Part shown: positions 1 through 64,000 of the stretch, in pieces
How the letters are laid out: each line of letters starts with the position of its first letter
Numbering within the stretch: the first letter of the stretch is position 1
Source: Erythrobacter sp.
Lineage (GTDB): Bacteria; Pseudomonadota; Alphaproteobacteria; Sphingomonadales; Sphingomonadaceae
Direction: 5' to 3'
Length of the DNA stretch: 64,000 bases
NCBI RefSeq assembly: GCF_024305245.1
Contig: NZ_JAMWYX010000005.1
Span: 1 to 64,000, forward strand
Notes under the pieces: generated by a model
Databases searched by the model: none
Told to the model about the DNA's origin: nothing
What the model saw: only the letters and a program-made list of their open reading frames with translations
Translations under genes and position numbers: made by a program

Positions 1-18
1 GATGTGTATAAGAGACAG
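1..18. other. Nextera/Tn5 mosaic-end adapter remnant
   Basis: GATGTGTATAAGAGACAG is the Tn5 mosaic-end used in Nextera libraries, lacking only its first A. It is not genomic sequence. The coding frame that follows starts to make sense from about base 18, so the contig probably ends here because reads ran into adapter. Confidence 0.93.
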
Positions 19-62
19 GCGGTGGCTCGTTCGGGGGCGGCGGCGCCTCGGGGGGATGGTAG
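19..62 (+). CDS. 3' end of a TPM-domain (YgcG-type) protein, truncated by the contig edge
   Basis: Only the last 14 codons are present, reading GGGSFGGGGASGGW and then TAG at 60-62. A glycine/serine-rich tail ending in W is typical of secreted or membrane-anchored TPM-domain proteins of the YgcG family. The next gene is also a TPM protein and starts 3 bases after this stop, a common two-gene arrangement, so the pair is probably one operon. Identity rests on the tail and the neighbour alone. Confidence 0.6.
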
Positions 63-65
63 ATC

Positions 66-740
66 ATGGCGTATCTCGATGATGCCGGACGCAGGCTCGT
101 CGCCGAAGCGGTGACCGAAGCCGAAAGCGCGACCTCGGGCGAGATCGTGACCGTGCTGGCCGACCGCTCCGACGGCTATACCGACGTCGCGCTGCTGTGG
201 GCCACGGCGGCCGCGTTCACGGTAATGAGCGTATTCGCAGCCCTACCGCGGCCGTTCCTGCAATTGTGGGACAGCATGATCGGCGGCTGGGGCCATGAAT
301 GGACGACCGGCGAACTTGCCAGCATGGTAATCGGACTGGGCCTTGTCACCTTCCTGCTGGTACTGCTGGTGCAGCAGTGGGAGCCGCTCAAATTCGCGCT
401 CATCCCCGGCCCGGCCAAAACCGCGCGCGTCCACGATCAGGCGGTGCGGCAGTTCAAGGTGGGGGCAGAACGCCGTACCACCGGCCATACCGGCGTGATG
501 ATCTATCTGTCGATGCGCGAACACCGCGCGGAAATCGTCGCGGACGAAAGTATCGCAAGCAAGGTTCCGGCCGAGGTCTGGGGCGAGGCGATGGGCGACA
601 TGCTCGGCGAAATCCGGAACGGCGCCATCGCTGAAGGGCTGGCCGTGGGCATCCGCGATGTCGGCTTCGTGCTGGCCCAGCATTTCCCGCGCGGCGAGGA
701 TGACGAGAACGAGCTGCCCGACCGGCTGATCGAGGTTTAG
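66..740 (+). CDS. TPM-domain membrane protein
   Basis: A 224-residue protein. The N-terminus (LVAEAVTEAESATSGEIV) matches the beginning of a TPM domain, the fold named after TLP18.3, Psb32 and MOLO-1. It is interrupted by two hydrophobic segments near residues 40-60 and 87-105, after which the TPM core resumes with GHTGVMIYLSMREHRAEIVAD, the conserved strand and acidic region. The biochemical role of bacterial members is uncertain; an envelope function is inferred. It follows the truncated TPM gene after 3 bases and is probably co-translated with it. Confidence 0.75.
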   Translation: MAYLDDAGRRLVAEAVTEAESATSGEIVTVLADRSDGYTDVALLWATAAAFTVMSVFAALPRPFLQLWDSMIGGWGHEWTTGELASMVIGLGLVTFLLVLLVQQWEPLKFALIPGPAKTARVHDQAVRQFKVGAERRTTGHTGVMIYLSMREHRAEIVADESIASKVPAEVWGEAMGDMLGEIRNGAIAEGLAVGIRDVGFVLAQHFPRGEDDENELPDRLIEV

Positions 741-816
741 GCGCCCTTCCCCCTTGACCCGGCGCTGCAGAGCCTGTCTCGAAGGATGCGATATTGCCTG
801 CCCGACGGAGCTTCCC

Positions 817-1377
817 TTGCAAAAAGACAAAGACGCCGACCTTCCCGAACAGGTCATGTGGGAAGGCCGCTTCATCACCGCCAAGACCCGCGGCCGGTGG
901 GAATATGTCGGACGCGCGCGCGGCATCCGGGCGGCGGCGATCATTGCGCTGGACGATGATCCGGATGGCACCCGCCACGTGCTGCTCGTCAGCCAGTATC
1001 GCGTCCCGCTGGGGCGCTTCAGCCTTGAGATTCCCGCCGGCCTGATCGGCGACGACGAAGGCAGCGAGGGCGAGGATGCCGCCGCCGCCGCCGCGCGCGA
1101 GCTGGAAGAGGAAACCGGCTACCGCGCCGGGCGGCTGGACGTGCTGGGCGAATTCTACTCATCCCCCGGCATGGTGTCCGAAGCCTTCACCTTGCTGCGC
1201 GCGCGCGATCTGGAGCGCGTCGGCGAAGGGGGCGGCACTGAAAGCGAGAATATCACCGTCCACCGGGTTGCGCTGCGCGATCTGTCGCGCTTCGTGGCGG
1301 AGTGGCGGCGCGCCGGCCACGCGGTCGACGTGCGCATCGCGATGTTGCTTACACCGGATTACTTGGGAGAGGATTGA
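817..1377 (+). CDS. NUDIX hydrolase, ADP-ribose pyrophosphatase-like
   Basis: About 186 residues if it starts at the TTG at 817, which has GGAG six bases upstream. A TTG at 754 and an ATG at 856 are in-frame alternatives. The NUDIX helix is clear: EDAAAAAARELEEETGY carries the REx(x)EExG metal-binding core, though the leading glycine sits two residues further away than in the strict consensus. SQYRVPLGRFSLEIPAGLI is the strand segment typical of ADP-ribose or other sugar-nucleotide pyrophosphatases. Substrate is not determinable. The downstream SDR gene starts 3 bases after its stop. Confidence 0.82.
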   Translation: MQKDKDADLPEQVMWEGRFITAKTRGRWEYVGRARGIRAAAIIALDDDPDGTRHVLLVSQYRVPLGRFSLEIPAGLIGDDEGSEGEDAAAAAARELEEETGYRAGRLDVLGEFYSSPGMVSEAFTLLRARDLERVGEGGGTESENITVHRVALRDLSRFVAEWRRAGHAVDVRIAMLLTPDYLGED

Positions 1378-1380
1378 GAC

Positions 1381-2172
1381 ATGGTAGAACGGGCGGGACG
1401 AGTCGCGGGCAAGCTCGCATTGGTCACAGGCGGCGCACAAGGTCTGGGCCGCGCGCATTGCATCCGGCTGGCGCAGGAAGGCGCGCGAGTGCTGGCGACC
1501 GACATCAACGGTGCAGGCGCGCAGGAAACCGCAGACATCATCAATGCCGAGATCGGCGCTGGCACCGCCTTCGGTATCGCGCATGACGTGACCGACCCCG
1601 CGCAATGGGAAGCCGCGGTCGATGCCGCGCGCGAACACCTCGGCGGGCTGAATGTGCTGGTCAACAATGCCGGGATCGGGGTCGCGGGCAACATCGAAAC
1701 CTGCGATTTCGCCGATTGGCAGCGCTGTTTCGACATCAACGTCAATTCGATCTTCCACGGCTGCCAGAAAGCGCTGCCGCTGATGCGCGAACACGCGCCG
1801 GGGTCGATCATCAACATCTCCAGCATCGCAGGGCTGATCGCCAGCGATACGATGCCCGCCTACAACTCGTCAAAGGCGGCGGTGTGGATGCTGTCGAAGT
1901 CGATTGCGCTGCACTGCGCGAAGAAGAACATGAACATCCGCTGCAATTCGGTGCACCCGACTTTCGTCGATACGCCGATCCTGGACGGGACGGCCAAGGC
2001 GGCGTCGCTCGAAAAGGGTGTGCTGCTGGAAAAGCTGGCGCGGCAGATCCCGCTCAAATTCGTGGGCGAGCCCAACGACATCGCCAATGCGGTGCTGTAT
2101 CTCGCCAGCGACGAAAGCCGCTTCATGACCGGGGCGGAACTGAAGCTGGACGGCGGCATCAGCGCGATGTGA
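1381..2172 (+). CDS. Short-chain dehydrogenase/reductase (SDR)
   Basis: A 263-residue classical SDR. The Rossmann glycine motif TGGAQGLG lies near residues 16-23, the NNAG motif near 93-96, a catalytic serine in the INISSIAG strand, and the YxxxK pair at Y161 and K165. The C-terminal FMTGAELKLDGG ending is standard. It probably oxidises or reduces a hydroxyl/keto substrate with NAD(P). Members of this shape include cyclohexanol and hydroxysteroid dehydrogenases, but substrate cannot be assigned. It sits 3 bases behind the NUDIX gene, so the two are likely one transcript. Confidence 0.85.
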   Translation: MVERAGRVAGKLALVTGGAQGLGRAHCIRLAQEGARVLATDINGAGAQETADIINAEIGAGTAFGIAHDVTDPAQWEAAVDAAREHLGGLNVLVNNAGIGVAGNIETCDFADWQRCFDINVNSIFHGCQKALPLMREHAPGSIINISSIAGLIASDTMPAYNSSKAAVWMLSKSIALHCAKKNMNIRCNSVHPTFVDTPILDGTAKAASLEKGVLLEKLARQIPLKFVGEPNDIANAVLYLASDESRFMTGAELKLDGGISAM

Positions 2173-2200
2173 AAAAAGAAGGGGCCGATGTGGCCCCTTC
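2172..2200 (-). terminator. Intrinsic terminator after the pspC cluster
   Basis: A perfect 9-bp stem (GAAGGGGCC at 2178-2186 with GGCCCCTTC at 2192-2200) closes a 5-base loop. Read on the minus strand it is followed by six T residues (the A run at 2172-2177). It lies 63 bases beyond the pspC stop. It may also slow plus-strand transcription from the SDR gene, but there is no T run on that side. Confidence 0.8.
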
Positions 2201-2262
2201 CCGGTTGTCTTCGATCAGGTGCAGCGGCCCGAAAACCGGGAACCGCTTGTCAGTCGCTGCAC

Positions 2263-2478
2263 TCAATCCGCGATCAGCGCGATCGCAAGGTAGATCAGAA
2301 CCGGAGCGCCGAAGCCGAGCAGGGTCGCAGCGACAAAGCCGATCCGCACCAGCATCGTGTCGATGCCGAAATAATCGCCAATCCCGGCGCAGACGCCGAA
2401 CACCTTGGCGTTGGTCTTGTCGAGGCGGAAGCCAGCGCGGGGCGGCTTGCCATCGGGATTGCGGGTTACATTGGTCAT
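2263..2478 (-). CDS. PspC-domain membrane protein
   Basis: A 71-residue protein starting at the ATG at 2478, with AGGAG 11 bases upstream. It contains the PspC signature: a basic segment (RLDKTNAKVFGVCAGIGDYF) followed by the helical segment DTMLVRIGFVAATLLGFGAPVLIYLAIAL. PspC proteins are inner-membrane components related to the phage-shock envelope-stress response. No pspA, pspB or pspF is visible nearby, so membership of a complete Psp system is unproven. Two small membrane-peptide genes precede it on the same strand. Confidence 0.85.
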   Translation of the reverse strand: MTNVTRNPDGKPPRAGFRLDKTNAKVFGVCAGIGDYFGIDTMLVRIGFVAATLLGFGAPVLIYLAIALIAD

Positions 2479-2510
2479 TGGTCGAAAAACTCCTGTTGCG
2501 GGTCGGGCGA

Positions 2511-2624
2511 TCAGGCGATCATGCCGGGGCTGGCAGGGATGATCGTATAGGCGAAGCTTGCCACGGTCAGGATCACGGCGAAGGCGGCAGAAGCGAGGCG
2601 GGCGTTGGTTTCGGGGCCGAACAT
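2511..2624 (-). CDS. 37-residue membrane peptide, copy 2 of a tandem pair
   Basis: Starts at the ATG at 2624 behind AAGGA and ends with TGA at 2511-2513. The predicted peptide begins MFGPETNARLASAAFAVI and ends TIIPASPGMIA. It has one hydrophobic span and matches the peptide encoded at 2669-2782 in length, in the alanine/valine-rich core and in the IIPASPG-x-IA tail. I recognise no family. Conserved length, a good ribosome binding site and a paralogue next door argue that it is a real gene. It lies 32 bases upstream of pspC and is probably co-transcribed. Confidence 0.7.
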   Translation of the reverse strand: MFGPETNARLASAAFAVILTVASFAYTIIPASPGMIA

Positions 2625-2668
2625 GGTCAATTGGTTCCTTTGGATAAGTCGGGGTTGTCGAAGCAGGC

Positions 2669-2782
2669 TCAGGCGATGAGGCCGGGGCTGGCGGGGATGA
2701 TCGCATAGGCAAAGAAGGCAGCCGAGATGACGACCGAGAAAGCGGCGGCGAACAGGCGATCCGGGGAAGAAATGGCGAACAT
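2669..2782 (-). CDS. 37-residue membrane peptide, copy 1 of a tandem pair
   Basis: Starts at the ATG at 2782 with a strong AAGGAG eight bases upstream and ends with TGA at 2669-2671. It begins MFAISSPDRLFAAAFSVV and ends AIIPASPGLIA, sharing its tail and transmembrane core with the copy at 2511-2624. It is the first gene of the minus-strand cluster leading to pspC. A small membrane-stress or Psp-associated peptide is possible, but that is inferred from position only. Confidence 0.7.
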   Translation of the reverse strand: MFAISSPDRLFAAAFSVVISAAFFAYAIIPASPGLIA

Positions 2783-2932
2783 TGTGAAGTCTCCTTGGGT
2801 TTTTTGCTGTCCCGCGGGCTCATCCCGGGGATGCAAAGTGTATTGCAGGAGGTGTGCCAAACTCGGAAAACAGCGGAATTCTGCGGTTTCGATACTTTCT
2901 GCCGGGCTACGCGCCGTTCACCTTGGCGAAAG

Positions 2933-2951
2933 CTTGGGAAAATTTCCCAAG
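2933..2951. promoter_or_regulatory. Perfect 19-bp palindrome between the pspC cluster and recF
   Basis: CTTGGGAAAATTTCCCAAG has two 9-base arms that are exact inverted repeats around a single A. It lies in the 240-base gap between divergent units, about 72 bases before the recF start and 150 bases before the first small peptide start. With no T tract on either side it looks more like an operator for a dimeric regulator than a terminator. Confidence 0.5.
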
Positions 2952-3022
2952 GGTTGGGATTGGCGATTTACAGCACTCTGGACTGGCCATTGTCCCGCCC
3001 TCCCGCTACCCGCGCAGGCACC

Positions 3023-4111
3023 ATGGGTCTGAGCAGGATCAGCGTCGAAAACTTCCGCAATCACGCCGCGACCACGCTGGGCGAGACCGCGCATTTCAAC
3101 CTGCTGGTGGGCGAGAACGGGGCGGGCAAGACCAACCTGCTGGAGGCGCTCTCGCTGCTCGGGCCGGGGCGCGGGTTGCGGCGCGCCAATCTTGCCGAAC
3201 TGGCGCGCAAAGCGGCGCCGGGCGATGCCCCCCTGCCTTTCGCCATCGGCGCGAGCCTGACCGAACAGGGGACGGTTTCCGCCCGGCTCGGCACCTATAC
3301 CGAGGCCGGGCAGCCGGGGCGGCGATTGGTGCGGGTCAACAGCGCGCCCGCCAGCGCGGCGAGTTTGGCGGAATGGCTGGCGATGTCATGGCTGACCCCG
3401 GCTATGGACGGATTGTTCACCGATAGCGCGGGGGCGCGGCGGCGCTTTGTCGATCGCATGGCGCTGGCGATTGCGCCCGATCACGCGCGCAAGGTCAACG
3501 CGCTGGAAGCAGCCTTACGCGAACGCGGACGCCTGCTGGAGAACGGCGGCGATGGCCGCTGGCTGGATGCGGTGGAGGCGCAGGCCGCCGAGCATGGCAC
3601 ACAAGTCAGCGCCACCCGCGCCGAGCTGGTGGCGCGACTGGTCGATGAATTATCCGCACTGCCGCCGGAACCCTTCGCCCGCCCTGCCCTCACCTACCGC
3701 CCCGGCGGCCCGGTCGACGAGGTGGCCCTGCGCGCCGAACTCGCCCGCAATCGCCCGCGCGACCGGGCTGCAGGCCGCGCGCTGACCGGGCCGCAACGCG
3801 ATGAACTCGAAGTGGTGATGGCCAGCACCCGCCAGCCCGCTGCATCGTGCTCGACCGGCGAGCAGAAGGCGATGCTGATCGCGATCACGCTGGCCCACGG
3901 CGTTCTTGCATCCGCCGGTCGCCCCAGCGTGTTGCTGCTCGATGAAGTCGCGGCCCATCTCGATCCCGTGCGCCGCACCGAGTTGTTCCGACGCTTGCGC
4001 GAAGGGCTTGCGCAGGTGTGGATGACCGGCACCGAACTCGCCCCGTTCGAGGCGATCCGCAGCGAAGCGGCGATCTGGCGGGTCAGCGGCGGAAGCGTGG
4101 AGCGGCTTTAA
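3023..4111 (+). CDS. recF: DNA replication and repair protein RecF
   Basis: A 362-residue SMC-like ATPase that loads RecA at single-strand gaps together with RecO and RecR. The N-terminus LSRISVENFRNHAATTLGE is typical of RecF. Walker A is VGENGAGKTNLLEALSLL, the signature region is CSTGEQKAMLIAITLAH, and Walker B is SVLLLDEVAAHLD. Length is usual for the family. The ATG at 3023 is preferred because it starts directly before the conserved N-terminus. Its stop overlaps the stop of the convergent esterase gene by four bases. It is not next to dnaA or dnaN. Confidence 0.93.
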   Translation: MGLSRISVENFRNHAATTLGETAHFNLLVGENGAGKTNLLEALSLLGPGRGLRRANLAELARKAAPGDAPLPFAIGASLTEQGTVSARLGTYTEAGQPGRRLVRVNSAPASAASLAEWLAMSWLTPAMDGLFTDSAGARRRFVDRMALAIAPDHARKVNALEAALRERGRLLENGGDGRWLDAVEAQAAEHGTQVSATRAELVARLVDELSALPPEPFARPALTYRPGGPVDEVALRAELARNRPRDRAAGRALTGPQRDELEVVMASTRQPAASCSTGEQKAMLIAITLAHGVLASAGRPSVLLLDEVAAHLDPVRRTELFRRLREGLAQVWMTGTELAPFEAIRSEAAIWRVSGGSVERL

Positions 4112-4842
4112 CCCGCGTCCGGCGCTGGCAACGCGCCTTCAACATCGTCCAGGGTCGCCGCGACCAACCGCTCGATACCCTCGGCCGTGGGGTGGATGCG
4201 ATCGGACTGGAACAGTTCGGGCTGCTGGTAGATCTCTTCCAGCCAGAACGGGATCAGGTCTGCGCCGTACTCCCGAGCAAGATCACGGTACAGCGCATCG
4301 AACTGCGCCTGAAATTCCGGCCCGTAATTGGGGGGACTGCGCATCCCCATCAGCAGCACCGGAACGCCTTCACGCTGCAGGATCGTCAGCATCTTGCCGA
4401 GGTTCGCCTTGGTTTCCTCCGGCGAAAGTCCGCGCAGCAGATCATTGCCGCCCAATTCCAGGATAAACAAGGCCGGGGGCTGCTCCATCGCGGCCAATGT
4501 GAATTCCAGCCGTTGCAGCCCGGCCGCAGTGGTATCGCCCGACACCCCGGCATTGACGATTTCGGCATTGATGCCTTTCGCCCGCAGCGCGTTTTCCAGC
4601 TTTTCCGGATAGGAATCGCGCGGATCGAGATTGTAACCTGCAAACAGGCTGTCGCCGAAGGCGATAATGGTGCGTTCCGGCCCCATCACCGGGATCGGCG
4701 GCGGGCCTTCACCAGAACCCAGCGCCGCCCCCGAAGCAGGCGGCACCGTTGCATCGTCAGCGGCATCATCGCAGCCAGCCAGCGCCGCCAGCGCCAAAGC
4801 TGCCCCGAATGTCCCGATTTTCGACCAAACGCGCCTGTGCAT
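4108..4842 (-). CDS. SGNH-family arylesterase/lysophospholipase, lipoprotein (TesA-like)
   Basis: About 244 residues from the ATG at 4842, which has GGAAGG seven bases upstream. The N-terminus carries a signal peptide ending in a lipobox (LAALAGC), so the enzyme is probably a lipoprotein. SGNH blocks are clear: FGDSLFAGY with the nucleophile serine, AGVSGDTT with the block II glycine, GGNDLLRG with the block III asparagine, and DRIHPTAEG with the catalytic Asp/His pair. Many bacteria place a tesA-type gene divergently from ybbA-ybbP, and the same arrangement is seen here. Confidence 0.88.
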   Translation of the reverse strand: MHRRVWSKIGTFGAALALAALAGCDDAADDATVPPASGAALGSGEGPPPIPVMGPERTIIAFGDSLFAGYNLDPRDSYPEKLENALRAKGINAEIVNAGVSGDTTAAGLQRLEFTLAAMEQPPALFILELGGNDLLRGLSPEETKANLGKMLTILQREGVPVLLMGMRSPPNYGPEFQAQFDALYRDLAREYGADLIPFWLEEIYQQPELFQSDRIHPTAEGIERLVAATLDDVEGALPAPDAG

Positions 4843-4901
4843 CCGCGAACCTTCCATGCCTGTATCTTGTTGTGACCACCCACCTATGCCATCGGAACCC
4901 T

Positions 4902-5615
4902 GTGACAAGTCCCTCTCTTGCAATCTCCGCCCGTAATCTCACCCTGACGCTGGGCAGCAATGCTGCACCGGTCACGATCCTGCGGGGTATCGATCTCGAC
5001 ATTGCCAGCGGCGAGGTGGTGGCGCTGCTCGGCCCGTCCGGTTCGGGCAAAAGCTCGTTGATGGCGGTGCTATCCGGGCTGGAGCGCGCCAGCGGCGGCA
5101 GCGTGATGGTGGGAGGCGCGGACTTTGCCGGGCTTTCGGAAGATGGACTTGCCGCCGCGCGCCGGGGCCGGATCGGGATTGTGCTGCAGGCCTTCCACCT
5201 GCTTCCCACCATGACGGCGGCGGAAAACGTCGCGACCCCGATGGAACTGGCGAGCATGGAGAACGCCCGGCAGCGCGCGATTGCCGAGCTGGAATCGGTG
5301 GGCCTCGGCCATCGCACCGGACATTATCCCACCCAGCTTTCGGGCGGCGAACAACAGCGCGTTGCCATCGCGCGCGCCACTGCGCCGCGCCCGGAACTGA
5401 TCTTCGCCGACGAGCCGACCGGCAATCTCGATGCGGCGACCGGCGCGGAAATCATCGACTTGCTGTTCGCCCGCCGCGCCGAGACGGGGGCGACGCTGCT
5501 GATCATCACCCATGATGCAAGCCTTGCCGCGCGCTGCGAACGGGTGCTGACCATGGCCGACGGAGTGATCGTTTCCGACACCGCGCCGGCGACGGTCGCA
5601 TCGGGCGCGGCATGA
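4902..5615 (+). CDS. ABC transporter ATP-binding protein, YbbA/LolD type
   Basis: About 237 residues from the GTG at 4902 (GGAA upstream); no better in-frame start precedes the conserved region. It has Walker A GPSGSGKSSL, signature LSGGEQQRVAIARA and Walker B LIFADEPTGNLD, the MacB/LolD-subgroup features. Its stop overlaps the start of the large FtsX-type permease gene by four bases, so the pair is one transporter. Orientation opposite a tesA-like gene makes YbbA a better match than LolD. YbbA-YbbP is thought to act on envelope substrates, but its cargo is not established. Confidence 0.88.
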   Translation: MTSPSLAISARNLTLTLGSNAAPVTILRGIDLDIASGEVVALLGPSGSGKSSLMAVLSGLERASGGSVMVGGADFAGLSEDGLAAARRGRIGIVLQAFHLLPTMTAAENVATPMELASMENARQRAIAELESVGLGHRTGHYPTQLSGGEQQRVAIARATAPRPELIFADEPTGNLDAATGAEIIDLLFARRAETGATLLIITHDASLAARCERVLTMADGVIVSDTAPATVASGAA

Positions 5616-8137
5616 ATCTTACCTGGGGCACCGCCTGGACCATCGCCCGCCGCGATCTCAATGCGCGGTTCAAGGGGCTACGGCTGCTGCTGGTGTGCAT
5701 CTTCCTCGGCACTGCGGCGCTGGCGGCGATCGGCACGCTGACCTCGGCAATCGAGCGCGAACTGGCGTCGAGCGGGCAGGAACTGCTCGGCGGCGATCTC
5801 GAGGTCGAGGTGTGGCAGCGCGATCTTTCGGCAGAGGAAATGGCCGCGCTTGAGGAATATGGCGAAGTTTCGGGCGGCTTCCGCCTGCAGGCGATGGCCA
5901 GCACGCCCGATGCCGCCGCGCCGATCGAGCTGAAGGCGGTGGACGCCAAGTGGCCGATGTTCGGCACGCTGGTGCTGTCTGACGGGCGCGAAGTGGCTGC
6001 GCCCTCCGGAACCGACGCATGGATCGCGCAAGGTGCGATAGAGCGGCTGGGGATTGCCGTCGGCGACAGTTTCACCGTCGGCACCGTGACCCTTACCGCA
6101 GCAGGCATCATCGCGGACGAACCGGATCGCCTGTCCGAAGGTTTCCAGCTCGGCCCGACGGTGATCGTTGCCGAAGATATCGCGGCCAAGGCCGGATTGC
6201 TGCAACCCGGCGCGCTTTACCAGAGCAAGCACCGGGTCGCCTTTGCCGATCCCGCCCGCGATCCCGAGGCGGCGGAGGAGGCGCTGAGCGAAGCCTTCCC
6301 CGATGCCGGTTTCGACATCCGCACCCGCGACCGCGCTTCGCCCGGGGCTGACCGTTTCGTGCGGCAGATGAGCGATTTCCTTACGCTGGTGGGGCTTGCC
6401 GCGCTGGTGATCGCCGGGATCGGGATTGCGGGCGGCGTGTCCTCCTATCTCGATCAGCGCCGGACCAGCATTGCAACATTGAAGGTGCTGGGCGCGACAT
6501 CGTCCGATATCGTGCGCATCTATGCGCTGCAGATCGGCGTGGCGGCGCTGGTGGGGAGCATCGCGGGGTTGACCGCAGGCGTGCTGGTGACACCGCTGCT
6601 CGCCGCCGCGCTCGCGGGGCTGCTGCCGGTTGAAACCGGGTTCATTATGGCCCCGCCTGCCCTGCTGCTGGCGGCGAGTTACGGCCTGCTGGTCGCTTTC
6701 GCCTTTGCCGCAGCGCCGCTGCTGCGCGCGCGCACCTTCCCCGCGATGGCGCTGATGCGGTCGGGCGTGGTGCCATTGGCGCGGGACAAGCGCGCTCTGA
6801 TCGCCACCGCAATCGGCCTGGCGGCGATCTGCGCATTGGCGCTGATCACCACCGATCAGCCGCTGCTGTCGGGCGGTTTCCTGCTGGGCGCAGGGGCTGC
6901 GCTGGCACTACTGGCGAGCCTTGGCTGGGCAATCCAGCGGCTTGCAGGCCGATTGCCGCGTCCGGCCAATCCGTTGCTGCGCAGCGCACTTGCCAACCTC
7001 CACCGCCCCGGCGCACCCACCGGCGCGCTGGTGACGGCGCTGGGCTTCGGGCTGGCCGCCTTCGTCCTGCTCGCTGCCGTGCAGAGCGCGATCGACGGCA
7101 ATATCCAGCAGCGCGTGCCACAGGAAGCGCCCGATTACTTCGTGCTCGACGTGCCGCGCGACAAGGAGTCCCGCTTCTTCGAACTCATCCAAACGGATTT
7201 CCCCGAGGCCGCTATCCGTTCCGTGCCGACCATGCGCGGCGCGGTGCTGGCCTATGGGCCGAAAGACGCGATGACTCGCGTGGCCGATCTGGAGGAAATC
7301 CCCGAAGGCGCATGGGCGCTGCGCGGCGAGCGCGGGCTGACCTATGCCGACCGCCTGCCGCCGGGCAACCGGGTGGTCGCAGGCGAGTGGTGGAGCCCGC
7401 TGCATAATGGCGAGCCACTGGTGTCGGTCGATGCCGAACTGGCCCGCGCGACAGGCCTGGAGGTCGGGGATTATCTCACCGTCGGCATCCTCGGCGTGGA
7501 GCGCACCGCGCGCATCGCCAACCTGCGCGAAATCGACTGGGAGAGCCTGGGGTTCAACTTCACGCTGGTGTTCAGCCGCAATGCGATCAGCGACGCGCCG
7601 CACAATCTGGCCGCCACTATCGACCTGCCCGAAGGCGCCGATCCCGCCGCGCGCGGTGCCTTGCTGAGAGGGCTCGTCAGGGAACTGCCATCAAGCTCGG
7701 TGATCGAAATTGGCGGGATCCTGGTCGAAGCGCGCAAGCTGCTCGAACAGGTGAGCCTCGCCACGCTTGCCGCTGCCGCTGTGACCGTGCTGGCCGGGCT
7801 CGCCGTGCTGATGGGGGCGATTGCCGCTGCACGGGCGGCGCGCACCTATGACACGGTGATGCTGCGGGTACTGGGCGCAAGCAGGCGGCAAATCCTGCTG
7901 CTGCAACTGGCGGAATACGGGCTGATCGCGGGCCTGTTGGCGCTGGTGGCGCTGGGCCTCGGATCGGCGCTGGCGTGGGTGGTGATTACCCAGCTGTTCG
8001 AATTCGACTGGCTGCCCGATTGGGGGCAGGTGCTCGGCGTGCTGGGCCTCGGCGTGGCGCTGGTGCTGGCCTTCGCGCTGGCCGGTTCGCTGCCGCTGCT
8101 CAGGGCAAAACCGGCGCGGGCGCTGCGCGAGCTTTAG
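5612..8137 (+). CDS. FtsX-like ABC transporter permease, YbbP type
   Basis: An 841-residue membrane protein with an N-terminal transmembrane helix, a large periplasmic domain (about residues 45-240), a FtsX-type four-helix block (FLTLVGLAALVIAGIGIAGG onward), central hydrophobic helices, a second periplasmic domain, and a C-terminal FtsX block containing YDTVMLRVLGASRRQI. The duplicated FtsX architecture with extra central helices is the YbbP form. ATGA overlap with the ATPase gene indicates translational coupling. Confidence 0.87.
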   Translation: MNLTWGTAWTIARRDLNARFKGLRLLLVCIFLGTAALAAIGTLTSAIERELASSGQELLGGDLEVEVWQRDLSAEEMAALEEYGEVSGGFRLQAMASTPDAAAPIELKAVDAKWPMFGTLVLSDGREVAAPSGTDAWIAQGAIERLGIAVGDSFTVGTVTLTAAGIIADEPDRLSEGFQLGPTVIVAEDIAAKAGLLQPGALYQSKHRVAFADPARDPEAAEEALSEAFPDAGFDIRTRDRASPGADRFVRQMSDFLTLVGLAALVIAGIGIAGGVSSYLDQRRTSIATLKVLGATSSDIVRIYALQIGVAALVGSIAGLTAGVLVTPLLAAALAGLLPVETGFIMAPPALLLAASYGLLVAFAFAAAPLLRARTFPAMALMRSGVVPLARDKRALIATAIGLAAICALALITTDQPLLSGGFLLGAGAALALLASLGWAIQRLAGRLPRPANPLLRSALANLHRPGAPTGALVTALGFGLAAFVLLAAVQSAIDGNIQQRVPQEAPDYFVLDVPRDKESRFFELIQTDFPEAAIRSVPTMRGAVLAYGPKDAMTRVADLEEIPEGAWALRGERGLTYADRLPPGNRVVAGEWWSPLHNGEPLVSVDAELARATGLEVGDYLTVGILGVERTARIANLREIDWESLGFNFTLVFSRNAISDAPHNLAATIDLPEGADPAARGALLRGLVRELPSSSVIEIGGILVEARKLLEQVSLATLAAAAVTVLAGLAVLMGAIAAARAARTYDTVMLRVLGASRRQILLLQLAEYGLIAGLLALVALGLGSALAWVVITQLFEFDWLPDWGQVLGVLGLGVALVLAFALAGSLPLLRAKPARALREL

Positions 8138-8164
8138 GCCCGCGAGCGCCCGCGCGGTGCGCGA

Positions 8165-8614
8165 TCAGGCGAACACGTCGGGATCGTAGCCGACTTCGCC
8201 CGGCTTACCCTTCACCACCAGCGTGCTGGCGAGAAAGTCGTGCAGGCCCTGCTTGCGATCGGTAAAGGCAACCATGATGAAGCCGATCAACAGGATCAGG
8301 CCCGACAGGATCTTTGCGAAATAGCGACCCAGCGCACGCAGCGGCGAAATCCGGCGTCCATCAAGATCGGTCACGATCAGCCCGAGAGCCATCTTGCCCG
8401 GCGTGGCTTGATAGGCCGAGCTTTCAAAGCCGACAAAATAGGCAATGCCGATAATCAGTCCGGCCAAATCGCTGAAACCCGCAACCGCCGCGTCCGGATC
8501 GGCATCGATCAAGGGATCGCCCGATATCATCGCCAGAATAAAGCCGATAATGGCCAGGGGAATGATATCGATGATGTAGGCGACGACGCGAATCCAGAAA
8601 CCAGCGTAATTCAT
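8165..8614 (-). CDS. RDD-family membrane protein
   Basis: A 149-residue protein beginning MNYAGFWIRVVAYIIDIIP, the usual RDD opening with an arginine and an aspartate inside the first helix. Two further hydrophobic segments flank ATPGKMALGLIVTDLDGRRIS, a region well conserved in this family. Some RDD proteins have been proposed as ion exchangers, but most, including this one, have no assigned function. It converges on ybbP with a 27-base gap. Confidence 0.85.
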   Translation of the reverse strand: MNYAGFWIRVVAYIIDIIPLAIIGFILAMISGDPLIDADPDAAVAGFSDLAGLIIGIAYFVGFESSAYQATPGKMALGLIVTDLDGRRISPLRALGRYFAKILSGLILLIGFIMVAFTDRKQGLHDFLASTLVVKGKPGEVGYDPDVFA

Positions 8615-8693
8615 GCTGTGTGAGCCCCATTAGTGCGCGCCCTTGCAGCGCCTTCGCAAAGCATCACAATCGTGCGGTCAAAGCAAACAAAAA

Positions 8694-8726
8694 GGCCCCG
8701 CGCATCGACTGCGCGGGGCCTTTTTT
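8694..8726 (-). terminator. Bidirectional intrinsic terminator
   Basis: A 10-bp GC-rich stem (GGCCCCGCGC at 8694-8703 with GCGCGGGGCC at 8711-8720) and a 7-base loop. Six T residues follow on the plus strand and five A residues precede it, so it can work in both directions. On the minus strand it lies about 20 bases beyond the TonB-dependent receptor stop and is its likely terminator. Confidence 0.9.
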
Positions 8727-8746
8727 ACTTGGATATAGCTATCCGA

Positions 8747-11347
8747 TCAGAAACGGAAGCGAACGAGACCGCCGTAAGTGCGCGGCTGGTTTGGATAACC
8801 CGAAACCGTACCGGACTGCGCAACGCCGTCGAAGACGGTGAGGATGTATTCGTCGTCGAGCAGGTTACGACCCCACACCCCGACCTCGATGCCGCTGTTG
8901 AGCGCTAGCGTGACCGCACCGTTCACAAGGTTCACCTCGCGGCGGAAGATCTCGGTATTGCCGAGCGCCGCGTTGAAGGTCGGCAAACCATTGTTGATGT
9001 CGGTGTTGCTTTCGTGGTTGTAATCGAGACGGGTGATCAGCTTGGTGCCGCTGTCCCATTCGTGCGTGTAGGTCGCCGAAGTGGAGATGGCCCATGCCGG
9101 AATGCCCGCCGGACGCTGCCCCGACAGATCGCCGACCACCGAGCCGGTGAAGCTGTCGAACAACGGATCGAGATGGGTCATCGCGAAGGTGAACACCAGA
9201 CCATCGGTCGGCTGGATCGTCGCGTCAAATTCGAAGCCCTTGACCGACTGCTCGCCCGCATTGCGCAGGGCAAAGCCGGTGCCGGTGAAGGCGAAGCTCT
9301 GGAAGCCCTGGATCGTCTGATCGAACACGGCGAGGTTGAAGCCGATGCCCGGCCACTGCCCCTTGATGCCGATCTCATAGACCTCGGCCTCCTCCGGCCC
9401 GGCAAAGCGTGTGCCGGAAACGAGGTTCGGCGTTGCAATACCCGCACCGATGATCGGCGAGTTGGGGGCAAGGAAGGTCGAGTTACCCGGACCAGCCACA
9501 AAGTCGGTGCCCAGCGGACGGCTGTCGCGCGAAAGGTTGACCGAGCTTGCCTTGAAGCCGGTGGCATAGCTGAAGTAGGCGTTGACTTCGTTCGAGACCT
9601 GATACGCGGCGCGCAGCAGGTAAGTGAACTTGTCATCCCGCGTCCGGCCATCTTCGACTGCGTTGGGAATGGCAAGGAACGGTGGCTGGAACTGGAACGG
9701 TGCCAAGCCCAGGAACGGGTTCACTGCCGGGTTCAGCGCGGCTGCGGCAAGCGCATCCTGCTGGGCCTGCGGCAAAGCAAGGAACTGGTCCCGGGTCGTC
9801 ACCGCACCGCCGGTCAGGAACCGGGTGATGAACGCATCCACAAGATTGACCTGGCCCAGCGGATCGAAGCTGTTCTGGCTGAGCGCGAAGTCCTTCTTGT
9901 CATCGGTGTAGTTGAAGCCACCGGTCAGGGTCAGACCATCGAACGGTTCGAAATCGACCGTGCCGAAGACCGACCAGGCGGTGTTATCCATCTGGAAGTT
10001 TTCATTGGTCAGCAGCGGGGTCAGGAAAATGCTCTCCTGCGGCAGGCCAAGTGCGGCCTCGACACCGTTGAAGACGCTTGGTGCGCCCGACAAGACATCG
10101 GCCGGGTTGCCGCCCGCCAGAATTTCGAAGAAGTCGCGGATCTGGTCCCCGTTCTCGATCTGGCTTTCCTGAGTGATCTTCTCGTCGAAGTAGAAGCCGC
10201 CGAGCAGGAAGTTGATCGGACCATCGAAGTCCGAAGCAATGCGCAATTCCTGCGTGAAGGTCTTCACACCCTGATCGCGCTGCTCGATCGCGATGTCGGC
10301 GCCGCTGTAATCGATGTCCGAACGGAAGAAGTTGTCCAGTTCGCGATAGGCGGTGATCGACGTGAAGCTAAGCGGTCCGGTGCTGTAATCCATCTGGATC
10401 GAGCCGCCGTAATTGTCGACTTCGTTGACCGGGACGGTGTTGAGGTTGGCGGTGCGATCAAAGAAATTATCGAAGCCCTGCAGCTGGCCGCCGAGCAGAT
10501 TGAGCGCGGGCGCGGTCGGGCCGGCGACGACGGTGCCAACCTGACAGCAGATTTCATCGATGCGCGAAAAATCGGCAATTGCGCGGATGCGGAAATCGGC
10601 CGTGGGCTCGATCAGCAACTGCCCGCGCGTCGACCAGCGGTTGCGATCGTTCTGATCGACGCCGAGGTTGACGATTTCGGAGGTGCCATCACGGTTCTGA
10701 TAGGTGCCGTCGAGCGAGAACGCGATGTTGTCGGTGATCGGGCCGGTCACATCGCCGCGCACGAAGATGTTGTTGAAATTGCCGTAGGACGCCTCGACAC
10801 TGCCGCCGAATTCGAACTGCGGTTCACGCGTGATGATTGAGATCACGCCTGCGCTCGCGTTCTTGCCGAACAGAGTCGATTGCGGGCCGTTCAGCACTTC
10901 GATGCGCTGGATGTTGTTGAGGTCGCCCAGTGCACCGGCAGAGCGCGAGCGGAACACGCCGTCGATGAAGACACCGACCGAAGGCTCGACGCCGAAGTTG
11001 TTGTCGCCGTTGCCGAAGCCGCGGATGATGAAGGTCGAGGCAGACGATGTCTGCAACTGGCTGACACGCAGCGAAGGCGTGAGGGTCTGCAGGTCGAGCA
11101 CGTCGCGGATCTGCGCCTGCTCGATCACTTCGCCGCTGGTCACCGATACCGAAATCGGGGTTTCCTGCAGCGTCTGTTCGCGCTTGGACGCGGTGACGAT
11201 GATCTGATTGCTGCTTTCCGGAGCCTCAAGCTCAGGCTCCTGATCCTGCGCCATCGCAACCGCCGGGGTCGTGATGACAAACGCAGCGGCACTTGCAAGC
11301 AGGGTGAATCGGTGTGCGCCGGCAAGGCCGGTGAAGGTCGAATGCAT
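8747..11347 (-). CDS. TonB-dependent outer-membrane receptor
   Basis: About 866 residues from the ATG at 11347, which has a GGAGAGGAG-type ribosome binding site. A signal peptide ending AVAMAQD is followed by the TonB box-like IIVTASKREQTLQETPISVSV. The plug domain contains DVLDLQTLTPSLRV, the RGFG segment and VLNGPQSTLFGKNASAGVISI; a 22-strand barrel follows and ends on the terminal phenylalanine (GGLVRFRF). This is the sphingomonad-type receptor form often used for complex carbon substrates as well as iron compounds. No adjacent regulator or transporter indicates the ligand. Confidence 0.93.
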   Translation of the reverse strand: MHSTFTGLAGAHRFTLLASAAAFVITTPAVAMAQDQEPELEAPESSNQIIVTASKREQTLQETPISVSVTSGEVIEQAQIRDVLDLQTLTPSLRVSQLQTSSASTFIIRGFGNGDNNFGVEPSVGVFIDGVFRSRSAGALGDLNNIQRIEVLNGPQSTLFGKNASAGVISIITREPQFEFGGSVEASYGNFNNIFVRGDVTGPITDNIAFSLDGTYQNRDGTSEIVNLGVDQNDRNRWSTRGQLLIEPTADFRIRAIADFSRIDEICCQVGTVVAGPTAPALNLLGGQLQGFDNFFDRTANLNTVPVNEVDNYGGSIQMDYSTGPLSFTSITAYRELDNFFRSDIDYSGADIAIEQRDQGVKTFTQELRIASDFDGPINFLLGGFYFDEKITQESQIENGDQIRDFFEILAGGNPADVLSGAPSVFNGVEAALGLPQESIFLTPLLTNENFQMDNTAWSVFGTVDFEPFDGLTLTGGFNYTDDKKDFALSQNSFDPLGQVNLVDAFITRFLTGGAVTTRDQFLALPQAQQDALAAAALNPAVNPFLGLAPFQFQPPFLAIPNAVEDGRTRDDKFTYLLRAAYQVSNEVNAYFSYATGFKASSVNLSRDSRPLGTDFVAGPGNSTFLAPNSPIIGAGIATPNLVSGTRFAGPEEAEVYEIGIKGQWPGIGFNLAVFDQTIQGFQSFAFTGTGFALRNAGEQSVKGFEFDATIQPTDGLVFTFAMTHLDPLFDSFTGSVVGDLSGQRPAGIPAWAISTSATYTHEWDSGTKLITRLDYNHESNTDINNGLPTFNAALGNTEIFRREVNLVNGAVTLALNSGIEVGVWGRNLLDDEYILTVFDGVAQSGTVSGYPNQPRTYGGLVRFRF

Positions 11348-11766
11348 GGAAGCTCCTCTCCTTAAATCCCCAACCCCGGTGCCGATTGTCGGCACGTCAT
11401 CTTCCGATGCGCTCTCTCCCGTGGTCGTTGGCCGGACTGATAAGCGAGCGGCGGTGTTGCGACAAGCGCAAAGCCCGCGCTTTTCCGGGGCAAAACGGTC
11501 CTGTGTGGCGCACTTGCAACAGTCGCAAGCCCCCTGCAAAGCATTGTCACCACCCCAAAGCTTGCTCCGCTGGCGCTCTTGCGCTAGGCGGCGCGGCGAT
11601 GTTGCAACGCAACAAGCAGCACGCCCGCGGCACGTTTGCCGTAGCGTCGCGGCCTGTCGCCAACCCGCCACAAACCCGGCCTAACCCCGCGCCCCTGGCC
11701 CGTGCGCCATGCTTTTGACCTTCCCGGAGCGGCTGCGCCCGGGTCGCAGAGTGGAAAATACGAAAA
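11348..11766. other. Intergenic region, 419 bases
   Basis: This gap separates the divergent TonB-dependent receptor and typA genes and must carry both promoters. I find no convincing small gene, RNA gene, terminator or strong palindrome. Short open frames here lack ribosome binding sites and family-like sequence. Confidence 0.5.
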
Positions 11767-13605
11767 ATGTCCTCCTCGCTGAGAAATATCGCGATTATCG
11801 CCCACGTCGACCACGGCAAGACCACTTTGGTCGACCAGTTGTTCCGCCAATCCGGCACCTACCGCGAGAATCAGCGGATCGAGGAGCGCGCGATGGATTC
11901 GGGCGATCTCGAAAAGGAACGCGGGATCACCATCCTTGCCAAGTGCACCAGCGTCGAATGGACACCCGAAGGTGGCGGTGAGACCACGCGCATCAATATC
12001 GTCGACACCCCCGGCCACGCCGACTTCGGCGCCGAGGTGGAACGCATCCTCAGCATGGTCGACGGGGTGATCCTGCTGGTCGACAGCGCCGAGGGCGCGA
12101 TGCCGCAGACCAAGTTCGTTACCGGCAAGGCGCTGGCGCTGGGCCTGCGTCCGATTGTCGTCGTCAACAAGATCGACCGCTCCGACAGCCGCCCGCAGGA
12201 AGTGCTGGACGAAGTGTTCGATCTGTTCGTCAGCCTGGATGCCGATGACGACCAGCTCGAATTCCCGGTGCTCTATGCTTCGGGCCGCGATGGCTATGCC
12301 AGCGAAGATCAGGACCGGCGCGAAGGCAGCCTTGCCCCGCTGTTCGCCAAGATCGTCGAGCACGTCCCCTCGCCCGGTCTGGATGCAACCGCGAAGTTCA
12401 GCTTCCTCGCCACGCTGCTCGACCGTGACAATTTCATGGGTCGCGTCATCACCGGCCGGGTGCAGTCGGGCACGATCAAGGTCAATGACCCGATCCACGC
12501 GATCGACATGGACGGGAAGGTCATCGAAGTCGGCCGCGCGACCAAGCTGATGAGCTTCGACGGGCTCGAACGCGTCCCGGTCGAAAGCGCCAAGGCGGGT
12601 GACATCATCGCCCTTGCCGGTCTTGAAAAAGCGACCGTCGCCAACACCATCTGCGATCCTTCGGTAAGCGAGCCGATCGCCGCCCAGCCGATCGACCCGC
12701 CGACGCTGGCGATGCGCTTTGCCGTCAACGACAGCCCGCTCGCCGGGCGCGAAGGCACCAAGGTCACCAGCCGCATGATCCGCGACCGCCTGCTGCGCGA
12801 GGCGGAGACCAACGTCGCCATCCGCGTGACCGAATCCGAGGACAAGGACGCCTTCGAAGTCGCCGGGCGCGGCGAATTGCAGCTGGGCGTGCTGATCGAA
12901 ACGATGCGCCGCGAAGGCTTCGAACTCGGCATCAGCCGCCCGCGCGTGCTGTTCCGCGAGGAAGACGGCAAGCGCATGGAGCCGTTCGAAACCGTCGTGA
13001 TCGACGTGGATGACGAACATTCGGGCACCGTCGTGGAGAAGATGCAGCGCCGCAAGGCCGACCTTACCGAAATGCGCCCCTCGGGCGTCGGCAAGACCCG
13101 CATCACCTTCTCCGCCCCGTCACGCGGGCTGATCGGCTATCACGGTGAATTCCTGTCCGACACGCGCGGCACCGGGATCATGAACCGTCTGTTCGAAAAA
13201 TATGATGCCTACAAAGGCCCGATCGAAGGCCGCAACAACGGCGTGCTGATTTCGAATGGCGATGGTGATGCCAATGCCTATGCGCTCAACATGCTGGAAG
13301 AACGCGGCGAATTGTTCATCGGCGCGCAGATGAAAGTCTATGCCGGCATGGTGATCGGTGAAAACGCCAAGCCCGACGATCTCGAAGTCAACCCGATGAA
13401 GGCCAAACAGCTTTCCAACGTGCGTTCCAGCGGCAAGGATGATGCAATCCGCCTCACCCCGCCGCGCCGGATGACGCTGGAACAGTCGATCGCCTATATC
13501 GACAATGACGAAATGGTCGAAGTGACCCCGCAATCGATACGCCTGCGCAAGGCCGAACTCGACCCGAACGAGCGCAAGAAGTTGCGCCGCAAGAAAGGCG
13601 ATTGA
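11767..13605 (+). CDS. typA: Ribosome-associated GTPase TypA/BipA
   Basis: A 612-residue translational GTPase related to EF-G. G1 is AHVDHGKTT, switch I contains RIEERAMDSGDLEKERGITI, G3 is DTPGHADFG and G4 is NKIDR. The C-terminal GLIGYHGEFLSDTRGTGIMNR segment is specific to TypA/BipA. The protein binds 70S ribosomes and supports 50S assembly and growth under stress or cold. Length is normal. It stands alone, with a GC-rich hairpin following. Confidence 0.96.
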   Translation: MSSSLRNIAIIAHVDHGKTTLVDQLFRQSGTYRENQRIEERAMDSGDLEKERGITILAKCTSVEWTPEGGGETTRINIVDTPGHADFGAEVERILSMVDGVILLVDSAEGAMPQTKFVTGKALALGLRPIVVVNKIDRSDSRPQEVLDEVFDLFVSLDADDDQLEFPVLYASGRDGYASEDQDRREGSLAPLFAKIVEHVPSPGLDATAKFSFLATLLDRDNFMGRVITGRVQSGTIKVNDPIHAIDMDGKVIEVGRATKLMSFDGLERVPVESAKAGDIIALAGLEKATVANTICDPSVSEPIAAQPIDPPTLAMRFAVNDSPLAGREGTKVTSRMIRDRLLREAETNVAIRVTESEDKDAFEVAGRGELQLGVLIETMRREGFELGISRPRVLFREEDGKRMEPFETVVIDVDDEHSGTVVEKMQRRKADLTEMRPSGVGKTRITFSAPSRGLIGYHGEFLSDTRGTGIMNRLFEKYDAYKGPIEGRNNGVLISNGDGDANAYALNMLEERGELFIGAQMKVYAGMVIGENAKPDDLEVNPMKAKQLSNVRSSGKDDAIRLTPPRRMTLEQSIAYIDNDEMVEVTPQSIRLRKAELDPNERKKLRRKKGD

Positions 13606-13616
13606 GGCCGGATCCG

Positions 13617-13640
13617 GGCCGGCGCCGACACGCGCCGGCC
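13617..13640. terminator. GC-rich hairpin after typA, no T tract
   Basis: GGCCGGCGC (13617-13625) pairs perfectly with GCGCCGGCC (13632-13640) across a 6-base loop, beginning 12 bases after the typA stop. Absence of a T run makes it an atypical terminator; it may instead protect the 3' end of the transcript. Confidence 0.45.
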
Positions 13641-13776
13641 TGCCCCGCGACACGATCTTCCATAGGCCGTCGCAGCAGAGACACAGTCTTAGCTGATCCG
13701 CTGCGATCAGAGGAAATCCTTGCGAATTACGGCTCGGCTGTGGTCAAGCACGAGTGGGCTTGTTAACGCCTGCGCC

Positions 13777-15261
13777 ATGAACAGCGCCACACTTGCAAGC
13801 CTCGCCGCCTATTTCGTCCTGATGCTCGCCATCGGGCTTTATGCCTGGCGCAAATCGACCGGAGATTCCGAAGGCTATCTGCTCGCCGGGCGCAACCTGC
13901 CGCCTTCGGTCGCAGCGCTTTCGGCCGGGGCTTCGGATATGTCGGGCTGGCTGCTGCTGGGCCTGCCGGGCGCGCTGTACGCCGCCGGGCTGGTGGAGGC
14001 GTGGATCGGCATCGGGCTGTTCCTTGGCGCGCTCGCCAATTGGGTCATCGTAGCCCCGCGCCTGCGCGAACAGACCGAGCGGATCGGCAATGCGCTGACC
14101 ATCCCGCAATTCCTCGCCAACCGCTTTCCCGAACGCGGCACGGCGCTGCGGGTGACTTCGGCGATTATCATCGTGGTGTTCTTCACCGTCTACACCGCCG
14201 CCGGGCTGGTGGGCGGCGGCAAGCTGTTCGAGACAGCGTTCGCAGGCATCCTGCCGAACACGATGTTCAGCGATTACATGCTCGGCATCCTCATCACCGC
14301 CGGGATCGTGCTGGCCTACACCATGATCGGCGGGTTTCTGGCCGTCAGCCTGACCGATTTCGTGCAGGGGCTGATCATGATGTTCGCGCTGATCATCATG
14401 CCGCTGGTGGTAATGTTCGGCCCCGGAGGCTCTGCGGGCGGCAGCTTGCAGGAGGTGCCAGTAGAGGGGTTCCTGAACCTGACTCAGGGGCTGACCGCAA
14501 TCGGCTTCATCAGCGCGGTTACCTGGGGGCTGGGCTATTTCGGGCAGCCGCACATCATCGTGCGCTTCATGGCGATCGACAAGGTCAAGAACGTGCCGCG
14601 CGCCGCCGCCTTCGGCATGGGCTGGATGGGCATTGCGTTGGTTGGTTCTATCGGCCTCGGCATCGCGGGGCGCGCCTATGTCGAGCGCAACGGGCTGGTG
14701 ATCGACGATCCGGAAACGATCTTCATCGTGCTGGCGCAATTGCTGTTCCATCCGGCGGTGACCGGCTTCCTTTATGCCGCGCTGCTGGCTGCGATCATGA
14801 GCACCATTTCATCGCAGCTGCTGGTGTCATCCTCGTCGCTGACGGAGGATTTCTACCGCCTGTTCCTGCGCCGCAATGCGTCCGAACGCGAGGCGGTCAA
14901 TGTCAGCCGGGTCGCGGTGGCGCTGGTGGCGGTGGCCGCGATCGTGCTGGCAAGCGACCCGAACAGCGAAGTGCTGGGCCTTGTCGCCAACGCGTGGGCC
15001 GGGTTCGGCGCCGCTTTCGGCCCGCTGATCCTGCTGGCGCTGTTGTGGCACGGGGAAGAGGGTTACGGCATGACCGGCACGGGCGCTGTCGCAGGACTGG
15101 TGACCGGCGCGGGCGTGGTCGCCGCGTGGATCGCACTGGGCTGGAACCAGACGTTTCTGGGCGGCCCCGGCCTTTACGAGATCGTACCGGGCTTTGCTGC
15201 GGCGATGCTGGCGATCATCGTGGTGAGCAAGGCGACGCAGAAACGGCCGCTGACGGCGTAA
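13777..15261 (+). CDS. putP: Sodium:solute symporter, PutP-like
   Basis: About 494 residues from the ATG at 13777; codons upstream do not resemble the family. It has 12-13 predicted helices of the SSS family. RKSTGDSEGYLLAGRNLPPSVAALSAGASDMSGWLLLGLPGALY is the characteristic PutP N-terminus, and SFEYLxxxR-type serine-rich sequence SSQLLVSSSSLTEDF matches the Na+/proline-binding helix. It most likely takes up proline with sodium; related substrates cannot be excluded. No putA is nearby. Confidence 0.88.
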   Translation: MNSATLASLAAYFVLMLAIGLYAWRKSTGDSEGYLLAGRNLPPSVAALSAGASDMSGWLLLGLPGALYAAGLVEAWIGIGLFLGALANWVIVAPRLREQTERIGNALTIPQFLANRFPERGTALRVTSAIIIVVFFTVYTAAGLVGGGKLFETAFAGILPNTMFSDYMLGILITAGIVLAYTMIGGFLAVSLTDFVQGLIMMFALIIMPLVVMFGPGGSAGGSLQEVPVEGFLNLTQGLTAIGFISAVTWGLGYFGQPHIIVRFMAIDKVKNVPRAAAFGMGWMGIALVGSIGLGIAGRAYVERNGLVIDDPETIFIVLAQLLFHPAVTGFLYAALLAAIMSTISSQLLVSSSSLTEDFYRLFLRRNASEREAVNVSRVAVALVAVAAIVLASDPNSEVLGLVANAWAGFGAAFGPLILLALLWHGEEGYGMTGTGAVAGLVTGAGVVAAWIALGWNQTFLGGPGLYEIVPGFAAAMLAIIVVSKATQKRPLTA

Positions 15262-15328
15262 CCTCTGCTTAAAGGTTCCGGACAAGGGTCGCCCGATCCG
15301 CTTCGTTTTTGCAGCGTTAACCATATTC

Positions 15329-16063
15329 GTGCAATATGGCCGCGTGATCAGGCGAACGGCACATATTCGCGCAATTCTGCTGGTCGCCGGCGCGCTTGCG
15401 CTGGCGGGCTGCGGCTCCCTGGTGCCAGGCGGAAGCAGCGGCGCTGCACCCGGAACGGCGAACACGCAGGCGCGCCCCGCGACCCGTGTCGCATCGGCCC
15501 CGCAAAGCTATGCCGCCAGCCCCGCCGATCAAACCTGCCTTGCCGATCTTGGCGCGGCCGGTGCGCGGTTCCAGCCGCTGCCCGATGCCTATGCCGCGCC
15601 GGGGTGCAACAAGCTGGGCACGGTGCAATTATCCGCGCTGGCGGGCGACCGTTCGACCTTCGGTGTCAGCAATATCGGTCCAGTCCGCTGCGACACGGCC
15701 AAGGCGTTCAATGAATGGGCGCGTTTCGGGGTCGACCGCGCCGCGCGCCAACTGCTCGGCAGCCCGATTGCCCGGATCGAGACGATGGGTTCCTATGCCT
15801 GCCGCAATGTCGCAGGCAGCGGGCGGCGCTCCGCCCATGCCCGCGCAGAGGCGATCGATGTGTCGGGTTTCGTGCTCGAAGATGGTCGCCGGATCGTGCT
15901 GCGGCGTGACTGGAACGGCGGCGACGCGGCCACGCGCGAATTCCTGCGGGTGGTGCACAACAGCGCGTGCAAGCGGTTCGGCACGGTGCTCGGCCCGGAA
16001 TACAACGCAGCGCACGAAGATCACTTCCATCTCGAAGGCACCGGCGCGCGGTTCTGCCGTTAG
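15329..16063 (+). CDS. Extensin-like C-terminal domain lipoprotein
   Basis: About 244 residues from a GTG at 15329; a GTG at 15344 is equally possible. A signal peptide ends in a lipobox (LALAGC), suggesting a lipoprotein. A low-complexity linker is followed by an extensin-like C-terminal domain with ETMGSYACRN, RSAHARAEAIDVSGF and AHEDHFHLEG. The conserved His and Asp residues resemble those of metal-dependent peptidoglycan peptidases of the D,D-carboxypeptidase/VanY-like fold, so a cell-wall role is plausible but inferred. Confidence 0.82.
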   Translation: MQYGRVIRRTAHIRAILLVAGALALAGCGSLVPGGSSGAAPGTANTQARPATRVASAPQSYAASPADQTCLADLGAAGARFQPLPDAYAAPGCNKLGTVQLSALAGDRSTFGVSNIGPVRCDTAKAFNEWARFGVDRAARQLLGSPIARIETMGSYACRNVAGSGRRSAHARAEAIDVSGFVLEDGRRIVLRRDWNGGDAATREFLRVVHNSACKRFGTVLGPEYNAAHEDHFHLEGTGARFCR

Positions 16064-16187
16064 AGCCATTGGTGCCGCCGCCCACTGCTACCGCCCAAAA
16101 GGTTTGGCGGCCCCGACGCGGCCGGTCAGCATAGCTGAACCAGCAGCGCCGAGGCCGCCCGGGGGTACTGGCCCGTTGACCTTGGCT

Positions 16188-16211
16188 GCCTCCCGGCGCT
16201 CACCGGGAGGC
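16188..16211. terminator. Strong hairpin between convergent extensin-like and LuxR genes
   Basis: GCCTCCCGG (16188-16196) pairs exactly with CCGGGAGGC (16203-16211) over a 6-base loop. It lies between the two convergent stops, as expected for a shared transcription end, but has no T run on either strand. Confidence 0.45.
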
Positions 16212-16225
16212 AATAGGCGAGCGCT

Positions 16226-16846
16226 TCAGGCCCGCAATTTCGGTTCGAGCTTCGCCTCAAGCTGAAGCCGGACAGCTTCGGCGGCGTGGCGTGCGCCCAG
16301 TTTGTTCATCATGTTGGCGCGGTGAATTTCTACCGTGCGCGGGCTGATTTCGAGCTCGCGCGCGATGGCCTTGTTGCTGCTGCCCTCCGCCAGCCAGTCC
16401 AGCACTTCGCGTTCGCGTGTCGACAGCGTGGAGATGCGGTCGCGCGCCTCGATCATGCGGCGGCGGGCGGCGCCGAATTCTTCGGCCTCCTTGCCGATAC
16501 GGGAAAGGCAGCGGGTGAAGCGTTCCGGATCGAGCGGCAGGGCGAGGTAATCGAGCGCGCCTGATTTGATCGCTTCGACAATCCGGTTCGGGCGCGGCTG
16601 CACCTCGACCGCGATCAGCGGTAGCCAGATGCCGAGCCGGCCGAGCCGTTCGAGGATCATCCCAACCCCGCCTTCTTCCGCCGTATCGCGAGCGATGATG
16701 ATACCTTCGCGCGGCGGGTGAGCCGACAGCTCCGACAGATCGCCATAGACTTCGCAATGGTGGCCCAAGGCGAAGCCGACCCGCGCCAAATCGGCGCGCT
16801 GGCGGCTGCAGGAGTCGATCATATGGAGGGTTGGTTTACGTGTCAT
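16226..16846 (-). CDS. FixJ/NarL-type response regulator with a degenerate receiver
   Basis: About 206 residues from the ATG at 16846. The C-terminal LuxR-type helix-turn-helix is intact (STLSTREREVLDWLAEG, SNKAIARELEISPRTVEIHRANMMNKL). The N-terminal receiver keeps D11 and the likely phospho-acceptor D54 (IIIARD), but the conserved lysine is replaced in YLALPLD, where KP is expected, and the conserved Thr/Ser strand reads LIAVEV. It may be weakly or not phosphorylated. No histidine kinase is adjacent. It lies 142 bases beyond the Anbu gene on the same strand, so co-transcription is possible but not shown. Confidence 0.82.
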   Translation of the reverse strand: MTRKPTLHMIDSCSRQRADLARVGFALGHHCEVYGDLSELSAHPPREGIIIARDTAEEGGVGMILERLGRLGIWLPLIAVEVQPRPNRIVEAIKSGALDYLALPLDPERFTRCLSRIGKEAEEFGAARRRMIEARDRISTLSTREREVLDWLAEGSSNKAIARELEISPRTVEIHRANMMNKLGARHAAEAVRLQLEAKLEPKLRA

Positions 16847-16988
16847 GCGATGATGACTGCGCCAAACCCTTAGGCAATTCACGCAGTAGCGCCGCCAATC
16901 TGGACGGAACATCCTATCCCAGGTTAGTCAAGCCCTTGAGGTGCATGGCTTTTTTTCGTCCGAAACGAACCTTGATTATGTTCGCGAC

Positions 16989-17735
16989 TCAGCTTTTACC
17001 GTCAAAACTATAGGACGGCAGCGATTGAAACGCCGTGCGCAGCTCATCGCCCCAGCCCGATGAAATCGCAGTAAAATACGGGTCGTCGGCGGAAATGCGG
17101 TATTCGTGGGTGGGGGCAAAATCATCCTTGCCGATCACCAGCAGATCAAGCGGCAGCCCGACCGACAGGTTCGCCTTCAGAGTGGAATCGAAACTGACCA
17201 TCAGCAGCTTGACCGCATCCTCGAAGCTCATGTCGGGTTCGTAACCGCGGATCAGGATCGGGCGGCCATACTTGGTTTCGCCGATCTGGAAGAACGGGGT
17301 GTCCCAGCTGGCTTCGATGAAATTGCCTTCGGGATAGATCATGAATAGGCGCGGCTGCATTCCGGCGATCTGCCCGGCCACGATCATCGTGGCGGTAAAG
17401 CGCCCCTTGCCGCTGTCGCCATTGGTGCGCTGCGCATCCTCGATCGTGGCGCGCAGCAGGCGGCCGATTTCGGTCACGACTTGGAACATGGTCGGCCCCT
17501 TCAGCAGGGCGTTGTCGCGCTCGCTCGGCGCCTTGGTGCGCTCGTCCAGCTGGCTGATCACCGCCTGCGTGGTGGCAAGATTGCCTGCAGTCATCACCGC
17601 GATCATGCGTTCGCCCGGCACCGTCCAGTGGAACAGCTTGCGGAAGGTGGAGATGTTGTCGACGCCCGAATTGGTGCGGGTGTCGCTCATCAGCACCAGG
17701 CCTTGTTCCAGCACCATGCCAACGCAATAGGTCAT
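16989..17735 (-). CDS. Anbu-type bacterial proteasome homologue peptidase
   Basis: A 248-residue Ntn-hydrolase. The sequence opens MTYCVGMVLEQGLVLMSDTRT, placing the catalytic threonine directly after the initiator methionine, so removal of Met would expose it without a propeptide. Asp (MSD, residue 18) and Lys33 (FRKLF) match the proteasome beta-subunit catalytic set. Anbu proteins form open helical or ring assemblies in known cases; their substrate is unknown. It is the last gene of a minus-strand set with ATP-grasp, alpha-E and transglutaminase genes, the recurrent Anbu neighbourhood. An 88-base gap separates it from the transglutaminase gene. Confidence 0.9.
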   Translation of the reverse strand: MTYCVGMVLEQGLVLMSDTRTNSGVDNISTFRKLFHWTVPGERMIAVMTAGNLATTQAVISQLDERTKAPSERDNALLKGPTMFQVVTEIGRLLRATIEDAQRTNGDSGKGRFTATMIVAGQIAGMQPRLFMIYPEGNFIEASWDTPFFQIGETKYGRPILIRGYEPDMSFEDAVKLLMVSFDSTLKANLSVGLPLDLLVIGKDDFAPTHEYRISADDPYFTAISSGWGDELRTAFQSLPSYSFDGKS

Positions 17736-17823
17736 GTCGAATTCTCTCCGGGCCGCTGCAACAGGAGCGCCGCCCTAGCCCAATCGCAGGCAACGCGCAA
17801 AGCCGCGTGTGACCTGTTTGGGC

Positions 17824-18714
17824 TTATTGCGTCGTCTGGTTCTGAGACTGCGACTGCGATTGTGACTGCGACTGCGACTGCGACTGAGTCTGCGTGGCCG
17901 GTTGGGACTCCACCGCGACATCGACCCTGAGCTTTTCCTCGGTGCCGCCGAAGCTGATACCGGTTACCGGCGCGGCATCGCGGTAATCGCTACCGGTGGC
18001 GACCCGGACATAGCGCGGATCGGGACAGATCCCGTTCGACACATCGAAGCCGACCCAGCCCAGCCCTTCGACATGGGCTTCGGCCCAGGCGTGAGTGGCT
18101 TCCTGATCGATGCGATCATCCATCATCAGATAGCCGCTGACATAGCGCGCCGGAATCCCGCTCGCCCGCGCCGCGCCGATGAAGATATGCGCGTGATCCT
18201 GACACACGCCTGCGCATAGGCCGATCGATTCCTCGGCAGTGGTGGCAGAATGGGTGCGGCCTGTTTCATAGGCGACCCGTTCGCGGATCAGGCCCGACAG
18301 CGCGTGGAGAAAATCGAGCGGCGCCTGATCGGACGGCCCCTGAACCTCGCGCAGCAACGCGCGCAGCTTCGGCCCCGGGCGGGTGAGCGGGGTCTGGCGC
18401 AGAAAGCTCCACAACGGCAGGTGGCCCGAATGGCGGCCGATCACCCCGGCATTGTCTTCGGTCTCCACCACCCCTTCGCAGATCACCGTCACCTCGCGCG
18501 CGCCCTGTTCCAGCCCGATCAGCGTGACGTGGTTGAAATGCTGGTCGTCATATTCGAGCTCGGCATGGGCGTTCTCGAACCGCATCTGCCATTCGATGAT
18601 CCGCTGGCCCTGCGTTTCCTTGGGCGTCAGCCGCAGCCGCTGCAGCGCGTGCGTCACCGGCTCGGAAAAGGCGTAGTGGGTGGTGTGCCGGATCGCCAGT
18701 CTCATCGTGCTCAT
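17824..18714 (-). CDS. Transglutaminase-like cysteine protease-fold protein
   Basis: About 296 residues from the ATG at 18714, which has GAGG nearby upstream and lies 10 bases past the alpha-E stop. An N-terminal beta domain (RLAIRHTTHYAFSEPVTHALQRLRL) precedes the transglutaminase core with the Cys/His/Asp triad in GVCQDHAHIFIG, ATHAWAEAHV and GWVGFDVSNG. Members of this family in Anbu/ATP-grasp operons are proposed peptidases or peptide-ligating enzymes. The C-terminus is an unusual run of alternating Gln and Ser encoded by a hexanucleotide repeat. Confidence 0.88.
   Translation of the reverse strand: MSTMRLAIRHTTHYAFSEPVTHALQRLRLTPKETQGQRIIEWQMRFENAHAELEYDDQHFNHVTLIGLEQGAREVTVICEGVVETEDNAGVIGRHSGHLPLWSFLRQTPLTRPGPKLRALLREVQGPSDQAPLDFLHALSGLIRERVAYETGRTHSATTAEESIGLCAGVCQDHAHIFIGAARASGIPARYVSGYLMMDDRIDQEATHAWAEAHVEGLGWVGFDVSNGICPDPRYVRVATGSDYRDAAPVTGISFGGTEEKLRVDVAVESQPATQTQSQSQSQSQSQSQSQNQTTQ
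17846..17893. repeat. Hexanucleotide tandem repeat (GACTGC), about 8 units
   Basis: Eight consecutive 6-base units, five of them exactly GACTGC and the others differing by one or two bases. Read on the minus strand they encode the Gln-Ser tail of the transglutaminase-like protein. Because the unit is two codons long, copy-number change would lengthen or shorten the tail without shifting frame. Confidence 0.9.
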
Positions 18715-18724
18715 GCAAGCGTCC

Positions 18725-19669
18725 TCATGCGTGGAACCGGTAATCTTCGGCAATCGCGCGGGCAATTGCGGCGTCGCGGGCGAGGAAATCGATGAGGAAT
18801 TCGTGCAGCCCGGCCTCGAAGATCTGTTCGACCGTCAGATGGCTGATGCGGGTATCGGCATCGCGCATCAGCGCGTGGCAGCTGCCCTCGACCCCGTGGT
18901 TGCGCGCGAGCGCGGCAAGGCAATCGCGCAGCGCATTGCGGCAAAACGCCAGACTGCGCGGGAAGCGGTCGTCGAGCACCAGGAATTCGACGATCCCGCG
19001 CGCCTCGATCTTGCCGGCGTTGAGCCAGCTATAGACCCGCGCGCCCGCGACCGAGCGCAGCACCTGCTCCCACTGCCCGGTATCGAGGCTCGACCCGACA
19101 TAGGACAGCGACGGCAGCAGCAGGAAATACTTCATGTCGAGAATGCGCGCGGTGCTGTCGGCGCGTTCGATGAAGGTGCCCGCACGGCTGAAATGGTAGC
19201 CGTCGTCGCGCAGCATCGAGCCGTCGAATGCACCGTGAACCTGCGTGCCCGCCCGCCGGATCGCGCCCAGCACTTCGCCCACCGCCGTCTGGCCGACGGG
19301 GCGGGAGAGCATTGCATCTATCTTCATCCAGTTGTCGTTGACCGCTTCCCATACATCGCTGGAGATGTTGGTGCGGGCGGTGCGCGCATTGCTGCGAACC
19401 GCGCCGAACATCGCCCGGACATTGCCGGGGTTCGACGGATCGCGCAGCACGAAGTTCCAGACCGACTGCGCATCATACCCGTCATGCGCAGCGTCGTAGG
19501 CGCGCTGTAGACCCAGCGTCGCGATGACCGAGCGCCATTCCGCCTCGGCAGTCGCAAGATCGCGCGTCAGCGCCATCCGCAGCGCCGCATCGAGCAGGCG
19601 CGCGGTATTCTCGGCCCGCTCGAGATAGCGGAACATCCAGAACAATCCGTTGGCGGTGCGGCCTAGCAT
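18725..19669 (-). CDS. Alpha-E domain protein
   Basis: A 314-residue all-alpha protein of the Alpha-E family. The opening MLGRTANGLFWMFRYLERAENTARLLD is the family signature. Glu and Arg residues of the FRYLERAEN helix recur later in RAGTFIERADSTARILD, consistent with an internal helical repeat. Function is unknown; it co-occurs almost always with circularly permuted ATP-grasp and transglutaminase genes and is suspected to be part of a peptide-modifying complex. It starts 16 bases after the ATP-grasp stop. Confidence 0.9.
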   Translation of the reverse strand: MLGRTANGLFWMFRYLERAENTARLLDAALRMALTRDLATAEAEWRSVIATLGLQRAYDAAHDGYDAQSVWNFVLRDPSNPGNVRAMFGAVRSNARTARTNISSDVWEAVNDNWMKIDAMLSRPVGQTAVGEVLGAIRRAGTQVHGAFDGSMLRDDGYHFSRAGTFIERADSTARILDMKYFLLLPSLSYVGSSLDTGQWEQVLRSVAGARVYSWLNAGKIEARGIVEFLVLDDRFPRSLAFCRNALRDCLAALARNHGVEGSCHALMRDADTRISHLTVEQIFEAGLHEFLIDFLARDAAIARAIAEDYRFHA

Positions 19670-19685
19670 GAGCGTTCCCCGGCCA

Positions 19686-21119
19686 TCAGTCCTTCAGCAC
19701 CCAGGTATCCTTGGTGCCGCCCCCTTGCGAGGAATTGACCACCAGCGAACCCTTTTTCAGCGCCACCCGCGTGAGGCCGCCGGGAGTGATGTCGATCCCC
19801 TCGGGCGAGACGAGCACGAAGGGGCGCAGGTCGAGGTGGCGCGGCGCCAGCCCGGCACGGGTGTAGATCGGGCAGGTCGACAGCGCGAGCGTGGGCTGGG
19901 CGATGTAGTTATCCGGCTTGGCGATCAGTTTTTCGCGGAACGCGGCGATCTCGCGCTTGGACGATGTCGGCCCGATCAGCATCCCGTATCCGCCCGATCC
20001 GTGCACCTCTTTCACCACCAGTTCGGCAAGATTGTCGAGCACGTAGGCCAGGCTGTCCTTGTCGGCGCAGCGCCAGGTCTGGACATTGGGCAGCAGCGGC
20101 TTTTCGCCGGTATAGAATTCGACGATGTCGGGCATGAACGAATAGATCGCCTTGTCATCGGCCACCCCCGTTCCCGGCGCATTGGCGATCGTGATCCCGC
20201 CCGATCGGTACACATCCATGATGCCGGGGACGCCCAGCATACTGTCCGGATTGAAGCTCAGCGGATCGAGATAGTCGTCGTCTACCCGGCGATACAGCAC
20301 GTCGATCGGCTTGTACCCGCGCGTGGTGCGCATCTGCACCCGGCCTTCGACCACGCGCAGATCGCTGCCCTCGACCAGTTCGGCGCCCATCTGGTCGGCC
20401 AGAAAGGCGTGTTCGAAATAGGCGGAATTAAAGATGCCGGGAGTCAGCACCGCCACCGTCGGCTTGCCGCCGGTAAAGGCAGGCGGGACACAGGCGGCAA
20501 GGCTGCGGGCGAGGCGGCGCGGGTAGTTGGACACGCTCTCCACCGCGATGCGGCTGAACAGATCGGGGAACATCCCCATCATCGTTTCGCGGTTCTCCAG
20601 CATGTAGGAGACACCCGAAGGCGTGCGCGCATTATCTTCCAGCACGAAGAATTCATCCGGCCCGGTGCGGACCAGATCGATGCCGACGATATGGGTGTAA
20701 ATCCCGCCCGGCGGCGTGAAGCCGACCATGTTGGCCAGCCACGCGTCATTGGATTGCAGCAGCCGCGCAGGAAGGCGGCCTGCGCGCACGATCTCCTGCC
20801 GGTGATACAGATCGTAGAGGAACGAATTGAGCGCGCGCACCCGTTGTTCGATCCCGCGCGACAGGCGCCGCCATTCGCCGGCGGTGATAATGCGCGGCAC
20901 CATATCGAACGGGATCAGGCGTTCTTCGGCTGCATCCTCGCCATAGACGTTGAAGGTGATCCCGGTGCGGCGGAAACTGTCATCGGCTTCGCTGTTCTTG
21001 CGGCGCAGGAATTCGGCGGGCTGTTCGTCGTACCAGCGACAATACTCCGCATAGGCCGGCCGGGTCTGCCCGCTGCCATCAAACATCTCATCGAAATTGC
21101 CGTCGTCCGCGATCATCAA
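19686..21119 (-). CDS. Circularly permuted ATP-grasp protein
   Basis: A 477-residue ATP-grasp enzyme of the circularly permuted type 2 family. Recognisable stretches include FNVYGEDAAEERLIPFDMVPRII, the acidic VLEDNARTPSGVSYMLENR, DVLYRRVDDDYLDPL, ANAPGTGVADDKAIYSFMP and the lysine-bearing LVVKEVHGSGGYGMLIGP loop. Such enzymes form amide bonds through acyl phosphates; the natural substrate here is unknown. It is the first gene of the operon that continues with alpha-E, transglutaminase and Anbu, so it probably makes or tags a peptide handled by the others. Confidence 0.9.
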   Translation of the reverse strand: MMIADDGNFDEMFDGSGQTRPAYAEYCRWYDEQPAEFLRRKNSEADDSFRRTGITFNVYGEDAAEERLIPFDMVPRIITAGEWRRLSRGIEQRVRALNSFLYDLYHRQEIVRAGRLPARLLQSNDAWLANMVGFTPPGGIYTHIVGIDLVRTGPDEFFVLEDNARTPSGVSYMLENRETMMGMFPDLFSRIAVESVSNYPRRLARSLAACVPPAFTGGKPTVAVLTPGIFNSAYFEHAFLADQMGAELVEGSDLRVVEGRVQMRTTRGYKPIDVLYRRVDDDYLDPLSFNPDSMLGVPGIMDVYRSGGITIANAPGTGVADDKAIYSFMPDIVEFYTGEKPLLPNVQTWRCADKDSLAYVLDNLAELVVKEVHGSGGYGMLIGPTSSKREIAAFREKLIAKPDNYIAQPTLALSTCPIYTRAGLAPRHLDLRPFVLVSPEGIDITPGGLTRVALKKGSLVVNSSQGGGTKDTWVLKD

Positions 21120-21127
21120 CCCCCACA

Positions 21128-21168
21128 GGACCTTTTAGGTGCAATGCAGCAACCTAACGGACCTTTTA
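21128..21168. promoter_or_regulatory. Repeat-containing upstream region of the ATP-grasp/Anbu operon
   Basis: GGACCTTTTA occurs twice (21128-21137 and 21159-21168) with starts 31 bases apart, close to three DNA helical turns. Between the copies lies a 6-base inverted repeat, TTAGGT (21135-21140) and ACCTAA (21152-21157). The block begins 9 bases before the minus-strand operon start, a sensible place for an operator or promoter element. Confidence 0.45.
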
Positions 21169-21212
21169 CAAAAAGAAAGGGCTAGCTGCGCGTAGCAACC
21201 CGGCGAACCGCT

Positions 21213-22034
21213 TCAGCGGGTCGCTTCGAGTTCGTCCAGCAAGGTCGTGATGACCTGCGGTTCGTAAGTGAAGCCCATGTGGGTGCAGCGCACCGCCACC
21301 GCACGGTCCCGCTCGCCCGGACGCCCGGCTGCGCAACGCGGTGCGATAGCGCCGTCATTGGCGCTCCACATGGCGACCGTCTCAACCGGGGGTTTCGCCG
21401 CAAGGTCGGCGTCGATCGGCGGGGCATCGACACTGTGGCCGGTGATGAACTGGTAGGCGCGCCAGACGTTATTGGCCCGCGGCGATCCCGAGAACGGCGA
21501 ACCCATGGTGATGACCTTGGCGACCGCTTGCGGCTGACGCTTGGCCAGTTCGCGGGCGAACAGCCCGCCCAGGCTCCAGCCGATCAGCACCACCGGCTTG
21601 CCGTGGCACACGTGGAGATCGACCAGCCGCGCCTCCAACTGCGTGAAGCGCTCCTCGTCCGGCCCCCAGTTGAAGCCCAGCCCCCAACGCTTGGTGCGAT
21701 GGCCGGCGATTTCGAGCTGCTGCGCCAGATAGCGCATCCGCACCGGATGGGTGGCAAAGCCGGGCAGCAGCATCGCCATCTGCGGATTGGCGGTGATCGC
21801 GATATCGATTTTGCGACGACGGCGACGCACCGGTTCGAGCAGCACCGCCGCCTCGGCCAGCATCCGCACCAGTCGCGGCTTGCCCGCCTCGTGTTCCTCA
21901 GGACAGACTTCGCGCGCTAAAGCGACGCGGCGGCCGAACTCGCTTTGCCCCAACGCTGCCCGCGCGCCTTGCCCGGCAGCGGTGAACTGGCGGGAAAAGC
22001 GCGGAAAATCGGGGGCGAAGCGAAGCGATGGCAT
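21213..22034 (-). CDS. Alpha/beta hydrolase, EstA/lipase-like
   Basis: A 273-residue protein. The central region MAMLLPGFATHPVRMRYLAQQL with GWSLGGLFARELAKRQP provides the oxyanion strand and the nucleophile elbow (Ser in GWSLGG) of an alpha/beta hydrolase. MGSPFSGSP and WSANDGAIAP give the expected later strand and acidic residue, and a histidine in CTHMGFTYEP completes the triad. No signal peptide is evident; a basic patch (RRRRRK) lies at about residues 70-75. Similar to triacylglycerol lipase EstA-like proteins; substrate unknown. Confidence 0.78.
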   Translation of the reverse strand: MPSLRFAPDFPRFSRQFTAAGQGARAALGQSEFGRRVALAREVCPEEHEAGKPRLVRMLAEAAVLLEPVRRRRRKIDIAITANPQMAMLLPGFATHPVRMRYLAQQLEIAGHRTKRWGLGFNWGPDEERFTQLEARLVDLHVCHGKPVVLIGWSLGGLFARELAKRQPQAVAKVITMGSPFSGSPRANNVWRAYQFITGHSVDAPPIDADLAAKPPVETVAMWSANDGAIAPRCAAGRPGERDRAVAVRCTHMGFTYEPQVITTLLDELEATR

Positions 22035-22106
22035 TTGTATGCTGTAACACGCTTGTAGCTGAATGTTCCATGAAATGTAACACCCGCCCTCACCCGCAGC
22101 GCAGCC

Positions 22107-22640
22107 TTACTGGGCGGGACAATCGCCGATGCGTTCATGCTTTGCGGCGAAGCTCATGGTACCCTCGCCCACGTCCGGCACGTTCAAAGCCATTGTCGCA
22201 GTGAAATCGGAACTGGTGGGGGTAGCGGTGCCGTTCATGGTCATGCGCGCATCGCCATCGGGGGTCTTGCACACCATTACCGCGTCCATATTACCACCCG
22301 CGAGTTCGAAGCTTTCGTAAGCGCATTCGCCGTTCTGGCCGCGCTTCATCATTTCCTCGAAGCCCTCGGCCACATCTTCTTCGGTCAGGCAATATTCGGT
22401 GGTGGTGGTGGCGCCCGCGCCGTGTCCTTCCATGCCTGCAGGCATTCCGGGAATATCCATTCCGGTCATGGTGATGGTGGCCTTGTACTGGCCGGGTTCG
22501 GGCGCGATGCCTTCTGCCTCGACCTTGCTGGCGACCTCGCCTGCGCTCACAGCGCCGTCACCATCGGCATCGGCCGAAGTTTCTCCTCCGCAGGACGCAA
22601 GAGCCAGGGCTGCCAGAGCCGGTGCCATCAGATAACGCAT
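22107..22640 (-). CDS. DUF3617 lipoprotein with an N-terminal EF-hand loop
   Basis: About 177 residues from the ATG at 22640 (AAGGAG upstream). A signal peptide ends in lipobox LALASC. Just after the cysteine, [12 protein letters not shown] matches a calcium-binding EF-hand loop: D at positions 1, 3 and 5, G at 6, a hydrophobic residue at 8, E at 12. The rest is a DUF3617 domain with paired cysteines ([30 protein letters not shown]). Function of DUF3617 is unknown. The next gene is a shorter paralogue without the EF-hand. Confidence 0.82.
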
Positions 22641-22719
22641 TGATTCACTCCTTGGTGCGAGTGTGGAAACAGGTCGGCCCACCATGGACCAGCCAAATGC
22701 CGCCCAGATACTGCAAGGC

Positions 22720-23187
22720 TCAGCAGTCGCCGATGCGCTTTTGCCTGACCCGCATGGACATCGATCCGGGACCAGGCCCCATATTGCCCCTCATCATCAT
22801 CGTTACATCCGAAGTTGTCGGCGTGCCCGTGCCCGTCATCGTCAGGTTCATCGGCCCGTTATCGGTGTCGCAGACCATTTCGGCGTTCATCTTGCCGCCG
22901 GTCGCGGAGAAGCTTTTGTACTTGCACTCGCCGTCCTGCGATTTGCGCAGCGCGTCCTTGTAGCCTTCCTCGACCTCTTCGGGAGTAAGGCAGATCGTGA
23001 CCGAGCGTTCGAACGCGCCTTTCATCATGCCCATCATGTTGGCTGGCACGCCCGGAATATCCATCGAAAGAAGCTCGACGCGCGATTCATACTTGCCCGG
23101 CAGCGGCTTCATGTCCTCGTCCACCGTCTGGGCCATCACCGCCCCCGCACCCAGAAGCACAACCGCACTGCTCAACCAAACCTTCAT
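22720..23187 (-). CDS. DUF3617 secreted protein
   Basis: A 155-residue protein with a signal peptide ([20 protein letters not shown]). The DUF3617 domain shares with its downstream neighbour the segments [51 protein letters not shown] and C-terminal RIGDC, so the two arose by tandem duplication and have since diverged strongly. Cysteines are probably disulfide-bonded in the periplasm. Role unknown. Confidence 0.82.
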
Positions 23188-23301
23188 TGCTGCAACCTCC
23201 CGATAGCATGTGTGAGTCGCCGCGACCGGCTACCTTCTCGTTGCAGGCTAAGCGGCAAAGCCCCACTTCACAACCGCTGCCATCACCCTCATATCTGCGG
23301 C

Positions 23302-25497
<2,196 letters not shown>

Positions 25498-25570
25498 AGT
25501 TAGTTTTCCACAAGACTGCTCATGGATCACTAAACTATACGGCACGCCTTCTTGCGGGCTAGAGACCTGT

Positions 25571-25609
25571 CAACAGAGAAAACTCAATTTTTTTAAATCT
25601 CCGCTGTTG
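25571..25609. promoter_or_regulatory. AT-rich inverted repeat upstream of higBA
   Basis: CAACAGAGA (25571-25579) is mirrored by TCTC (25598-25601) and TGTTG (25605-25609), giving 9 paired bases with a 3-base bulge around an AT-rich centre. It lies about 55 bases before the toxin start in a 164-base gap distinctly richer in A+T than the flanking genes, where an autoregulatory HigA operator would be expected. Confidence 0.35.
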
Positions 25610-25661
25610 CTCAAAAGAAAATTGCCTGATTAATGATTGGCTGCACTTTTGAGAGGCAGCC

Positions 25662-25943
25662 ATGATTGAGTCTTTTTCCTGCATTGAGACCAAACGCCTG
25701 TGGTCGGGCCGTCGAAGCCGTAAGCTGCCCGCCGACATTCAGGCGCGTGCGATCATTAAGCTCGCTATGATTGACGCCGCCGAAACGCTCGACGATCTCA
25801 AGCTGCCGCCCAGCAACCGCTTGCATGAACTCAAAGACGACCGTGCCGGCCAGCATTCCATTTCAATTAACATGAAATGGCGTATATGTTTCCGCTGGAA
25901 CAACGGAAGCGCTTACGATGTCGAAATCGTCGACTACCACTGA
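25662..25943 (+). CDS. higB: HigB/RelE-family toxin of a type II toxin-antitoxin system
   Basis: A 93-residue RelE-superfamily toxin in the HigB/GraT branch. Characteristic stretches are MIESFSCIETKRLW at the start, NRLHELKDDRAGQHSISIN in the middle and RICFRWNNGSAYDVEIVDYH at the end. These toxins cleave mRNA on the ribosome. The toxin-first order and 26-base overlap with the antitoxin gene are standard for higBA. Lower GC upstream suggests horizontal acquisition, though the coding regions themselves are not extreme. Confidence 0.9.
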   Translation: MIESFSCIETKRLWSGRRSRKLPADIQARAIIKLAMIDAAETLDDLKLPPSNRLHELKDDRAGQHSISINMKWRICFRWNNGSAYDVEIVDYH

Positions 25944-26238
25944 CACCTCGGACTGGCTGCACATCCCGCACGCGGGCGAATTGCTGGTCACGGAATTCAT
26001 GGAGCCTTTGAAGCTCGATACCGCCGGCTTGGCTCAAGCCATCGCGGTCGAGCCTGCGCGCCTGCAAGCCATGATCGACGGCGATACCCGCGTCGACGGC
26101 GAACTCGACCTGCGCCTGTCGCGGTATTTCCGCATATCGGAAGGGTTTTTCCTGCGGCTTCAGACGAGTGCCGAACTCCGCACAGCCAAACGCGCGCTCA
26201 ATGGTGAGTTGGACCGCATCCAACCCCGCGCCGCCTGA
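25918..26238 (+). CDS. higA: HigA-family antitoxin
   Basis: A 106-residue XRE-type helix-turn-helix protein. HIPHAGELLVTEFMEPLKLDTAGLAQAIAVEPARLQAMIDGDTRV is the HigA DNA-binding region, and LRLSRYFRISEGFFLRLQTSAELRTAKR is its usual C-terminal helix set. It neutralises the upstream toxin and represses the shared promoter. Its start lies inside the toxin gene, giving translational coupling. Confidence 0.9.
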   Translation: MSKSSTTTDTSDWLHIPHAGELLVTEFMEPLKLDTAGLAQAIAVEPARLQAMIDGDTRVDGELDLRLSRYFRISEGFFLRLQTSAELRTAKRALNGELDRIQPRAA

Positions 26239-26285
26239 TCCCCCGCACTTGAACCCAGCCGCCAAGCCTGTCACTCGCTAGTCGC

Positions 26286-27797
26286 ATGAACCGTCGATTC
26301 CCCGCAGCGCTTGCCGCGCTCACCCTCGCCGCATTTGCCATCCCCGCCGCCGCGCAGGATGCGCCTGACGCCAAGGCCGAGGCGGCCAAGCCTGCCGCGC
26401 CCGACCCACAGGTCCGCACCCGCGACCTGACCGGCACGTTCGGCGGGCAGCGCGTTCCCTACCGCGCCACCATCGCCGATACGATCCTGTCGGACGATGC
26501 GGGCAAGGCCGAAGCGGTGATCGTCACCACGTCTTATATCAAAACGCCGGTAGACGCCTCGCGACCGGTGTTCTTCATCTATAATGGCGGGCCCGGCTCA
26601 GGCTCGGTGTGGTTGCAGATGGGCGCGTTCGGGCCGAAGCGGGTGGCAATCCCGTCCGACGCGCGCGACGATGGCGCGCCGCCCTATCCGCTGGTCGACA
26701 ATCCCGACAGCCTGCTCGATGTCGCCGACCTCGTGTTCATCGACCCGCCCGGCACGGGCTTCAGCCACCTGACCAAGGGCACCGACCCCAAGAAATATTA
26801 CGGCCTCAAACAGGATGGCCGCGCGGTCGCCGATGTGATCCGGCGCTGGATCAACGATAATGGCCGCTGGTCCTCCCCCAAATATCTCGGCGGGGAAAGC
26901 TATGGCACCAGCCGCACCGCGATGGTGGTGGATGAGCTGGAAGGCAGCACCTACAACGATGTCGGCCTCAACGGGCTGATCCTGATCTCGACCATCCTCG
27001 ATTTCGCCGGGCGTGAACCGACGCCGGGGAACGAGATGGCCTATGTTGTCGCGCTGCCCAATATGGCGACGGCGGCCTATTTCCACGGCAAGGCGCAGGC
27101 GCCTTCCGTCGAAGCCATCGCCGAAGAAGCGCGTCAGTTCGCCATCGGCCCCTTTGCCACCGCGCTGTTGAAAGGTCAGGATCTGCCGCAGGCCGAACGC
27201 GCCGCCGTGCGCGCGGAGCTTTCCCGCCTGACAGGGCTGTCGGAAGAATACCTCGAACAGGCGGATCTGCGCGTCACCGATCAGCGGTTCTACAAGGAAT
27301 TGCTGCGCGACCGAGGGCTCACCATCGGGCGGCTGGATTCGCGTTACACCGGGCGCGATTACGACAATGCCGGGGAAACGCCCGACAATGATCCCAGCTT
27401 CTACGGCATCGACGCAGGCTATACCGCCGCAATCAACCAGTGGGCGCGCGAGACGCTGGGTTACACCACCGACCGGCAATACCAGTCGATCGGCAGCATC
27501 GGCGGGCAGTGGGACTGGTCGCTGGGCAGCGGCTGGGGCCGCAACGCCTATCTCAACATCGCGCCGCTGATCGGCAAGGCGATGCGCCAGAACAGCGGCC
27601 TCAGGGTGTTCAACGCGCAAGGCTGGTATGATTTTGCGACGCCGTTCTTCGGCGCGGAATATTCGCTGAAGCGCACCGGCATCCCGCAGGACCGGATCAC
27701 GTGGAAATATTACGATGCGGGCCACATGATGTATATCCGCGACGAGGACCGCGCGAAGCTTTCCGGCGATATCCGCGCCTTCATCAAGGCACGGTGA
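26286..27797 (+). CDS. Secreted S10-family serine carboxypeptidase-like peptidase
   Basis: A 503-residue protein with a signal peptide (ending IPAAAQD). The S10 features are present in order: FIYNGGPGSGS (oxyanion region), GGESYGTSRT with the nucleophile serine, GWYDFATPF with the aspartate, and DAGHMMYI with the histidine. It is exported and probably trims peptides from the C-terminus in the periplasm. The stop overlaps the next start (TGATG), so the downstream small lipoprotein is translationally coupled. Confidence 0.9.
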   Translation: MNRRFPAALAALTLAAFAIPAAAQDAPDAKAEAAKPAAPDPQVRTRDLTGTFGGQRVPYRATIADTILSDDAGKAEAVIVTTSYIKTPVDASRPVFFIYNGGPGSGSVWLQMGAFGPKRVAIPSDARDDGAPPYPLVDNPDSLLDVADLVFIDPPGTGFSHLTKGTDPKKYYGLKQDGRAVADVIRRWINDNGRWSSPKYLGGESYGTSRTAMVVDELEGSTYNDVGLNGLILISTILDFAGREPTPGNEMAYVVALPNMATAAYFHGKAQAPSVEAIAEEARQFAIGPFATALLKGQDLPQAERAAVRAELSRLTGLSEEYLEQADLRVTDQRFYKELLRDRGLTIGRLDSRYTGRDYDNAGETPDNDPSFYGIDAGYTAAINQWARETLGYTTDRQYQSIGSIGGQWDWSLGSGWGRNAYLNIAPLIGKAMRQNSGLRVFNAQGWYDFATPFFGAEYSLKRTGIPQDRITWKYYDAGHMMYIRDEDRAKLSGDIRAFIKAR

Positions 27798-28378
27798 TGC
27801 GCAGCAAGCCTATCCTTGCTGCGGCAGTTCTGATCGCGGCGCTGGCCTTGCCCGCCTGCAAGCCGCCGCCGACCGATGCTGCCGTGGCGCGCGCGGACGG
27901 CATGCCCCTGCCCGCCGGTCCGTCCGTCCCCCTCCCCTCGCCCGATACCACGGGCGCAGTCTGGGCGGCGAGCGGCGGTCCTGTTAGCGACGCGCCGATG
28001 CGGTTGGTCTATGGCATTCCGGGTGAGCCGGTGCTGCTCGCGCTCGAATGTCTCGAACCGGGCACGCCCGATGCGCGCCTCAGGATTTCCCGCCAATCCC
28101 CGGCAGACAAGGGCGCTGGCGCGCTGCTGGCGCTGATCGGGAATGGTTATATCGGGCGGTTTCCGGTGGATTCGACCGAACTGGGCGGGCGGCTGATGTG
28201 GCAGGGCGAAGTGCCCGCCGATGCGCAAGGCTGGAATGCGCTGATCGGTCAGCGCGAAGCGACCGCGACCGTTCCCGGCGCGGGGCTGGTGCGGCTCAAT
28301 CCGAGCCCGCTGCCGATGCAGTTGGTGGAGGCGTGCCGGGGAAATGGCTCGCCCGATCAACCAGCAGGTCGGGCGTAA
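27797..28378 (+). CDS. Hypothetical lipoprotein
   Basis: A 193-residue protein starting at the ATG that overlaps the S10 stop by one base. A signal peptide ends in lipobox LALPAC. The mature part has a proline-rich linker and then a compact domain (MRLVYGIPGEPVLLALECLEPGTPDARLRISRQ). I recognise no named family. Coupling with the peptidase suggests a shared envelope role. Its last 83 bases overlap the 3' end of the convergent dsbD-like gene. Confidence 0.72.
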   Translation: MRSKPILAAAVLIAALALPACKPPPTDAAVARADGMPLPAGPSVPLPSPDTTGAVWAASGGPVSDAPMRLVYGIPGEPVLLALECLEPGTPDARLRISRQSPADKGAGALLALIGNGYIGRFPVDSTELGGRLMWQGEVPADAQGWNALIGQREATATVPGAGLVRLNPSPLPMQLVEACRGNGSPDQPAGRA

Positions 28379-30407
28379 GTACCTGCGGCAATTGTTCGGG
28401 CCCTGATGCTCCCGGCGGATACCACAGGTAAAGCGGCACGCCCGCCGCGCCCTGCTGAGTCAGGAAGGCGGTGATCGCCTCGTCGCGCACTGTCCAGTCG
28501 CCCACCATCGTGACCACGCCTGCCGCTTCAAACGCATCGCGCACGGCCTCACGCTCGATCGCGACGCTTTCGTTGACCTTGCAGGTGACACACCAATCGG
28601 CGGTGAACCACAGGAACACCGGCTGGCCGCTGGCACGCGCTGCGGCGAGCGCTTCGGCGCTGAAGGCTTGGGGATTGTGGATGCTCTCCCGCGCCTCTGC
28701 CCCTTTGGCTTCGTAAACCGAAGGCAGGGCAATCGCGGCAAAGGCAAGGAACGGCGCGGCGACGAGGCCGAAGGCGGGCCACGCCAGCTTGCCCGCCTGT
28801 TGCAGGCGTCCGACGATCCACAGCGCAATCAGCACGCCGATGACCAGCAGCAGCGCGACCCCGCCGAACGCCCGCCCGCCCAGTTGCGCGGTGAGCCAGA
28901 TCAGCGCCAGTGCAGTCAGCCCCATCGGGATCGCCATGATCCGCCGGAACCGCTCCATCCACGGACCCGGCCGCGGCAGCATTCGGCGCAACGCCGGGAT
29001 GAAGCCGAGCAACAGGAACGGCAGCGCCAGCCCCAGCCCCAGCAGCGCGAACAGCAGCAAGGCTTGCGCGGTCGGCAACAGCAGCGCCGCGCCCAATGCA
29101 GCCGCCATGAACGGCCCGGTGCAGGGCGTGGCGACGAAAGCGGCGAGCAGCCCGGTGGCGAAGGCGCCCGCAGGCTTGCCGCCGCTGGTGACGCTGAGCG
29201 AAGGCAGTTCGAAAAGTCCGGCAAAGTTCGCGGTGATCGCGGCCGCCAGCACCAGCAGCGCGACGACCACGCCCGGTTCCTGCAGCTGGAATGCCCAGCC
29301 GACCTGTTCGCCCGCCGCCCGCAATGCCAGCAGCAGCGCGCCGAGGCCGACGCAGGCCAGCACCACACCCGCAGTATAGGCCAGCCCCTCGGCGCGAGCG
29401 CGCGCCTCGCTCTCGCCGGCGCGGGCGAGGCTGAGCGCCTTCAGGCTGAGGATCGGAAACACGCAGGGCATGATGTTGAGCAGAAAGCCGCCCGCCAGCG
29501 CACCGAGGATGAGCGTCCATAGCGGCGGGATCGCCATACCGACCGGCCCTGCCACCACTTCGCCGCCGGTGGGAACATCGCCGGGGATCGCGCCGAACTC
29601 CACCCCCGTTCCTTCACCGAATGCAAGGATGCCTTCCACCGCACTCGGCGTGTCGGCGCGGTATTCGGCGAGCGGGATATCCACCGTCAGCACATCGCCC
29701 ACACGGCGGAAAGTCTGGGGCGCAGCGTAATCGGCCAAGTCCTCGTTGGCGATGAAGACGTGCGGATTATCGAGCGCGACGCTGGCGGGCAGAGGGATCG
29801 CAAGCCGCAAAGCACGGCCACCGACATCGAAGCTTGCCCCCGCAGAAAGTGGCGGCGCGACCTCCGCCCTCCAGCGCGCGAAATCACCGCCTTGGCGCGC
29901 CTCCAGAAGCGCATCCTGCGGCACGCAGATCTTGTCCGTGCAGGCAAGATATTCGACGTGGCCGGTGATGCGCGGCGGGGCGCGCACGTCCGCGCCCTCA
30001 GGCACCTTCACCGGCACCAGCACCGTATAAGTGCCCTCGTAAATATGGTTCATCAGCCCGCTGATCGTCAGCCGCAGCGGCACTGGATAGAGCGGCTCGC
30101 CCGCCTCCCAGCCAGCGGGCAGATCGAGCGTCAGCCGCATCCCCTGCCCCGCATCGCCGGGGTTCGACCAGTAGCCGTGCCATTCCGCAGACTTGGGCGT
30201 GAAACGCAGTGCGAGCATCCACTCCTCGCCCGCTACCGGCGCACCATCGGCGTACAGTTCCACCGCGATATTGCCGTCGCCATAGCGCGCTTCGGCGGGC
30301 ACCTCCTGCGCATGACCGGCCGCCGCCAGCACAATGCTTGCGAACAGCGCAAGCATCCATGCAAGCAATTGACGGATCGGAAGCGGGAAGGTTCTTGCGC
30401 GGGACAC
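28296..30407 (-). CDS. DsbD-family protein-disulfide reductase (ScsB-like)
   Basis: A 703-residue membrane protein. After a signal peptide comes a periplasmic domain with two cysteines (YLACTDKICVPQDA), then eight or so transmembrane helices containing the paired-cysteine helices NIMPCVFPILSLKAL and FVATPCTGPFMAAALG. A C-terminal thioredoxin-like domain has WFTADWCVTCKVNESV. This is the DsbD electron relay from cytoplasmic thioredoxin to periplasmic partners; the large N-terminal domain is closer to ScsB than to E. coli DsbD. The partner here is unknown. Confidence 0.88.
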   Translation of the reverse strand: MSRARTFPLPIRQLLAWMLALFASIVLAAAGHAQEVPAEARYGDGNIAVELYADGAPVAGEEWMLALRFTPKSAEWHGYWSNPGDAGQGMRLTLDLPAGWEAGEPLYPVPLRLTISGLMNHIYEGTYTVLVPVKVPEGADVRAPPRITGHVEYLACTDKICVPQDALLEARQGGDFARWRAEVAPPLSAGASFDVGGRALRLAIPLPASVALDNPHVFIANEDLADYAAPQTFRRVGDVLTVDIPLAEYRADTPSAVEGILAFGEGTGVEFGAIPGDVPTGGEVVAGPVGMAIPPLWTLILGALAGGFLLNIMPCVFPILSLKALSLARAGESEARARAEGLAYTAGVVLACVGLGALLLALRAAGEQVGWAFQLQEPGVVVALLVLAAAITANFAGLFELPSLSVTSGGKPAGAFATGLLAAFVATPCTGPFMAAALGAALLLPTAQALLLFALLGLGLALPFLLLGFIPALRRMLPRPGPWMERFRRIMAIPMGLTALALIWLTAQLGGRAFGGVALLLVIGVLIALWIVGRLQQAGKLAWPAFGLVAAPFLAFAAIALPSVYEAKGAEARESIHNPQAFSAEALAAARASGQPVFLWFTADWCVTCKVNESVAIEREAVRDAFEAAGVVTMVGDWTVRDEAITAFLTQQGAAGVPLYLWYPPGASGPEQLPQVLTPDLLVDRASHFPGTPPPTASAAGSD

Positions 30408-30457
30408 GCGCTACCCTCTAGGCTCCGCCAGCAATCTTCGCAATCGGAGCGAAACCC

Positions 30458-31684
30458 GTGACCAAGCCTGACACTGAAACGCGCGACCTCGTGATCCTTG
30501 GCGGAGGACTGGTCGGCATGACGCTGGCACTGGCGGCGGCGAAGAAGGGCCTGTCGAGCCACGTGATCGACCGCGCCGATCCGGCGGAACTGACGGCGGA
30601 AGGCTTCGACGACCGCGCCACCGCAATCTCCACCGCCAGCTGGCACCTGTTCGAGAACATCGGAATTGCCGCAGGGCTGGAACAATTCGCCTGCGACATC
30701 GCCAGCATTGCGGTGACCGATCAGAACAAGCCGGGCCGGCTCGATTTCCAGCCCGGCGTCGATGGCGGCACGCTGGGGCGGATGTTCCCCAACCGCCGCT
30801 TGCGGCTCGCGCTGTTCGAAGCGGCGGCCAAGGAGCCGCTGATCCACTGGACCTCCATGGCGCACGTGATCGAACGCCAGCGCAGTGAATATGGTGTTGC
30901 CGCCGTGCTGGCAGACGGGCGCAAGCTGAAGGGCAGGCTGATGATCGCCGCCGAAGGCCGCCAGTCGCCCACCCGCGATTCTGCCGGGATCACGCTGGCC
31001 AAGTGGGATTACAAGCACCGTGCGATCATCGCCGGGCTTACGCACGAAAAGCCGCACGGCAATGTCGCTTGGGAAATCTTCTACCCCGCCGGGCCGTTCG
31101 CGCTGCTGCCGCTGAACGACGATGCCGACGGCACGCACCGGTCATCGCTGGTGTGGACGGTGTCGGAAGCAGACGGCGCGGGCGTGATGAAGCTGGGTGA
31201 CCGCGCATTCCTCGCCGAAGTGGAAAAGCGCATGGGCGGGGTGCTGGGCAAGGTGCAGACGGTCGGCGCGCGGTCGTCATGGCCGCTCGGGTTCCATCAC
31301 ACCGCCAAGATCACCGCCGAACGGCTCGCGCTGGTCGGGGATTCGGCGCACGGCATTCACCCGATCGCCGGACAGGGGCTGAACCTCGGCCTGCGCGATG
31401 TCGGCGCGCTGGTGGAGGTGCTGGCCGATGGCGCGCGGCTCGGCCTCGATCCGGGCGACCCCGAATTGCTCAAGCGTTATGAAACGTGGCGCGGGCTCGA
31501 CAGCTTCATGGTGGCGCTGGCGACTGACGGGCTGACGCGGCTGTTCGGCGTTCCCGGCAAGACCGCATCGGCCGTGCGCAGGCTCGGCATGGCGGCGGTG
31601 CAGCGCACGCCGATGCTCAAGGATTTCTTCATGGACGAAGCGCGCGGCGTTTCGGGCGATCTGCCGGAGATTTTGCGGGCGTAG
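30458..31684 (+). CDS. UbiH/UbiF/VisC-family FAD-dependent hydroxylase
   Basis: A 408-residue flavoprotein monooxygenase starting with GTG at 30458 (GGAG upstream). It has the dinucleotide-binding LVILGGGLVGMTLALAAAKKG, the family motif RATAIS (after GFDD), and the FAD-binding GDSAHGIHPIAGQGLNLGLRDV typical of the ubiquinone-biosynthesis hydroxylases. It likely hydroxylates the ubiquinone ring; which carbon (UbiH, UbiI or UbiF role) is not decidable from sequence. It diverges from the dsbD-like gene with a 50-base gap. Confidence 0.9.
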   Translation: MTKPDTETRDLVILGGGLVGMTLALAAAKKGLSSHVIDRADPAELTAEGFDDRATAISTASWHLFENIGIAAGLEQFACDIASIAVTDQNKPGRLDFQPGVDGGTLGRMFPNRRLRLALFEAAAKEPLIHWTSMAHVIERQRSEYGVAAVLADGRKLKGRLMIAAEGRQSPTRDSAGITLAKWDYKHRAIIAGLTHEKPHGNVAWEIFYPAGPFALLPLNDDADGTHRSSLVWTVSEADGAGVMKLGDRAFLAEVEKRMGGVLGKVQTVGARSSWPLGFHHTAKITAERLALVGDSAHGIHPIAGQGLNLGLRDVGALVEVLADGARLGLDPGDPELLKRYETWRGLDSFMVALATDGLTRLFGVPGKTASAVRRLGMAAVQRTPMLKDFFMDEARGVSGDLPEILRA

Positions 31685-31700
31685 CCTACGTCCGATCGGC

Positions 31701-32630
31701 CTAAGGCATAACCAGCGGGCTGCTCAGCTGACGCACGGGATTGCCCGCCCCGTCACGCAAGCCGCGCTGGTCGAGCACGGCGGCGGTTTCGATCACTTCC
31801 AGCGCTTCCATCGCCGTGCGATACCGCTCGGCATCCGCGATCCACGCGGCGGCCATATCGGCGCCGGGCATTCCCTTCACCTCGTCGATCGCGTTCTGGT
31901 AGCGGCCCTGTTCCAGCGCCCAGCGCGCGCGCTCCAACCGGCGTTCGGGCTGCGGCGAAGGGGTGCTTTCGCGGCGGAACACGAATAGCTGGCCGAGTTC
32001 GCGCTGGAATGTCTCCCACGATGGCCCCTGGCTGCTTTCGCGCAATTGCGGCCCCAGCCCTTCAAGCCGCGCCACGAGCCCGTCGAGCCGGACCGGATTG
32101 CGCGAGAATTCGACGATGGTGCTGACCGCATTGGGCCACTGGTCGCCGAACCGCAGCCGCAGCTGATCGGCCAGATAGCCCAGCTCCGCCCCGCGCTCGA
32201 CCGCGCGCCGGGTGGCAAAGGCGATCAGCAGGCTTTCCGCACGCGCGGCATTGCCCGCCGCCGCCTGTGCCTGCAAATCGAGCAGTGCGAGCCGCTGTTC
32301 GGCAGCGGCAAGGCGCTGATCCAGGCCGCCCTGTTGTTCGGCCACGCGGGTCACAGCCTCCACCGCCTCCTCGGCATTCTCGGCCTTGATCGCATCCGCC
32401 AGCGGCGTTGGCGAAGGCGATTGCGGCAGGCCTTTCAAGGTCTGGGGTGTCTCGTCCATATCCGCCACGATTACGGCGTCGCTTGCCGTGGGCGCGGCGC
32501 GCTCGGGCTGGAGATTGTACCACACCACATAGCCCACCAGCGCGCCGCCGGCGATGAAGGCGGTCAGCACGGCCAGCATCAATCCCCGACCGGAAGATGG
32601 TTTGCGGCGGCTTGTGTATTTCGGTTCCAT
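31701..32630 (-). CDS. Mic60/mitofilin-like inner-membrane protein (COG4223 type)
   Basis: About 309 residues from the ATG at 32630. One transmembrane helix near residues 17-37 (LMLAVLTAFIAGGALVGYVVWY) is followed by an acidic segment, a predicted coiled coil (VAEQQGGLDQRLAAAEQRLALLDLQAQAAAGNAARAES) and a C-terminal helical domain with WETFQRELGQLFVFRRE. This organisation and the position just downstream of hemC-hemD are those of the alphaproteobacterial homologues of mitochondrial Mic60, which shape intracytoplasmic membranes in some species. Sequence is divergent, so the call leans on synteny. Confidence 0.8.
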   Translation of the reverse strand: MEPKYTSRRKPSSGRGLMLAVLTAFIAGGALVGYVVWYNLQPERAAPTASDAVIVADMDETPQTLKGLPQSPSPTPLADAIKAENAEEAVEAVTRVAEQQGGLDQRLAAAEQRLALLDLQAQAAAGNAARAESLLIAFATRRAVERGAELGYLADQLRLRFGDQWPNAVSTIVEFSRNPVRLDGLVARLEGLGPQLRESSQGPSWETFQRELGQLFVFRRESTPSPQPERRLERARWALEQGRYQNAIDEVKGMPGADMAAAWIADAERYRTAMEALEVIETAAVLDQRGLRDGAGNPVRQLSSPLVMP

Positions 32631-32679
32631 TATGATCCGTTCTGCGACCTTGCGTATCCCTGCCGCGCCGGCGCCGCGA

Positions 32680-33396
32680 TTACGGCTGTCCGGCAGGAGG
32701 AGCGGGCATGGAGCGACACTTTTCGCACAAGTCAAACACCAATGCCAAGAACGCAGGCTCATCGGGCCGGGGCGCGATGTGGACGGCGGCCCAGCCCCGG
32801 CCTGCCGCATCGGCGATCCGCGGGCCGAGCGCGGCCAGCGCGATCTGACTGCGATCCAGCCCCAACCGGTCGCATTCACCAGCAAAATGCCGTGCGGTCG
32901 TCGCCGAATGCAGCAGCACCAGCGCCTCTCCCGATATTAGCAGGTGCGCGGCGGGATCGAGCGGCAGCGGGCAATTGCGATAGGCGATCACAGTGTCGAA
33001 GGTGACGCCCGCAGGCGGGTTCAGCGGGACGTGTTCCTCACCGGCGATCCGCAGCAGGTGGCGGGGGCCGGATATGGCATCCAGCACCCCTTGCAGGCCG
33101 CCGCTGCCGACCATTGCGACTGCGAATCCGGCTGCCCTCGCCGCGCTGGCGGTTGCCTCTCCCACGGCGAAGACCGGCTTGTCCGTCAGCCGCGCAAGCT
33201 GCGGCCCGCCTTGCGCGAAGACATTGGCGCTGCCGATCAACAGGCCATCGAAAAGGGCAGGATCGGGGCATTCCCACGTGACAGGCCGGATTTCCGACAG
33301 GGCGTACCCGGTGATCGCAAGCCCCAGCGCGCGCGCCTTTTCGAGAGTGGCGGTCAGCCCCGGTTCGGGCCGCAGGGCGAGCAGGTTTGCGCTCAT
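32680..33396 (-). CDS. hemD: Uroporphyrinogen-III synthase
   Basis: A 238-residue protein in the usual hemC-hemD order, with a four-base overlap with the hemC end. HemD is poorly conserved in sequence; recognisable parts are LLIGSANVFAQGG, KPVFAVGEATASAARAAGF and the C-terminal LDRSQIALAALGPRIADAAGRGW. It closes and inverts the D ring of hydroxymethylbilane to form uroporphyrinogen III for heme, and bacteriochlorophyll where made. Confidence 0.88.
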   Translation of the reverse strand: MSANLLALRPEPGLTATLEKARALGLAITGYALSEIRPVTWECPDPALFDGLLIGSANVFAQGGPQLARLTDKPVFAVGEATASAARAAGFAVAMVGSGGLQGVLDAISGPRHLLRIAGEEHVPLNPPAGVTFDTVIAYRNCPLPLDPAAHLLISGEALVLLHSATTARHFAGECDRLGLDRSQIALAALGPRIADAAGRGWAAVHIAPRPDEPAFLALVFDLCEKCRSMPAPPAGQP

Positions 33397-34334
33397 CCCG
33401 CCGTTCGGAAATGCGGAGCAATGCCGGGCGTGGCGCGCGCCAGCAGATCGGCCGCCAGCGCGCGAACGGGGGCGTGATCGCCCGCAGCAAAGCGCGCGCT
33501 GCCTTCGATCCGCTCGGCCCCGTCAGGGCTGAACAGCGCGGCGCGCATGGAGAGTACGTCCTCGCCCGTTTCGCACAGCACCGCGACCGGCGAATGGCAG
33601 GTGCCGCCCAGTTCGGCGAGCAGCGCGCGTTCCGCCTCCAGTTCGGCGCGGGTGGGCGCGTGGTCGATCACGGCGAGTAACGCGGTGGTGGCCTCATCAT
33701 CGGCGCGGCATTCGATCGCGATCACGCCTTGCGCGGCGGCGGGGATCCAGTCGACCTGGTCGAGCGGCTGCCCGACCTCGCTCTGCCCCAGCCGTTCCAG
33801 CCCGGCAGCGGCAAGGAACGTCACATCCGCCTCCCCCGCTTGCAGCTTGCCGAGCCGGGTGGCGACATTGCCGCGGAAGGTCACGACGGTGCAATCGGGC
33901 CGCAGGTTGAGCAATTGCGCGGCGCGGCGCGGGGCGCTGGTGCCGACGACCGCGCCTTGCGGAATATCTGCGATGCTGGCCGCCCCGACCAGACAATCAC
34001 GCCGGTCCGCGCGCGGCAGGAATGCGGCAAAATGGAATTCGCGCGGACGAATCGTTTCGACATCCTTGGCCGAATGCACGGAAAGATCGATCCGCCCTTC
34101 GCCGAGCCATTGATCGAGCTCCTTGGTCCACAGCGCCTTGCCGCCGATTTCGGACAAAGGCCGGTCGAGCACCTTGTCGCCGCTCGCCAGCACGGGGACG
34201 AGTTCGATCGCGTCCTCGTCCCAGCCGTGGGCGGCGCACAGGCGCGCACGGGTCTCGACTGCCTGCGCCATGGCAAGCGGGGAATTGCGGGTGCCGAGGC
34301 GTAATCTCGGGGATGCTGCGGGTGCGTCGGTCAT
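33393..34334 (-). CDS. hemC: Porphobilinogen deaminase (hydroxymethylbilane synthase)
   Basis: About 313 residues from the ATG at 34334; an upstream ATG at 34358 lacks a ribosome binding site. The N-terminal LRLGTRNSPLAMAQAVETR, active-site DLSVHSAKDVE, GTSAPRRAAQLL and the substrate-binding VTFRGNVATRLGKLQ are all HemC signatures, and GTCHSPVAV contains the cysteine that holds the dipyrromethane cofactor. It polymerises four porphobilinogens. It diverges from tsaD with 44 bases between starts. Confidence 0.95.
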   Translation of the reverse strand: MTDAPAASPRLRLGTRNSPLAMAQAVETRARLCAAHGWDEDAIELVPVLASGDKVLDRPLSEIGGKALWTKELDQWLGEGRIDLSVHSAKDVETIRPREFHFAAFLPRADRRDCLVGAASIADIPQGAVVGTSAPRRAAQLLNLRPDCTVVTFRGNVATRLGKLQAGEADVTFLAAAGLERLGQSEVGQPLDQVDWIPAAAQGVIAIECRADDEATTALLAVIDHAPTRAELEAERALLAELGGTCHSPVAVLCETGEDVLSMRAALFSPDGAERIEGSARFAAGDHAPVRALAADLLARATPGIAPHFRTAG

Positions 34335-34378
34335 AGCTAAGCTTGCCCTAGCTTTCATAGCGACTAGATGGAAGTCGG

Positions 34379-35476
34379 ATGGGATCGGTCACGCACACCT
34401 CTGATGCAGCTATCGCGCGCCCGCTTGTTCTGGGGATCGAATCGAGCTGCGATGAAACCGCGGTCGCGCTGGTTCGCGGCGACGGCGCGATCATCGCGCA
34501 GGCCATCGCCAGTCAGGAAGCGGAACACGCGCCCTATGGCGGCGTGGTACCCGAAATCGCCGCCCGCGCCCATGCCGAGCGGGTCGCGCCGATGATCGCA
34601 CACGTGATGGCGGAGGCGGGGCTGAGCCTCGACGAGGTGGATGCCATCGCCGCCACCGCCGGGCCGGGGCTGATCGGCGGGGTGATGGTCGGCCTTGTCA
34701 GTGCCAAGGCGCTGGCAATGGCAGCGGGCAAGCCGCTGCTTGCGATCAACCATCTGGAAGGCCATGCGCTGTCGCCCCGGCTGGCGGATGCGGGCCTCGG
34801 CTTTCCCTATCTGCTGTTGCTGGTATCGGGCGGGCATTGCCAGATCCTCGCTGTCGAGGGCGTGGGCCAATATCGCCGCCTTGCCACCACCATCGACGAT
34901 GCGCTGGGAGAGGCGTTCGACAAGACCGCCAAGCTCCTTGGCCTCGGCTATCCCGGCGGGCCTGCGGTGGAGCGATTGGCTTTGCAGGGCAATCCCAAGG
35001 CGGTGCCTCTGCCGCGCCCTTTGAAGGGTTCTCCCGAGCCGCATTTCTCCTTCGCTGGCCTCAAAAGCGCGGTGATGCGGGCGGTCGAGAGCGGCGCGCA
35101 TGCCCCCGCTGATATCGCCGCCAGTTTCCAGCAGGCCGCAGTCGAATGCCTGATCGACCGGCTGCAATTCGCGCTGACCCGCGCTGGCCCCTCCCCCGCG
35201 TTGGTTGTCGCAGGCGGGGTGGCGGCGAATCGGGCCGTGCGCGCCGCGCTCGAAGCCTTCGCCAGCGCCAACGCCATGCGCTTCACCGCACCCCCGCTCG
35301 CGCTGTGCACCGATAATGCCGCGATGATCGCTTGGGCCGGGTGCGAGCGGCTGGCGAACGAAGGCTGGACGCGCGACGGTGACTTCGCCGGCGACCCGCT
35401 CGATTTCGTCGCTCGCCCGCGGTGGCCGCTCGATGCCAGCGCCGATACGGTGCGCGGAGCCGGAGTGAAGGCATGA
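34379..35476 (+). CDS. tsaD: tRNA N6-adenosine threonylcarbamoyltransferase TsaD
   Basis: A 365-residue ASKHA-fold enzyme that transfers the threonylcarbamoyl group to A37 of tRNAs reading ANN codons, with TsaB and Tsa[16 protein letters not shown] is the N-terminal phosphate motif, [14 protein letters not shown] holds the metal-binding histidines, and [32 protein letters not shown] and [14 protein letters not shown] complete it. ATGA overlap couples it to gpsA. Confidence 0.96.
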
Positions 35477-36504
35477 CAGCACAGCCAACCATCGGCCCAA
35501 AGACAATTGGGGTTATCGGCGCAGGCGCATGGGGGACGGCGCTGGCGCAGATGCTCTCCAGCGACGGGCGCGACGTGCTGCTATGGGCTTACGAGCCGGA
35601 AGTGGTCGCCGCGATCAACGCCGATCATCGCAACCCGCTCTATCTGCCGACCGCCGCCCTCGCCCCCACGATCCGGGCGACCGGCGATCTCGCCACCCTC
35701 GCCGGGATCGATACCGTTCTGGCCGTCACGCCTGCGCAGGTGCTGGGCCGGGTTCTGGCCGGTCTGCCCCGCCCCCCGCGCGATCTGGTGCTGTGTTCCA
35801 AGGGGATCGAGGCGGGCACCGGGCGGCTGATGAACGATGTCGCGCGCGAAGCTGCGCCCGGCAGCGCCATCGCAGTACTATCCGGCCCGACGTTTGCGCA
35901 TGAGGTCGCCGCCGGGCTGCCGACCGCCGTCACGCTGGCCTGCGGCGGCGGGAACGACCAGTGGGACAGGATCGCCCCCGCCATCGCCCGGCCCGCCTTC
36001 CGCCCGTATTATTCCGATGATGTGATCGGGGCGGAGATCGGCGGTTCGGTCAAGAACGTGCTCGCTATCGCTTGCGGTGTGGTGGAAGGGCTCGCGCTCG
36101 GCCAGAACGCCCGCGCCGCATTGATCGCGCGCGGATATGCCGAGATGCTGCGGTTTGGCGAAGCGCTGGGCGCACGCGCCGAAACGCTCAGCGGATTATG
36201 CGGCCTCGGCGATCTGGTGCTGACCTGTTCCTCCACCTCCAGCCGCAATTTCTCGCTCGGCAAGGAATTGGGCGAAGGCGCATCGGCTGCCGACCTGATG
36301 GCCGACCGCCGCACCGTGGCCGAAGGCGCGCACACCGCGCCGGTGCTGGCCGAACTGGCGGACAAGCGCGGCACGCCGATGCCGATCGTCGCGGCGGTCA
36401 ATGCCATCCTCGCGGGTCAAAGCGCGCGCGCAATCGTGGCGGAACTGCTCGCCCGCCCGCTCAAGGCCGAACGCGATGTGCCCGGGAAGGATTCCGAGGC
36501 GTGA
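35473..36504 (+). CDS. gpsA: NAD(P)H-dependent glycerol-3-phosphate dehydrogenase
   Basis: A 343-residue dehydrogenase that reduces dihydroxyacetone phosphate to sn-glycerol-3-phosphate for phospholipid synthesis. The Rossmann motif [16 protein letters not shown] opens the protein; [17 protein letters not shown], the catalytic-lysine helix [20 protein letters not shown] and [19 protein letters not shown] follow. It overlaps tsaD by ATGA and the following flippase gene by GTGA, forming a tight operon. Confidence 0.96.
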
Positions 36505-38051
36505 GCCTGCCTCCCGCCCAGCCCGCAGCAGCCGCACCCGAAAAGGGCGGCGATGATCTTGCCACGCTGGCCAAGGGCGGGCGCACGAATACCATGGGTT
36601 TCGCGATCCGGCTGGTGGCGCGCATCCCGTTCCTCGTCATCGCCACCCGGCTTTACGGGGCCGAATCGCTGGGCCGCTTCGCATCGGCAATGGTGCTGAT
36701 CGAGATCATCGCGCTGATCTGTTCGCTCGGCGAAAAGCGCGGTTTGGCGCTGCGCCTGTCGGAAGGCGCAGGCGAGGATCGCAGCAAGGAGGTGAATCTT
36801 GTCTATGACGGGATCCTGCTGGCGCTGGCCTATTCACTGGTAGCCGCCGGGCTGCTGCTGATATTCCCCGAACCGATGTTCCCCAACGGCATGAACTCGC
36901 CGCTGGATATCTGGCTGGTCGCCACCATCCCCGCCTTCGCCGTCACCGAGATATTGCTCGCAGCGCAGGCCTACCGCTTCGACATCGCCACCATCGTGCG
37001 TGCGCGGGCGATTGTCGAACCGTGGACGATCTCGATTGCGGCAGGGGTGTTCTTCTTCATCCCCGCCACCCGCGATGCGGGTCTTGCGCTGGCCTTCATC
37101 ACCTCGATCTACGCCGGATTGCTGACGGCGGCATGGCCGTTCCTGCGCACCTTCGGCCTGCCGCGCAACTGGAGGCCCGCGCCGCGCGCGATGCTGGCGA
37201 TGTCCACCCGCGCTTTCCCGCTTGTCGGGGCCGACGCGATCGAGCGCGGCACGCGGCTGCTCGATATCTTCATCCTCGGCCTGTTCGCGCCGCCGCAGGC
37301 GGTCGGCATCTATTACGCCGCGCAGCAGATTGCATCGCTGCCGCAAAAGCTGAAGACCAGTTTCGAACCGATCCTGTCGCCGGTCATCACCAAGAACCTG
37401 CGGATCGGCAACATGGACGCCATCGCCGCGCAGGTGCGGCAGGGGGGGTTCTGGATTATCGCCCTGCAGCTCGGCATCGCGCTGGTGCTGGGCCTGCCGG
37501 GCGAAGCGGTGATGGGTCTGTGGGGGCCGGATTATGTCGCGGGCACTGCGGCGCTCGCACTGCTGCTGGCTGCCGAAGTGGTCGCGTCGATGGCGGTCGT
37601 GTCCGAAAGCGTGCTGGTCTACATCGCCCGCAAGCGCAATCTGGCGATCTCGATCGGAGTGATCGCGCTGCAGGCGGGCCTGACGGTGGCGCTGATCCTT
37701 GCCGCGCGCAACGCGGGGCTTGGCGCAGGCTACGAAGCCGCGGGCGCGGCGGGCGCGCTGATGATTGCGCTGGCGGTATCCAGCCTTGTGAAGGCGCTAC
37801 TGCTCAAACACCTGCTGGCAGCGCCCGTTTCCAACTGGCGCTGGCCGCTGGTCTATGCCGCAGCCGCCGCGGTGGTGGTGGGCTATGGCTTCACCCTGCT
37901 GCCCGAATGGATCGAGCTGGTGGTCGGCATTCCGGCGGTGCTCGGCACCTATGCGCTGGTGATCTGGCACCGCGGTTTCGGCGAGGAGGACAAGGTGCTG
38001 TTCCGCAAGAATGTGGTGCCCGCACCGGTCAGCGATTCGTCCGCCGCCTAG
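36501..38051 (+). CDS. Polysaccharide/lipid flippase-like membrane protein (MATE/MOP superfamily)
   Basis: About 516 residues from the GTG at 36501, whose last two bases share the gpsA TGA. Up to 14 hydrophobic helices. FAIRLVARIPFLVIATRLYGAESLGRFASAMVLIEIIALIC resembles helices 1-2 of Wzx-type flippases, and a conserved basic/aspartate pattern appears in LVGADAIERGTRLLDIFILGLFAPPQAVGIYYAAQQI. It is likely to flip a lipid-linked saccharide, but no glycosyltransferase gene is nearby to name the cargo. Confidence 0.82.
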   Translation: MSLPPAQPAAAAPEKGGDDLATLAKGGRTNTMGFAIRLVARIPFLVIATRLYGAESLGRFASAMVLIEIIALICSLGEKRGLALRLSEGAGEDRSKEVNLVYDGILLALAYSLVAAGLLLIFPEPMFPNGMNSPLDIWLVATIPAFAVTEILLAAQAYRFDIATIVRARAIVEPWTISIAAGVFFFIPATRDAGLALAFITSIYAGLLTAAWPFLRTFGLPRNWRPAPRAMLAMSTRAFPLVGADAIERGTRLLDIFILGLFAPPQAVGIYYAAQQIASLPQKLKTSFEPILSPVITKNLRIGNMDAIAAQVRQGGFWIIALQLGIALVLGLPGEAVMGLWGPDYVAGTAALALLLAAEVVASMAVVSESVLVYIARKRNLAISIGVIALQAGLTVALILAARNAGLGAGYEAAGAAGALMIALAVSSLVKALLLKHLLAAPVSNWRWPLVYAAAAAVVVGYGFTLLPEWIELVVGIPAVLGTYALVIWHRGFGEEDKVLFRKNVVPAPVSDSSAA

Positions 38052-38122
38052 GGCGTTCAGTCGCTATTCACGGCCCCGATTCGATTTTGACCTCCGCTGA
38101 AACAAGCGGGGAGAACAAGGTG

Positions 38123-39805
38123 ATGCGTGGGACTCGTCTGATCGGAACTGCGGCGCTGTGTGCCGTGATTGCAGGCTGCGCCAGCAAGGCGCCCGAAGAA
38201 CTGGCCAAGGCGCCGACGCCGCCGCCCGGCATGGCCTCTCCGCCGCCACCGCCGCCGCCCCCTCCGCCCCCGCCTGCGCCATCCTATGCGGTGGCTGATC
38301 AGGCCTTGATGGTAACGGGATCGCGGGTCAGGAGCCCGGCCAGCGCCGAAGTTGCCTACTACGCCCCGCCTGTGATGGTCGCGACCGATCCGGGCCGCGA
38401 GCAATATGAAGGCAAGGAAGTCTCGCCGGTCAAGCTGACGCTGGCCGAGCCCGTTTCCACCTTCAGCGTCGATGTCGATACCGGCGCCTATGCCAACACC
38501 CGCCGGTTCCTGACGCAAGGCATGATGCCCCCGCAGGATGCGGTGCGAACCGAGGAAATGATCAACTATTTCCGCTACGACTACGCGCGCCCGAAAGACC
38601 GCAGCCAGCCTTTCACGGTGACGACCGATGTCGCGAAGACGCCGTGGAACGACGGCACCTACCTGATGCGCATCGGCCTGCGCGGTTACGATATCGACAC
38701 CGCCGAACGCCCGCCCGCCAACCTCGTATTCCTGATGGATGTCTCGGGATCGATGAACGCTGCCGACAAGCTGCCGCTGGTCAAGACCGCGCTCGCCGGA
38801 CTGGCGGGCGAATTGTCGGCGAAGGACAAGGTTGCGATCGTCGTCTATGCAGGCGCGGCCGGCATGGTGCTGGAACCCACCAGCGACACCGGCAAGATCC
38901 GCCGCGCTCTGGAAGCTCTCGAAGCGGGCGGATCAACCGCCGGGGGTGCCGGCATCGAACTCGCCTACCGCATTGCCGAAGACAACTTCATCAAGGGCGG
39001 CGTCAACCGCGTGATCCTTGCCACCGACGGCGATTTCAATGTCGGCGTTTCGAACACCAAGGCCCTGATCGAACTGATCGAGAACAAGCGCGATAGCGGC
39101 ATTACGCTGACCACGCTCGGCTTCGGTCAGGGCAATTACAACGAAGCGATGATGGAGCAGATCGCCAATCACGGGAACGGCAACTACTTCTACATCGACA
39201 ACGCGCTGGAAGCGAAGAAGGTGCTGGGCGAGGAGATGTCGAGCACGCTGTTCACCATTGCCAAGGATGTGAAGATCCAGGTTGAATTCAACCCTGCGGT
39301 GATCGGCCAGTACCGTCTGGTCGGCTATGAAAACCGGGCCCTGCGCGAAGAGGATTTCGACAATGATCTGGTCGATGCTGGCGATATCGGCGCGGGCCAT
39401 CAGGTGACGGCGATCTACGAAGTGGTGCCGGTCGGCGGCAAGGGCTGGATCGCGCCGCGCAAGTACGAGGACAAGCCCGATGCCGCCGCCACCGCGCGGC
39501 TGGCCGAAGCCGCCAACGTCAAGCTGCGGTACAAGCTGCCCGATGGCAAAACCTCCAAACTGATCGAGCAGCCGGTCGCTTCCAGTGCGTTCAAGTCTGC
39601 CGCCTTGCCGCGGGGCGATTTCGCCTTCGCCGCCGCGGTCGCTGCCTTCGGTCAGGTGCTGCGCGGCGACGAGATGATGATGGGCTACAGCTTCGATCAG
39701 ATCGGCGGGCTGGCGGGCGATCAGAACAGATCGGGCAAGGACAATTTCTGGCGGCAGGAATTCCTGCGGCTGAATGCGCTGGCGGGGAGCATGAAGGGCG
39801 GCTGA
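38123..39805 (+). CDS. Von Willebrand factor A-domain lipoprotein with DUF3520 (YfbK-like)
   Basis: A 560-residue protein from the ATG at 38123 (GGGGAG upstream). A signal peptide ends in lipobox VIAGC, followed by a run of 12 prolines and a TonB/plug-like VTGSRV. A vWF-type N-terminal region (STFSVDVDTGAYANTRRFL, PQDAVRTEEMINYF) leads into the vWA domain with MIDAS motif DVSGSMN and ATDGDFNVG. The C-terminal DUF3520 ends the protein. YfbK-type proteins are periplasmic; function is unknown. Confidence 0.88.
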   Translation: MRGTRLIGTAALCAVIAGCASKAPEELAKAPTPPPGMASPPPPPPPPPPPPAPSYAVADQALMVTGSRVRSPASAEVAYYAPPVMVATDPGREQYEGKEVSPVKLTLAEPVSTFSVDVDTGAYANTRRFLTQGMMPPQDAVRTEEMINYFRYDYARPKDRSQPFTVTTDVAKTPWNDGTYLMRIGLRGYDIDTAERPPANLVFLMDVSGSMNAADKLPLVKTALAGLAGELSAKDKVAIVVYAGAAGMVLEPTSDTGKIRRALEALEAGGSTAGGAGIELAYRIAEDNFIKGGVNRVILATDGDFNVGVSNTKALIELIENKRDSGITLTTLGFGQGNYNEAMMEQIANHGNGNYFYIDNALEAKKVLGEEMSSTLFTIAKDVKIQVEFNPAVIGQYRLVGYENRALREEDFDNDLVDAGDIGAGHQVTAIYEVVPVGGKGWIAPRKYEDKPDAAATARLAEAANVKLRYKLPDGKTSKLIEQPVASSAFKSAALPRGDFAFAAAVAAFGQVLRGDEMMMGYSFDQIGGLAGDQNRSGKDNFWRQEFLRLNALAGSMKGG

Positions 39806-39900
39806 GGCCCAGGCTCTCTTGCCGCGTTAAGGGGTTGGGCTTGACCGTTCAGGGCTGCTAAGGGCGCGGGCAACCGAATCCTGAACGGAGCCTTCCCCAA

Positions 39901-40524
39901 ATGTCGCCAGATATTACCGCTGCCCTGCCCCTGATCGTGATCGGCCTTGTGCTGCTGGTGCTGGTCGTCTGGCTGGTCATGCGCACCAACCGCAAATCGA
40001 AGGTGGTCGATCAGAACGCCACCACCAAGACCGACGTGCTGGATGACGGGGCCGAGCGGGCCAAGCGCAATCAGGCGCTGATCGACGCGCCGCGCGCGCC
40101 GGAGGTGTCGCAGGGGCCGCTGTCCGCCGCCGCCAATACCCAGACGATTGCCGCCGCCCCGCTGGGCACCGATGCCGAGGCAGGGCCGGAGGTCGCTCCG
40201 GCCACCACTGCGCCTGTTGCCCATGCCGCCCCTCCCCCGGCATCGCCCGCGACCCCGCCAGCCACTCCGCCCGCGACCGGTGGCAGCGACGATCTGACCC
40301 GGATCAAGGGCGTCGGCCCCAAGCTGGCGGCGCTGCTGGGCGATCTTGGCGTTTCCAGCTTTGGCCAGATCGCCAGCTGGTCGGCTGCCGATATCGATCG
40401 GATGGATGCGCAGCTGGGGCGGTTTTCGGGGCGCATCGCCCGCGATCAGTGGGTTGCGCAGGCCCGTCTGCTGGCGGCGGGCGACGAGGCGGGCTTCTCC
40501 GAAAGGTTCGGCCGGAACGGTTAA
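39901..40524 (+). CDS. Membrane-anchored helix-hairpin-helix protein (COG3743-like)
   Basis: A 207-residue protein. An N-terminal transmembrane helix (PLIVIGLVLLVLVVWLVM) is followed by a long Pro/Ala/Thr-rich linker (about residues 40-130) and a C-terminal helix-hairpin-helix DNA-binding-type domain: DDLTRIKGVGPKLAALLGDLGVSSFGQIASW. The IKGVGPK hairpin and trailing FSGRIARDQWVAQA match proteins annotated as predicted 5' DNA nucleases, also found at the end of some ribosomal L21 proteins. No nuclease active site is visible. Confidence 0.78.
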   Translation: MSPDITAALPLIVIGLVLLVLVVWLVMRTNRKSKVVDQNATTKTDVLDDGAERAKRNQALIDAPRAPEVSQGPLSAAANTQTIAAAPLGTDAEAGPEVAPATTAPVAHAAPPPASPATPPATPPATGGSDDLTRIKGVGPKLAALLGDLGVSSFGQIASWSAADIDRMDAQLGRFSGRIARDQWVAQARLLAAGDEAGFSERFGRNG

Positions 40525-40539
40525 GAAACCCGCAAGGTT
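40514..40539 (+). promoter_or_regulatory. Candidate sigma-EcfG (general stress) promoter
   Basis: GGAAC at 40514-40518 and GTT at 40537-40539 are separated by 18 bases, close to the alphaproteobacterial EcfG consensus GGAAC-N(16-17)-CGTT. The C before GTT is a G here, so the match is imperfect. It lies 62 bases before the response-regulator start and overlaps the end of the preceding gene. Confidence 0.35.
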
Positions 40540-40601
40540 TGCGCCCAAACCGTGTTACTCTGCCGCGTTGGGGGCGGAGTCGTGGACACGGGAGAGGACC
40601 G

Positions 40602-40958
40602 ATGGCCGTGCGGATCTTGGTAGCGGAAGACGAATTCATCACGGCTTTCGACCTGTGCGATACTTTTGAAGAAGCCGGCTACGAGGTCGAAGGGCCGCAT
40701 GCCGGGATTTCCTCCGCGTTGCTCGCCTGCCAGAAGGAAAAGCCCGATCTGGCGATCCTCGATATCGAGCTGGTGGACGGGCTGACCTACGAACTGGCGC
40801 AGAAATTGATCGACGATGATGTGCCGGTGATCCTCCATTCCGAACGGGACGAGCGCGACGCAATCGCCGCCCGCTTTCCGCGCGCGGTGGCCGTGGCCAA
40901 GCCCTGCCCGCCAGCCGCACTGCTGGATATGGTCGGGCGCGCGCTGATGACCTCCTGA
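40602..40958 (+). CDS. Single-domain response regulator
   Basis: A 118-residue stand-alone receiver domain from the ATG at 40602 (GGAGAGG upstream). Conserved acidic residues are in LVAEDEFI, the phospho-acceptor aspartate in [10 protein letters not shown], the switch serine in ILHSERDE and the lysine in VAKPCPP. There is no output domain, so it likely acts by protein contact. Single-domain regulators in sphingomonads often belong to the general stress network, but the FAT GUY-type motif of those proteins is not present here. Confidence 0.86.
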
Positions 40959-41055
40959 AAAGGCCCCCGCACCGCCACACTTCGCCGCGCTCCCCCTTGC
41001 CCCGCATCGCCAAGCCTGCGAAAGCTGGGAAAAGAAAAAGCAGGAGCAAAAAATC

Positions 41056-42267
41056 GTGCATGGCACCACGCCCGCAGCGCCGAAAAGCGGCATCGTCCCG
41101 TTCAACTGGGAAGACCCGTTCGACATCGAAAGCCAGCTGACCGAAGAAGAGCGGATGATCCGCGACGCGGCGCACGGCTTTGCGCAAAGCGAATTACAGC
41201 CGCGCGTGATCGATGCCTTCCGCGAGGAAACAGACGCGCCCGAACTGTTCCCGCTGATGGGCAAGGCCGGGCTGCTGGGCGCGACCATCCCCGAAGAATT
41301 CGGCGGCGCGGGCGCGGGCTATGTCGCCTACGGACTGATCGCGCGCGAGATCGAACGGGTGGATTCCGGATACCGCTCGATGGCGAGCGTGCAGTCCAGC
41401 CTCGTGATGCATCCGATCTACGCCTATGGCTCGGACGAACAGCGCCGCAAATACCTGCCCGGTCTGGCCGCTGGCGAGTTGATCGGCTGCTTCGGCCTGA
41501 CCGAACCCGATGCCGGCAGCGACCCGGCGGGGATGAAGACCTTCGCCCGCAAGGATGGCGATGATTACGTCATCTCCGGCAGCAAGACGTGGATTTCCAA
41601 TTCGCCCTTCGCCGATGTGTTCGTGATCTGGGCCAAGTCCGAGGAACACGGCGGCGCGATCCGCGGCTTTGTGCTGGAAAAAGGCATGACCGGGCTGTCC
41701 GCGCCCAAGATCAAGGGCAAGATCAGCCTTCGCGCCTCGACCACCGGCATGATCATGATGGACGAGGTGCGCGTGCCCGCATCGGCGCTGCTGCCGAACG
41801 TCGAAGGGCTGAAAGGCCCGTTCGGCTGCCTCAACCGTGCGCGTTACGGGATTTCATGGGGCGCGATGGGCGCAGCGGAATTCTGCCTTGCCGCCGCGCG
41901 GCAATACGGCCTCGACCGTCACCAGTTCGGACGGCCACTGGCAGGCACGCAGCTGTTCCAGAAAAAGCTCGCCGACATGATGAGCGACATCGCGCTGGGG
42001 TTGCAGGCTTCCTTGCGTGTAGGCCGCTTGATCGACGACGGCCGGTTCGCGCCTGACATGATTTCGATCGTGAAGCGCAATAATGTCGGCAAGGCGCTCG
42101 ATATCGCGCGGGCCGCACGCGACATGCACGGCGGCAACGGCATTTCCGAGGAATATCAGGTCATCCGCCACGCGGTGAACCTGGAAACGGTCAACACCTA
42201 CGAAGGCACGCATGATGTCCACGCGCTGATCCTAGGCCGCGCGATCACAGGGATTGCAGCGTTCTGA
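41056..42267 (+). CDS. gcdH: Glutaryl-CoA dehydrogenase-like acyl-CoA dehydrogenase
   Basis: A 403-residue acyl-CoA dehydrogenase starting with GTG at 41056. [24 protein letters not shown] is the GcdH-type beginning; [17 protein letters not shown] binds FAD, and the catalytic glutamate is in [20 protein letters not shown] (about residue 383). The length and the TYEGTHDVH ending favour glutaryl-CoA dehydrogenase, which oxidises and decarboxylates glutaryl-CoA from lysine and tryptophan breakdown to crotonyl-CoA. No clear etf genes are adjacent. Confidence 0.88.
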
Positions 42268-42460
42268 TGAGGCGTTTCGGGAAGGCCCTGTCCTACACCC
42301 GCGCATCGCGGCATGGTGGCTGGATGGAAACGCGGGTTGGGAAGAGCGGCGAGAACGATTTTGGACGGCTGATCGGAGGGCGCGGTTTTCTGTTCCTGAA
42401 CAGTGTCTCATGTGTCTCCTACAAGCGCCCGCTGGCGGCCGGGATCGCGGGATTTCGCGT

Positions 42461-43111
42461 ATGAAGCTCTACGGCTACTTCCGCTCATCCACCTCGTACC
42501 GCCTGCGGATTGCGTTGAACCTCAAGGGGCTGGCGTTCGAGAACGTGCCGGTGAACCTCGTCACGGCCGAGAACAAGGACACCGCCTTCACGCAGCGCAA
42601 CCCGTTCGGATCGCTGCCGATGCTGGAAGCGGACGGGCGCGACCGGGCACAGTCGATGGCGCTGCTGGAATGGCTGGACGAGGCCTATCCCGATGCCCCG
42701 CTGCTGCCCGGCGATATCGAGGCACGCTACACGGTGCGGGAACTCGCCTACGCCGTCGCGACCGAGATTCACGCGGTCAACAACCTGCCGGTGCTGAAAT
42801 ACCTGAAAGACCCGCTGGGCCACTCGCAGGACGAGATCAACACGTGGTACCGCCACTGGCTCGCCCGCACGCTGGTGCCGGTGGAGGCGCGGCTGTCACA
42901 GCTTGAAACCGGGGACTTCGTTCACGGCGACGCACCCGGCCTGTTCGAAGTGGTGCTGATCCCGCAGCTCTACAACGCGCGGCGGTTCGATTACGACCTG
43001 TCGGCCAGTCCGCACCTGACCCGGATCGAGGCCGCGTGTCTCGCCCTGCCCGCCTTCGCGGACGCCCATCCCGATAACCAACAAGATTCGCCCGAGAGGA
43101 ACCCACAATGA
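42461..43111 (+). CDS. maiA: Maleylacetoacetate isomerase
   Basis: A 216-residue zeta-class glutathione transferase. The opening MKLYGYFRSSTSYRLRIALNLKGL contains the SSxSYRVRIAL-like active-site motif, and PFGSLPMLEADGRDRAQSMALLEWLDE gives the glutathione-binding cis-proline and serine. It isomerises maleylacetoacetate to fumarylacetoacetate. It overlaps the fumarylacetoacetate hydrolase-family gene by four bases, matching the homogentisate pathway. The 193 bases before it hold no convincing gene. Confidence 0.88.
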   Translation: MKLYGYFRSSTSYRLRIALNLKGLAFENVPVNLVTAENKDTAFTQRNPFGSLPMLEADGRDRAQSMALLEWLDEAYPDAPLLPGDIEARYTVRELAYAVATEIHAVNNLPVLKYLKDPLGHSQDEINTWYRHWLARTLVPVEARLSQLETGDFVHGDAPGLFEVVLIPQLYNARRFDYDLSASPHLTRIEAACLALPAFADAHPDNQQDSPERNPQ

Positions 43112-44118
43112 AGCTCGCAACCCTCGACAATGGCACGCGTGACGGGATGCTGGTGGTGGTGTCGAAAGACCTCACCCGCTGCTGCGCCGCCGGTTACATT
43201 GCGCCGACCCTGCAAGCCGCGCTCGACAATTGGGAGCGGGTCGCGCCCGAACTCGAAGTGCTCGCCCGCGATGTCGAGCATGAGACCGTGCCGTGCGAGC
43301 GGTTCCACGAACGTCAGGCCCATTCGCCGCTGCCGCGCGCCTACCAGTGGGCCGATGGCAGCGCCTATATCAACCATGTCGAACTGGTTCGTCAGGCACG
43401 CGGGAGCAAGGTTCCCGACAGCTTCTACACCGACCCGCTGATGTATCAGGGCGGATCGGACGGCTTCCTGCGCCCGCGCGGCGATATCCCGCTGGGCGAT
43501 CCGGCGTGGGGCTGCGACATGGAGGGCGAGATCGCCTGTATCACCGACGACGTGCCGATGGGCGTTTCGGCGGAGGAAGCTGGCAGCCACATCAAGCTGA
43601 TCATGCTGGTCAACGATGTGTCATTGCGCGGGCTGATCCCGGCGGAGCTGGAAAAGGGCTTCGGGTTCTTCCAGTCCAAGCCCGCCAGCGCCTTTTCTCC
43701 GGTGGCGGTCACGCCCGACGAGTTGGGCGATGCATGGGCGGACAGTCTTATCCACCTGCCGCTGATGGTCGACTATAACGGCGCGCCGTTCGGGCGGGCG
43801 AATGCGGGGCAGGATGCGACCTTCAACCTCGCGCAGCTGGTCGCCCATGCCGCCAAGACGCGCAACCTCGGCGCGGGCACGGTGATCGGCACCGGCACGG
43901 TATCGAACAAGGGCGCGGATAGCGGCGCAGGCACGCCGGTGGCGGACGGCGGCGCTGGCTATTCCTGCATCGCCGAAATCCGCATGATCGAAACGATCCG
44001 CGATGGCGCTGCCAGCACTCCGTTCATGCAGGCGGGCGACACCGTGAGGATCGAGATGCGCGATGAACACAACCACTCGATCTTCGGCGCGATCGAGCAG
44101 CAGGTGGTGGCAGTTTAA
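43108..44118 (+). CDS. Fumarylacetoacetate hydrolase-family protein
   Basis: A 336-residue FAH-superfamily enzyme. [19 protein letters not shown] is the usual start, followed by the domain with [43 protein letters not shown], containing the Glu/Glu/Asp metal ligands. It most likely hydrolyses fumarylacetoacetate to fumarate and acetoacetate, the last step after maiA. It is shorter than eukaryotic FAH, so a broader acylpyruvate-type hydrolase is possible. Stops of this gene and the alternative oxidase gene overlap. Confidence 0.85.
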
Positions 44119-44807
44119 GGGGCCGTCTGTCCGCCCAGCGGCTTGTGCGCCTTGCGATTGTCCAATTCGCTGACGAAGTAGTGGTTCACATCGCGGTGCT
44201 CGGCCTCATCGGCCCGCACGGCCACAATGACATCGCGTAGCCGGGCGTTCTGCGGCAGCTGCCAATAATCGATGGCAAGCTGCGGCGCGGGGACGTTCTC
44301 CAGCCGTCCGGCATCGACCTCGGCGAGATATTGGGTGTAGCTGTAGACCGCCTCCTCCTCGAAATAGCCGACCACGCGGTGCGCGGTGCGCGGTGCGAAC
44401 AGGTAGAGGAAGAAGTAGAAATTGTAGAACACCAGCTGCACCGCCAGCACAAGAAACCGTTCGAATGCGTTCGGCTTGGCAATCTCGATGAAGGTCATCA
44501 GATGCATCCGCTCGTTCTCGGCCTCGTCCAGCAGCGTACGGATCCAGCCTTCATCGTCGCGCATCGTGCGCAGTGCAGTGAGGTGCTGCCACAGCCCGCC
44601 GACCATACCCGGCACAGCGGCAACCGTTTCAAGCACGACGGCGCGGTGGCCGTAGCGTTTGGCAAAGAACCGGTCGGCGCAAAACCGCAACAGTTTGACA
44701 AAGGCGAAGGCGACCCGGTCGCTGGCCGATTGCGGGGCGACGTGGGTTTCGATGATGACGTCAGGGTTGACGGTACGAACAAGCGGCTGCGGATTGAACG
44801 GTTTCAT
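44115..44807 (-). CDS. aox: Alternative oxidase (cyanide-insensitive quinol oxidase)
   Basis: A 230-residue membrane-bound di-iron quinol oxidase, from the ATG at 44807. All four ligand helices are present: [13 protein letters not shown] (Glu), NERMHLMTF (ExxH), [14 protein letters not shown] (Glu) and [11 protein letters not shown] (ExxH). It oxidises ubiquinol and reduces O2 to water without pumping protons, resisting cyanide, sulfide and NO. It is compact, as in other bacterial forms. The gene lies directly downstream of alanine dehydrogenase on the same strand (93 bases), with no obvious intrinsic terminator between them. Confidence 0.93.
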
Positions 44808-44900
44808 CGGGGGCACCTTTCCTGGTGCCACCGATCTACGATCAACCGAGCCGGATTACCCGCGAATTGGCGGCATCATTTGTGCCAAAAAATGCAAGCC

Positions 44901-45983
44901 TCAGAAGCCGAGGCTCTCGGCGACTGCAGAATTGACAATCTTGCCCTGATGCACGTTGAGCCCGGGAGCAAGGTGAGGATCATCCTCGCACGCCTTCAAC
45001 CCCTTGTTGGCAAGCGCCAAACCGAACGGCAGAGTCGCATTGTTGAGCGCGTAGGAACTGGTCAGCGGCACCGCGCCCGGCATATTGGCAACGCAGTAGT
45101 GGATGATGCCGTCGACTTCGTAGGTCGGGTTCTCGTGCGTGGTAGCGTGCGAAGTTTCAAAGCACCCGCCCTGATCGATCGCGACATCGACCAACACCGC
45201 GCGGTTCTTCATGTCGCCCAGCATCGCGCGGGTCACAAGGTGCGGCGCGCTGGCACCGGGGATCAGCACCGCGCCGATCACCACGTCGGCCTCGCTGACC
45301 GCTTGTTCGATCGTGCCTGCAGTCGAGTAGCGGGTGATCGCCCGGCCTTGGAACATCTCGTCCAGCTGGCGCAGACGCGGGAGCGAGCGGTCGAAGATCT
45401 CCACCGTCGCGCCCAGCCCCACCGCCATGCGCGCCGCCTGCGTGCCGACCACGCCGCCGCCGAGCACCACGACCCGCGCCGGAAGCACGCCGGGAACCCC
45501 GCCCATCAGGGTGCCGCGCCCGCCATTGTTCGCGCGCAACGCATGCGCGCCAGCCTCGATCGAAAGCCGCCCGGCCACTTCGCTCATCGGAGCGAGCAAG
45601 GGCAGGCCGCCGCCCGGCCCGGTCACGGTTTCATAGGCGATGGCCGAAACGCCCGCATCCATCAGCCCGCGCGCCTGATCGGGATCGGGCGCGAGGTGGA
45701 GGTAGGTGAACAGGATCTGCCCTTCGCGCAGTTGCACCCACTCGCCCGGCTGCGGTTCCTTGACCTTCACCACCATCTCGGCCCGGGCGAAGACTTCTGC
45801 GGCGCTATCCACCACTTCGGCCCCGGCCTTGCGGTAGGTGTCATCGTTCTTGTCGATACCGAGACCGGCACCGGTTTCCACGATCACATTGTGCCCGGCG
45901 GCGACATATTCGCGCACCGCTTCGGGGGTGAGACCAACGCGAAACTCGCTTGGTTTAATTTCCTTGGGAACGCCGACCAGCAT
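44901..45983 (-). CDS. ald: Alanine dehydrogenase
   Basis: A 360-residue NAD-dependent enzyme interconverting L-alanine and pyruvate plus ammonia. MLVGVPKEIKPSEFRVGLTPEAVREYV is the characteristic start with substrate-binding Arg and Lys; VVVLGGGVVGTQAARMAVGLGATVEIFD is the NAD fold; LVDVAIDQGGCFETSHATTHENPTYEVDGIIHYCVANMPGAVP is the signature. It is divergent from the aldehyde dehydrogenase gene and is followed by the aox gene. Confidence 0.95.
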   Translation of the reverse strand: MLVGVPKEIKPSEFRVGLTPEAVREYVAAGHNVIVETGAGLGIDKNDDTYRKAGAEVVDSAAEVFARAEMVVKVKEPQPGEWVQLREGQILFTYLHLAPDPDQARGLMDAGVSAIAYETVTGPGGGLPLLAPMSEVAGRLSIEAGAHALRANNGGRGTLMGGVPGVLPARVVVLGGGVVGTQAARMAVGLGATVEIFDRSLPRLRQLDEMFQGRAITRYSTAGTIEQAVSEADVVIGAVLIPGASAPHLVTRAMLGDMKNRAVLVDVAIDQGGCFETSHATTHENPTYEVDGIIHYCVANMPGAVPLTSSYALNNATLPFGLALANKGLKACEDDPHLAPGLNVHQGKIVNSAVAESLGF

Positions 45984-46078
45984 GATTCTCTCCTCGCGAA
46001 GCAGCGGAAACGCCGCTAGAGTAAGCGCAATAAAATTACAAGTTCGCGCAAGGTCGAATCAAACCAAGGAGCAAGCCC

Positions 46079-47530
46079 ATGGCCGCCTATCCCACTCTCA
46101 AAATGCTCATCGACGGTGAGTGGATCGAAACCGGGGAAGCAGGGACGATGGCAGTGGTGAACCCGGCCACCGGGCAGGCCATCGGACATTGTCCCAAGGC
46201 TTCACCGACGCAGCTCGATGCCGCGCTGAAGGCGTCGGATGAGGCGTTCGTCATCTGGAGCCGCACCTCCGGCGCCGATCGTTACGCCATTCTCCGCCGC
46301 GCCGCCGATCTGCTGCGCGAACGCGCACCGGCCATCGCCAATGTCGTGACTGCCGAAATGGGCAAGCCGCGCGCGCAGGGCCTGGGTGAAATCGCCGGCT
46401 CGGCCGATGTGATCGACTTCCTCGGAGAAGAAGCCAAGCGCAAGGGCGGCCGGCTGATCCCGACCCGCGGGGCGCAGCTGATCGCGCAGATGGTGACTCA
46501 TGAACCGGTCGGGCCAGCCGTGCTGCTCACTCCGTGGAACTTCCCGGTCAACCTGCCCGCCAAGAAGATCGCAGGCGCACTGGCAGCGGGCTGCACCGCG
46601 ATCCTGAAACCGGCCGAAAACACCCCGGCATCGGCGCAATTGCTGGTCGAATGCTTTGTGGATGCGGGCCTGCCCAAGGGCGTGCTGAACCTTGTCTACG
46701 GCGACCCCGGCCCGGTGTCCGAACACCTGATCGCCGCGCCTTCGACGCGCAAGGTCAGCTTCACCGGATCGACTGCTGTGGGCAAGCAATTGGGCGCGCT
46801 GGCGGCCAGTCACATGAAGCGGTTCACGCCCGAGCTTGGCGGGCATGCCCCGGTGATCGTCAGCAAGCACGCCGATTTCGAGCGCGCTGTGGCGATGTGC
46901 GCGGCCACCAAGTTCCGCAATGCCGGGCAGGTCTGCGTCTCGCCCACGCGGTTTCTGGTCGACAAGACGATCTACGACCAGTTCGTCGCCGAATTCGCCG
47001 CCCGCGCAGGCAAGCTTAAGATTGGTGATCCCGGCGAGGACGAAAGCGTCGAAATGGGTCCGCTCGCTCACGGACGCCGGATTGCGGCGATGGAGCACGT
47101 GGTGGCCGACAGCGGTGGTAATCGCGGCGAAGTGGTGACCGGCGGTTCCGCAATCGCGGGCAGCGGGTTCTTCTTCCAGCCGACTGTCATCGCCAATCCG
47201 GCGCCCGACAGCCGCTTCATGACGGAAGAACCCTTCGGCCCGATTGCGGGCGTCGTACCCTATGATACTATCGAAGATGCGGTGCGGATCGCCAACAGCC
47301 TGCGCTACGGCCTTGCCGCCTATGCCTTCAGCGGCAATCTGGACGAAGCGCATTATCTCGGGCGGGCTTTGCGCGCCGGGATGGTTGGGATCAACCAGCT
47401 GATCGTGGCGTCACCCGAAACCCCGTTCGGCGGGGTCGGTGACAGCGGTTTTGGTTCCGAAGGCGGCGAGGAAGGCTATCTCGCCTTCACCGATACCAAG
47501 CTGGTGATGATGGCGAAGGCGGGCGGCTGA
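46079..47530 (+). CDS. NAD(P)-dependent aldehyde dehydrogenase, succinate-semialdehyde type
   Basis: A 483-residue aldehyde dehydrogenase. PWNFPVNLPAKKIAGALAAGC binds the nucleotide, ELGGHAP contains the catalytic Glu, and FRNAGQVCVSPTRF the catalytic Cys. The SPETPFGGVGDSGFGSEGGEEG ending is like the GabD group of succinate-semialdehyde dehydrogenases; other semialdehydes are possible. No gabT or transporter gene is adjacent. It has an AAGGAG-type site upstream and faces ald across a 95-base gap. Confidence 0.85.
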   Translation: MAAYPTLKMLIDGEWIETGEAGTMAVVNPATGQAIGHCPKASPTQLDAALKASDEAFVIWSRTSGADRYAILRRAADLLRERAPAIANVVTAEMGKPRAQGLGEIAGSADVIDFLGEEAKRKGGRLIPTRGAQLIAQMVTHEPVGPAVLLTPWNFPVNLPAKKIAGALAAGCTAILKPAENTPASAQLLVECFVDAGLPKGVLNLVYGDPGPVSEHLIAAPSTRKVSFTGSTAVGKQLGALAASHMKRFTPELGGHAPVIVSKHADFERAVAMCAATKFRNAGQVCVSPTRFLVDKTIYDQFVAEFAARAGKLKIGDPGEDESVEMGPLAHGRRIAAMEHVVADSGGNRGEVVTGGSAIAGSGFFFQPTVIANPAPDSRFMTEEPFGPIAGVVPYDTIEDAVRIANSLRYGLAAYAFSGNLDEAHYLGRALRAGMVGINQLIVASPETPFGGVGDSGFGSEGGEEGYLAFTDTKLVMMAKAGG

Positions 47531-47543
47531 CGCCCGCCGCCAG

Positions 47544-47699
47544 TCACGCAATCAGGCTGGCGATCCGCGACAGGAGCGAGCCAGGGCTATGCATCGGCTG
47601 GATGCGGCCATAGCGCGCTCGTCGCGAGAATTCGTCCTGAATGCAGACGGTCCGACACATGGGATCCGGCCCACTGGACCAGATAGTTGGTCTTGCCAT
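47544..47699 (-). CDS. Possible 51-residue small protein
   Basis: An open frame from the ATG at 47699 with GGGAAG six bases upstream, ending TGA at 47544. It contains two cysteines (PMCRTVCIQDEFSRR) and a RYGRIQPM segment followed by a hydrophobic end (SLLSRIASLIA). I recognise no family. The good ribosome binding site and protein-like composition are the only support; it occupies most of the 271-base gap between two convergent genes. Confidence 0.35.
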   Translation of the reverse strand: MARPTIWSSGPDPMCRTVCIQDEFSRRARYGRIQPMHSPGSLLSRIASLIA

Positions 47700-47801
47700 T
47701 GATCGCTTCCCGATTCGCGGTTTGTTGTCATGATCAGACTAACAGCAAATCTGTGGAAAAAGTATGAAGAACGTGGTTAATCGCCTTGCGCCCGCCTCGC
47801 C

Positions 47802-48968
47802 CTATCGATCCGTGCGCCGCACCCCGGCAGATCGGACGTCCTGCAGGGTCGGATAACCGTTAACGGCCATCAAAAGATCGGCTTCGGCCAGGATCGAACG
47901 TAACACCCAGGCCGCGCCCTCCGCTCCGCCCAGAGCCAGCCCGTAGGTATAGGGCCGGCCCACACCGACCGCACGCGCGCCCATCGCCAGCGCCTTGACC
48001 GCATCCGTGCCGGAGCGGATCCCGCTGTCGAACAGCACCGGCGTTTCGCCCGACGCCGCGACCACATCGGCCAGCAGATCTATCGTGGCGATCCCGCCAT
48101 TGGCCTGCCGCCCGCCGTGATTGGAACAATAGACCGCGTCCGCTCCGCTATCGACGGCGCGGCGCGCATCATCGGGGTGGCAGATGCCCTTGAGCACGAT
48201 CGGCAGTTTGGTGACCGACTTGAACCACGCCATGTCGTCCCACGTCAGCACCTGGCCAAATGTCGCGGCCCAAGTGAAGATCGCCGCCGCCGGATCTTCC
48301 TCGGGCGGCTTGGCGAGCAGCGAGCGGAAGACGGGATCGGTGAAGTAGTTCTGCAGCACCTTGCCGCGCAGCTGCGGGAAGTTCGACGCGTTCAGGTCGC
48401 GCGGGCGCCAGCCGGTCACCCAAGTATCCAGCGTCACCACCAGCGCGCTGTAACCCGCATCCTCGGCGCGGCGGATCAGGCTGGTGGCGAGTTCCCTGTT
48501 CTTGGGCGTGTAAAGCTGGAACCACGCAGGCGTTTCCCCGCACGCCGCCTTCACATCCTCCAGCGGATCATTGGCGAGGGTCGATGCGCAGAACGGCACC
48601 CCCGTCATCGCCGATGCGCGCGCCGCCGCCATGTCGCCATGACGATCCTGCGAGGCTTCGCCATTGAGGCCGATCGGCGCCATGAACAGCGGTGTGGGAT
48701 AGGTCTGGCCGAACAGCTCGATCGACAGGTCACGCTCCGCACAATCGACCATCATCCGCGGCACCATGCCCCAGTTGCGGAAAGCAGCGGCGTTCTGATC
48801 CTGCGTGTGTTCGTCCCCGCACCCGCCCGCGACATAATTGGTCAGGCTCGGCCCCAATGCCTCGTGCGCGCGTTTCTCCAGCGTGGCGAAATCGACCGGA
48901 AAGGTCGGCAGGATGCCGCGCAGGCCGGCATTGTAGATCTCGTTCTGCATCGCGCCGAAATAGGTCAT
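47802..48968 (-). CDS. FMN-dependent alpha-hydroxy-acid oxidase, lactate 2-monooxygenase-like
   Basis: A 388-residue TIM-barrel flavoenzyme. FQLYTPKNRELATSLIRRAEDAGYSALVVTLDTWVTGWRPRD binds FMN, and YCSNHGGRQANGGIATIDLL has the catalytic His/Arg signature SNHGGRQ. The TLDTWVTGWRPRDL segment is that of the lactate 2-monooxygenase group, distinct from L-lactate dehydrogenase LldD. It probably oxidises an L-2-hydroxy acid. It lies 69 bases after the DCC-protein gene on the same strand as the cyd genes. Confidence 0.85.
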   Translation of the reverse strand: MTYFGAMQNEIYNAGLRGILPTFPVDFATLEKRAHEALGPSLTNYVAGGCGDEHTQDQNAAAFRNWGMVPRMMVDCAERDLSIELFGQTYPTPLFMAPIGLNGEASQDRHGDMAAARASAMTGVPFCASTLANDPLEDVKAACGETPAWFQLYTPKNRELATSLIRRAEDAGYSALVVTLDTWVTGWRPRDLNASNFPQLRGKVLQNYFTDPVFRSLLAKPPEEDPAAAIFTWAATFGQVLTWDDMAWFKSVTKLPIVLKGICHPDDARRAVDSGADAVYCSNHGGRQANGGIATIDLLADVVAASGETPVLFDSGIRSGTDAVKALAMGARAVGVGRPYTYGLALGGAEGAAWVLRSILAEADLLMAVNGYPTLQDVRSAGVRRTDR

Positions 48969-49037
48969 GGCGTTGCTCTCTCCCGTTTCTGTTTGGCAGG
49001 GATTCAGACCATGCAGCGCTGCGGGGCAAGCGGTTTT

Positions 49038-49388
49038 TCAGGCAAAGAAGCGTTGCAGCCGGGGGCGGACCTTGAGGAATTGCAGATAGGCCGCCTCCAG
49101 CACGCGCAGCACCGTGCCATTGCGCGCAGCCAGCCCGAGCGGGCGCAGCAGCGGGATTGCGCGCCACATCGCCGCGAAGGCCGCTGCGCCATCATGCACC
49201 ACGCCATCTTCCTCGGCATGGAAGCGCGCGAGCAGCGCCGCGCGATCGATCGGGCAGGACGGGTCTGCGCCCTTGGCAACATCGACGAAGGTTATCGCCC
49301 CGCGCCTGTCCAGCCGTCGCATCGCCGCGATTTCGCGGCGGCACAGCGGGCAATCGCCATCGAACCAGACCTTCACCGGTTGGCTCAC
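49038..49388 (-). CDS. DUF393 (DCC-family) thiol-disulfide oxidoreductase-like protein
   Basis: About 116 residues from the GTG at 49388, which overlaps the preceding stop as GTGA. The DCC motif is clear: [21 protein letters not shown], with a CxxC pair after FDGDC. Members are proposed thiol-disulfide oxidoreductases of unknown partner. The overlap with the DUF2474 gene ties it to the cytochrome bd operon, where it might help folding or heme/thiol chemistry of the oxidase. Confidence 0.82.
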
Positions 49389-49519
49389 GGTGCGATCCAC
49401 AGCCGGATTATGTAAGCGACCACGCCAAGCACCGCGACGCTCGCCGCCCAGATGCCCGCCATCCATAACAGGCGCTGCCACAGCGGCGGTTCGGGAGGGG
49501 GATCAGGCGGCACAAGCAT
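49385..49519 (-). CDS. DUF2474 small subunit of cyanide-insensitive cytochrome bd
   Basis: A 44-residue single-helix membrane protein from the ATG at 49519 (AGGACAG upstream). A short proline-rich lead ([17 protein letters not shown]) precedes one transmembrane helix ([22 protein letters not shown]). Size, the WxRLxWMxGIW pattern and position straight after cydB are those of DUF2474 proteins of CIO-type bd oxidases, counterparts of CydX. It begins 34 bases after cydB and overlaps the DCC gene. Confidence 0.8.
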
Positions 49520-49553
49520 TATTGCTGTCCTAACGCTGCGCTACCTGAGGACA

Positions 49554-50552
49554 TCAATGATACCCCTCGTCCGCAACCTTGCCGCGGAACACCCAGTAAG
49601 CCCAGATGGTATAGGCGATGATCAGCGGCATGGTGATTGCCACGCCCACCAGCATGAAGATCTGGCTGCTTTCGGGCGCAGCGGCATCCCAGATGGTGAC
49701 GCCGGGCGGCACGACATAGGGCCAGATCGTCACCCCCAACCCGCTCATACCCAGAAAGAACAGCGCGATCGCCAGCCAGAACGGTTTGGAGTTGCGGTCC
49801 CGCGTGATCGCCCGCACCATCGAGATCGCGATGATCGCGGTCACGATCGGCACCGGCGCGACCCAGTAGATTTGCGGCGCGGCCAGCCAGTGCGCGGCAT
49901 ATTCGGGATTGAGCGTGATGTTGTAGACGCTCACCGCACCCATCAGCACGATCGTCGCCGCCGCAGAACGCACCGCCAGCTTGCGGGCATGCGCCTGCTC
50001 GTCGCCGTCGAGCTTCCAGATCAGCCAGGTGCTACCCAGCAACGCATAGCCCGCAACCGTGCCGAGGCCGGTCAGAAGCGTATAGGGCGTGAGCCAGTCG
50101 AACCAGCTTCCGGCATAGGCGCGGCCGTCCACCTCGATGCCCTGCAGCAGCGCGCCCAGTGTCATCCCTTGCGCCAGCGCTGCGACCAGCGATCCGCCAG
50201 TAAAGGCGCCGTCCCAGAACGCCCGGTGCGACGGATCGCGCCAACGGAATTCGAACGCGACCCCGCGAAACACGAGACCCAGCAGCATCGCGATGATCAG
50301 CGGATAGGTGGCGGGCAGGATCACCGCGTAGGCCAGCGGGAAGGCAGCGAACAACCCGCCCCCGCCCAAAACCAGCCAGGTCTCGTTCCCGTCCCACACC
50401 GGCGCGATCGAGTTCATCGCCCGGTCGCGCTCGCGCCCGACAGCGAAGGTCGGGAACAGTATGCCGATGCCCAGATCGAACCCGTCCATCACCACATAGG
50501 CAAAGACGGCAAAGGCGATGATGAAGGCCCAGATGACGGTCAGATCCATCAT
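49554..50552 (-). CDS. cydB: Cytochrome bd quinol oxidase subunit II, CIO type
   Basis: A 332-residue subunit with eight or nine helices. DLTVIWAFIIAFAVFAYVVMDGFDLGIGILFP is the CydB start, followed by WDGNETWLVLGGGGLFAAFPLAYAVILPATYPL and FRGVAFEFRWR. It supports the heme-bearing subunit I. Four-base overlap with cydA. Length is typical of the CIO branch and shorter than E. coli CydB. Confidence 0.94.
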   Translation of the reverse strand: MMDLTVIWAFIIAFAVFAYVVMDGFDLGIGILFPTFAVGRERDRAMNSIAPVWDGNETWLVLGGGGLFAAFPLAYAVILPATYPLIIAMLLGLVFRGVAFEFRWRDPSHRAFWDGAFTGGSLVAALAQGMTLGALLQGIEVDGRAYAGSWFDWLTPYTLLTGLGTVAGYALLGSTWLIWKLDGDEQAHARKLAVRSAAATIVLMGAVSVYNITLNPEYAAHWLAAPQIYWVAPVPIVTAIIAISMVRAITRDRNSKPFWLAIALFFLGMSGLGVTIWPYVVPPGVTIWDAAAPESSQIFMLVGVAITMPLIIAYTIWAYWVFRGKVADEGYH

Positions 50553-52015
50553 GCGTCCTCCCGTTCGCCGTGCCGGTTGGCCTGATTATCGCCAGGCCAG
50601 GTGTCGTCCTGTCCCGGATTCTGCGACGGCCCCGGCGTGATCCCGGCGGTACGGATCGGGCCGACATCGCCGCGCTTCACGCCATATTCGCCAGCATGCG
50701 GAGCCTTGCCCATCAGCTTGAGAATGTACCAGATACCGATACCGAAGACCGCGAAGTACACCAGAACGAAAGCGAGCAGCGACGCGGCGACTGCCGGCGC
50801 ATCCAGCGGACTGGCGGCATCGGCAGTGCGTAGCAGGCCGTATACGACATAGGGCTGGCGGCCGACTTCGGTGGTGATCCACCCGGCCAGCACGGCGGCG
50901 AACCCGGAAGGCCCCATGACAACAGCCGCGCGGTGCAGCCACGGCATGTCATACAGCCTGCCGCGCACCCGGCCCCACAGGCTCCACAGCCCGACGCCGA
51001 GCATCGCAAAGCCGATGCCGACCATGATGCGGAAGCTCCAGAACACGACCTCGACCGGCGGCTCCTCGTCATCGGGAATAGTATCCAGGCCCGCCATCGG
51101 TGCGTTGAGATCATGCTTAAGGATCAGCGAGGATGCTTTGGGGATTTCGATGGAATAACGCACCGTCTTCGTTTCAGAATCGGGGATGCCGAACAGGATC
51201 AGCGGCGCGCCTTCTGGGTGGCTGTCGAAATGCCCCTCCATCGCCATCACCTTCTGCGGCTGATGTTCGAGCGTGTTCAGCCCGTGCATATCGCCTGCGA
51301 AAATCTGCAAAGGAGTGACGATTGCCGCCATCCACATCGCCATCGAGAACATCGTCCGGGCGTGCGGGCTGGCACGGTCTTTCAACAGGTGCCACGCGCC
51401 CACCGCGCCGACCACGAAAGCGGTGGTGAGATAGGCTGCCATCACCGTGTGGACGAGGCGGTAGGGGAAGCTGGGATTGAAGACGATGTCCCACCAGCTT
51501 TCACCCGGCATGAATTGGCCGTTGGCGCCAAGGATATGGCCCGTCGGCGTGTGCATCCAGCTGTTCACCGACAGGATCCAGAACGCGGACACGAACGTCC
51601 CCAACGCCACCATCAGCGTGGCGGCAAAGTGAAGTTTCTTGCCGACCTTGTTCATCCCGAACAGCATCACGCCGAGGAATCCTGCCTCAAGGAAAAATGC
51701 GGTCAGCACTTCATACGCCATCAACGGCCCGATCACCGGCCCGGCGACATCGGAGAACACCGACCAGTTGGTGCCGAACTGGTATGACATGACGATGCCG
51801 GACACGACCCCCATCGCAAAGGCGATGGCGAAAATCTTGATCCAGTACTTGAACAAGTCGAGATAGACGGACTTGCCGGTCTTCAGCCACAATCCTTCAA
51901 GCACCGCTAGGTAGCTCGCCAATCCGATTGAAAACGCCGGAAAGAAGAAATGGAAGCTCACCGTGAAAGCGAACTGAATCCGCGCGAGCATCAGGGCGTC
52001 GAGATTTTCCAACAT
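50549..52015 (-). CDS. cydA: Cytochrome bd quinol oxidase subunit I, CIO type
   Basis: A 488-residue quinol oxidase subunit. Heme ligands: H22 in FHFFFPAFSIG, a His in YRLVHTVMAAYLTTAF, and a Met in WSFRIMVGIGFAM. The proton/oxygen-site glutamates are in LMAYEVLTAFFLEAGFLG. VGRQPYVVYGLLRTADAASP is the form seen in cyanide-insensitive oxidases. The protein is shorter than E. coli CydA, in keeping with a short Q-loop. It oxidises quinol and reduces O2 without proton pumping, with high O2 affinity or sulfide tolerance. Confidence 0.94.
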   Translation of the reverse strand: MLENLDALMLARIQFAFTVSFHFFFPAFSIGLASYLAVLEGLWLKTGKSVYLDLFKYWIKIFAIAFAMGVVSGIVMSYQFGTNWSVFSDVAGPVIGPLMAYEVLTAFFLEAGFLGVMLFGMNKVGKKLHFAATLMVALGTFVSAFWILSVNSWMHTPTGHILGANGQFMPGESWWDIVFNPSFPYRLVHTVMAAYLTTAFVVGAVGAWHLLKDRASPHARTMFSMAMWMAAIVTPLQIFAGDMHGLNTLEHQPQKVMAMEGHFDSHPEGAPLILFGIPDSETKTVRYSIEIPKASSLILKHDLNAPMAGLDTIPDDEEPPVEVVFWSFRIMVGIGFAMLGVGLWSLWGRVRGRLYDMPWLHRAAVVMGPSGFAAVLAGWITTEVGRQPYVVYGLLRTADAASPLDAPAVAASLLAFVLVYFAVFGIGIWYILKLMGKAPHAGEYGVKRGDVGPIRTAGITPGPSQNPGQDDTWPGDNQANRHGEREDA

Positions 52016-52092
52016 GGCTGGCAGCTAATCCCTTGTCGGCAGCGATCAATTGCAATGGCTGCACGCATTATACGGTTGGAGACGAAAAGGGT

Positions 52093-52133
52093 TGCACCGC
52101 CGAACGAGTTTGGGGGGAGTGTCCGGCGGTGCA
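52093..52133 (-). terminator. Hairpin between sulP and cydA
   Basis: TGCACCGCCG (52093-52102) and CGGCGGTGCA (52124-52133) are a perfect 10-bp inverted repeat with a 21-base loop. Read on the minus strand, it follows the SulP stop and is followed by a short T-containing stretch (ACCCTTTTCG). The long loop and weak T tract mean it could be a partial terminator or attenuator separating the SulP transcript from cydA. Confidence 0.4.
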
Positions 52134-52157
52134 CAGGGTGGACGAAGCAGGATCGGC

Positions 52158-53915
52158 TCAAATGAGACCGCGTGCTTCGTCCGGGATCGGGGGCGGCAAC
52201 TCCTCGCCATTGTCGAGCGCGAGATCGGCGAAGGCTTTATCCTGCGACAGAAACACGCGGCCTTGCAGTTCCTCGAGGAAATGGGTGCGTTTCAGACGGT
52301 CCATCACCGGGCCCTTCACTTCCGAAAGGTGCAGCTTCACCCCGGCATCGGCGAGCCGGTGATTGATCGCCTCCAGGCTCTCCAGCCCCGAAGCGTCGAT
52401 CGCGTTGACCGCGCTGCACATCAGCACGACGTGGCGTAGCGGCGGTCGTTCGGCGACCTGTTCCAGCACATATTCCTCCAGCCAGCGGGCGTTGAGATAG
52501 GTCAGGCTTTCATCGATGCGGATCGACAGCAGGTGCGGCAGAGTCAGCACTGTGTGGCGATCGACATTGCGGAAATGTTCGGTCCCCGGCACCCGCCCGA
52601 CGATCGCGGCGTGCGGACGGCTCGCCCGCCAAAGATATAGCAGCAGGCCCACCGCGACCCCCGCGATCACCCCCAGTTCGACCCCGGCCAGCAAGGTGAT
52701 GGCGATGGTCGCGGCATGGGCGGCGAAATCGGCCTTTGAATAAACCCATAACAGGCCGGGTGTCTTGAGATCGACCAGACTCAGCACGGCCACGATGATC
52801 GTCGCCGCCAGCGTGGCGTTGGGCAGGTGGAACAGCAGCGGGGTGAGAAACAGGCTCGCCAGTGCGATGCCGACCGCCGTGTAAGCCCCCGCCGCCGGGG
52901 TCTGCGCCCCCGCATCGAAGTTCACCACGGAACGCGCAAACCCGCCCGTGACCGGATAGCCGCCTGACAGCGCGGAAGCGATGTTCGAAGCGCCCAGCCC
53001 GATCAGCTCCTGGTCAGGCGCAATCCGCTGGCGGCGCTTGGCGGCGAGCGTCTGTGCGACCGAGACGCTTTCGACAAAGCCGATCACCGAAATCAGCAGC
53101 GCAGGCACCCACAGCGCCTCGATCAGCGCAATGTCGGCCTGCGGCAGAGCGAAGGGCGGCAGGCCTTGCGGGATGGCGCCCACCACCGAAACTCCGCGCT
53201 GCTCCAGCCCAAACGCGATAACGGCGATGATCGTGACCGCAACAGCCACCACCGGCCCGGCCTTGGCGGTCAGGTCGGCAGCGCGCGGGCCGAGGCCGAG
53301 TTTCATCAACGCAGGCTTTGCCCCCTTGCGCACCCAGAACAGGAACAAAGTCGCCGGTATGCCGATCGCTACAGTGGGCAGATTGATGTTCCCCAGCGCG
53401 CCCGCCAGTCCGGCCAGCATTTCCGGCCAGGTCTCGCCCCCGGCCGTTACGCCGAGGATATGCTTGAGCTGGCTGGTGGCGATCAGGATCCCGCTTGCCG
53501 AGATGAACCCGCTGATCACCGGATGCGACAGCAGGTTGGCAAGGAAGCCCAGCCGCAACAGACCTAGCACCGTCAGCATCACGCCCGAAAGCGCCGCAAG
53601 CGTGATCGCCGCCTCCATGTAGGCGGCCGTTCCCGCCGAAGCGACGGCTCCCGCCGCACTCGCCGTCATCAGCGAGACGACCGCGACCGGACCTACGGCC
53701 AGCGTCCGGCTGGTGCCGAACAGCGCATAGGCGACCAGCGGCAGGATCGAGGCGTAGAGCCCCACCACTGGCGGCAATCCCGCCAGCATCGCATAGGCGA
53801 GGCTCTGCGGGATCAGCATGATGGTGACGATCACCGCGGCCATCAGATCGCTGGTCAAGACCTCGCGATTATAGCTGCGGCCCCAATCGAGGATCGGGAG
53901 GTAACGCTGGAGCAT
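52158..53915 (-). CDS. SulP-family anion transporter with STAS domain
   Basis: About 585 residues from the ATG at 53915, with AGAGG upstream and 11 bases after the preceding gene. The membrane part has the SulP signature LIPQSLAYAMLAGLPPVVGLYASILPLVAYALFGTSRTLAVGPVAVVSLM; a C-terminal STAS domain contains LMCSAVNAIDASGLESLEAI. Family members move sulfate, bicarbonate or organic anions. Position in a reactive-sulfur gene set suggests export or uptake of sulfate or sulfite, which is an inference. Confidence 0.88.
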   Translation of the reverse strand: MLQRYLPILDWGRSYNREVLTSDLMAAVIVTIMLIPQSLAYAMLAGLPPVVGLYASILPLVAYALFGTSRTLAVGPVAVVSLMTASAAGAVASAGTAAYMEAAITLAALSGVMLTVLGLLRLGFLANLLSHPVISGFISASGILIATSQLKHILGVTAGGETWPEMLAGLAGALGNINLPTVAIGIPATLFLFWVRKGAKPALMKLGLGPRAADLTAKAGPVVAVAVTIIAVIAFGLEQRGVSVVGAIPQGLPPFALPQADIALIEALWVPALLISVIGFVESVSVAQTLAAKRRQRIAPDQELIGLGASNIASALSGGYPVTGGFARSVVNFDAGAQTPAAGAYTAVGIALASLFLTPLLFHLPNATLAATIIVAVLSLVDLKTPGLLWVYSKADFAAHAATIAITLLAGVELGVIAGVAVGLLLYLWRASRPHAAIVGRVPGTEHFRNVDRHTVLTLPHLLSIRIDESLTYLNARWLEEYVLEQVAERPPLRHVVLMCSAVNAIDASGLESLEAINHRLADAGVKLHLSEVKGPVMDRLKRTHFLEELQGRVFLSQDKAFADLALDNGEELPPPIPDEARGLI

Positions 53916-53926
53916 CTCGCCGACCT

Positions 53927-55153
53927 CTACTGCGCGATCAAGCCGCCGGGGCCGGCCAGCCACTCGCGCCCCTTGAGCATCCCGTTCCAGTAGATCCAGG
54001 GCAACAGATCGGCCTTGAGCATCCATGAAAGGCGTGCCGGTTTGGTGCCGTCGACCAGCCACGTCGGGAAACTCGGCGCGAGTTTGCCGCCATAGGCGAA
54101 TTCGGCGAGCACGATCTTGCCGCGCTCCACCGTCAGCGGGCACGAACCATAGCCGTCATAGCCTGCGGTCGGCCCCTTGCCTGACAGCTGGCGCAATGCA
54201 TTGACCGCGACCACAGGTGCCTGCTTGCGCACGGCGGCGGCGGTTTTGGCGTTGGGCATGGAGCCCCCATCGCCAAGGCCGAAGATGTTGGGCCAGCGCA
54301 CATGCTGGAGCGTATGCTGGTCGACATCGGTAAAGCCGCTTGTCGCCGCCAGCGGGCTCTCAGCCAGAAATTGCGGCGCGACCTGCGGCGGAACGACATG
54401 CATCATGTCGAAACTGCGGCTTACCTCGCCCTCGGCCGTCTGGAACACGGCGACCTGCGCCCGCCCGTCGACCGCGACAAGATTGCTGCCGAGCGCCAGG
54501 TCGATGTTGTATTTCCCGACATACTCCATCAGCGCCGGAACATAGTCTGCCACCCCGAAAAGCACGCCGCCGGCATTGCGGAATTCCACCGCGATATCGG
54601 CCAGCACGCCTGCACGCCGCCAGTGGTCGCAGGCGAGATACATCACCTTTTGCGGTGCACCGGCGCATTTGATCGGCATCGGCGGCTGGGTGAAGATCGC
54701 CTTGCCCGACCTCAGGTTCTGCACCAGTTCCCAGGTGTAGGGCGCCAGATCGGCGCGATAATTCGATGTGACGCCGTTCTGCCCGAGCGCCGCTTTCAGC
54801 CCTGCAATCTTTTCCCAAGCGAGCCGGATACCGGGGGCAACGATCAGCACCTCGTACCGGATCGTGCTGCCATCAGCGAGGGTGACCTGATTATCATCGG
54901 GCTGAAAACTGGCCGCCGCCTGACGAATCCATGTCGCCCCCTTGGGGATCACACTGGCCGTCGGGCGCATGGTGCTGGCAAGGTCGAACACCCCGCCGCC
55001 AACCATCGTCCAGCCGGGCTGATAGGCGTGGGTCTCGCTCGGCTCGACAATGGCGATGTCGAGCTGCGGCTGGCGCTTCAGCAGCGAGGCCGCCGTCGCT
55101 ATACCCCCTGCGCCGCCGCCGATAATCACGACCTTGTGTGATGAAATGCTCAT
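53927..55153 (-). CDS. Type II sulfide:quinone oxidoreductase-like flavoprotein, second catalytic Cys missing
   Basis: About 408 residues from the ATG at 55153 (GGAGGG upstream). VVIIGGGAGGIATAASLLKR binds FAD; YQPGWTMVGGGVF, MPIKCAGAPQKVMYLACDHWRRAG and GYDGYGSCPLTVERGKIVLAEF match type II (human SQOR-like) enzymes. The first active Cys (KCAGAPQK) is present, but the second, in GDCxxLPxSKTAAA of human SQOR, is glycine here (GDGGSMPNAKTAAA). Another Cys lies in YLACDH. Catalysis may differ from canonical sulfide oxidation. It sits next to persulfide-handling genes and SulP. Confidence 0.82.
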   Translation of the reverse strand: MSISSHKVVIIGGGAGGIATAASLLKRQPQLDIAIVEPSETHAYQPGWTMVGGGVFDLASTMRPTASVIPKGATWIRQAAASFQPDDNQVTLADGSTIRYEVLIVAPGIRLAWEKIAGLKAALGQNGVTSNYRADLAPYTWELVQNLRSGKAIFTQPPMPIKCAGAPQKVMYLACDHWRRAGVLADIAVEFRNAGGVLFGVADYVPALMEYVGKYNIDLALGSNLVAVDGRAQVAVFQTAEGEVSRSFDMMHVVPPQVAPQFLAESPLAATSGFTDVDQHTLQHVRWPNIFGLGDGGSMPNAKTAAAVRKQAPVVAVNALRQLSGKGPTAGYDGYGSCPLTVERGKIVLAEFAYGGKLAPSFPTWLVDGTKPARLSWMLKADLLPWIYWNGMLKGREWLAGPGGLIAQ

Positions 55154-55175
55154 GATGATCCCTCCCTGGGGCTGG

Positions 55176-55598
55176 TCAGTCGCTTGCGGCCAAGCGTTCG
55201 GCGAGCGCCGACAAATCATATCCGGCGGCCTTGGCGCGGACGATCCGTTCTTCCGCGCCGAGTCCGCCGACATTGGCGAGCGCATCCAGCGTGACGGAGC
55301 GCATCCCGGTGCGGCAATAGGCGAGCACCTTGCCCTGTGTGCCGCGCCGGATCGCTCCGAACGCGGCCACCGCAGCTTGCGGAAACAGACCGCCAGCCAC
55401 CGGAATGTGGTGGAATGCCAGCCCTGCCTCCTGCGCGGCGCGGCGCATTTCATCGATCGGGGGCTGGCCCGGCTCCTCGCCATCGGGGCGGTTGCAGATC
55501 ACAGCGGTGAAGCCTTGCGCGGCAAGGGCGGACAACTCCTCGGGCGCGGGCTGCGGAACGACCGCGAGAGTCTCGTCAACGATGCGCAATTCCATCAT
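55176..55598 (-). CDS. DUF442 (TIGR01244-type) sulfurtransferase/phosphatase-like protein
   Basis: A 140-residue protein from the ATG at 55598, overlapping the preceding stop. The active-site loop is AYCRTGMRSV (CxxxxxR), giving a rhodanese/dual-specificity phosphatase-like fold; VICNRPDGEEPGQPPIDEMRRAAQEAGLAFHHIPV is the family core. In other bacteria the same domain is fused in front of an MBL persulfide dioxygenase (Blh); here the two are separate genes in one operon. It probably handles sulfane sulfur. Confidence 0.85.
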   Translation of the reverse strand: MMELRIVDETLAVVPQPAPEELSALAAQGFTAVICNRPDGEEPGQPPIDEMRRAAQEAGLAFHHIPVAGGLFPQAAVAAFGAIRRGTQGKVLAYCRTGMRSVTLDALANVGGLGAEERIVRAKAAGYDLSALAERLAASD

Positions 55599-56014
55599 GC
55601 TTTTCCTTCCATCAGCCGCACCAGCAGCATTCCTGCCAGCATCGCTGCGACAAATATCGCCGCCGATGCCGGAGCGATTGCGAAAGCGGCAAAGCCGGGG
55701 CCGGGGCACAGGCCCGCGATCCCCCAGCCAATGCCGAACAGCGCCGATCCGCCGACCAGCCGCAGCGTAATGTCGCTGCGGTCAGGCAGTGCAAAGCCTT
55801 CGCCGAAAACCGGGCGCAGCATCCGGCGCTGCATCAGCCATGCCAGCGCCATCACGATCACCGCGCCGCCCATCACGAGAGCGAGTGTCGGATCCCAGTC
55901 GCCGAAAATGTCGAGAAACCCGCGCACCCGCGCCGGATCAGTCATCCCGCCCAATGCCAGACCGGCGCCGAAGATCGTGCCGGAAATGATCGAAACCAGC
56001 ATGTCGCGGATCAT
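55595..56014 (-). CDS. YeeE/YedE-family sulfur-compound transporter, second half-size subunit
   Basis: About 139 residues from the ATG at 56014, which overlaps the preceding stop. It has four hydrophobic helices. MTDPARVRGFLDIFGDWDPTLALVMGGA is the DUF6691-type start, and GIAGLCPGPGFAAF carries the conserved cysteine proposed to relay thiosulfate in YeeE-type channels. With its upstream neighbour it makes the two halves of a full-length transporter. Confidence 0.86.
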   Translation of the reverse strand: MIRDMLVSIISGTIFGAGLALGGMTDPARVRGFLDIFGDWDPTLALVMGGAVIVMALAWLMQRRMLRPVFGEGFALPDRSDITLRLVGGSALFGIGWGIAGLCPGPGFAAFAIAPASAAIFVAAMLAGMLLVRLMEGKA

Positions 56015-56475
56015 GACAGCACCTCGATCCCGAGCAGATTCATCGCTGCGACCGTGGCAAATCCGGTTGCCATGAAGGTGGCGGTGGCCACCAGCGAGCG
56101 CTGTGACAGGCGGCTCATGCCGCAAACTCCGTGCCCGCTGGTGCAGCCCGAACCGAGCCGCGTTCCAATGCCGACGATCAGGCCGGCGATGACGAGCGGC
56201 ACCGGCCCGGCAAAGTCCGGTGTCGCGGCGCCCGAAAGGTTCATGACGATCAGCGCGCCCAGTGGCAGGCCGATAACGAACGCCCATGCCGCCGCGCGCG
56301 GCAGCGAACTGGCGCTGATGCCGAAAGCGCGGGCGGCGATGCCGGACACACCCGCGATCCGCCCCGCCCCCAGCAACATCACCGCCGCCGCCAGGCCGAT
56401 CAGCACGCCGCCCGCAAGCCCCGCAAGCGGGGCCGCGTCAGGAAAGCCCGGCAAGGATGTCCCCAGCAAGCTCAT
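56011..56475 (-). CDS. YeeE/YedE-family sulfur-compound transporter, first half-size subunit
   Basis: A 154-residue membrane protein with four or five helices. GTRLGSGCTSGHGVCGMSRLS is the signature loop with two cysteines of the YeeE/YedE family. These small paired proteins are linked to thiosulfate or sulfide movement and found beside persulfide dioxygenase genes. ATGA overlaps join it to the MBL gene before and the second subunit after. Confidence 0.87.
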   Translation of the reverse strand: MSLLGTSLPGFPDAAPLAGLAGGVLIGLAAAVMLLGAGRIAGVSGIAARAFGISASSLPRAAAWAFVIGLPLGALIVMNLSGAATPDFAGPVPLVIAGLIVGIGTRLGSGCTSGHGVCGMSRLSQRSLVATATFMATGFATVAAMNLLGIEVLS

Positions 56476-57404
56476 ACCGCGTTGATCGGCAGCTTGAGAT
56501 AGGTGACGCCGTTTTCGTCGGCGGGCGGCAAGTGGCCTGCACGCATGTTGACCTGCACCGAAGGCAGGATCAGGCGCGGCATATCCAGCGTCGCATCGCG
56601 GGCTTCGCGCATTTGCACGAATTCATCTTCGGTGATGCCGTCATGGGCGTGGATATTGCCTTCGCGCTCAGCCGCGACGGTGGTTTCCCATACATATTGG
56701 CTACGGCCGTTGGGCAGGTAATCGTGGCACATGAACAGCCGGGTTTCGGGCGGCAGCGACAAGATGCGCCGCAGCGACCGGAACAGCTTGCGCGCATCCC
56801 CGCCGGGGAAATCGGCGCGCGCCGTGCCGTAATCGGGCATGAACATGGTGTCACCGGTGAACACTGCCTCGCCGACGACATAGGCGATGTCGGCAGGCGT
56901 GTGGCCCGGGACATGCATGACAGTGACCGGGACCTTGCCGATGGCGAAGGTATCGCCATCCTTGAACAAGGCATCGAACTGCGAACCGTCCCGCTCGAAC
57001 TCGGTGCCGGCGTTGAACAGCTTGCCGAACACGTTCTGCACTGTGGTGATCTCTGCACCGATTGCGATCTTGCCGCCCAGTTTGTCCTGCAGATAGGGCG
57101 CAGCCGAAAGGTGATCGGCGTGGGCATGGGTTTCCAGCAGCCAAACCACTTTCAGATTATGGGAATTGACGTAATCGATCACCTTGTCCGCTGATACCGT
57201 CGAGGTGCGTCCCGAACTGGGATCGAAATCGAGCACGGAGTCGACAACTGCCGCCTCCATCGTCGCCGGATCGTGCACAACGTACGTGACCGTGAAGGTC
57301 GCAGGGTCGAAGAAGCTCGCTATTTCAGGGCGGAGCGAGGCATCGGCGCGCGCCTGCTCGACCTGGGCAGTGGCCGCGTTCAGTACCGAATCAACTGCAC
57401 TCAT
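56472..57404 (-). CDS. MBL-fold persulfide dioxygenase-like protein (Blh/ETHE1 type)
   Basis: About 310 residues from the ATG at 57404 (GGAG upstream). Metal ligands: THAHADHL, HVPGHT, FTGDTMFMPDYGTARADF and MCHDY. The pattern LETHAHADHLSAAPYLQ with PDYGTARADFPGGDA is that of ETHE1/Blh persulfide dioxygenases, which convert glutathione persulfide to sulfite. It lacks the fused DUF442 domain, encoded three genes downstream. First gene of the minus-strand operon and divergent from the peroxiredoxin gene. Confidence 0.9.
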   Translation of the reverse strand: MSAVDSVLNAATAQVEQARADASLRPEIASFFDPATFTVTYVVHDPATMEAAVVDSVLDFDPSSGRTSTVSADKVIDYVNSHNLKVVWLLETHAHADHLSAAPYLQDKLGGKIAIGAEITTVQNVFGKLFNAGTEFERDGSQFDALFKDGDTFAIGKVPVTVMHVPGHTPADIAYVVGEAVFTGDTMFMPDYGTARADFPGGDARKLFRSLRRILSLPPETRLFMCHDYLPNGRSQYVWETTVAAEREGNIHAHDGITEDEFVQMREARDATLDMPRLILPSVQVNMRAGHLPPADENGVTYLKLPINAV

Positions 57405-57420
57405 GATAATTCTCCAATTG

Positions 57421-57445
57421 ATTACATAAACTGTGTATATGTATT
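57421..57445. promoter_or_regulatory. Candidate ArsR operator in the divergent promoter
   Basis: ATTACATA (57421-57428) and TATGTATT (57438-57445) are an inverted repeat matching in 7 of 8 positions around a 9-base centre. It is AT-rich and lies in the 74-base gap between the persulfide dioxygenase and peroxiredoxin genes. ArsR-family proteins bind such AT-rich dyads, and an ArsR gene is in the rightward operon. Confidence 0.5.
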
Positions 57446-57478
57446 GCAAAGCTGAAGTCAAGTGCTATGGAGTGCAGC

Positions 57479-58129
57479 ATGGACGAACAAACTACCCTCC
57501 CCGCCCCCTGCGCAGGATTGCGGATCGGCGACATCGCACCCGATTTCGAGGCGCGCAGCACCATCGGCCCGGTGCGCCTGTCGAATTATCGCAAGCGCTG
57601 GCTGGTGCTGTTCTCGCACCCGGCCGACTTCACACCGGTTTGCACCACCGAATTCGTCGCCCTTGCGCACGAGGCCGCGGCCTTCGAACAGCGCAATTGT
57701 GCACTGATGGCACTCTCGGTCGATAGCCTGTTTTCACATTTTGCGTGGTTGCGCATGATCCGCGACCGTTTCGCCGTCGAGGTGCGCTTCCCTATCGTCG
57801 AAGATCCGACGCTGGTGATCGGCCGCGCCTTCGGCATGGTCTCCGCGCAGGACAATGACAGCGCCACCGTGCGCACCACCTTCTTCATCGATCCCGCTGG
57901 GATCATCCGGGCGATGACCTGTTACCCCGCCAATCTCGGCCGATCGGTGCCTGAAATGCTTCGTATTCTCGACGGATTGCAGGCAATCGACGCGCGCGGC
58001 GCGCTCGCACCCGCCAATTGGCAGCCGGGAGAAGCAATGCTGAGCCCCCCTTCCCAAGACCTCGACGAGGTCTACGCAGCCACCGACATCACCGGCTGGT
58101 TCCTGCGCGATTCCGGAGGCGAGGCCTGA
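57479..58129 (+). CDS. Peroxiredoxin, 1-Cys (Prx6-like)
   Basis: About 216 residues from the ATG at 57479 (GGAG seven bases upstream); an ATG at 57467 is also in frame. FSHPADFTPVCTTEFVAL has the peroxidatic Cys in the PxxxTxxC context, and LRMIRDRFAVEVRFPIVEDPTLVIGRAFGMV with the C-terminal extension fits the Prx6 group. It reduces peroxides or persulfides. Stop-start overlap (TGATG) couples it to the ArsR gene. Confidence 0.9.
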   Translation: MDEQTTLPAPCAGLRIGDIAPDFEARSTIGPVRLSNYRKRWLVLFSHPADFTPVCTTEFVALAHEAAAFEQRNCALMALSVDSLFSHFAWLRMIRDRFAVEVRFPIVEDPTLVIGRAFGMVSAQDNDSATVRTTFFIDPAGIIRAMTCYPANLGRSVPEMLRILDGLQAIDARGALAPANWQPGEAMLSPPSQDLDEVYAATDITGWFLRDSGGEA

Positions 58130-58476
58130 TGCCCGAAGACGATCTGATCGAAGCTCTGAAGGCTCTGGCACATCCGCTCCGCTTCCGTATTCTCGCTGCG
58201 CTGGCCACAGGCGAACGCAACGTCGGGGAGATCGAACAGGTGACCGGCATCGGGCAGCCCGGCCTGTCGCAACAACTCGGCGTGCTGCGCAAGGCGCGGC
58301 TGGTCGACACGCGAAAAGAAGCCAAGCTGGTGTTCTACGCTGTCGACGCGGCGCAAGTCGGAATGGTGACCACCGCACTCGCCGCGCTAGCGCCGGGCAT
58401 TGCCGTCAGCGCCGAACCGCCCGCCTTGCTACGCACACCCGCCCCCGGAGTCGCCAATTTCGCGCGGATGTCCTGA
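58129..58476 (+). CDS. ArsR-family regulator lacking cysteines
   Basis: A 115-residue winged helix-turn-helix protein: LKALAHPLRFRILAALATGERNVGEIEQVTGIGQPGLSQQLGVLRKARLVDTRKEAKLVFYAV. In the reactive-sulfur sensors SqrR and BigR two cysteines form a polysulfide bridge; here there is no Cys in the protein at all, and the usual ELCVCDL metal box is replaced by NVGEIEQ. Sensing must use another mechanism. It is coupled to the peroxiredoxin gene and likely controls the divergent operon. Confidence 0.88.
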   Translation: MPEDDLIEALKALAHPLRFRILAALATGERNVGEIEQVTGIGQPGLSQQLGVLRKARLVDTRKEAKLVFYAVDAAQVGMVTTALAALAPGIAVSAEPPALLRTPAPGVANFARMS

Positions 58477-58706
58477 CCGCCCACTAGAAGCAACGGGCGC
58501 AAAATCACGTCCTGGCAGGACGCGGGCCGGGGGAAATTCACTCCGGGCTTTTCGCTGCTATACTCTTTTCTAAAGCCAGAACGCAAAACCCGGCCTATGG
58601 AGGCCGCAAATCGCCGGTCAGCCGGGAATCGAACCCTCTGATCGAAACGCGACTGCGCAATCCGCCGCGGTCCTGCGTGCCACTCACTTATCCTTAGGCT
58701 ATTGTC
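58477..58706 (+). other. Intergenic region/5' leader upstream of the RNA helicase gene, 230 bases
   Basis: A long stretch without a gene. It holds a 6-bp hairpin (CGGCCT at 58591-58596 with AGGCCG at 58601-58606, 4-base loop) and a further weaker repeat of CCGG elements. Long structured leaders are common for cold-induced DEAD-box helicase genes. No classical terminator for the ArsR operon is evident. Confidence 0.4.
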
Positions 58707-60494
58707 ATGAACTTTCCTCCCCTTCCCTCAACTATTGAAGCCGCCTTGACCGAGCGCGGCTATGCGGCGGCTACACAGGTACAAGGCGAAGTCCTGCAGG
58801 CTGAAGCCGCGGGCCGCGACCTGATCGTTTCGGCGCAGACAGGCTCGGGCAAGACGATCGCCTTCGGACTTGCGATGACCGAACAGCTGCTCGACGACGG
58901 CGGCAAGGTTCCCTTTTCCATCAAGCCGCTGGGTCTGGTGATCGCGCCGACGCGCGAGCTGGCGTTGCAGGTGAGCCGGGAACTGGCCTGGCTTTACGCC
59001 CGGACAGGTGCACGGATCGCGACCTGCGTTGGCGGGATGAACCCTTCGGAAGAACGCAAGGCCTTGCGGTCCGGTGCCACCATCGTGGTCGGCACGCCGG
59101 GCCGGTTGCGCGATCATCTCGAACGCGGCGCTCTCGACCTATCCGCGCTCGCCGCAGTCGTGCTGGACGAAGCGGATGAGATGCTCGACATGGGCTTCCG
59201 CGAGGAGCTCGAAGAAATCCTCGATGCGACGCCGGAGGGTCGCCGCACGTTGCTGTTTTCGGCCACCATCCCCCGCCCGATCGAAGTCCTCGCCCGCCGC
59301 TACCAGCGCGATGCACTGCGCATCGCCACCATCAGCGATCAACGCGGCCACGGCGATATCGCCTATCAGGCAGTCACGGTGTCCCCGCCGGAAATCGAGA
59401 ACGCGGTGGTCAACCTGTTGCGCTATCACGAGGCTGAAACGGCTATCCTGTTCTGCGCCACCCGCGAAAAGGTTCGCCACCTCCACGCAGTGCTGCAAGA
59501 GCGCGGCTTCGGGGTCGTCGCCTTGTCAGGCGAACATTCCCAGTCGGAACGCAACCAGGCGCTGCAGGCGCTGCGTGACCGGCGGGCACGGGTGTGCGTT
59601 GCCACCGATGTCGCCGCACGCGGGATCGACCTGCCCTCGCTCAGCCTCGTCATCCATGTCGAGGTGCCGCGCGATGCCGAGGCCTTGCAGCACCGTTCGG
59701 GCCGGACTGGTCGTGCCGGGAAAAAGGGCACCGCTGTTCTGATCGTGCCGTTCTCGCGGCGCAGGCAGGTGGAAGCGATGCTGGGGCGCGCCAAGATCGA
59801 GGCGGAATGGACCGACGCGCCCGACCGTGAATCGATCAAAATAAAGGACCGTGAGCGCCTGCTGGAAAAGCTGCTGCAGCCCATCACGGTGGACGACGGC
59901 GACCGCGATCTGGCAGAGCGCTTGCTGGCCGAACGCACGCCGCAGGAAATCGCCGCCATGCTGGTGCAGGCGCATCGTTCCAAGCTGCCGGAACCCGAAG
60001 ACCTGATGGCCAACACACCCGAAGCGCGGCGCGAGGCGCAGAAGGAACGCCACCGTGCAGGGTTCGAGGACACGGTCTGGTTCCGGATGGATCTTGGCCG
60101 CCGCCAGAACGCCGATCCGCGCTGGGTGCTGCCCTTGCTCTGCCGCCGGGGTCACATCACCCGCAACGAAATCGGTGCGATCCGCATCGGCCAGAACGAA
60201 ACCTTCTTCCAGATCCCGCGTCCGATCGCCGACAAGTTTGCCGATGCCGCTGCACGAACAGCAATCAGCGAAGGCGATGAAGAGCCGGTCACCATTGAAC
60301 GCTCCGAAAGCGGACCGCGCGATGTCGCCCGGGTCAATCGGAAGGCATCCCATTCACGCGACAACGCCAATGCGCCGCGCGTGAACCCCAAGCCCCGCTT
60401 CAACAAGTTCGACAAGAACAAGAAGCGGGAAAAAGGGGCCAATCCGACGAAGCCGTACAAGGGTGGCAAGCCGTCGCCACAGGGCAAGACCTGA
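58707..60494 (+). CDS. DEAD-box RNA helicase, DeaD/DbpA-like
   Basis: A 595-residue ATP-dependent RNA helicase. Motifs: SAQTGSGKT (Walker A), APTRELALQVSRE, VVGTPGRL, VLDEADEMLD (DEAD), LFSATIP (SAT), ATDVAARGIDLP, HRSGRTGRAGKKG. After the helicase core come a linker, a C-terminal RNA-binding domain (DTVWFRMDLGRRQNADPRWVLPLLCRRGHI) of the DbpA type and a basic tail rich in Lys/Asn. Likely acts in ribosome assembly or mRNA decay, particularly in the cold. Confidence 0.92.
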   Translation: MNFPPLPSTIEAALTERGYAAATQVQGEVLQAEAAGRDLIVSAQTGSGKTIAFGLAMTEQLLDDGGKVPFSIKPLGLVIAPTRELALQVSRELAWLYARTGARIATCVGGMNPSEERKALRSGATIVVGTPGRLRDHLERGALDLSALAAVVLDEADEMLDMGFREELEEILDATPEGRRTLLFSATIPRPIEVLARRYQRDALRIATISDQRGHGDIAYQAVTVSPPEIENAVVNLLRYHEAETAILFCATREKVRHLHAVLQERGFGVVALSGEHSQSERNQALQALRDRRARVCVATDVAARGIDLPSLSLVIHVEVPRDAEALQHRSGRTGRAGKKGTAVLIVPFSRRRQVEAMLGRAKIEAEWTDAPDRESIKIKDRERLLEKLLQPITVDDGDRDLAERLLAERTPQEIAAMLVQAHRSKLPEPEDLMANTPEARREAQKERHRAGFEDTVWFRMDLGRRQNADPRWVLPLLCRRGHITRNEIGAIRIGQNETFFQIPRPIADKFADAAARTAISEGDEEPVTIERSESGPRDVARVNRKASHSRDNANAPRVNPKPRFNKFDKNKKREKGANPTKPYKGGKPSPQGKT

Positions 60495-60789
60495 CGCCAT
60501 TGCCATCGGCTCACCAGTGACGGGTGGATAACGCCTGTCGGATCGTGACTTCGCCGTGCCCCAGCGTTCGGGCTAGGGCTGCGTCTTGGCATACAGTTGT
60601 TGTTTCGCCGCCTTTGCCGGGCGGCCATATCACTGTGCGGGTTTGCCCCGAATTTCGACCTCGCAACCGGCCCTGTCGCCACAGCCACGCATCTGCGTCC
60701 GTTGCCGTAAAAAGGGGTTTTGCGGTGACCTGACCGCCTGTGAGCGCCTAACCGGTGGAACATTCCGCCTGATGGCCTGTTGAATTTTC
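60495..60789. other. Intergenic region, 295 bases
   Basis: No convincing gene or RNA. Small hairpins (for instance GCGGT/ACCGC at about 60723-60738) without T tracts are the only structures seen. It presumably holds the promoter of the glgE-treS operon. Confidence 0.4.
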
Positions 60790-63700
60790 ATGGGTGAAAA
60801 AAGACGAACAGCGAGCATATCTTCCAAGAAATCCAGGACAGGGGGTCTTAGCCTCTGTTCCTTTGACCGAAACCCGTCCAGTTTTGAAATCGATAATGTT
60901 CAGAGTTCCGGCTTTGACGGTGTTCTTATTTCGATCGACGCGGAACACGATGACGCGATACTTACTAACTTCGATCAATATAGTGGTAAGGTCATCCTAA
61001 GGCTTCCCATTGACAGGTTTGCCGCAGATGATGAACTTGTCGCCTTGCATCCGGAATATTTCGCCATTCGGCGCGATGCGAGTGCGGAGGAGGTGCTTGA
61101 TCCGCGTCGGCCTGCCCCGGCAACGGGTGAAGCTCGCGCGCGATTGCGGGTTGTTACGCTGGAGCATGAAGTAGGTCGCCGGATTGCCGACCGGCTTCAC
61201 GCGCTTGTCGATCAGGGCGCCGCAGGGTTCGTTTTCGACGGACTCGAAGCGAGCGCCGCGCCATTTCTGCGCAAGCTCCTGCCCGAACTGCGCAAACGGC
61301 ACGCGGACCTGACGCTGGTAGCGGCGACCCCCGGCCTTTCGCGCGAGGATGCAGTGGAAGTAGCCGGCTGCGGGTTTGACTATTGCCTCTCGTCCTTCGG
61401 CTGGTGGGATATGAAAGCGCGCTGGCTGGTGGAGGAACACCGGACCCTCGCCCCCATCTGCCCGTTGCTTGCCGAAATAACGCCTGCCGCTGCAAGCCGG
61501 GCGAGTGACCCTGCCGCCGCCCATGCGCTGCTTGCTGCGGCGCGTTTCACGGGCACAGGCGTGATCGTGCCGGGCGATTTTGCCGCGCGTTTGAAAGACC
61601 ACGCTGGCCCGGATGCGCTCGGCGAACGGAGCATCCCGCAGGGCGGTATCGAATTCCTGACCTCGGTCGGCGCGCCAGTTACCGGGCTGGTGCATTATGA
61701 TAGCTTGGCCGAGCGCGATGCCCGGTGGGCGATGGTGCTGCTGCTCAACCCGACAGGCGAGCCGCAGGCTGTCCCCGCAACCCTGCTCGACGGACAACAC
61801 CTGCGTCTATCCAGAAAACCCGGAGGCGGCGACGCGCTCGCAGTGCTTGCCCCCCACGAAGCGCGGCTGATCGAGCTCGAAAATCCGCGCGCCATCAATT
61901 CCAAGCCGCGCGGCTCCAGAAAGGCGGCGACTTCCGCGGCCACGCTCCCCCGCATCGTGATCGAGAACCTCGCCCCTTCGGTCGCGGGCGGCCCGTTCGC
62001 AGTCAAATGCGTGGTTGGCGAACGGATCGACGTGTCCGCCCACATCTACGCCGACGGCCATGAGAAGATCGGCGCACGCCTGTTGTGGCGGGCCGAGGAC
62101 GAGAAAGAATGGCGCGCCGTTCCGATGCTCGAGGAGAGCAACGACGAGTGGTTCGCCGCCTTCGCCCCCGAACGGGTCGGCCGGCATGAATACACCGTCG
62201 AGGCATGGGACGACCGTTTCGGCTATTTTCGCGAGAGCATCGGCAAGAAAGTCGAAGCAGGTGTGGCCCAGCCGGTCGAATTCGAGGAGGGCCGACTATT
62301 TCTCAAGGACGCGCGCGACCGCGCCGATGCGGGCCATAGGGACATATTGGAACAGGCGCTGGGCCAGCTCGCGCAGGCTGGAGACGACCGCGACCGCCGC
62401 GACGTCTTCACCGATCCCGCCGTCATCGAGGCAATGGAAGCACTGGACCCGCACCACCACCGCGCCATAGCGGCTCCGGTGCTGGTCGATGCCGAACGCC
62501 GCGAGGCGGGGTTCTCAAGCTGGTACGAACTCTTCCCCCGCTCGATGACCGACGACAAAACACGGCACGGCACGCTGAGGAACGTGATCGACCATCTGCC
62601 GCGCGTCGCCGCGATGGGGTTCGACACGCTGTATTTCCCGCCGATCCACCCGATCGGAACGATCAATCGCAAGGGACCGAACAACACGCTGACGCCTGAA
62701 GATGGCGATCCGGGCAGCCCCTATGCCATCGGCAGCGCTGAAGGCGGGCATGACGCGATCCATTCCGAACTTGGCACGTTCGAAGATTTCCGCGCGCTCG
62801 TTTCCGCAGCAAAGGACCACGGACTGGAGATCGCGCTCGATTTCGCGATCCAGTGTTCGCCCGACCATCCGTGGCTGAAGGAGCACCCCGGCTGGTTCGC
62901 GTGGCGCCCTGACGGCAGCATGAAATACGCCGAAAACCCGCCCAAGAAGTATCAGGACATCGTCAATGTCGATTTCTATAGGCCCGATGCCGTGCCGGAC
63001 CTGTGGCTCGCGCTGCGCGATGTTGTGCTGCTGTGGGTGAGCGAGGGCGTGAAGGTGTTCCGCGTCGATAATCCGCACACCAAACCCTTCGCATTCTGGG
63101 AATGGATGATCCGCGAAGTGCGCGCCGCCCACCCCGAGGTGATCTTCCTTTCCGAAGCCTTTACCCGCCCCAAGGTGATGTATCGGCTCGCCAAGATCGG
63201 GTTTTCGCAGAGCTACACCTATTTCACCTGGCGCAATTCCAAGGCGGAGTTGACCGAATATATCGAGGAGTTGACACAGGAAGCGCCGAAAGATTTCTTC
63301 CGCCCGCATTTCTTCGTCAACACGCCCGACATCAACCCTGTATTCTTGCAAACCGGCGGGCGGCCAGCGCATCGCATTCGTGCCGTGCTGGCGGCGACGT
63401 TGTCTGGCCTGTGGGGCGTCTATTCCGGGTTCGAGCTATGCGATGCCGCGCCGCTGCCGGGGCGCGAGGAATATGCCGATTCCGAGAAATACGAAATCCG
63501 GCCGCGCAATTGGCGCGCGCCGGGCGACATTGTCGAGGACGTGACCCTGCTCAACCGCCTGCGCCGTTCGCACCCGGCGTTGCAGACGCATCGCAACACG
63601 ATCTTTCTGCCCGCGCATAACGATAACATCATCTATTACGCCAAGCCCGCGCCCGATGGCGACGAGATGATCCTGGTCGCGGTCAATCTCGATCCGCACG

Positions 63701-63891
63701 GCGCGCATGGTTGCGAATTCGAGGTGCCCTTGTGGAAGCTCGGCCTGCCCGATGATGGCGAAGTCGCGGTCGAGGATCTTGCAAGCGGTGCAAGCTTCCG
63801 CTGGCAGGGCAAGGTCCAGTCGCTCCACCTGACGCCCGATGACCCCTACCGTATCTGGCGCATCGCCCCTGAAGGAGGCGCGCATGGTTGA
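60790..63891 (+). CDS. glgE: Alpha-1,4-glucan:maltose-1-phosphate maltosyltransferase GlgE with an N-terminal extension
   Basis: A 1033-residue protein. From about residue 395 it is GlgE: an immunoglobulin-like N-domain (RIVIENLAPSVAGGPFAVKC, ADGHEKIGARLLW), then the catalytic barrel with FRVDNPHTKPFAFWEWMI (nucleophile D760), IFLSEAFTRPKVMY (acid/base E789) and FVNTPDINP. It extends alpha-glucan with maltose-1-phosphate. The first ~390 residues are extra, with GH13-like pieces (GFDGVLISID, DELVALHPEYFAI) but no catalytic triad. The first ~75 codons are more AT-rich and the start is uncertain; no ribosome binding site is clear. Confidence 0.9.
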   Translation: MGEKRRTASISSKKSRTGGLSLCSFDRNPSSFEIDNVQSSGFDGVLISIDAEHDDAILTNFDQYSGKVILRLPIDRFAADDELVALHPEYFAIRRDASAEEVLDPRRPAPATGEARARLRVVTLEHEVGRRIADRLHALVDQGAAGFVFDGLEASAAPFLRKLLPELRKRHADLTLVAATPGLSREDAVEVAGCGFDYCLSSFGWWDMKARWLVEEHRTLAPICPLLAEITPAAASRASDPAAAHALLAAARFTGTGVIVPGDFAARLKDHAGPDALGERSIPQGGIEFLTSVGAPVTGLVHYDSLAERDARWAMVLLLNPTGEPQAVPATLLDGQHLRLSRKPGGGDALAVLAPHEARLIELENPRAINSKPRGSRKAATSAATLPRIVIENLAPSVAGGPFAVKCVVGERIDVSAHIYADGHEKIGARLLWRAEDEKEWRAVPMLEESNDEWFAAFAPERVGRHEYTVEAWDDRFGYFRESIGKKVEAGVAQPVEFEEGRLFLKDARDRADAGHRDILEQALGQLAQAGDDRDRRDVFTDPAVIEAMEALDPHHHRAIAAPVLVDAERREAGFSSWYELFPRSMTDDKTRHGTLRNVIDHLPRVAAMGFDTLYFPPIHPIGTINRKGPNNTLTPEDGDPGSPYAIGSAEGGHDAIHSELGTFEDFRALVSAAKDHGLEIALDFAIQCSPDHPWLKEHPGWFAWRPDGSMKYAENPPKKYQDIVNVDFYRPDAVPDLWLALRDVVLLWVSEGVKVFRVDNPHTKPFAFWEWMIREVRAAHPEVIFLSEAFTRPKVMYRLAKIGFSQSYTYFTWRNSKAELTEYIEELTQEAPKDFFRPHFFVNTPDINPVFLQTGGRPAHRIRAVLAATLSGLWGVYSGFELCDAAPLPGREEYADSEKYEIRPRNWRAPGDIVEDVTLLNRLRRSHPALQTHRNTIFLPAHNDNIIYYAKPAPDGDEMILVAVNLDPHGAHGCEFEVPLWKLGLPDDGEVAVEDLASGASFRWQGKVQSLHLTPDDPYRIWRIAPEGGAHG

Positions 63892-64000
63892 GACTGCTCT
63901 CCGGCTGCCGTTTGAAGACACGAACCTGGACCCCTCGTGGTACAAGGACGCCGTCATCTATCAGCTTCACGTCAAGAGCTTCTTCGATGCCAATAATGAC
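63884..64000 (+). CDS. treS: Trehalose synthase TreS, 5' part cut by the window end
   Basis: Begins at the ATG at 63884 with GGAGG upstream and overlaps the glgE stop by 8 bases. The 39 codons present include PSWYKDAVIYQLHVKSFFDANND, the standard start of the TreS barrel (WYKDAVIYxLHVRxFxDxN). It interconverts maltose and trehalose and, with maltokinase, supplies maltose-1-phosphate to GlgE. The rest lies outside the window. Confidence 0.9.
   Translation, partial: MVETALRLPFEDTNLDPSWYKDAVIYQLHVKSFFDANND

Follow-up and report, generated by a model that had tools for sequence, protein, structure and literature searches.

The proteasome-like hydrolase Anbu and its partner genes were described in 2008-2009 (cited in PMC6376114). 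The Anbu operons of Yersinia bercovieri, Pseudomonas and other bacteria, as described in PMC6376114 and PMC5666114, share with the locus studied here four protein families, their order and the Thr1/Asp17/Lys32 residues of Anbu. ATP-grasp, alpha-E and transglutaminase proteins of the same families are encoded by PP_2688-PP_2685 of P. putida and I35_5080-5083 of B. cenocepacia. The Pseudomonas genes are reported to be up on nitrogen limitation or nitrate (PMC7801951, PMC3325844, PMC8050072), in two of these three papers during PHA synthesis, and to be likely NtrB/NtrC-controlled; the Burkholderia genes are reported as NtrC-controlled, standing at -6.0 to -9.4 in an ntrC mutant (PMC5491218). Both assignments differ from the PhaR control proposed below, and the Burkholderia list, unlike the operon here, lacks a proteasome-like gene and includes a large gene with a transglutaminase domain.

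The Erythrobacter operon and its proteins

The window, a 64-kb stretch of Erythrobacter sp. DNA, contains an ordinary copy of the published Anbu operon, and because the cluster matches that operon its gene content is not new. ORF and Pfam analysis delineates four uninterrupted genes, adjacent on the minus strand and in canonical order: a circularly permuted ATP-grasp ligase (CP_ATPgrasp_1/2; 21116-19686, 476 aa) as operon gene 1, alpha-E (19669-18725, 314 aa), a transglutaminase-fold protein with Bact_transglu_N and Transglut_core domains and a C-terminal Ser-Gln repeat (18714-17824, 296 aa), and Anbu, a proteasome-like N-terminal threonine hydrolase in which Met is followed by Thr1 (17735-16989, 248 aa). 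We place the first start at the ATG at 21116, which is preceded by GGGGG here and in most congeners of the genus sample, and not at 21119, the start given in the preliminary description, where the codon is TTG. The intergenic gaps of 16, 10 and 88 nt are compatible with co-transcription as one mRNA, no more, and a scan for terminator-like sites found none between the genes, the sole one lying inside the ATP-grasp gene. The order ATP-grasp/alpha-E/transglutaminase is kept in all 60 fetched relatives, with Anbu present in 55. The genes, order and compactness given in the preliminary description are borne out by these ORFs, Pfam matches and relatives, and the published operon confirms that the neighbourhood recurs in bacteria. 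The four genes are intact, in canonical order and with their predicted catalytic residues in place, and a sequence of the PhaR operator type lies at the putative promoter end.

The ATP-grasp protein matches Pfam CP_ATPgrasp_2 (E 1.1e-160) and PDB 3n6x (E 6.7e-194), an entry that bears the name putative glutathionylspermidine synthase, and residues E160, N162, R164, S167, K322, K369, S374, G375, G376 and Q464 are kept in 141/141 alignment rows. The transglutaminase-fold protein matches Transglut_core (6e-21), Bact_transglu_N (1.5e-19) and PDB 3isr (E 4.2e-15), and the conservation alignment places Cys171-His208-Asp224 in the window protein. We take the ATP-grasp residues inspected and this Cys/His/Asp set to be catalytic. 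Alpha-E, for which PDB holds no sequence relative at E<=1, matches Pfam Alpha-E (E 3.3e-85) and contains an internal duplication: comparison of its N-terminal with its C-terminal part by hhalign gives E 7.9e-15 at probability 98.4, and two ER...TAR motifs fall at residues 17-24 and 168-175; twelve of its charged residues are invariant in all 141 rows. Anbu matches Pfam Proteasome (E 8.2e-13) and the solved Anbu chains 5loy, 5nyj, 5nyf, 5nyw and 5lox (E 3.3e-82 to 8.8e-64), which score 278.9-218.6 bits against 26.5 bits for the next chain. Its active-site positions Thr1, Asp17 and Lys32, taken from PMC6376114, are present in 119 of 120 rows, and the remaining row is gapped. A HEPN kinship of alpha-E was dropped; what looked like DUF403 in the text of PMC3710099 seems to be DUF4037.

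The transglutaminase Cys is substituted in 7 of 140 rows. A second ATP-grasp match occurs in 17 of the 60 genomes, and every sphingomonad locus without the Cys (6/6) belongs to one of these (hypergeometric 2.5e-4). Shared ancestry is still in this count, so a tie between Cys loss and a second copy is suggestive only. In the 8 second-system loci fetched, 6 of them from those 17 genomes, ATP-grasp, alpha-E and transglutaminase matches lie side by side in every case; these systems have the same three core families as the operon here and differ in carrying ATP-grasp and alpha-E fused in one ORF. The 8 stretches as fetched, about 5 kb each, contain no Anbu match.

The PhaR-like operator and its probable regulator

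PhaR is a regulator that senses polyhydroxybutyrate (PHB) granules. De novo dyads were set aside as weak on their own (the top one, TGCA-N1-TGCA, occurs in 11/61, with shuffle maxima of up to 9), and the case for PhaR rests on an independent published matrix, drawn from the 17 site sequences of 15 promoters marked 'Efficient' in Table 3 of a study of the Sinorhizobium meliloti PhaR (AniA) regulon, with the motif CTGC-N3-GCAG (PMC12542648), and applied at a threshold of 12 bits or more. With this matrix, the putative operator TTGCTGCATTGCACCTA (21136-21152, minus strand) scores 21.2 of 25.5 bits, as one of only two sites at or above threshold in the window. Counted from the A of the ATP-grasp ATG, its near edge lies 20 bases upstream. 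It is a palindromic YGCRNYGCR site with flanks like the published ones, and its place in a promoter is judged from position. The S. meliloti operator matches the sites of the sphingomonad operon, of phasin genes and of phaR; Table 3 of PMC12542648 has no entry for Anbu, alpha-E or transglutaminase, and the words 'transglutaminase' and 'proteasome' are absent from the main text of that paper, although it lists the ATP-grasp protein SMb21227 as PhaR-affected. Relative to the Yersinia bercovieri and Pseudomonas operons as described, a PhaR-type operator sets this locus apart, together with part of the sphingomonads, and among the papers listed by our search of the open-licence PMC literature we saw none joining Anbu or its operon with PhaR.

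Ahead of the ATP-grasp gene, 27 of 61 sphingomonad genomes have a site of this type, whereas 16 of 2379 control tiles from the same loci do (Fisher 1.5e-35, with non-independent rows). Column-permuted symmetric matrices, in up to 300 tries, averaged 0.25 of the 61 regions and reached 6 at most; for Markov shuffles the mean was 0.65 and the maximum 3. Of the 29 loci sampled from the genus, own locus included, 16 carry the site, 15 of them at equal distance from the start. As a positive control, the phasin loci of 30 of the 61 genomes have a site pair in 29 cases, that of the own genome scoring 24.7 and 25.1 bits. The own genome also encodes PhaR (PF07879, E 3.5e-31), and an 18.1-bit site ends 45 nt before the first ATG of this gene.

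The distribution of the site is patchy. At 12 bits or more it is missing in 34 of the 61 family genomes, including the congeners L035 and L036, and in 13 of the 29 genus loci; at least 20 state changes fall on the tree, and among the sphingomonads of a separate named-contig set only 3 of 21 carry it. None of 23 Rhodobacterales loci does. Three Rhizobiales loci give matches of 13.4, 14.6 and 18.0 bits, which are not counted for PhaR because they sit on an element, TTCTTGCATTG, common to many loci there and sigma-54-like in six of them. The PhaR family is found in 59/61 genomes, and both genomes that lack it carry the operon site: the well-assembled G017 has a 21.4-bit site (L069), with no PhaR by family or own-PhaR search and a phasin gene without sites, and the draft G116 has a site (L038) with no PhaR found.

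The preliminary description had instead pointed to repeats at the promoter. Both copies of the exact 10-bp direct repeat GGACCTTTTA exist (21128-21137, overlapping the operator by 2 bp, and 21159-21168). As a regulatory element the repeat was rejected: when the 96-nt gap is Markov-shuffled 20,000 times, 1.3% of the shuffles contain an exact direct repeat of this length, as do 8 of the 673 window tiles (95 nt each), so that it stands only weakly above chance, and with no copy of GGACCTTTTA in 28 congener upstream regions it is private to its own genome in this sample. What recurs is the PhaR-like palindrome between the copies. A sigma-70 scan of 16850-21300 returned zero promoter-like matches (shuffle mean 1.3), and for this reason no promoter is called.

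We consider that PhaR probably binds the operator and represses the operon. Under surplus carbon and limiting nitrogen, PHB granules would form and titrate PhaR away, and the operon would be expressed. A competing account takes the element for a sigma-54 (-24/-12) promoter that NtrC activates when nitrogen is limiting, the likeness to PhaR sites being chance or secondary. Control of that kind is reported in Burkholderia and is likely in Pseudomonas and Rhizobium, and rpoN is present in 61/61 genomes. In the window and in L245, AGGTTGCTGCATTGCA contains GG-N10-GC with TTGCA; TGGTTCTTGCATTGC lies at -64 to -67 in six Rhizobiales loci, and B. lata L214 scores 10/12 against the sigma-54 consensus and 11/12 against that of NtrC. 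GG-N10-GC overlaps only 7 of the 16 genus sites, three of them with TTGC, and 5 of the 27 family sites (own counted in both sets), whereas the palindrome is in all of them, by definition of the count. The window has a 10/12 NtrC-consensus match, a level reached in 5 of 61 upstream regions, the window included, against 10 or more in 18 of 1220 shuffles; however, that match consists in part of the palindrome's own TGCA and adjoins the start codon, although NtrC sites usually lie far upstream, and in the other 56 regions the best match reaches 6-9 of 12, which is also the range of most shuffles. Moreover, the matrix that finds the sites derives from PhaR-bound promoters and also picks out phasin genes. 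The 7/16 overlap and the 5/61 NtrC matches led us to raise sigma-54/NtrC control slightly, and to lower PhaR control slightly, in our estimate; we still regard the former as unlikely.

PhaR in sphingomonads and NtrC/sigma-54 in other lineages would be two regulators reporting much the same state. We lean, by a small margin, towards the view that the sphingomonad Anbu operon is part of the PhaR regulon, with PHB granules as the switch, while other Proteobacteria would use NtrC/sigma-54, and that the PhaR link was gained or retained in two versions of the operon that separated long ago. Were this so, the module would serve carbon storage as a partner dedicated to nitrogen economy, and PhaR control would link storage of a carbon polymer to a proteasome-like module. 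A PHB-sensing operator, taken with the nitrogen-limitation control reported elsewhere, would tell in which growth state to look, with phaR as control gene and the phasin promoter as positive control, and with the growth state named, searches for product and substrate become possible under inducing conditions. For the locus as a whole, we judge it fairly likely that this copy of the known Anbu operon is under PhaR control and on in the PHB-storing, nitrogen-short state.

Possible chemistry of the operon products

With low confidence, we propose that the ATP-grasp protein, with alpha-E help, would join an amine to a carboxylate (of an amino acid, a peptide or a protein side chain) via an acyl phosphate; the transglutaminase-fold protein would use its Cys to move or cleave the amide, and Anbu would hydrolyse the product or a marked protein, nitrogen thereby being parked or recovered. 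Of the 60 relatives, 5 lack Anbu at the locus, and in three of these (G055, G091 and G110), which retain the other three operon genes, the entire genome gave no Anbu match, though a very divergent Anbu could escape. Anbu, the component most frequently missing, looks auxiliary, an optional part of the system, with ATP-grasp, alpha-E and transglutaminase as its apparent constant core. Weaker induction of Anbu than of the core was rejected as evidence on this point, because it holds in PMC7801951 only and Anbu is reported up about equally or more in PMC3325844 and PMC8050072.

The published proposal (Iyer 2009, as cited in PMC6376114 and PMC5666114), for which the preliminary description had called this locus a strong candidate, is that ATP-grasp and alpha-E tag proteins with a peptide or an amino acid, the transglutaminase-fold protein edits the tag and Anbu degrades the tagged proteins. 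A short tag gene would escape the ORF list used here, which covers frames of 80 aa and more. Two potential amide-bond enzymes do lie with a compartment-type hydrolase in one operon, the Y. bercovieri ATP-grasp is reported to release phosphate from ATP (PMC6376114), and P. aeruginosa Anbu to bind proteasome inhibitors at Thr1 (PMC5666114). However, PMC6376114 reports that Y. bercovieri Anbu had no peptidase activity on the substrates tried and that no complex with its operon partners was detected, an Anbu-2 did not react with inhibitors (PMC5666114), and both the relatives without Anbu and the rows with a replaced transglutaminase Cys argue against such a pathway, which we regard as doubtful. 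A somewhat better, still tentative, case can be made for small-molecule amide metabolism, in which the core trio would make and break a nitrogen-rich amide or peptide for storage or salvage and Anbu would serve as its amidase, without protein tagging. Expression on nitrogen limitation in several lineages points this way, as do the constant core with a dispensable Anbu, the invariant charged residues of alpha-E, a pattern that would suit an active site or a ligand site, and the name of PDB 3n6x; against it counts the view of the authors of PMC5666114 that, given ring form and inhibitor binding, Anbu is less likely to act in peptide synthesis than in protein degradation. Tagging concerns chemistry and is compatible with PhaR or NtrC control, and the small-molecule reading is likewise independent of the choice of regulator.

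Neighbouring genes

Directly upstream of the operon lies an alpha/beta hydrolase gene (21213-22034, minus strand; Pfam Abhydrolase_1 3.8e-07), and in 25 of 26 near-clade loci, versus none of 34 others, a hydrolase of this kind lies no more than 700 nt upstream of the operon on the same strand. Directly downstream is a gene for a FixJ-like LuxR-type regulator (16226-16912, minus strand, with its start at 16912 or 16846), which matches GerE (4.4e-23) and the FixJ model (3.2e-32; 111.7 bits, under the cut-off of 255) and follows Anbu on the same strand in 22 of the 26 near-clade loci. Compared with the Yersinia bercovieri and Pseudomonas operons as described, these linked hydrolase and FixJ-like genes are a further feature of the near clade.

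The operon and its constant core

In the window, four intact genes on the minus strand (16989-21116, from ORF calls) encode an ATP-grasp protein, an alpha-E protein, a transglutaminase-fold protein and the proteasome relative Anbu. The preliminary description of a complete, compact four-gene operon is correct, but the gene set is already known, two papers describing the same operon with tagging or peptide hypotheses (PMC6376114; PMC5666114). The addition made here is a computationally predicted regulatory link. Pfam families and solved PDB relatives are concordant for the operon proteins. In PDB sequence searches, the 3n6x alignment covers the ATP-grasp nearly full length, Anbu best matches published Anbu chains, with any 20S subunit far behind, and alpha-E finds no relatives at E ≤ 1. 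Profile searches of the window's own genome return a single match each to PF04174 and PF04168; contig C5 carries another proteasome-fold gene, probably HslV judging from score and length alone.

The order and strand of ATP-grasp, alpha-E and transglutaminase are kept in all 60 sampled relatives' loci (from 124 genomes with a match among 149 family genomes), and Anbu comes next in 55. For the five relatives without Anbu at the locus, a match lies elsewhere in two genomes (39-42% identity) and is absent genome-wide in three. Among 80 named contigs (the top-ranked of 595 or more relatives, assigned to orders from titles, some loci ending at contig ends), Anbu lies inside the fetched 5 kb in 20/21 sphingomonads, the exception being a contig end, 23/23 Rhodobacterales, 13/27 Rhizobiales, 5/5 Caulobacterales/Hyphomonadales, 3/3 others and 0/1 Burkholderia. 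Because the first three genes persist while Anbu is sometimes missing, they form the constant core. Part of the family also carries a second system (loci L215-L222), in which a transglutaminase gene adjoins a fused ATP-grasp-alpha-E whose length reaches about 850 aa (8/8 loci) and the fetched stretch has no Anbu match (8/8).

Residues were compared in up to 141 aligned rows (window, 60 relatives and 80 named loci, the top-ranked of 595 or more). Ten inspected ATP-grasp residues and twelve charged alpha-E residues are conserved in 141/141 rows, and the Anbu Thr, Asp and Lys in 119/120. The transglutaminase His and Asp are present in 139/140 and 138/140 rows, the remainder being gaps, and the Cys, which the window has, in 133/140. 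Four of the seven Cys-less loci (L077, L089, L092 and L214, but not L073, L083 and L088) also lack Anbu at the locus. Since Anbu is dispensable and the Cys occasionally lost, we argue that ATP-grasp and alpha-E are the likely heart of the system. Alpha-E is internally duplicated, residues 7-97 aligning with about 155-254 (hhalign E 7.9e-15; BLASTP of the halves, E 2e-4), with an ER...TAR motif in each part; Pfam describes a conserved ER motif, and we met no statement of the duplication in the portions consulted of the operon literature. At the transglutaminase C-terminus, a Ser-Gln repeat arises from a degenerate hexamer array of 8.8 copies (17842-17894), where length variation is possible.

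A PhaR-like palindrome at the presumed promoter

The promoter repeats noted earlier are present, two direct copies of GGACCTTTTA flanking the palindrome TTGCTGCATTGCACC (21136-21152). The ATP-grasp ATG follows about 20 bases beyond the palindrome's nearer edge. A study of S. meliloti PhaR, a sensor of polyhydroxybutyrate (PHB) granules, gives the motif WNWD2NYGCRNYGCRNH2WNW with per-promoter binding results (PMC12542648). For a symmetric 17-bp matrix we used 17 site sequences from the 15 promoters that the study marks 'Efficient', omitting three of four exoH sites; the palindrome scores 21.2 of 25.5 bits. Sites of at least 12 bits occur within 170 nt upstream of ATP-grasp in 27/61 genomes (10/27 in the near clade including the window, 2/6 in L061-L066, 15/28 in the deep clade), versus 16/2379 tiles elsewhere in the same loci. 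With column-permuted matrices the mean is 0.25 of 61 upstream regions and the maximum 6; with Markov sequences these values are 0.65 and 3. Rhodobacterales upstream regions give 0/23 (from the 80 top-ranked named loci out of 595 or more). Because the tiles are mostly coding, the shuffles and the Rhodobacterales are the better controls. A separate 21 named sphingomonad contigs from the same 80, skewed to the closest relatives, have the site in just 3.

Phasin promoters served as positive control. The matrix finds paired sites (start-to-start 44-48 nt, 15 to 25.5 bits) near the phasin gene at 29/30 phasin loci, in 27/29 with both sites within 150 nt upstream of the first in-frame ATG, taken as the start, or spanning it; the exceptions are L123, with its sites 309-356 nt upstream, and L109, with them within the longest frame. 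Sites at the own-genome phasin (L121), at -78 and -31, score 25.1 and 24.7 bits. In this genome phaR itself has an 18.1-bit site ending 45 nt ahead of its first ATG, which would be compatible with autoregulation.

Within the genus, the own locus was compared with 28 congeners, chosen as the top matches out of 53 that gave a hit, G041 and G121 apart; 16/29 loci have the site, 15 of them 55-57 nt ahead of a conserved FD codon and one, L228, at a distance of 74. The site is also missing from two additional congeners, L035 (genome G041) and L036 (G121). By eye, 10/13 site-less loci retain CTTTCCTTTT upstream and most keep GCGGGGG ahead of the ATG, with the palindrome lost or never present (L227 has a partial site, 7.7). 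This looks like one operator lost or gained within a retained promoter. On a quick ATP-grasp tree, in which 17 of 62 inner branches are open and the outgroup does not fall on one side, site presence switches at least 20 times, and the site is therefore labile; it occurs in two deeply separated operon versions. By eye, many congeners (L223-L248) also have an imperfect inverted repeat like GCTTTC-N7-GAAAGC slightly upstream of the operator, retained also where the operator is lost.

The sole other site of at least 12 bits in the window, ATGTTGCAACGCAACAA (11599-11615, 21.2 bits), may reflect PhaR control or chance; about 150 nt downstream of it, at 11767, starts a gene that by eye resembles the GTPase typA/bipA. 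Elsewhere in the own genome (C18:258108; L095 around 1500), a perfect palindrome TGCTGCAATGCAGCA sits between two minus-strand genes, by eye NADH dehydrogenase-like and biotin carboxylase-like.

PhaR or sigma-54/NtrC

PhaR is detected in 59/61 genomes. Counting against its control of the operon, phaR was not found in two genomes with the site, G017 (profile search and own PhaR as query), whose phasin also yielded no sites, and the draft G116. The element could instead be a sigma-54 (-24/-12) promoter under NtrC, its PhaR resemblance chance or secondary, which we consider unlikely. It fits GG-N10-GC, a sigma-54 core, as do 5/27 family and 7/16 genus sites (window in both counts); rpoN is in 61/61 genomes; and the NtrC consensus is matched at 10 of 12 in 5/61 upstream regions including the window, versus 18/1220 shuffles at 10 or more. 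However, the window's NtrC match is partly the palindrome's own TGCA. We prefer PhaR, as a sequence-based reading, for these reasons: the matrix was derived from promoters that PhaR binds, it finds the same genomes' phasin genes, and most PhaR-like sites lack GG-N10-GC.

In other lineages, published studies and locus comparisons point to nitrogen control. In a Burkholderia cenocepacia ntrC mutant, I35_5080-5083 (DUF404/407, DUF403 and two transglutaminase-domain genes) change by -8.2, -9.4, -9.4 and -6.0 (PMC5491218); upstream of the Burkholderia lata locus (L214) we find sigma-54 (10/12) and NtrC (11/12) matches. In nitrogen-limited, PHA-making P. putida, PP_2686-2688 have values of 11 to 37, against 1.1 to 4.8 for PP_2685 (Anbu), and NtrB/NtrC control is judged likely (PMC7801951). 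Further values are 11.1/4.0 for PP2685, 6.6/4.6 for PP2686 and 7.1/2.6 for PP2687 (PMC3325844), and, for nitrate versus ammonium, log2 4.44 for PP_2685 and 3.99 for PP_2688 (PMC8050072). An RpoN site is predicted ahead of a Bradyrhizobium CP_ATPgrasp_1 gene (PMC13207237), and TGGTTCTTGCATTGC, common to six Rhizobiales loci at -64 to -67 (within the 80 top-ranked out of 595 or more), is a putative sigma-54-like element. The common signal is nitrogen shortage, often with spare carbon; the regulators differ.

Proposed mechanism and neighbouring genes

Sequence analysis shows the genes, the residues and the operator sequence; the scheme that follows is inferred. PhaR would repress the operon and PHB relieve repression; ATP-grasp with alpha-E would make an amide, which the transglutaminase-fold protein may transfer or cleave via its Cys, and Anbu would supply a hydrolysis step. 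This chemistry may serve either protein tagging or a small-molecule amide, with no clear preference on our part.

Upstream on the same strand, an alpha/beta hydrolase gene (21213-22034) recurs within 700 nt in 25/26 near-clade loci and 0/34 others, and may be a lineage-specific fifth gene. Beyond it lie two adjoining DUF3617 genes (22107-23187), perhaps a tandem duplication. After Anbu, also on the same strand, a FixJ-like LuxR regulator (16226-16912), in which Pfam found no receiver domain, is present in 22/26 near-clade loci.
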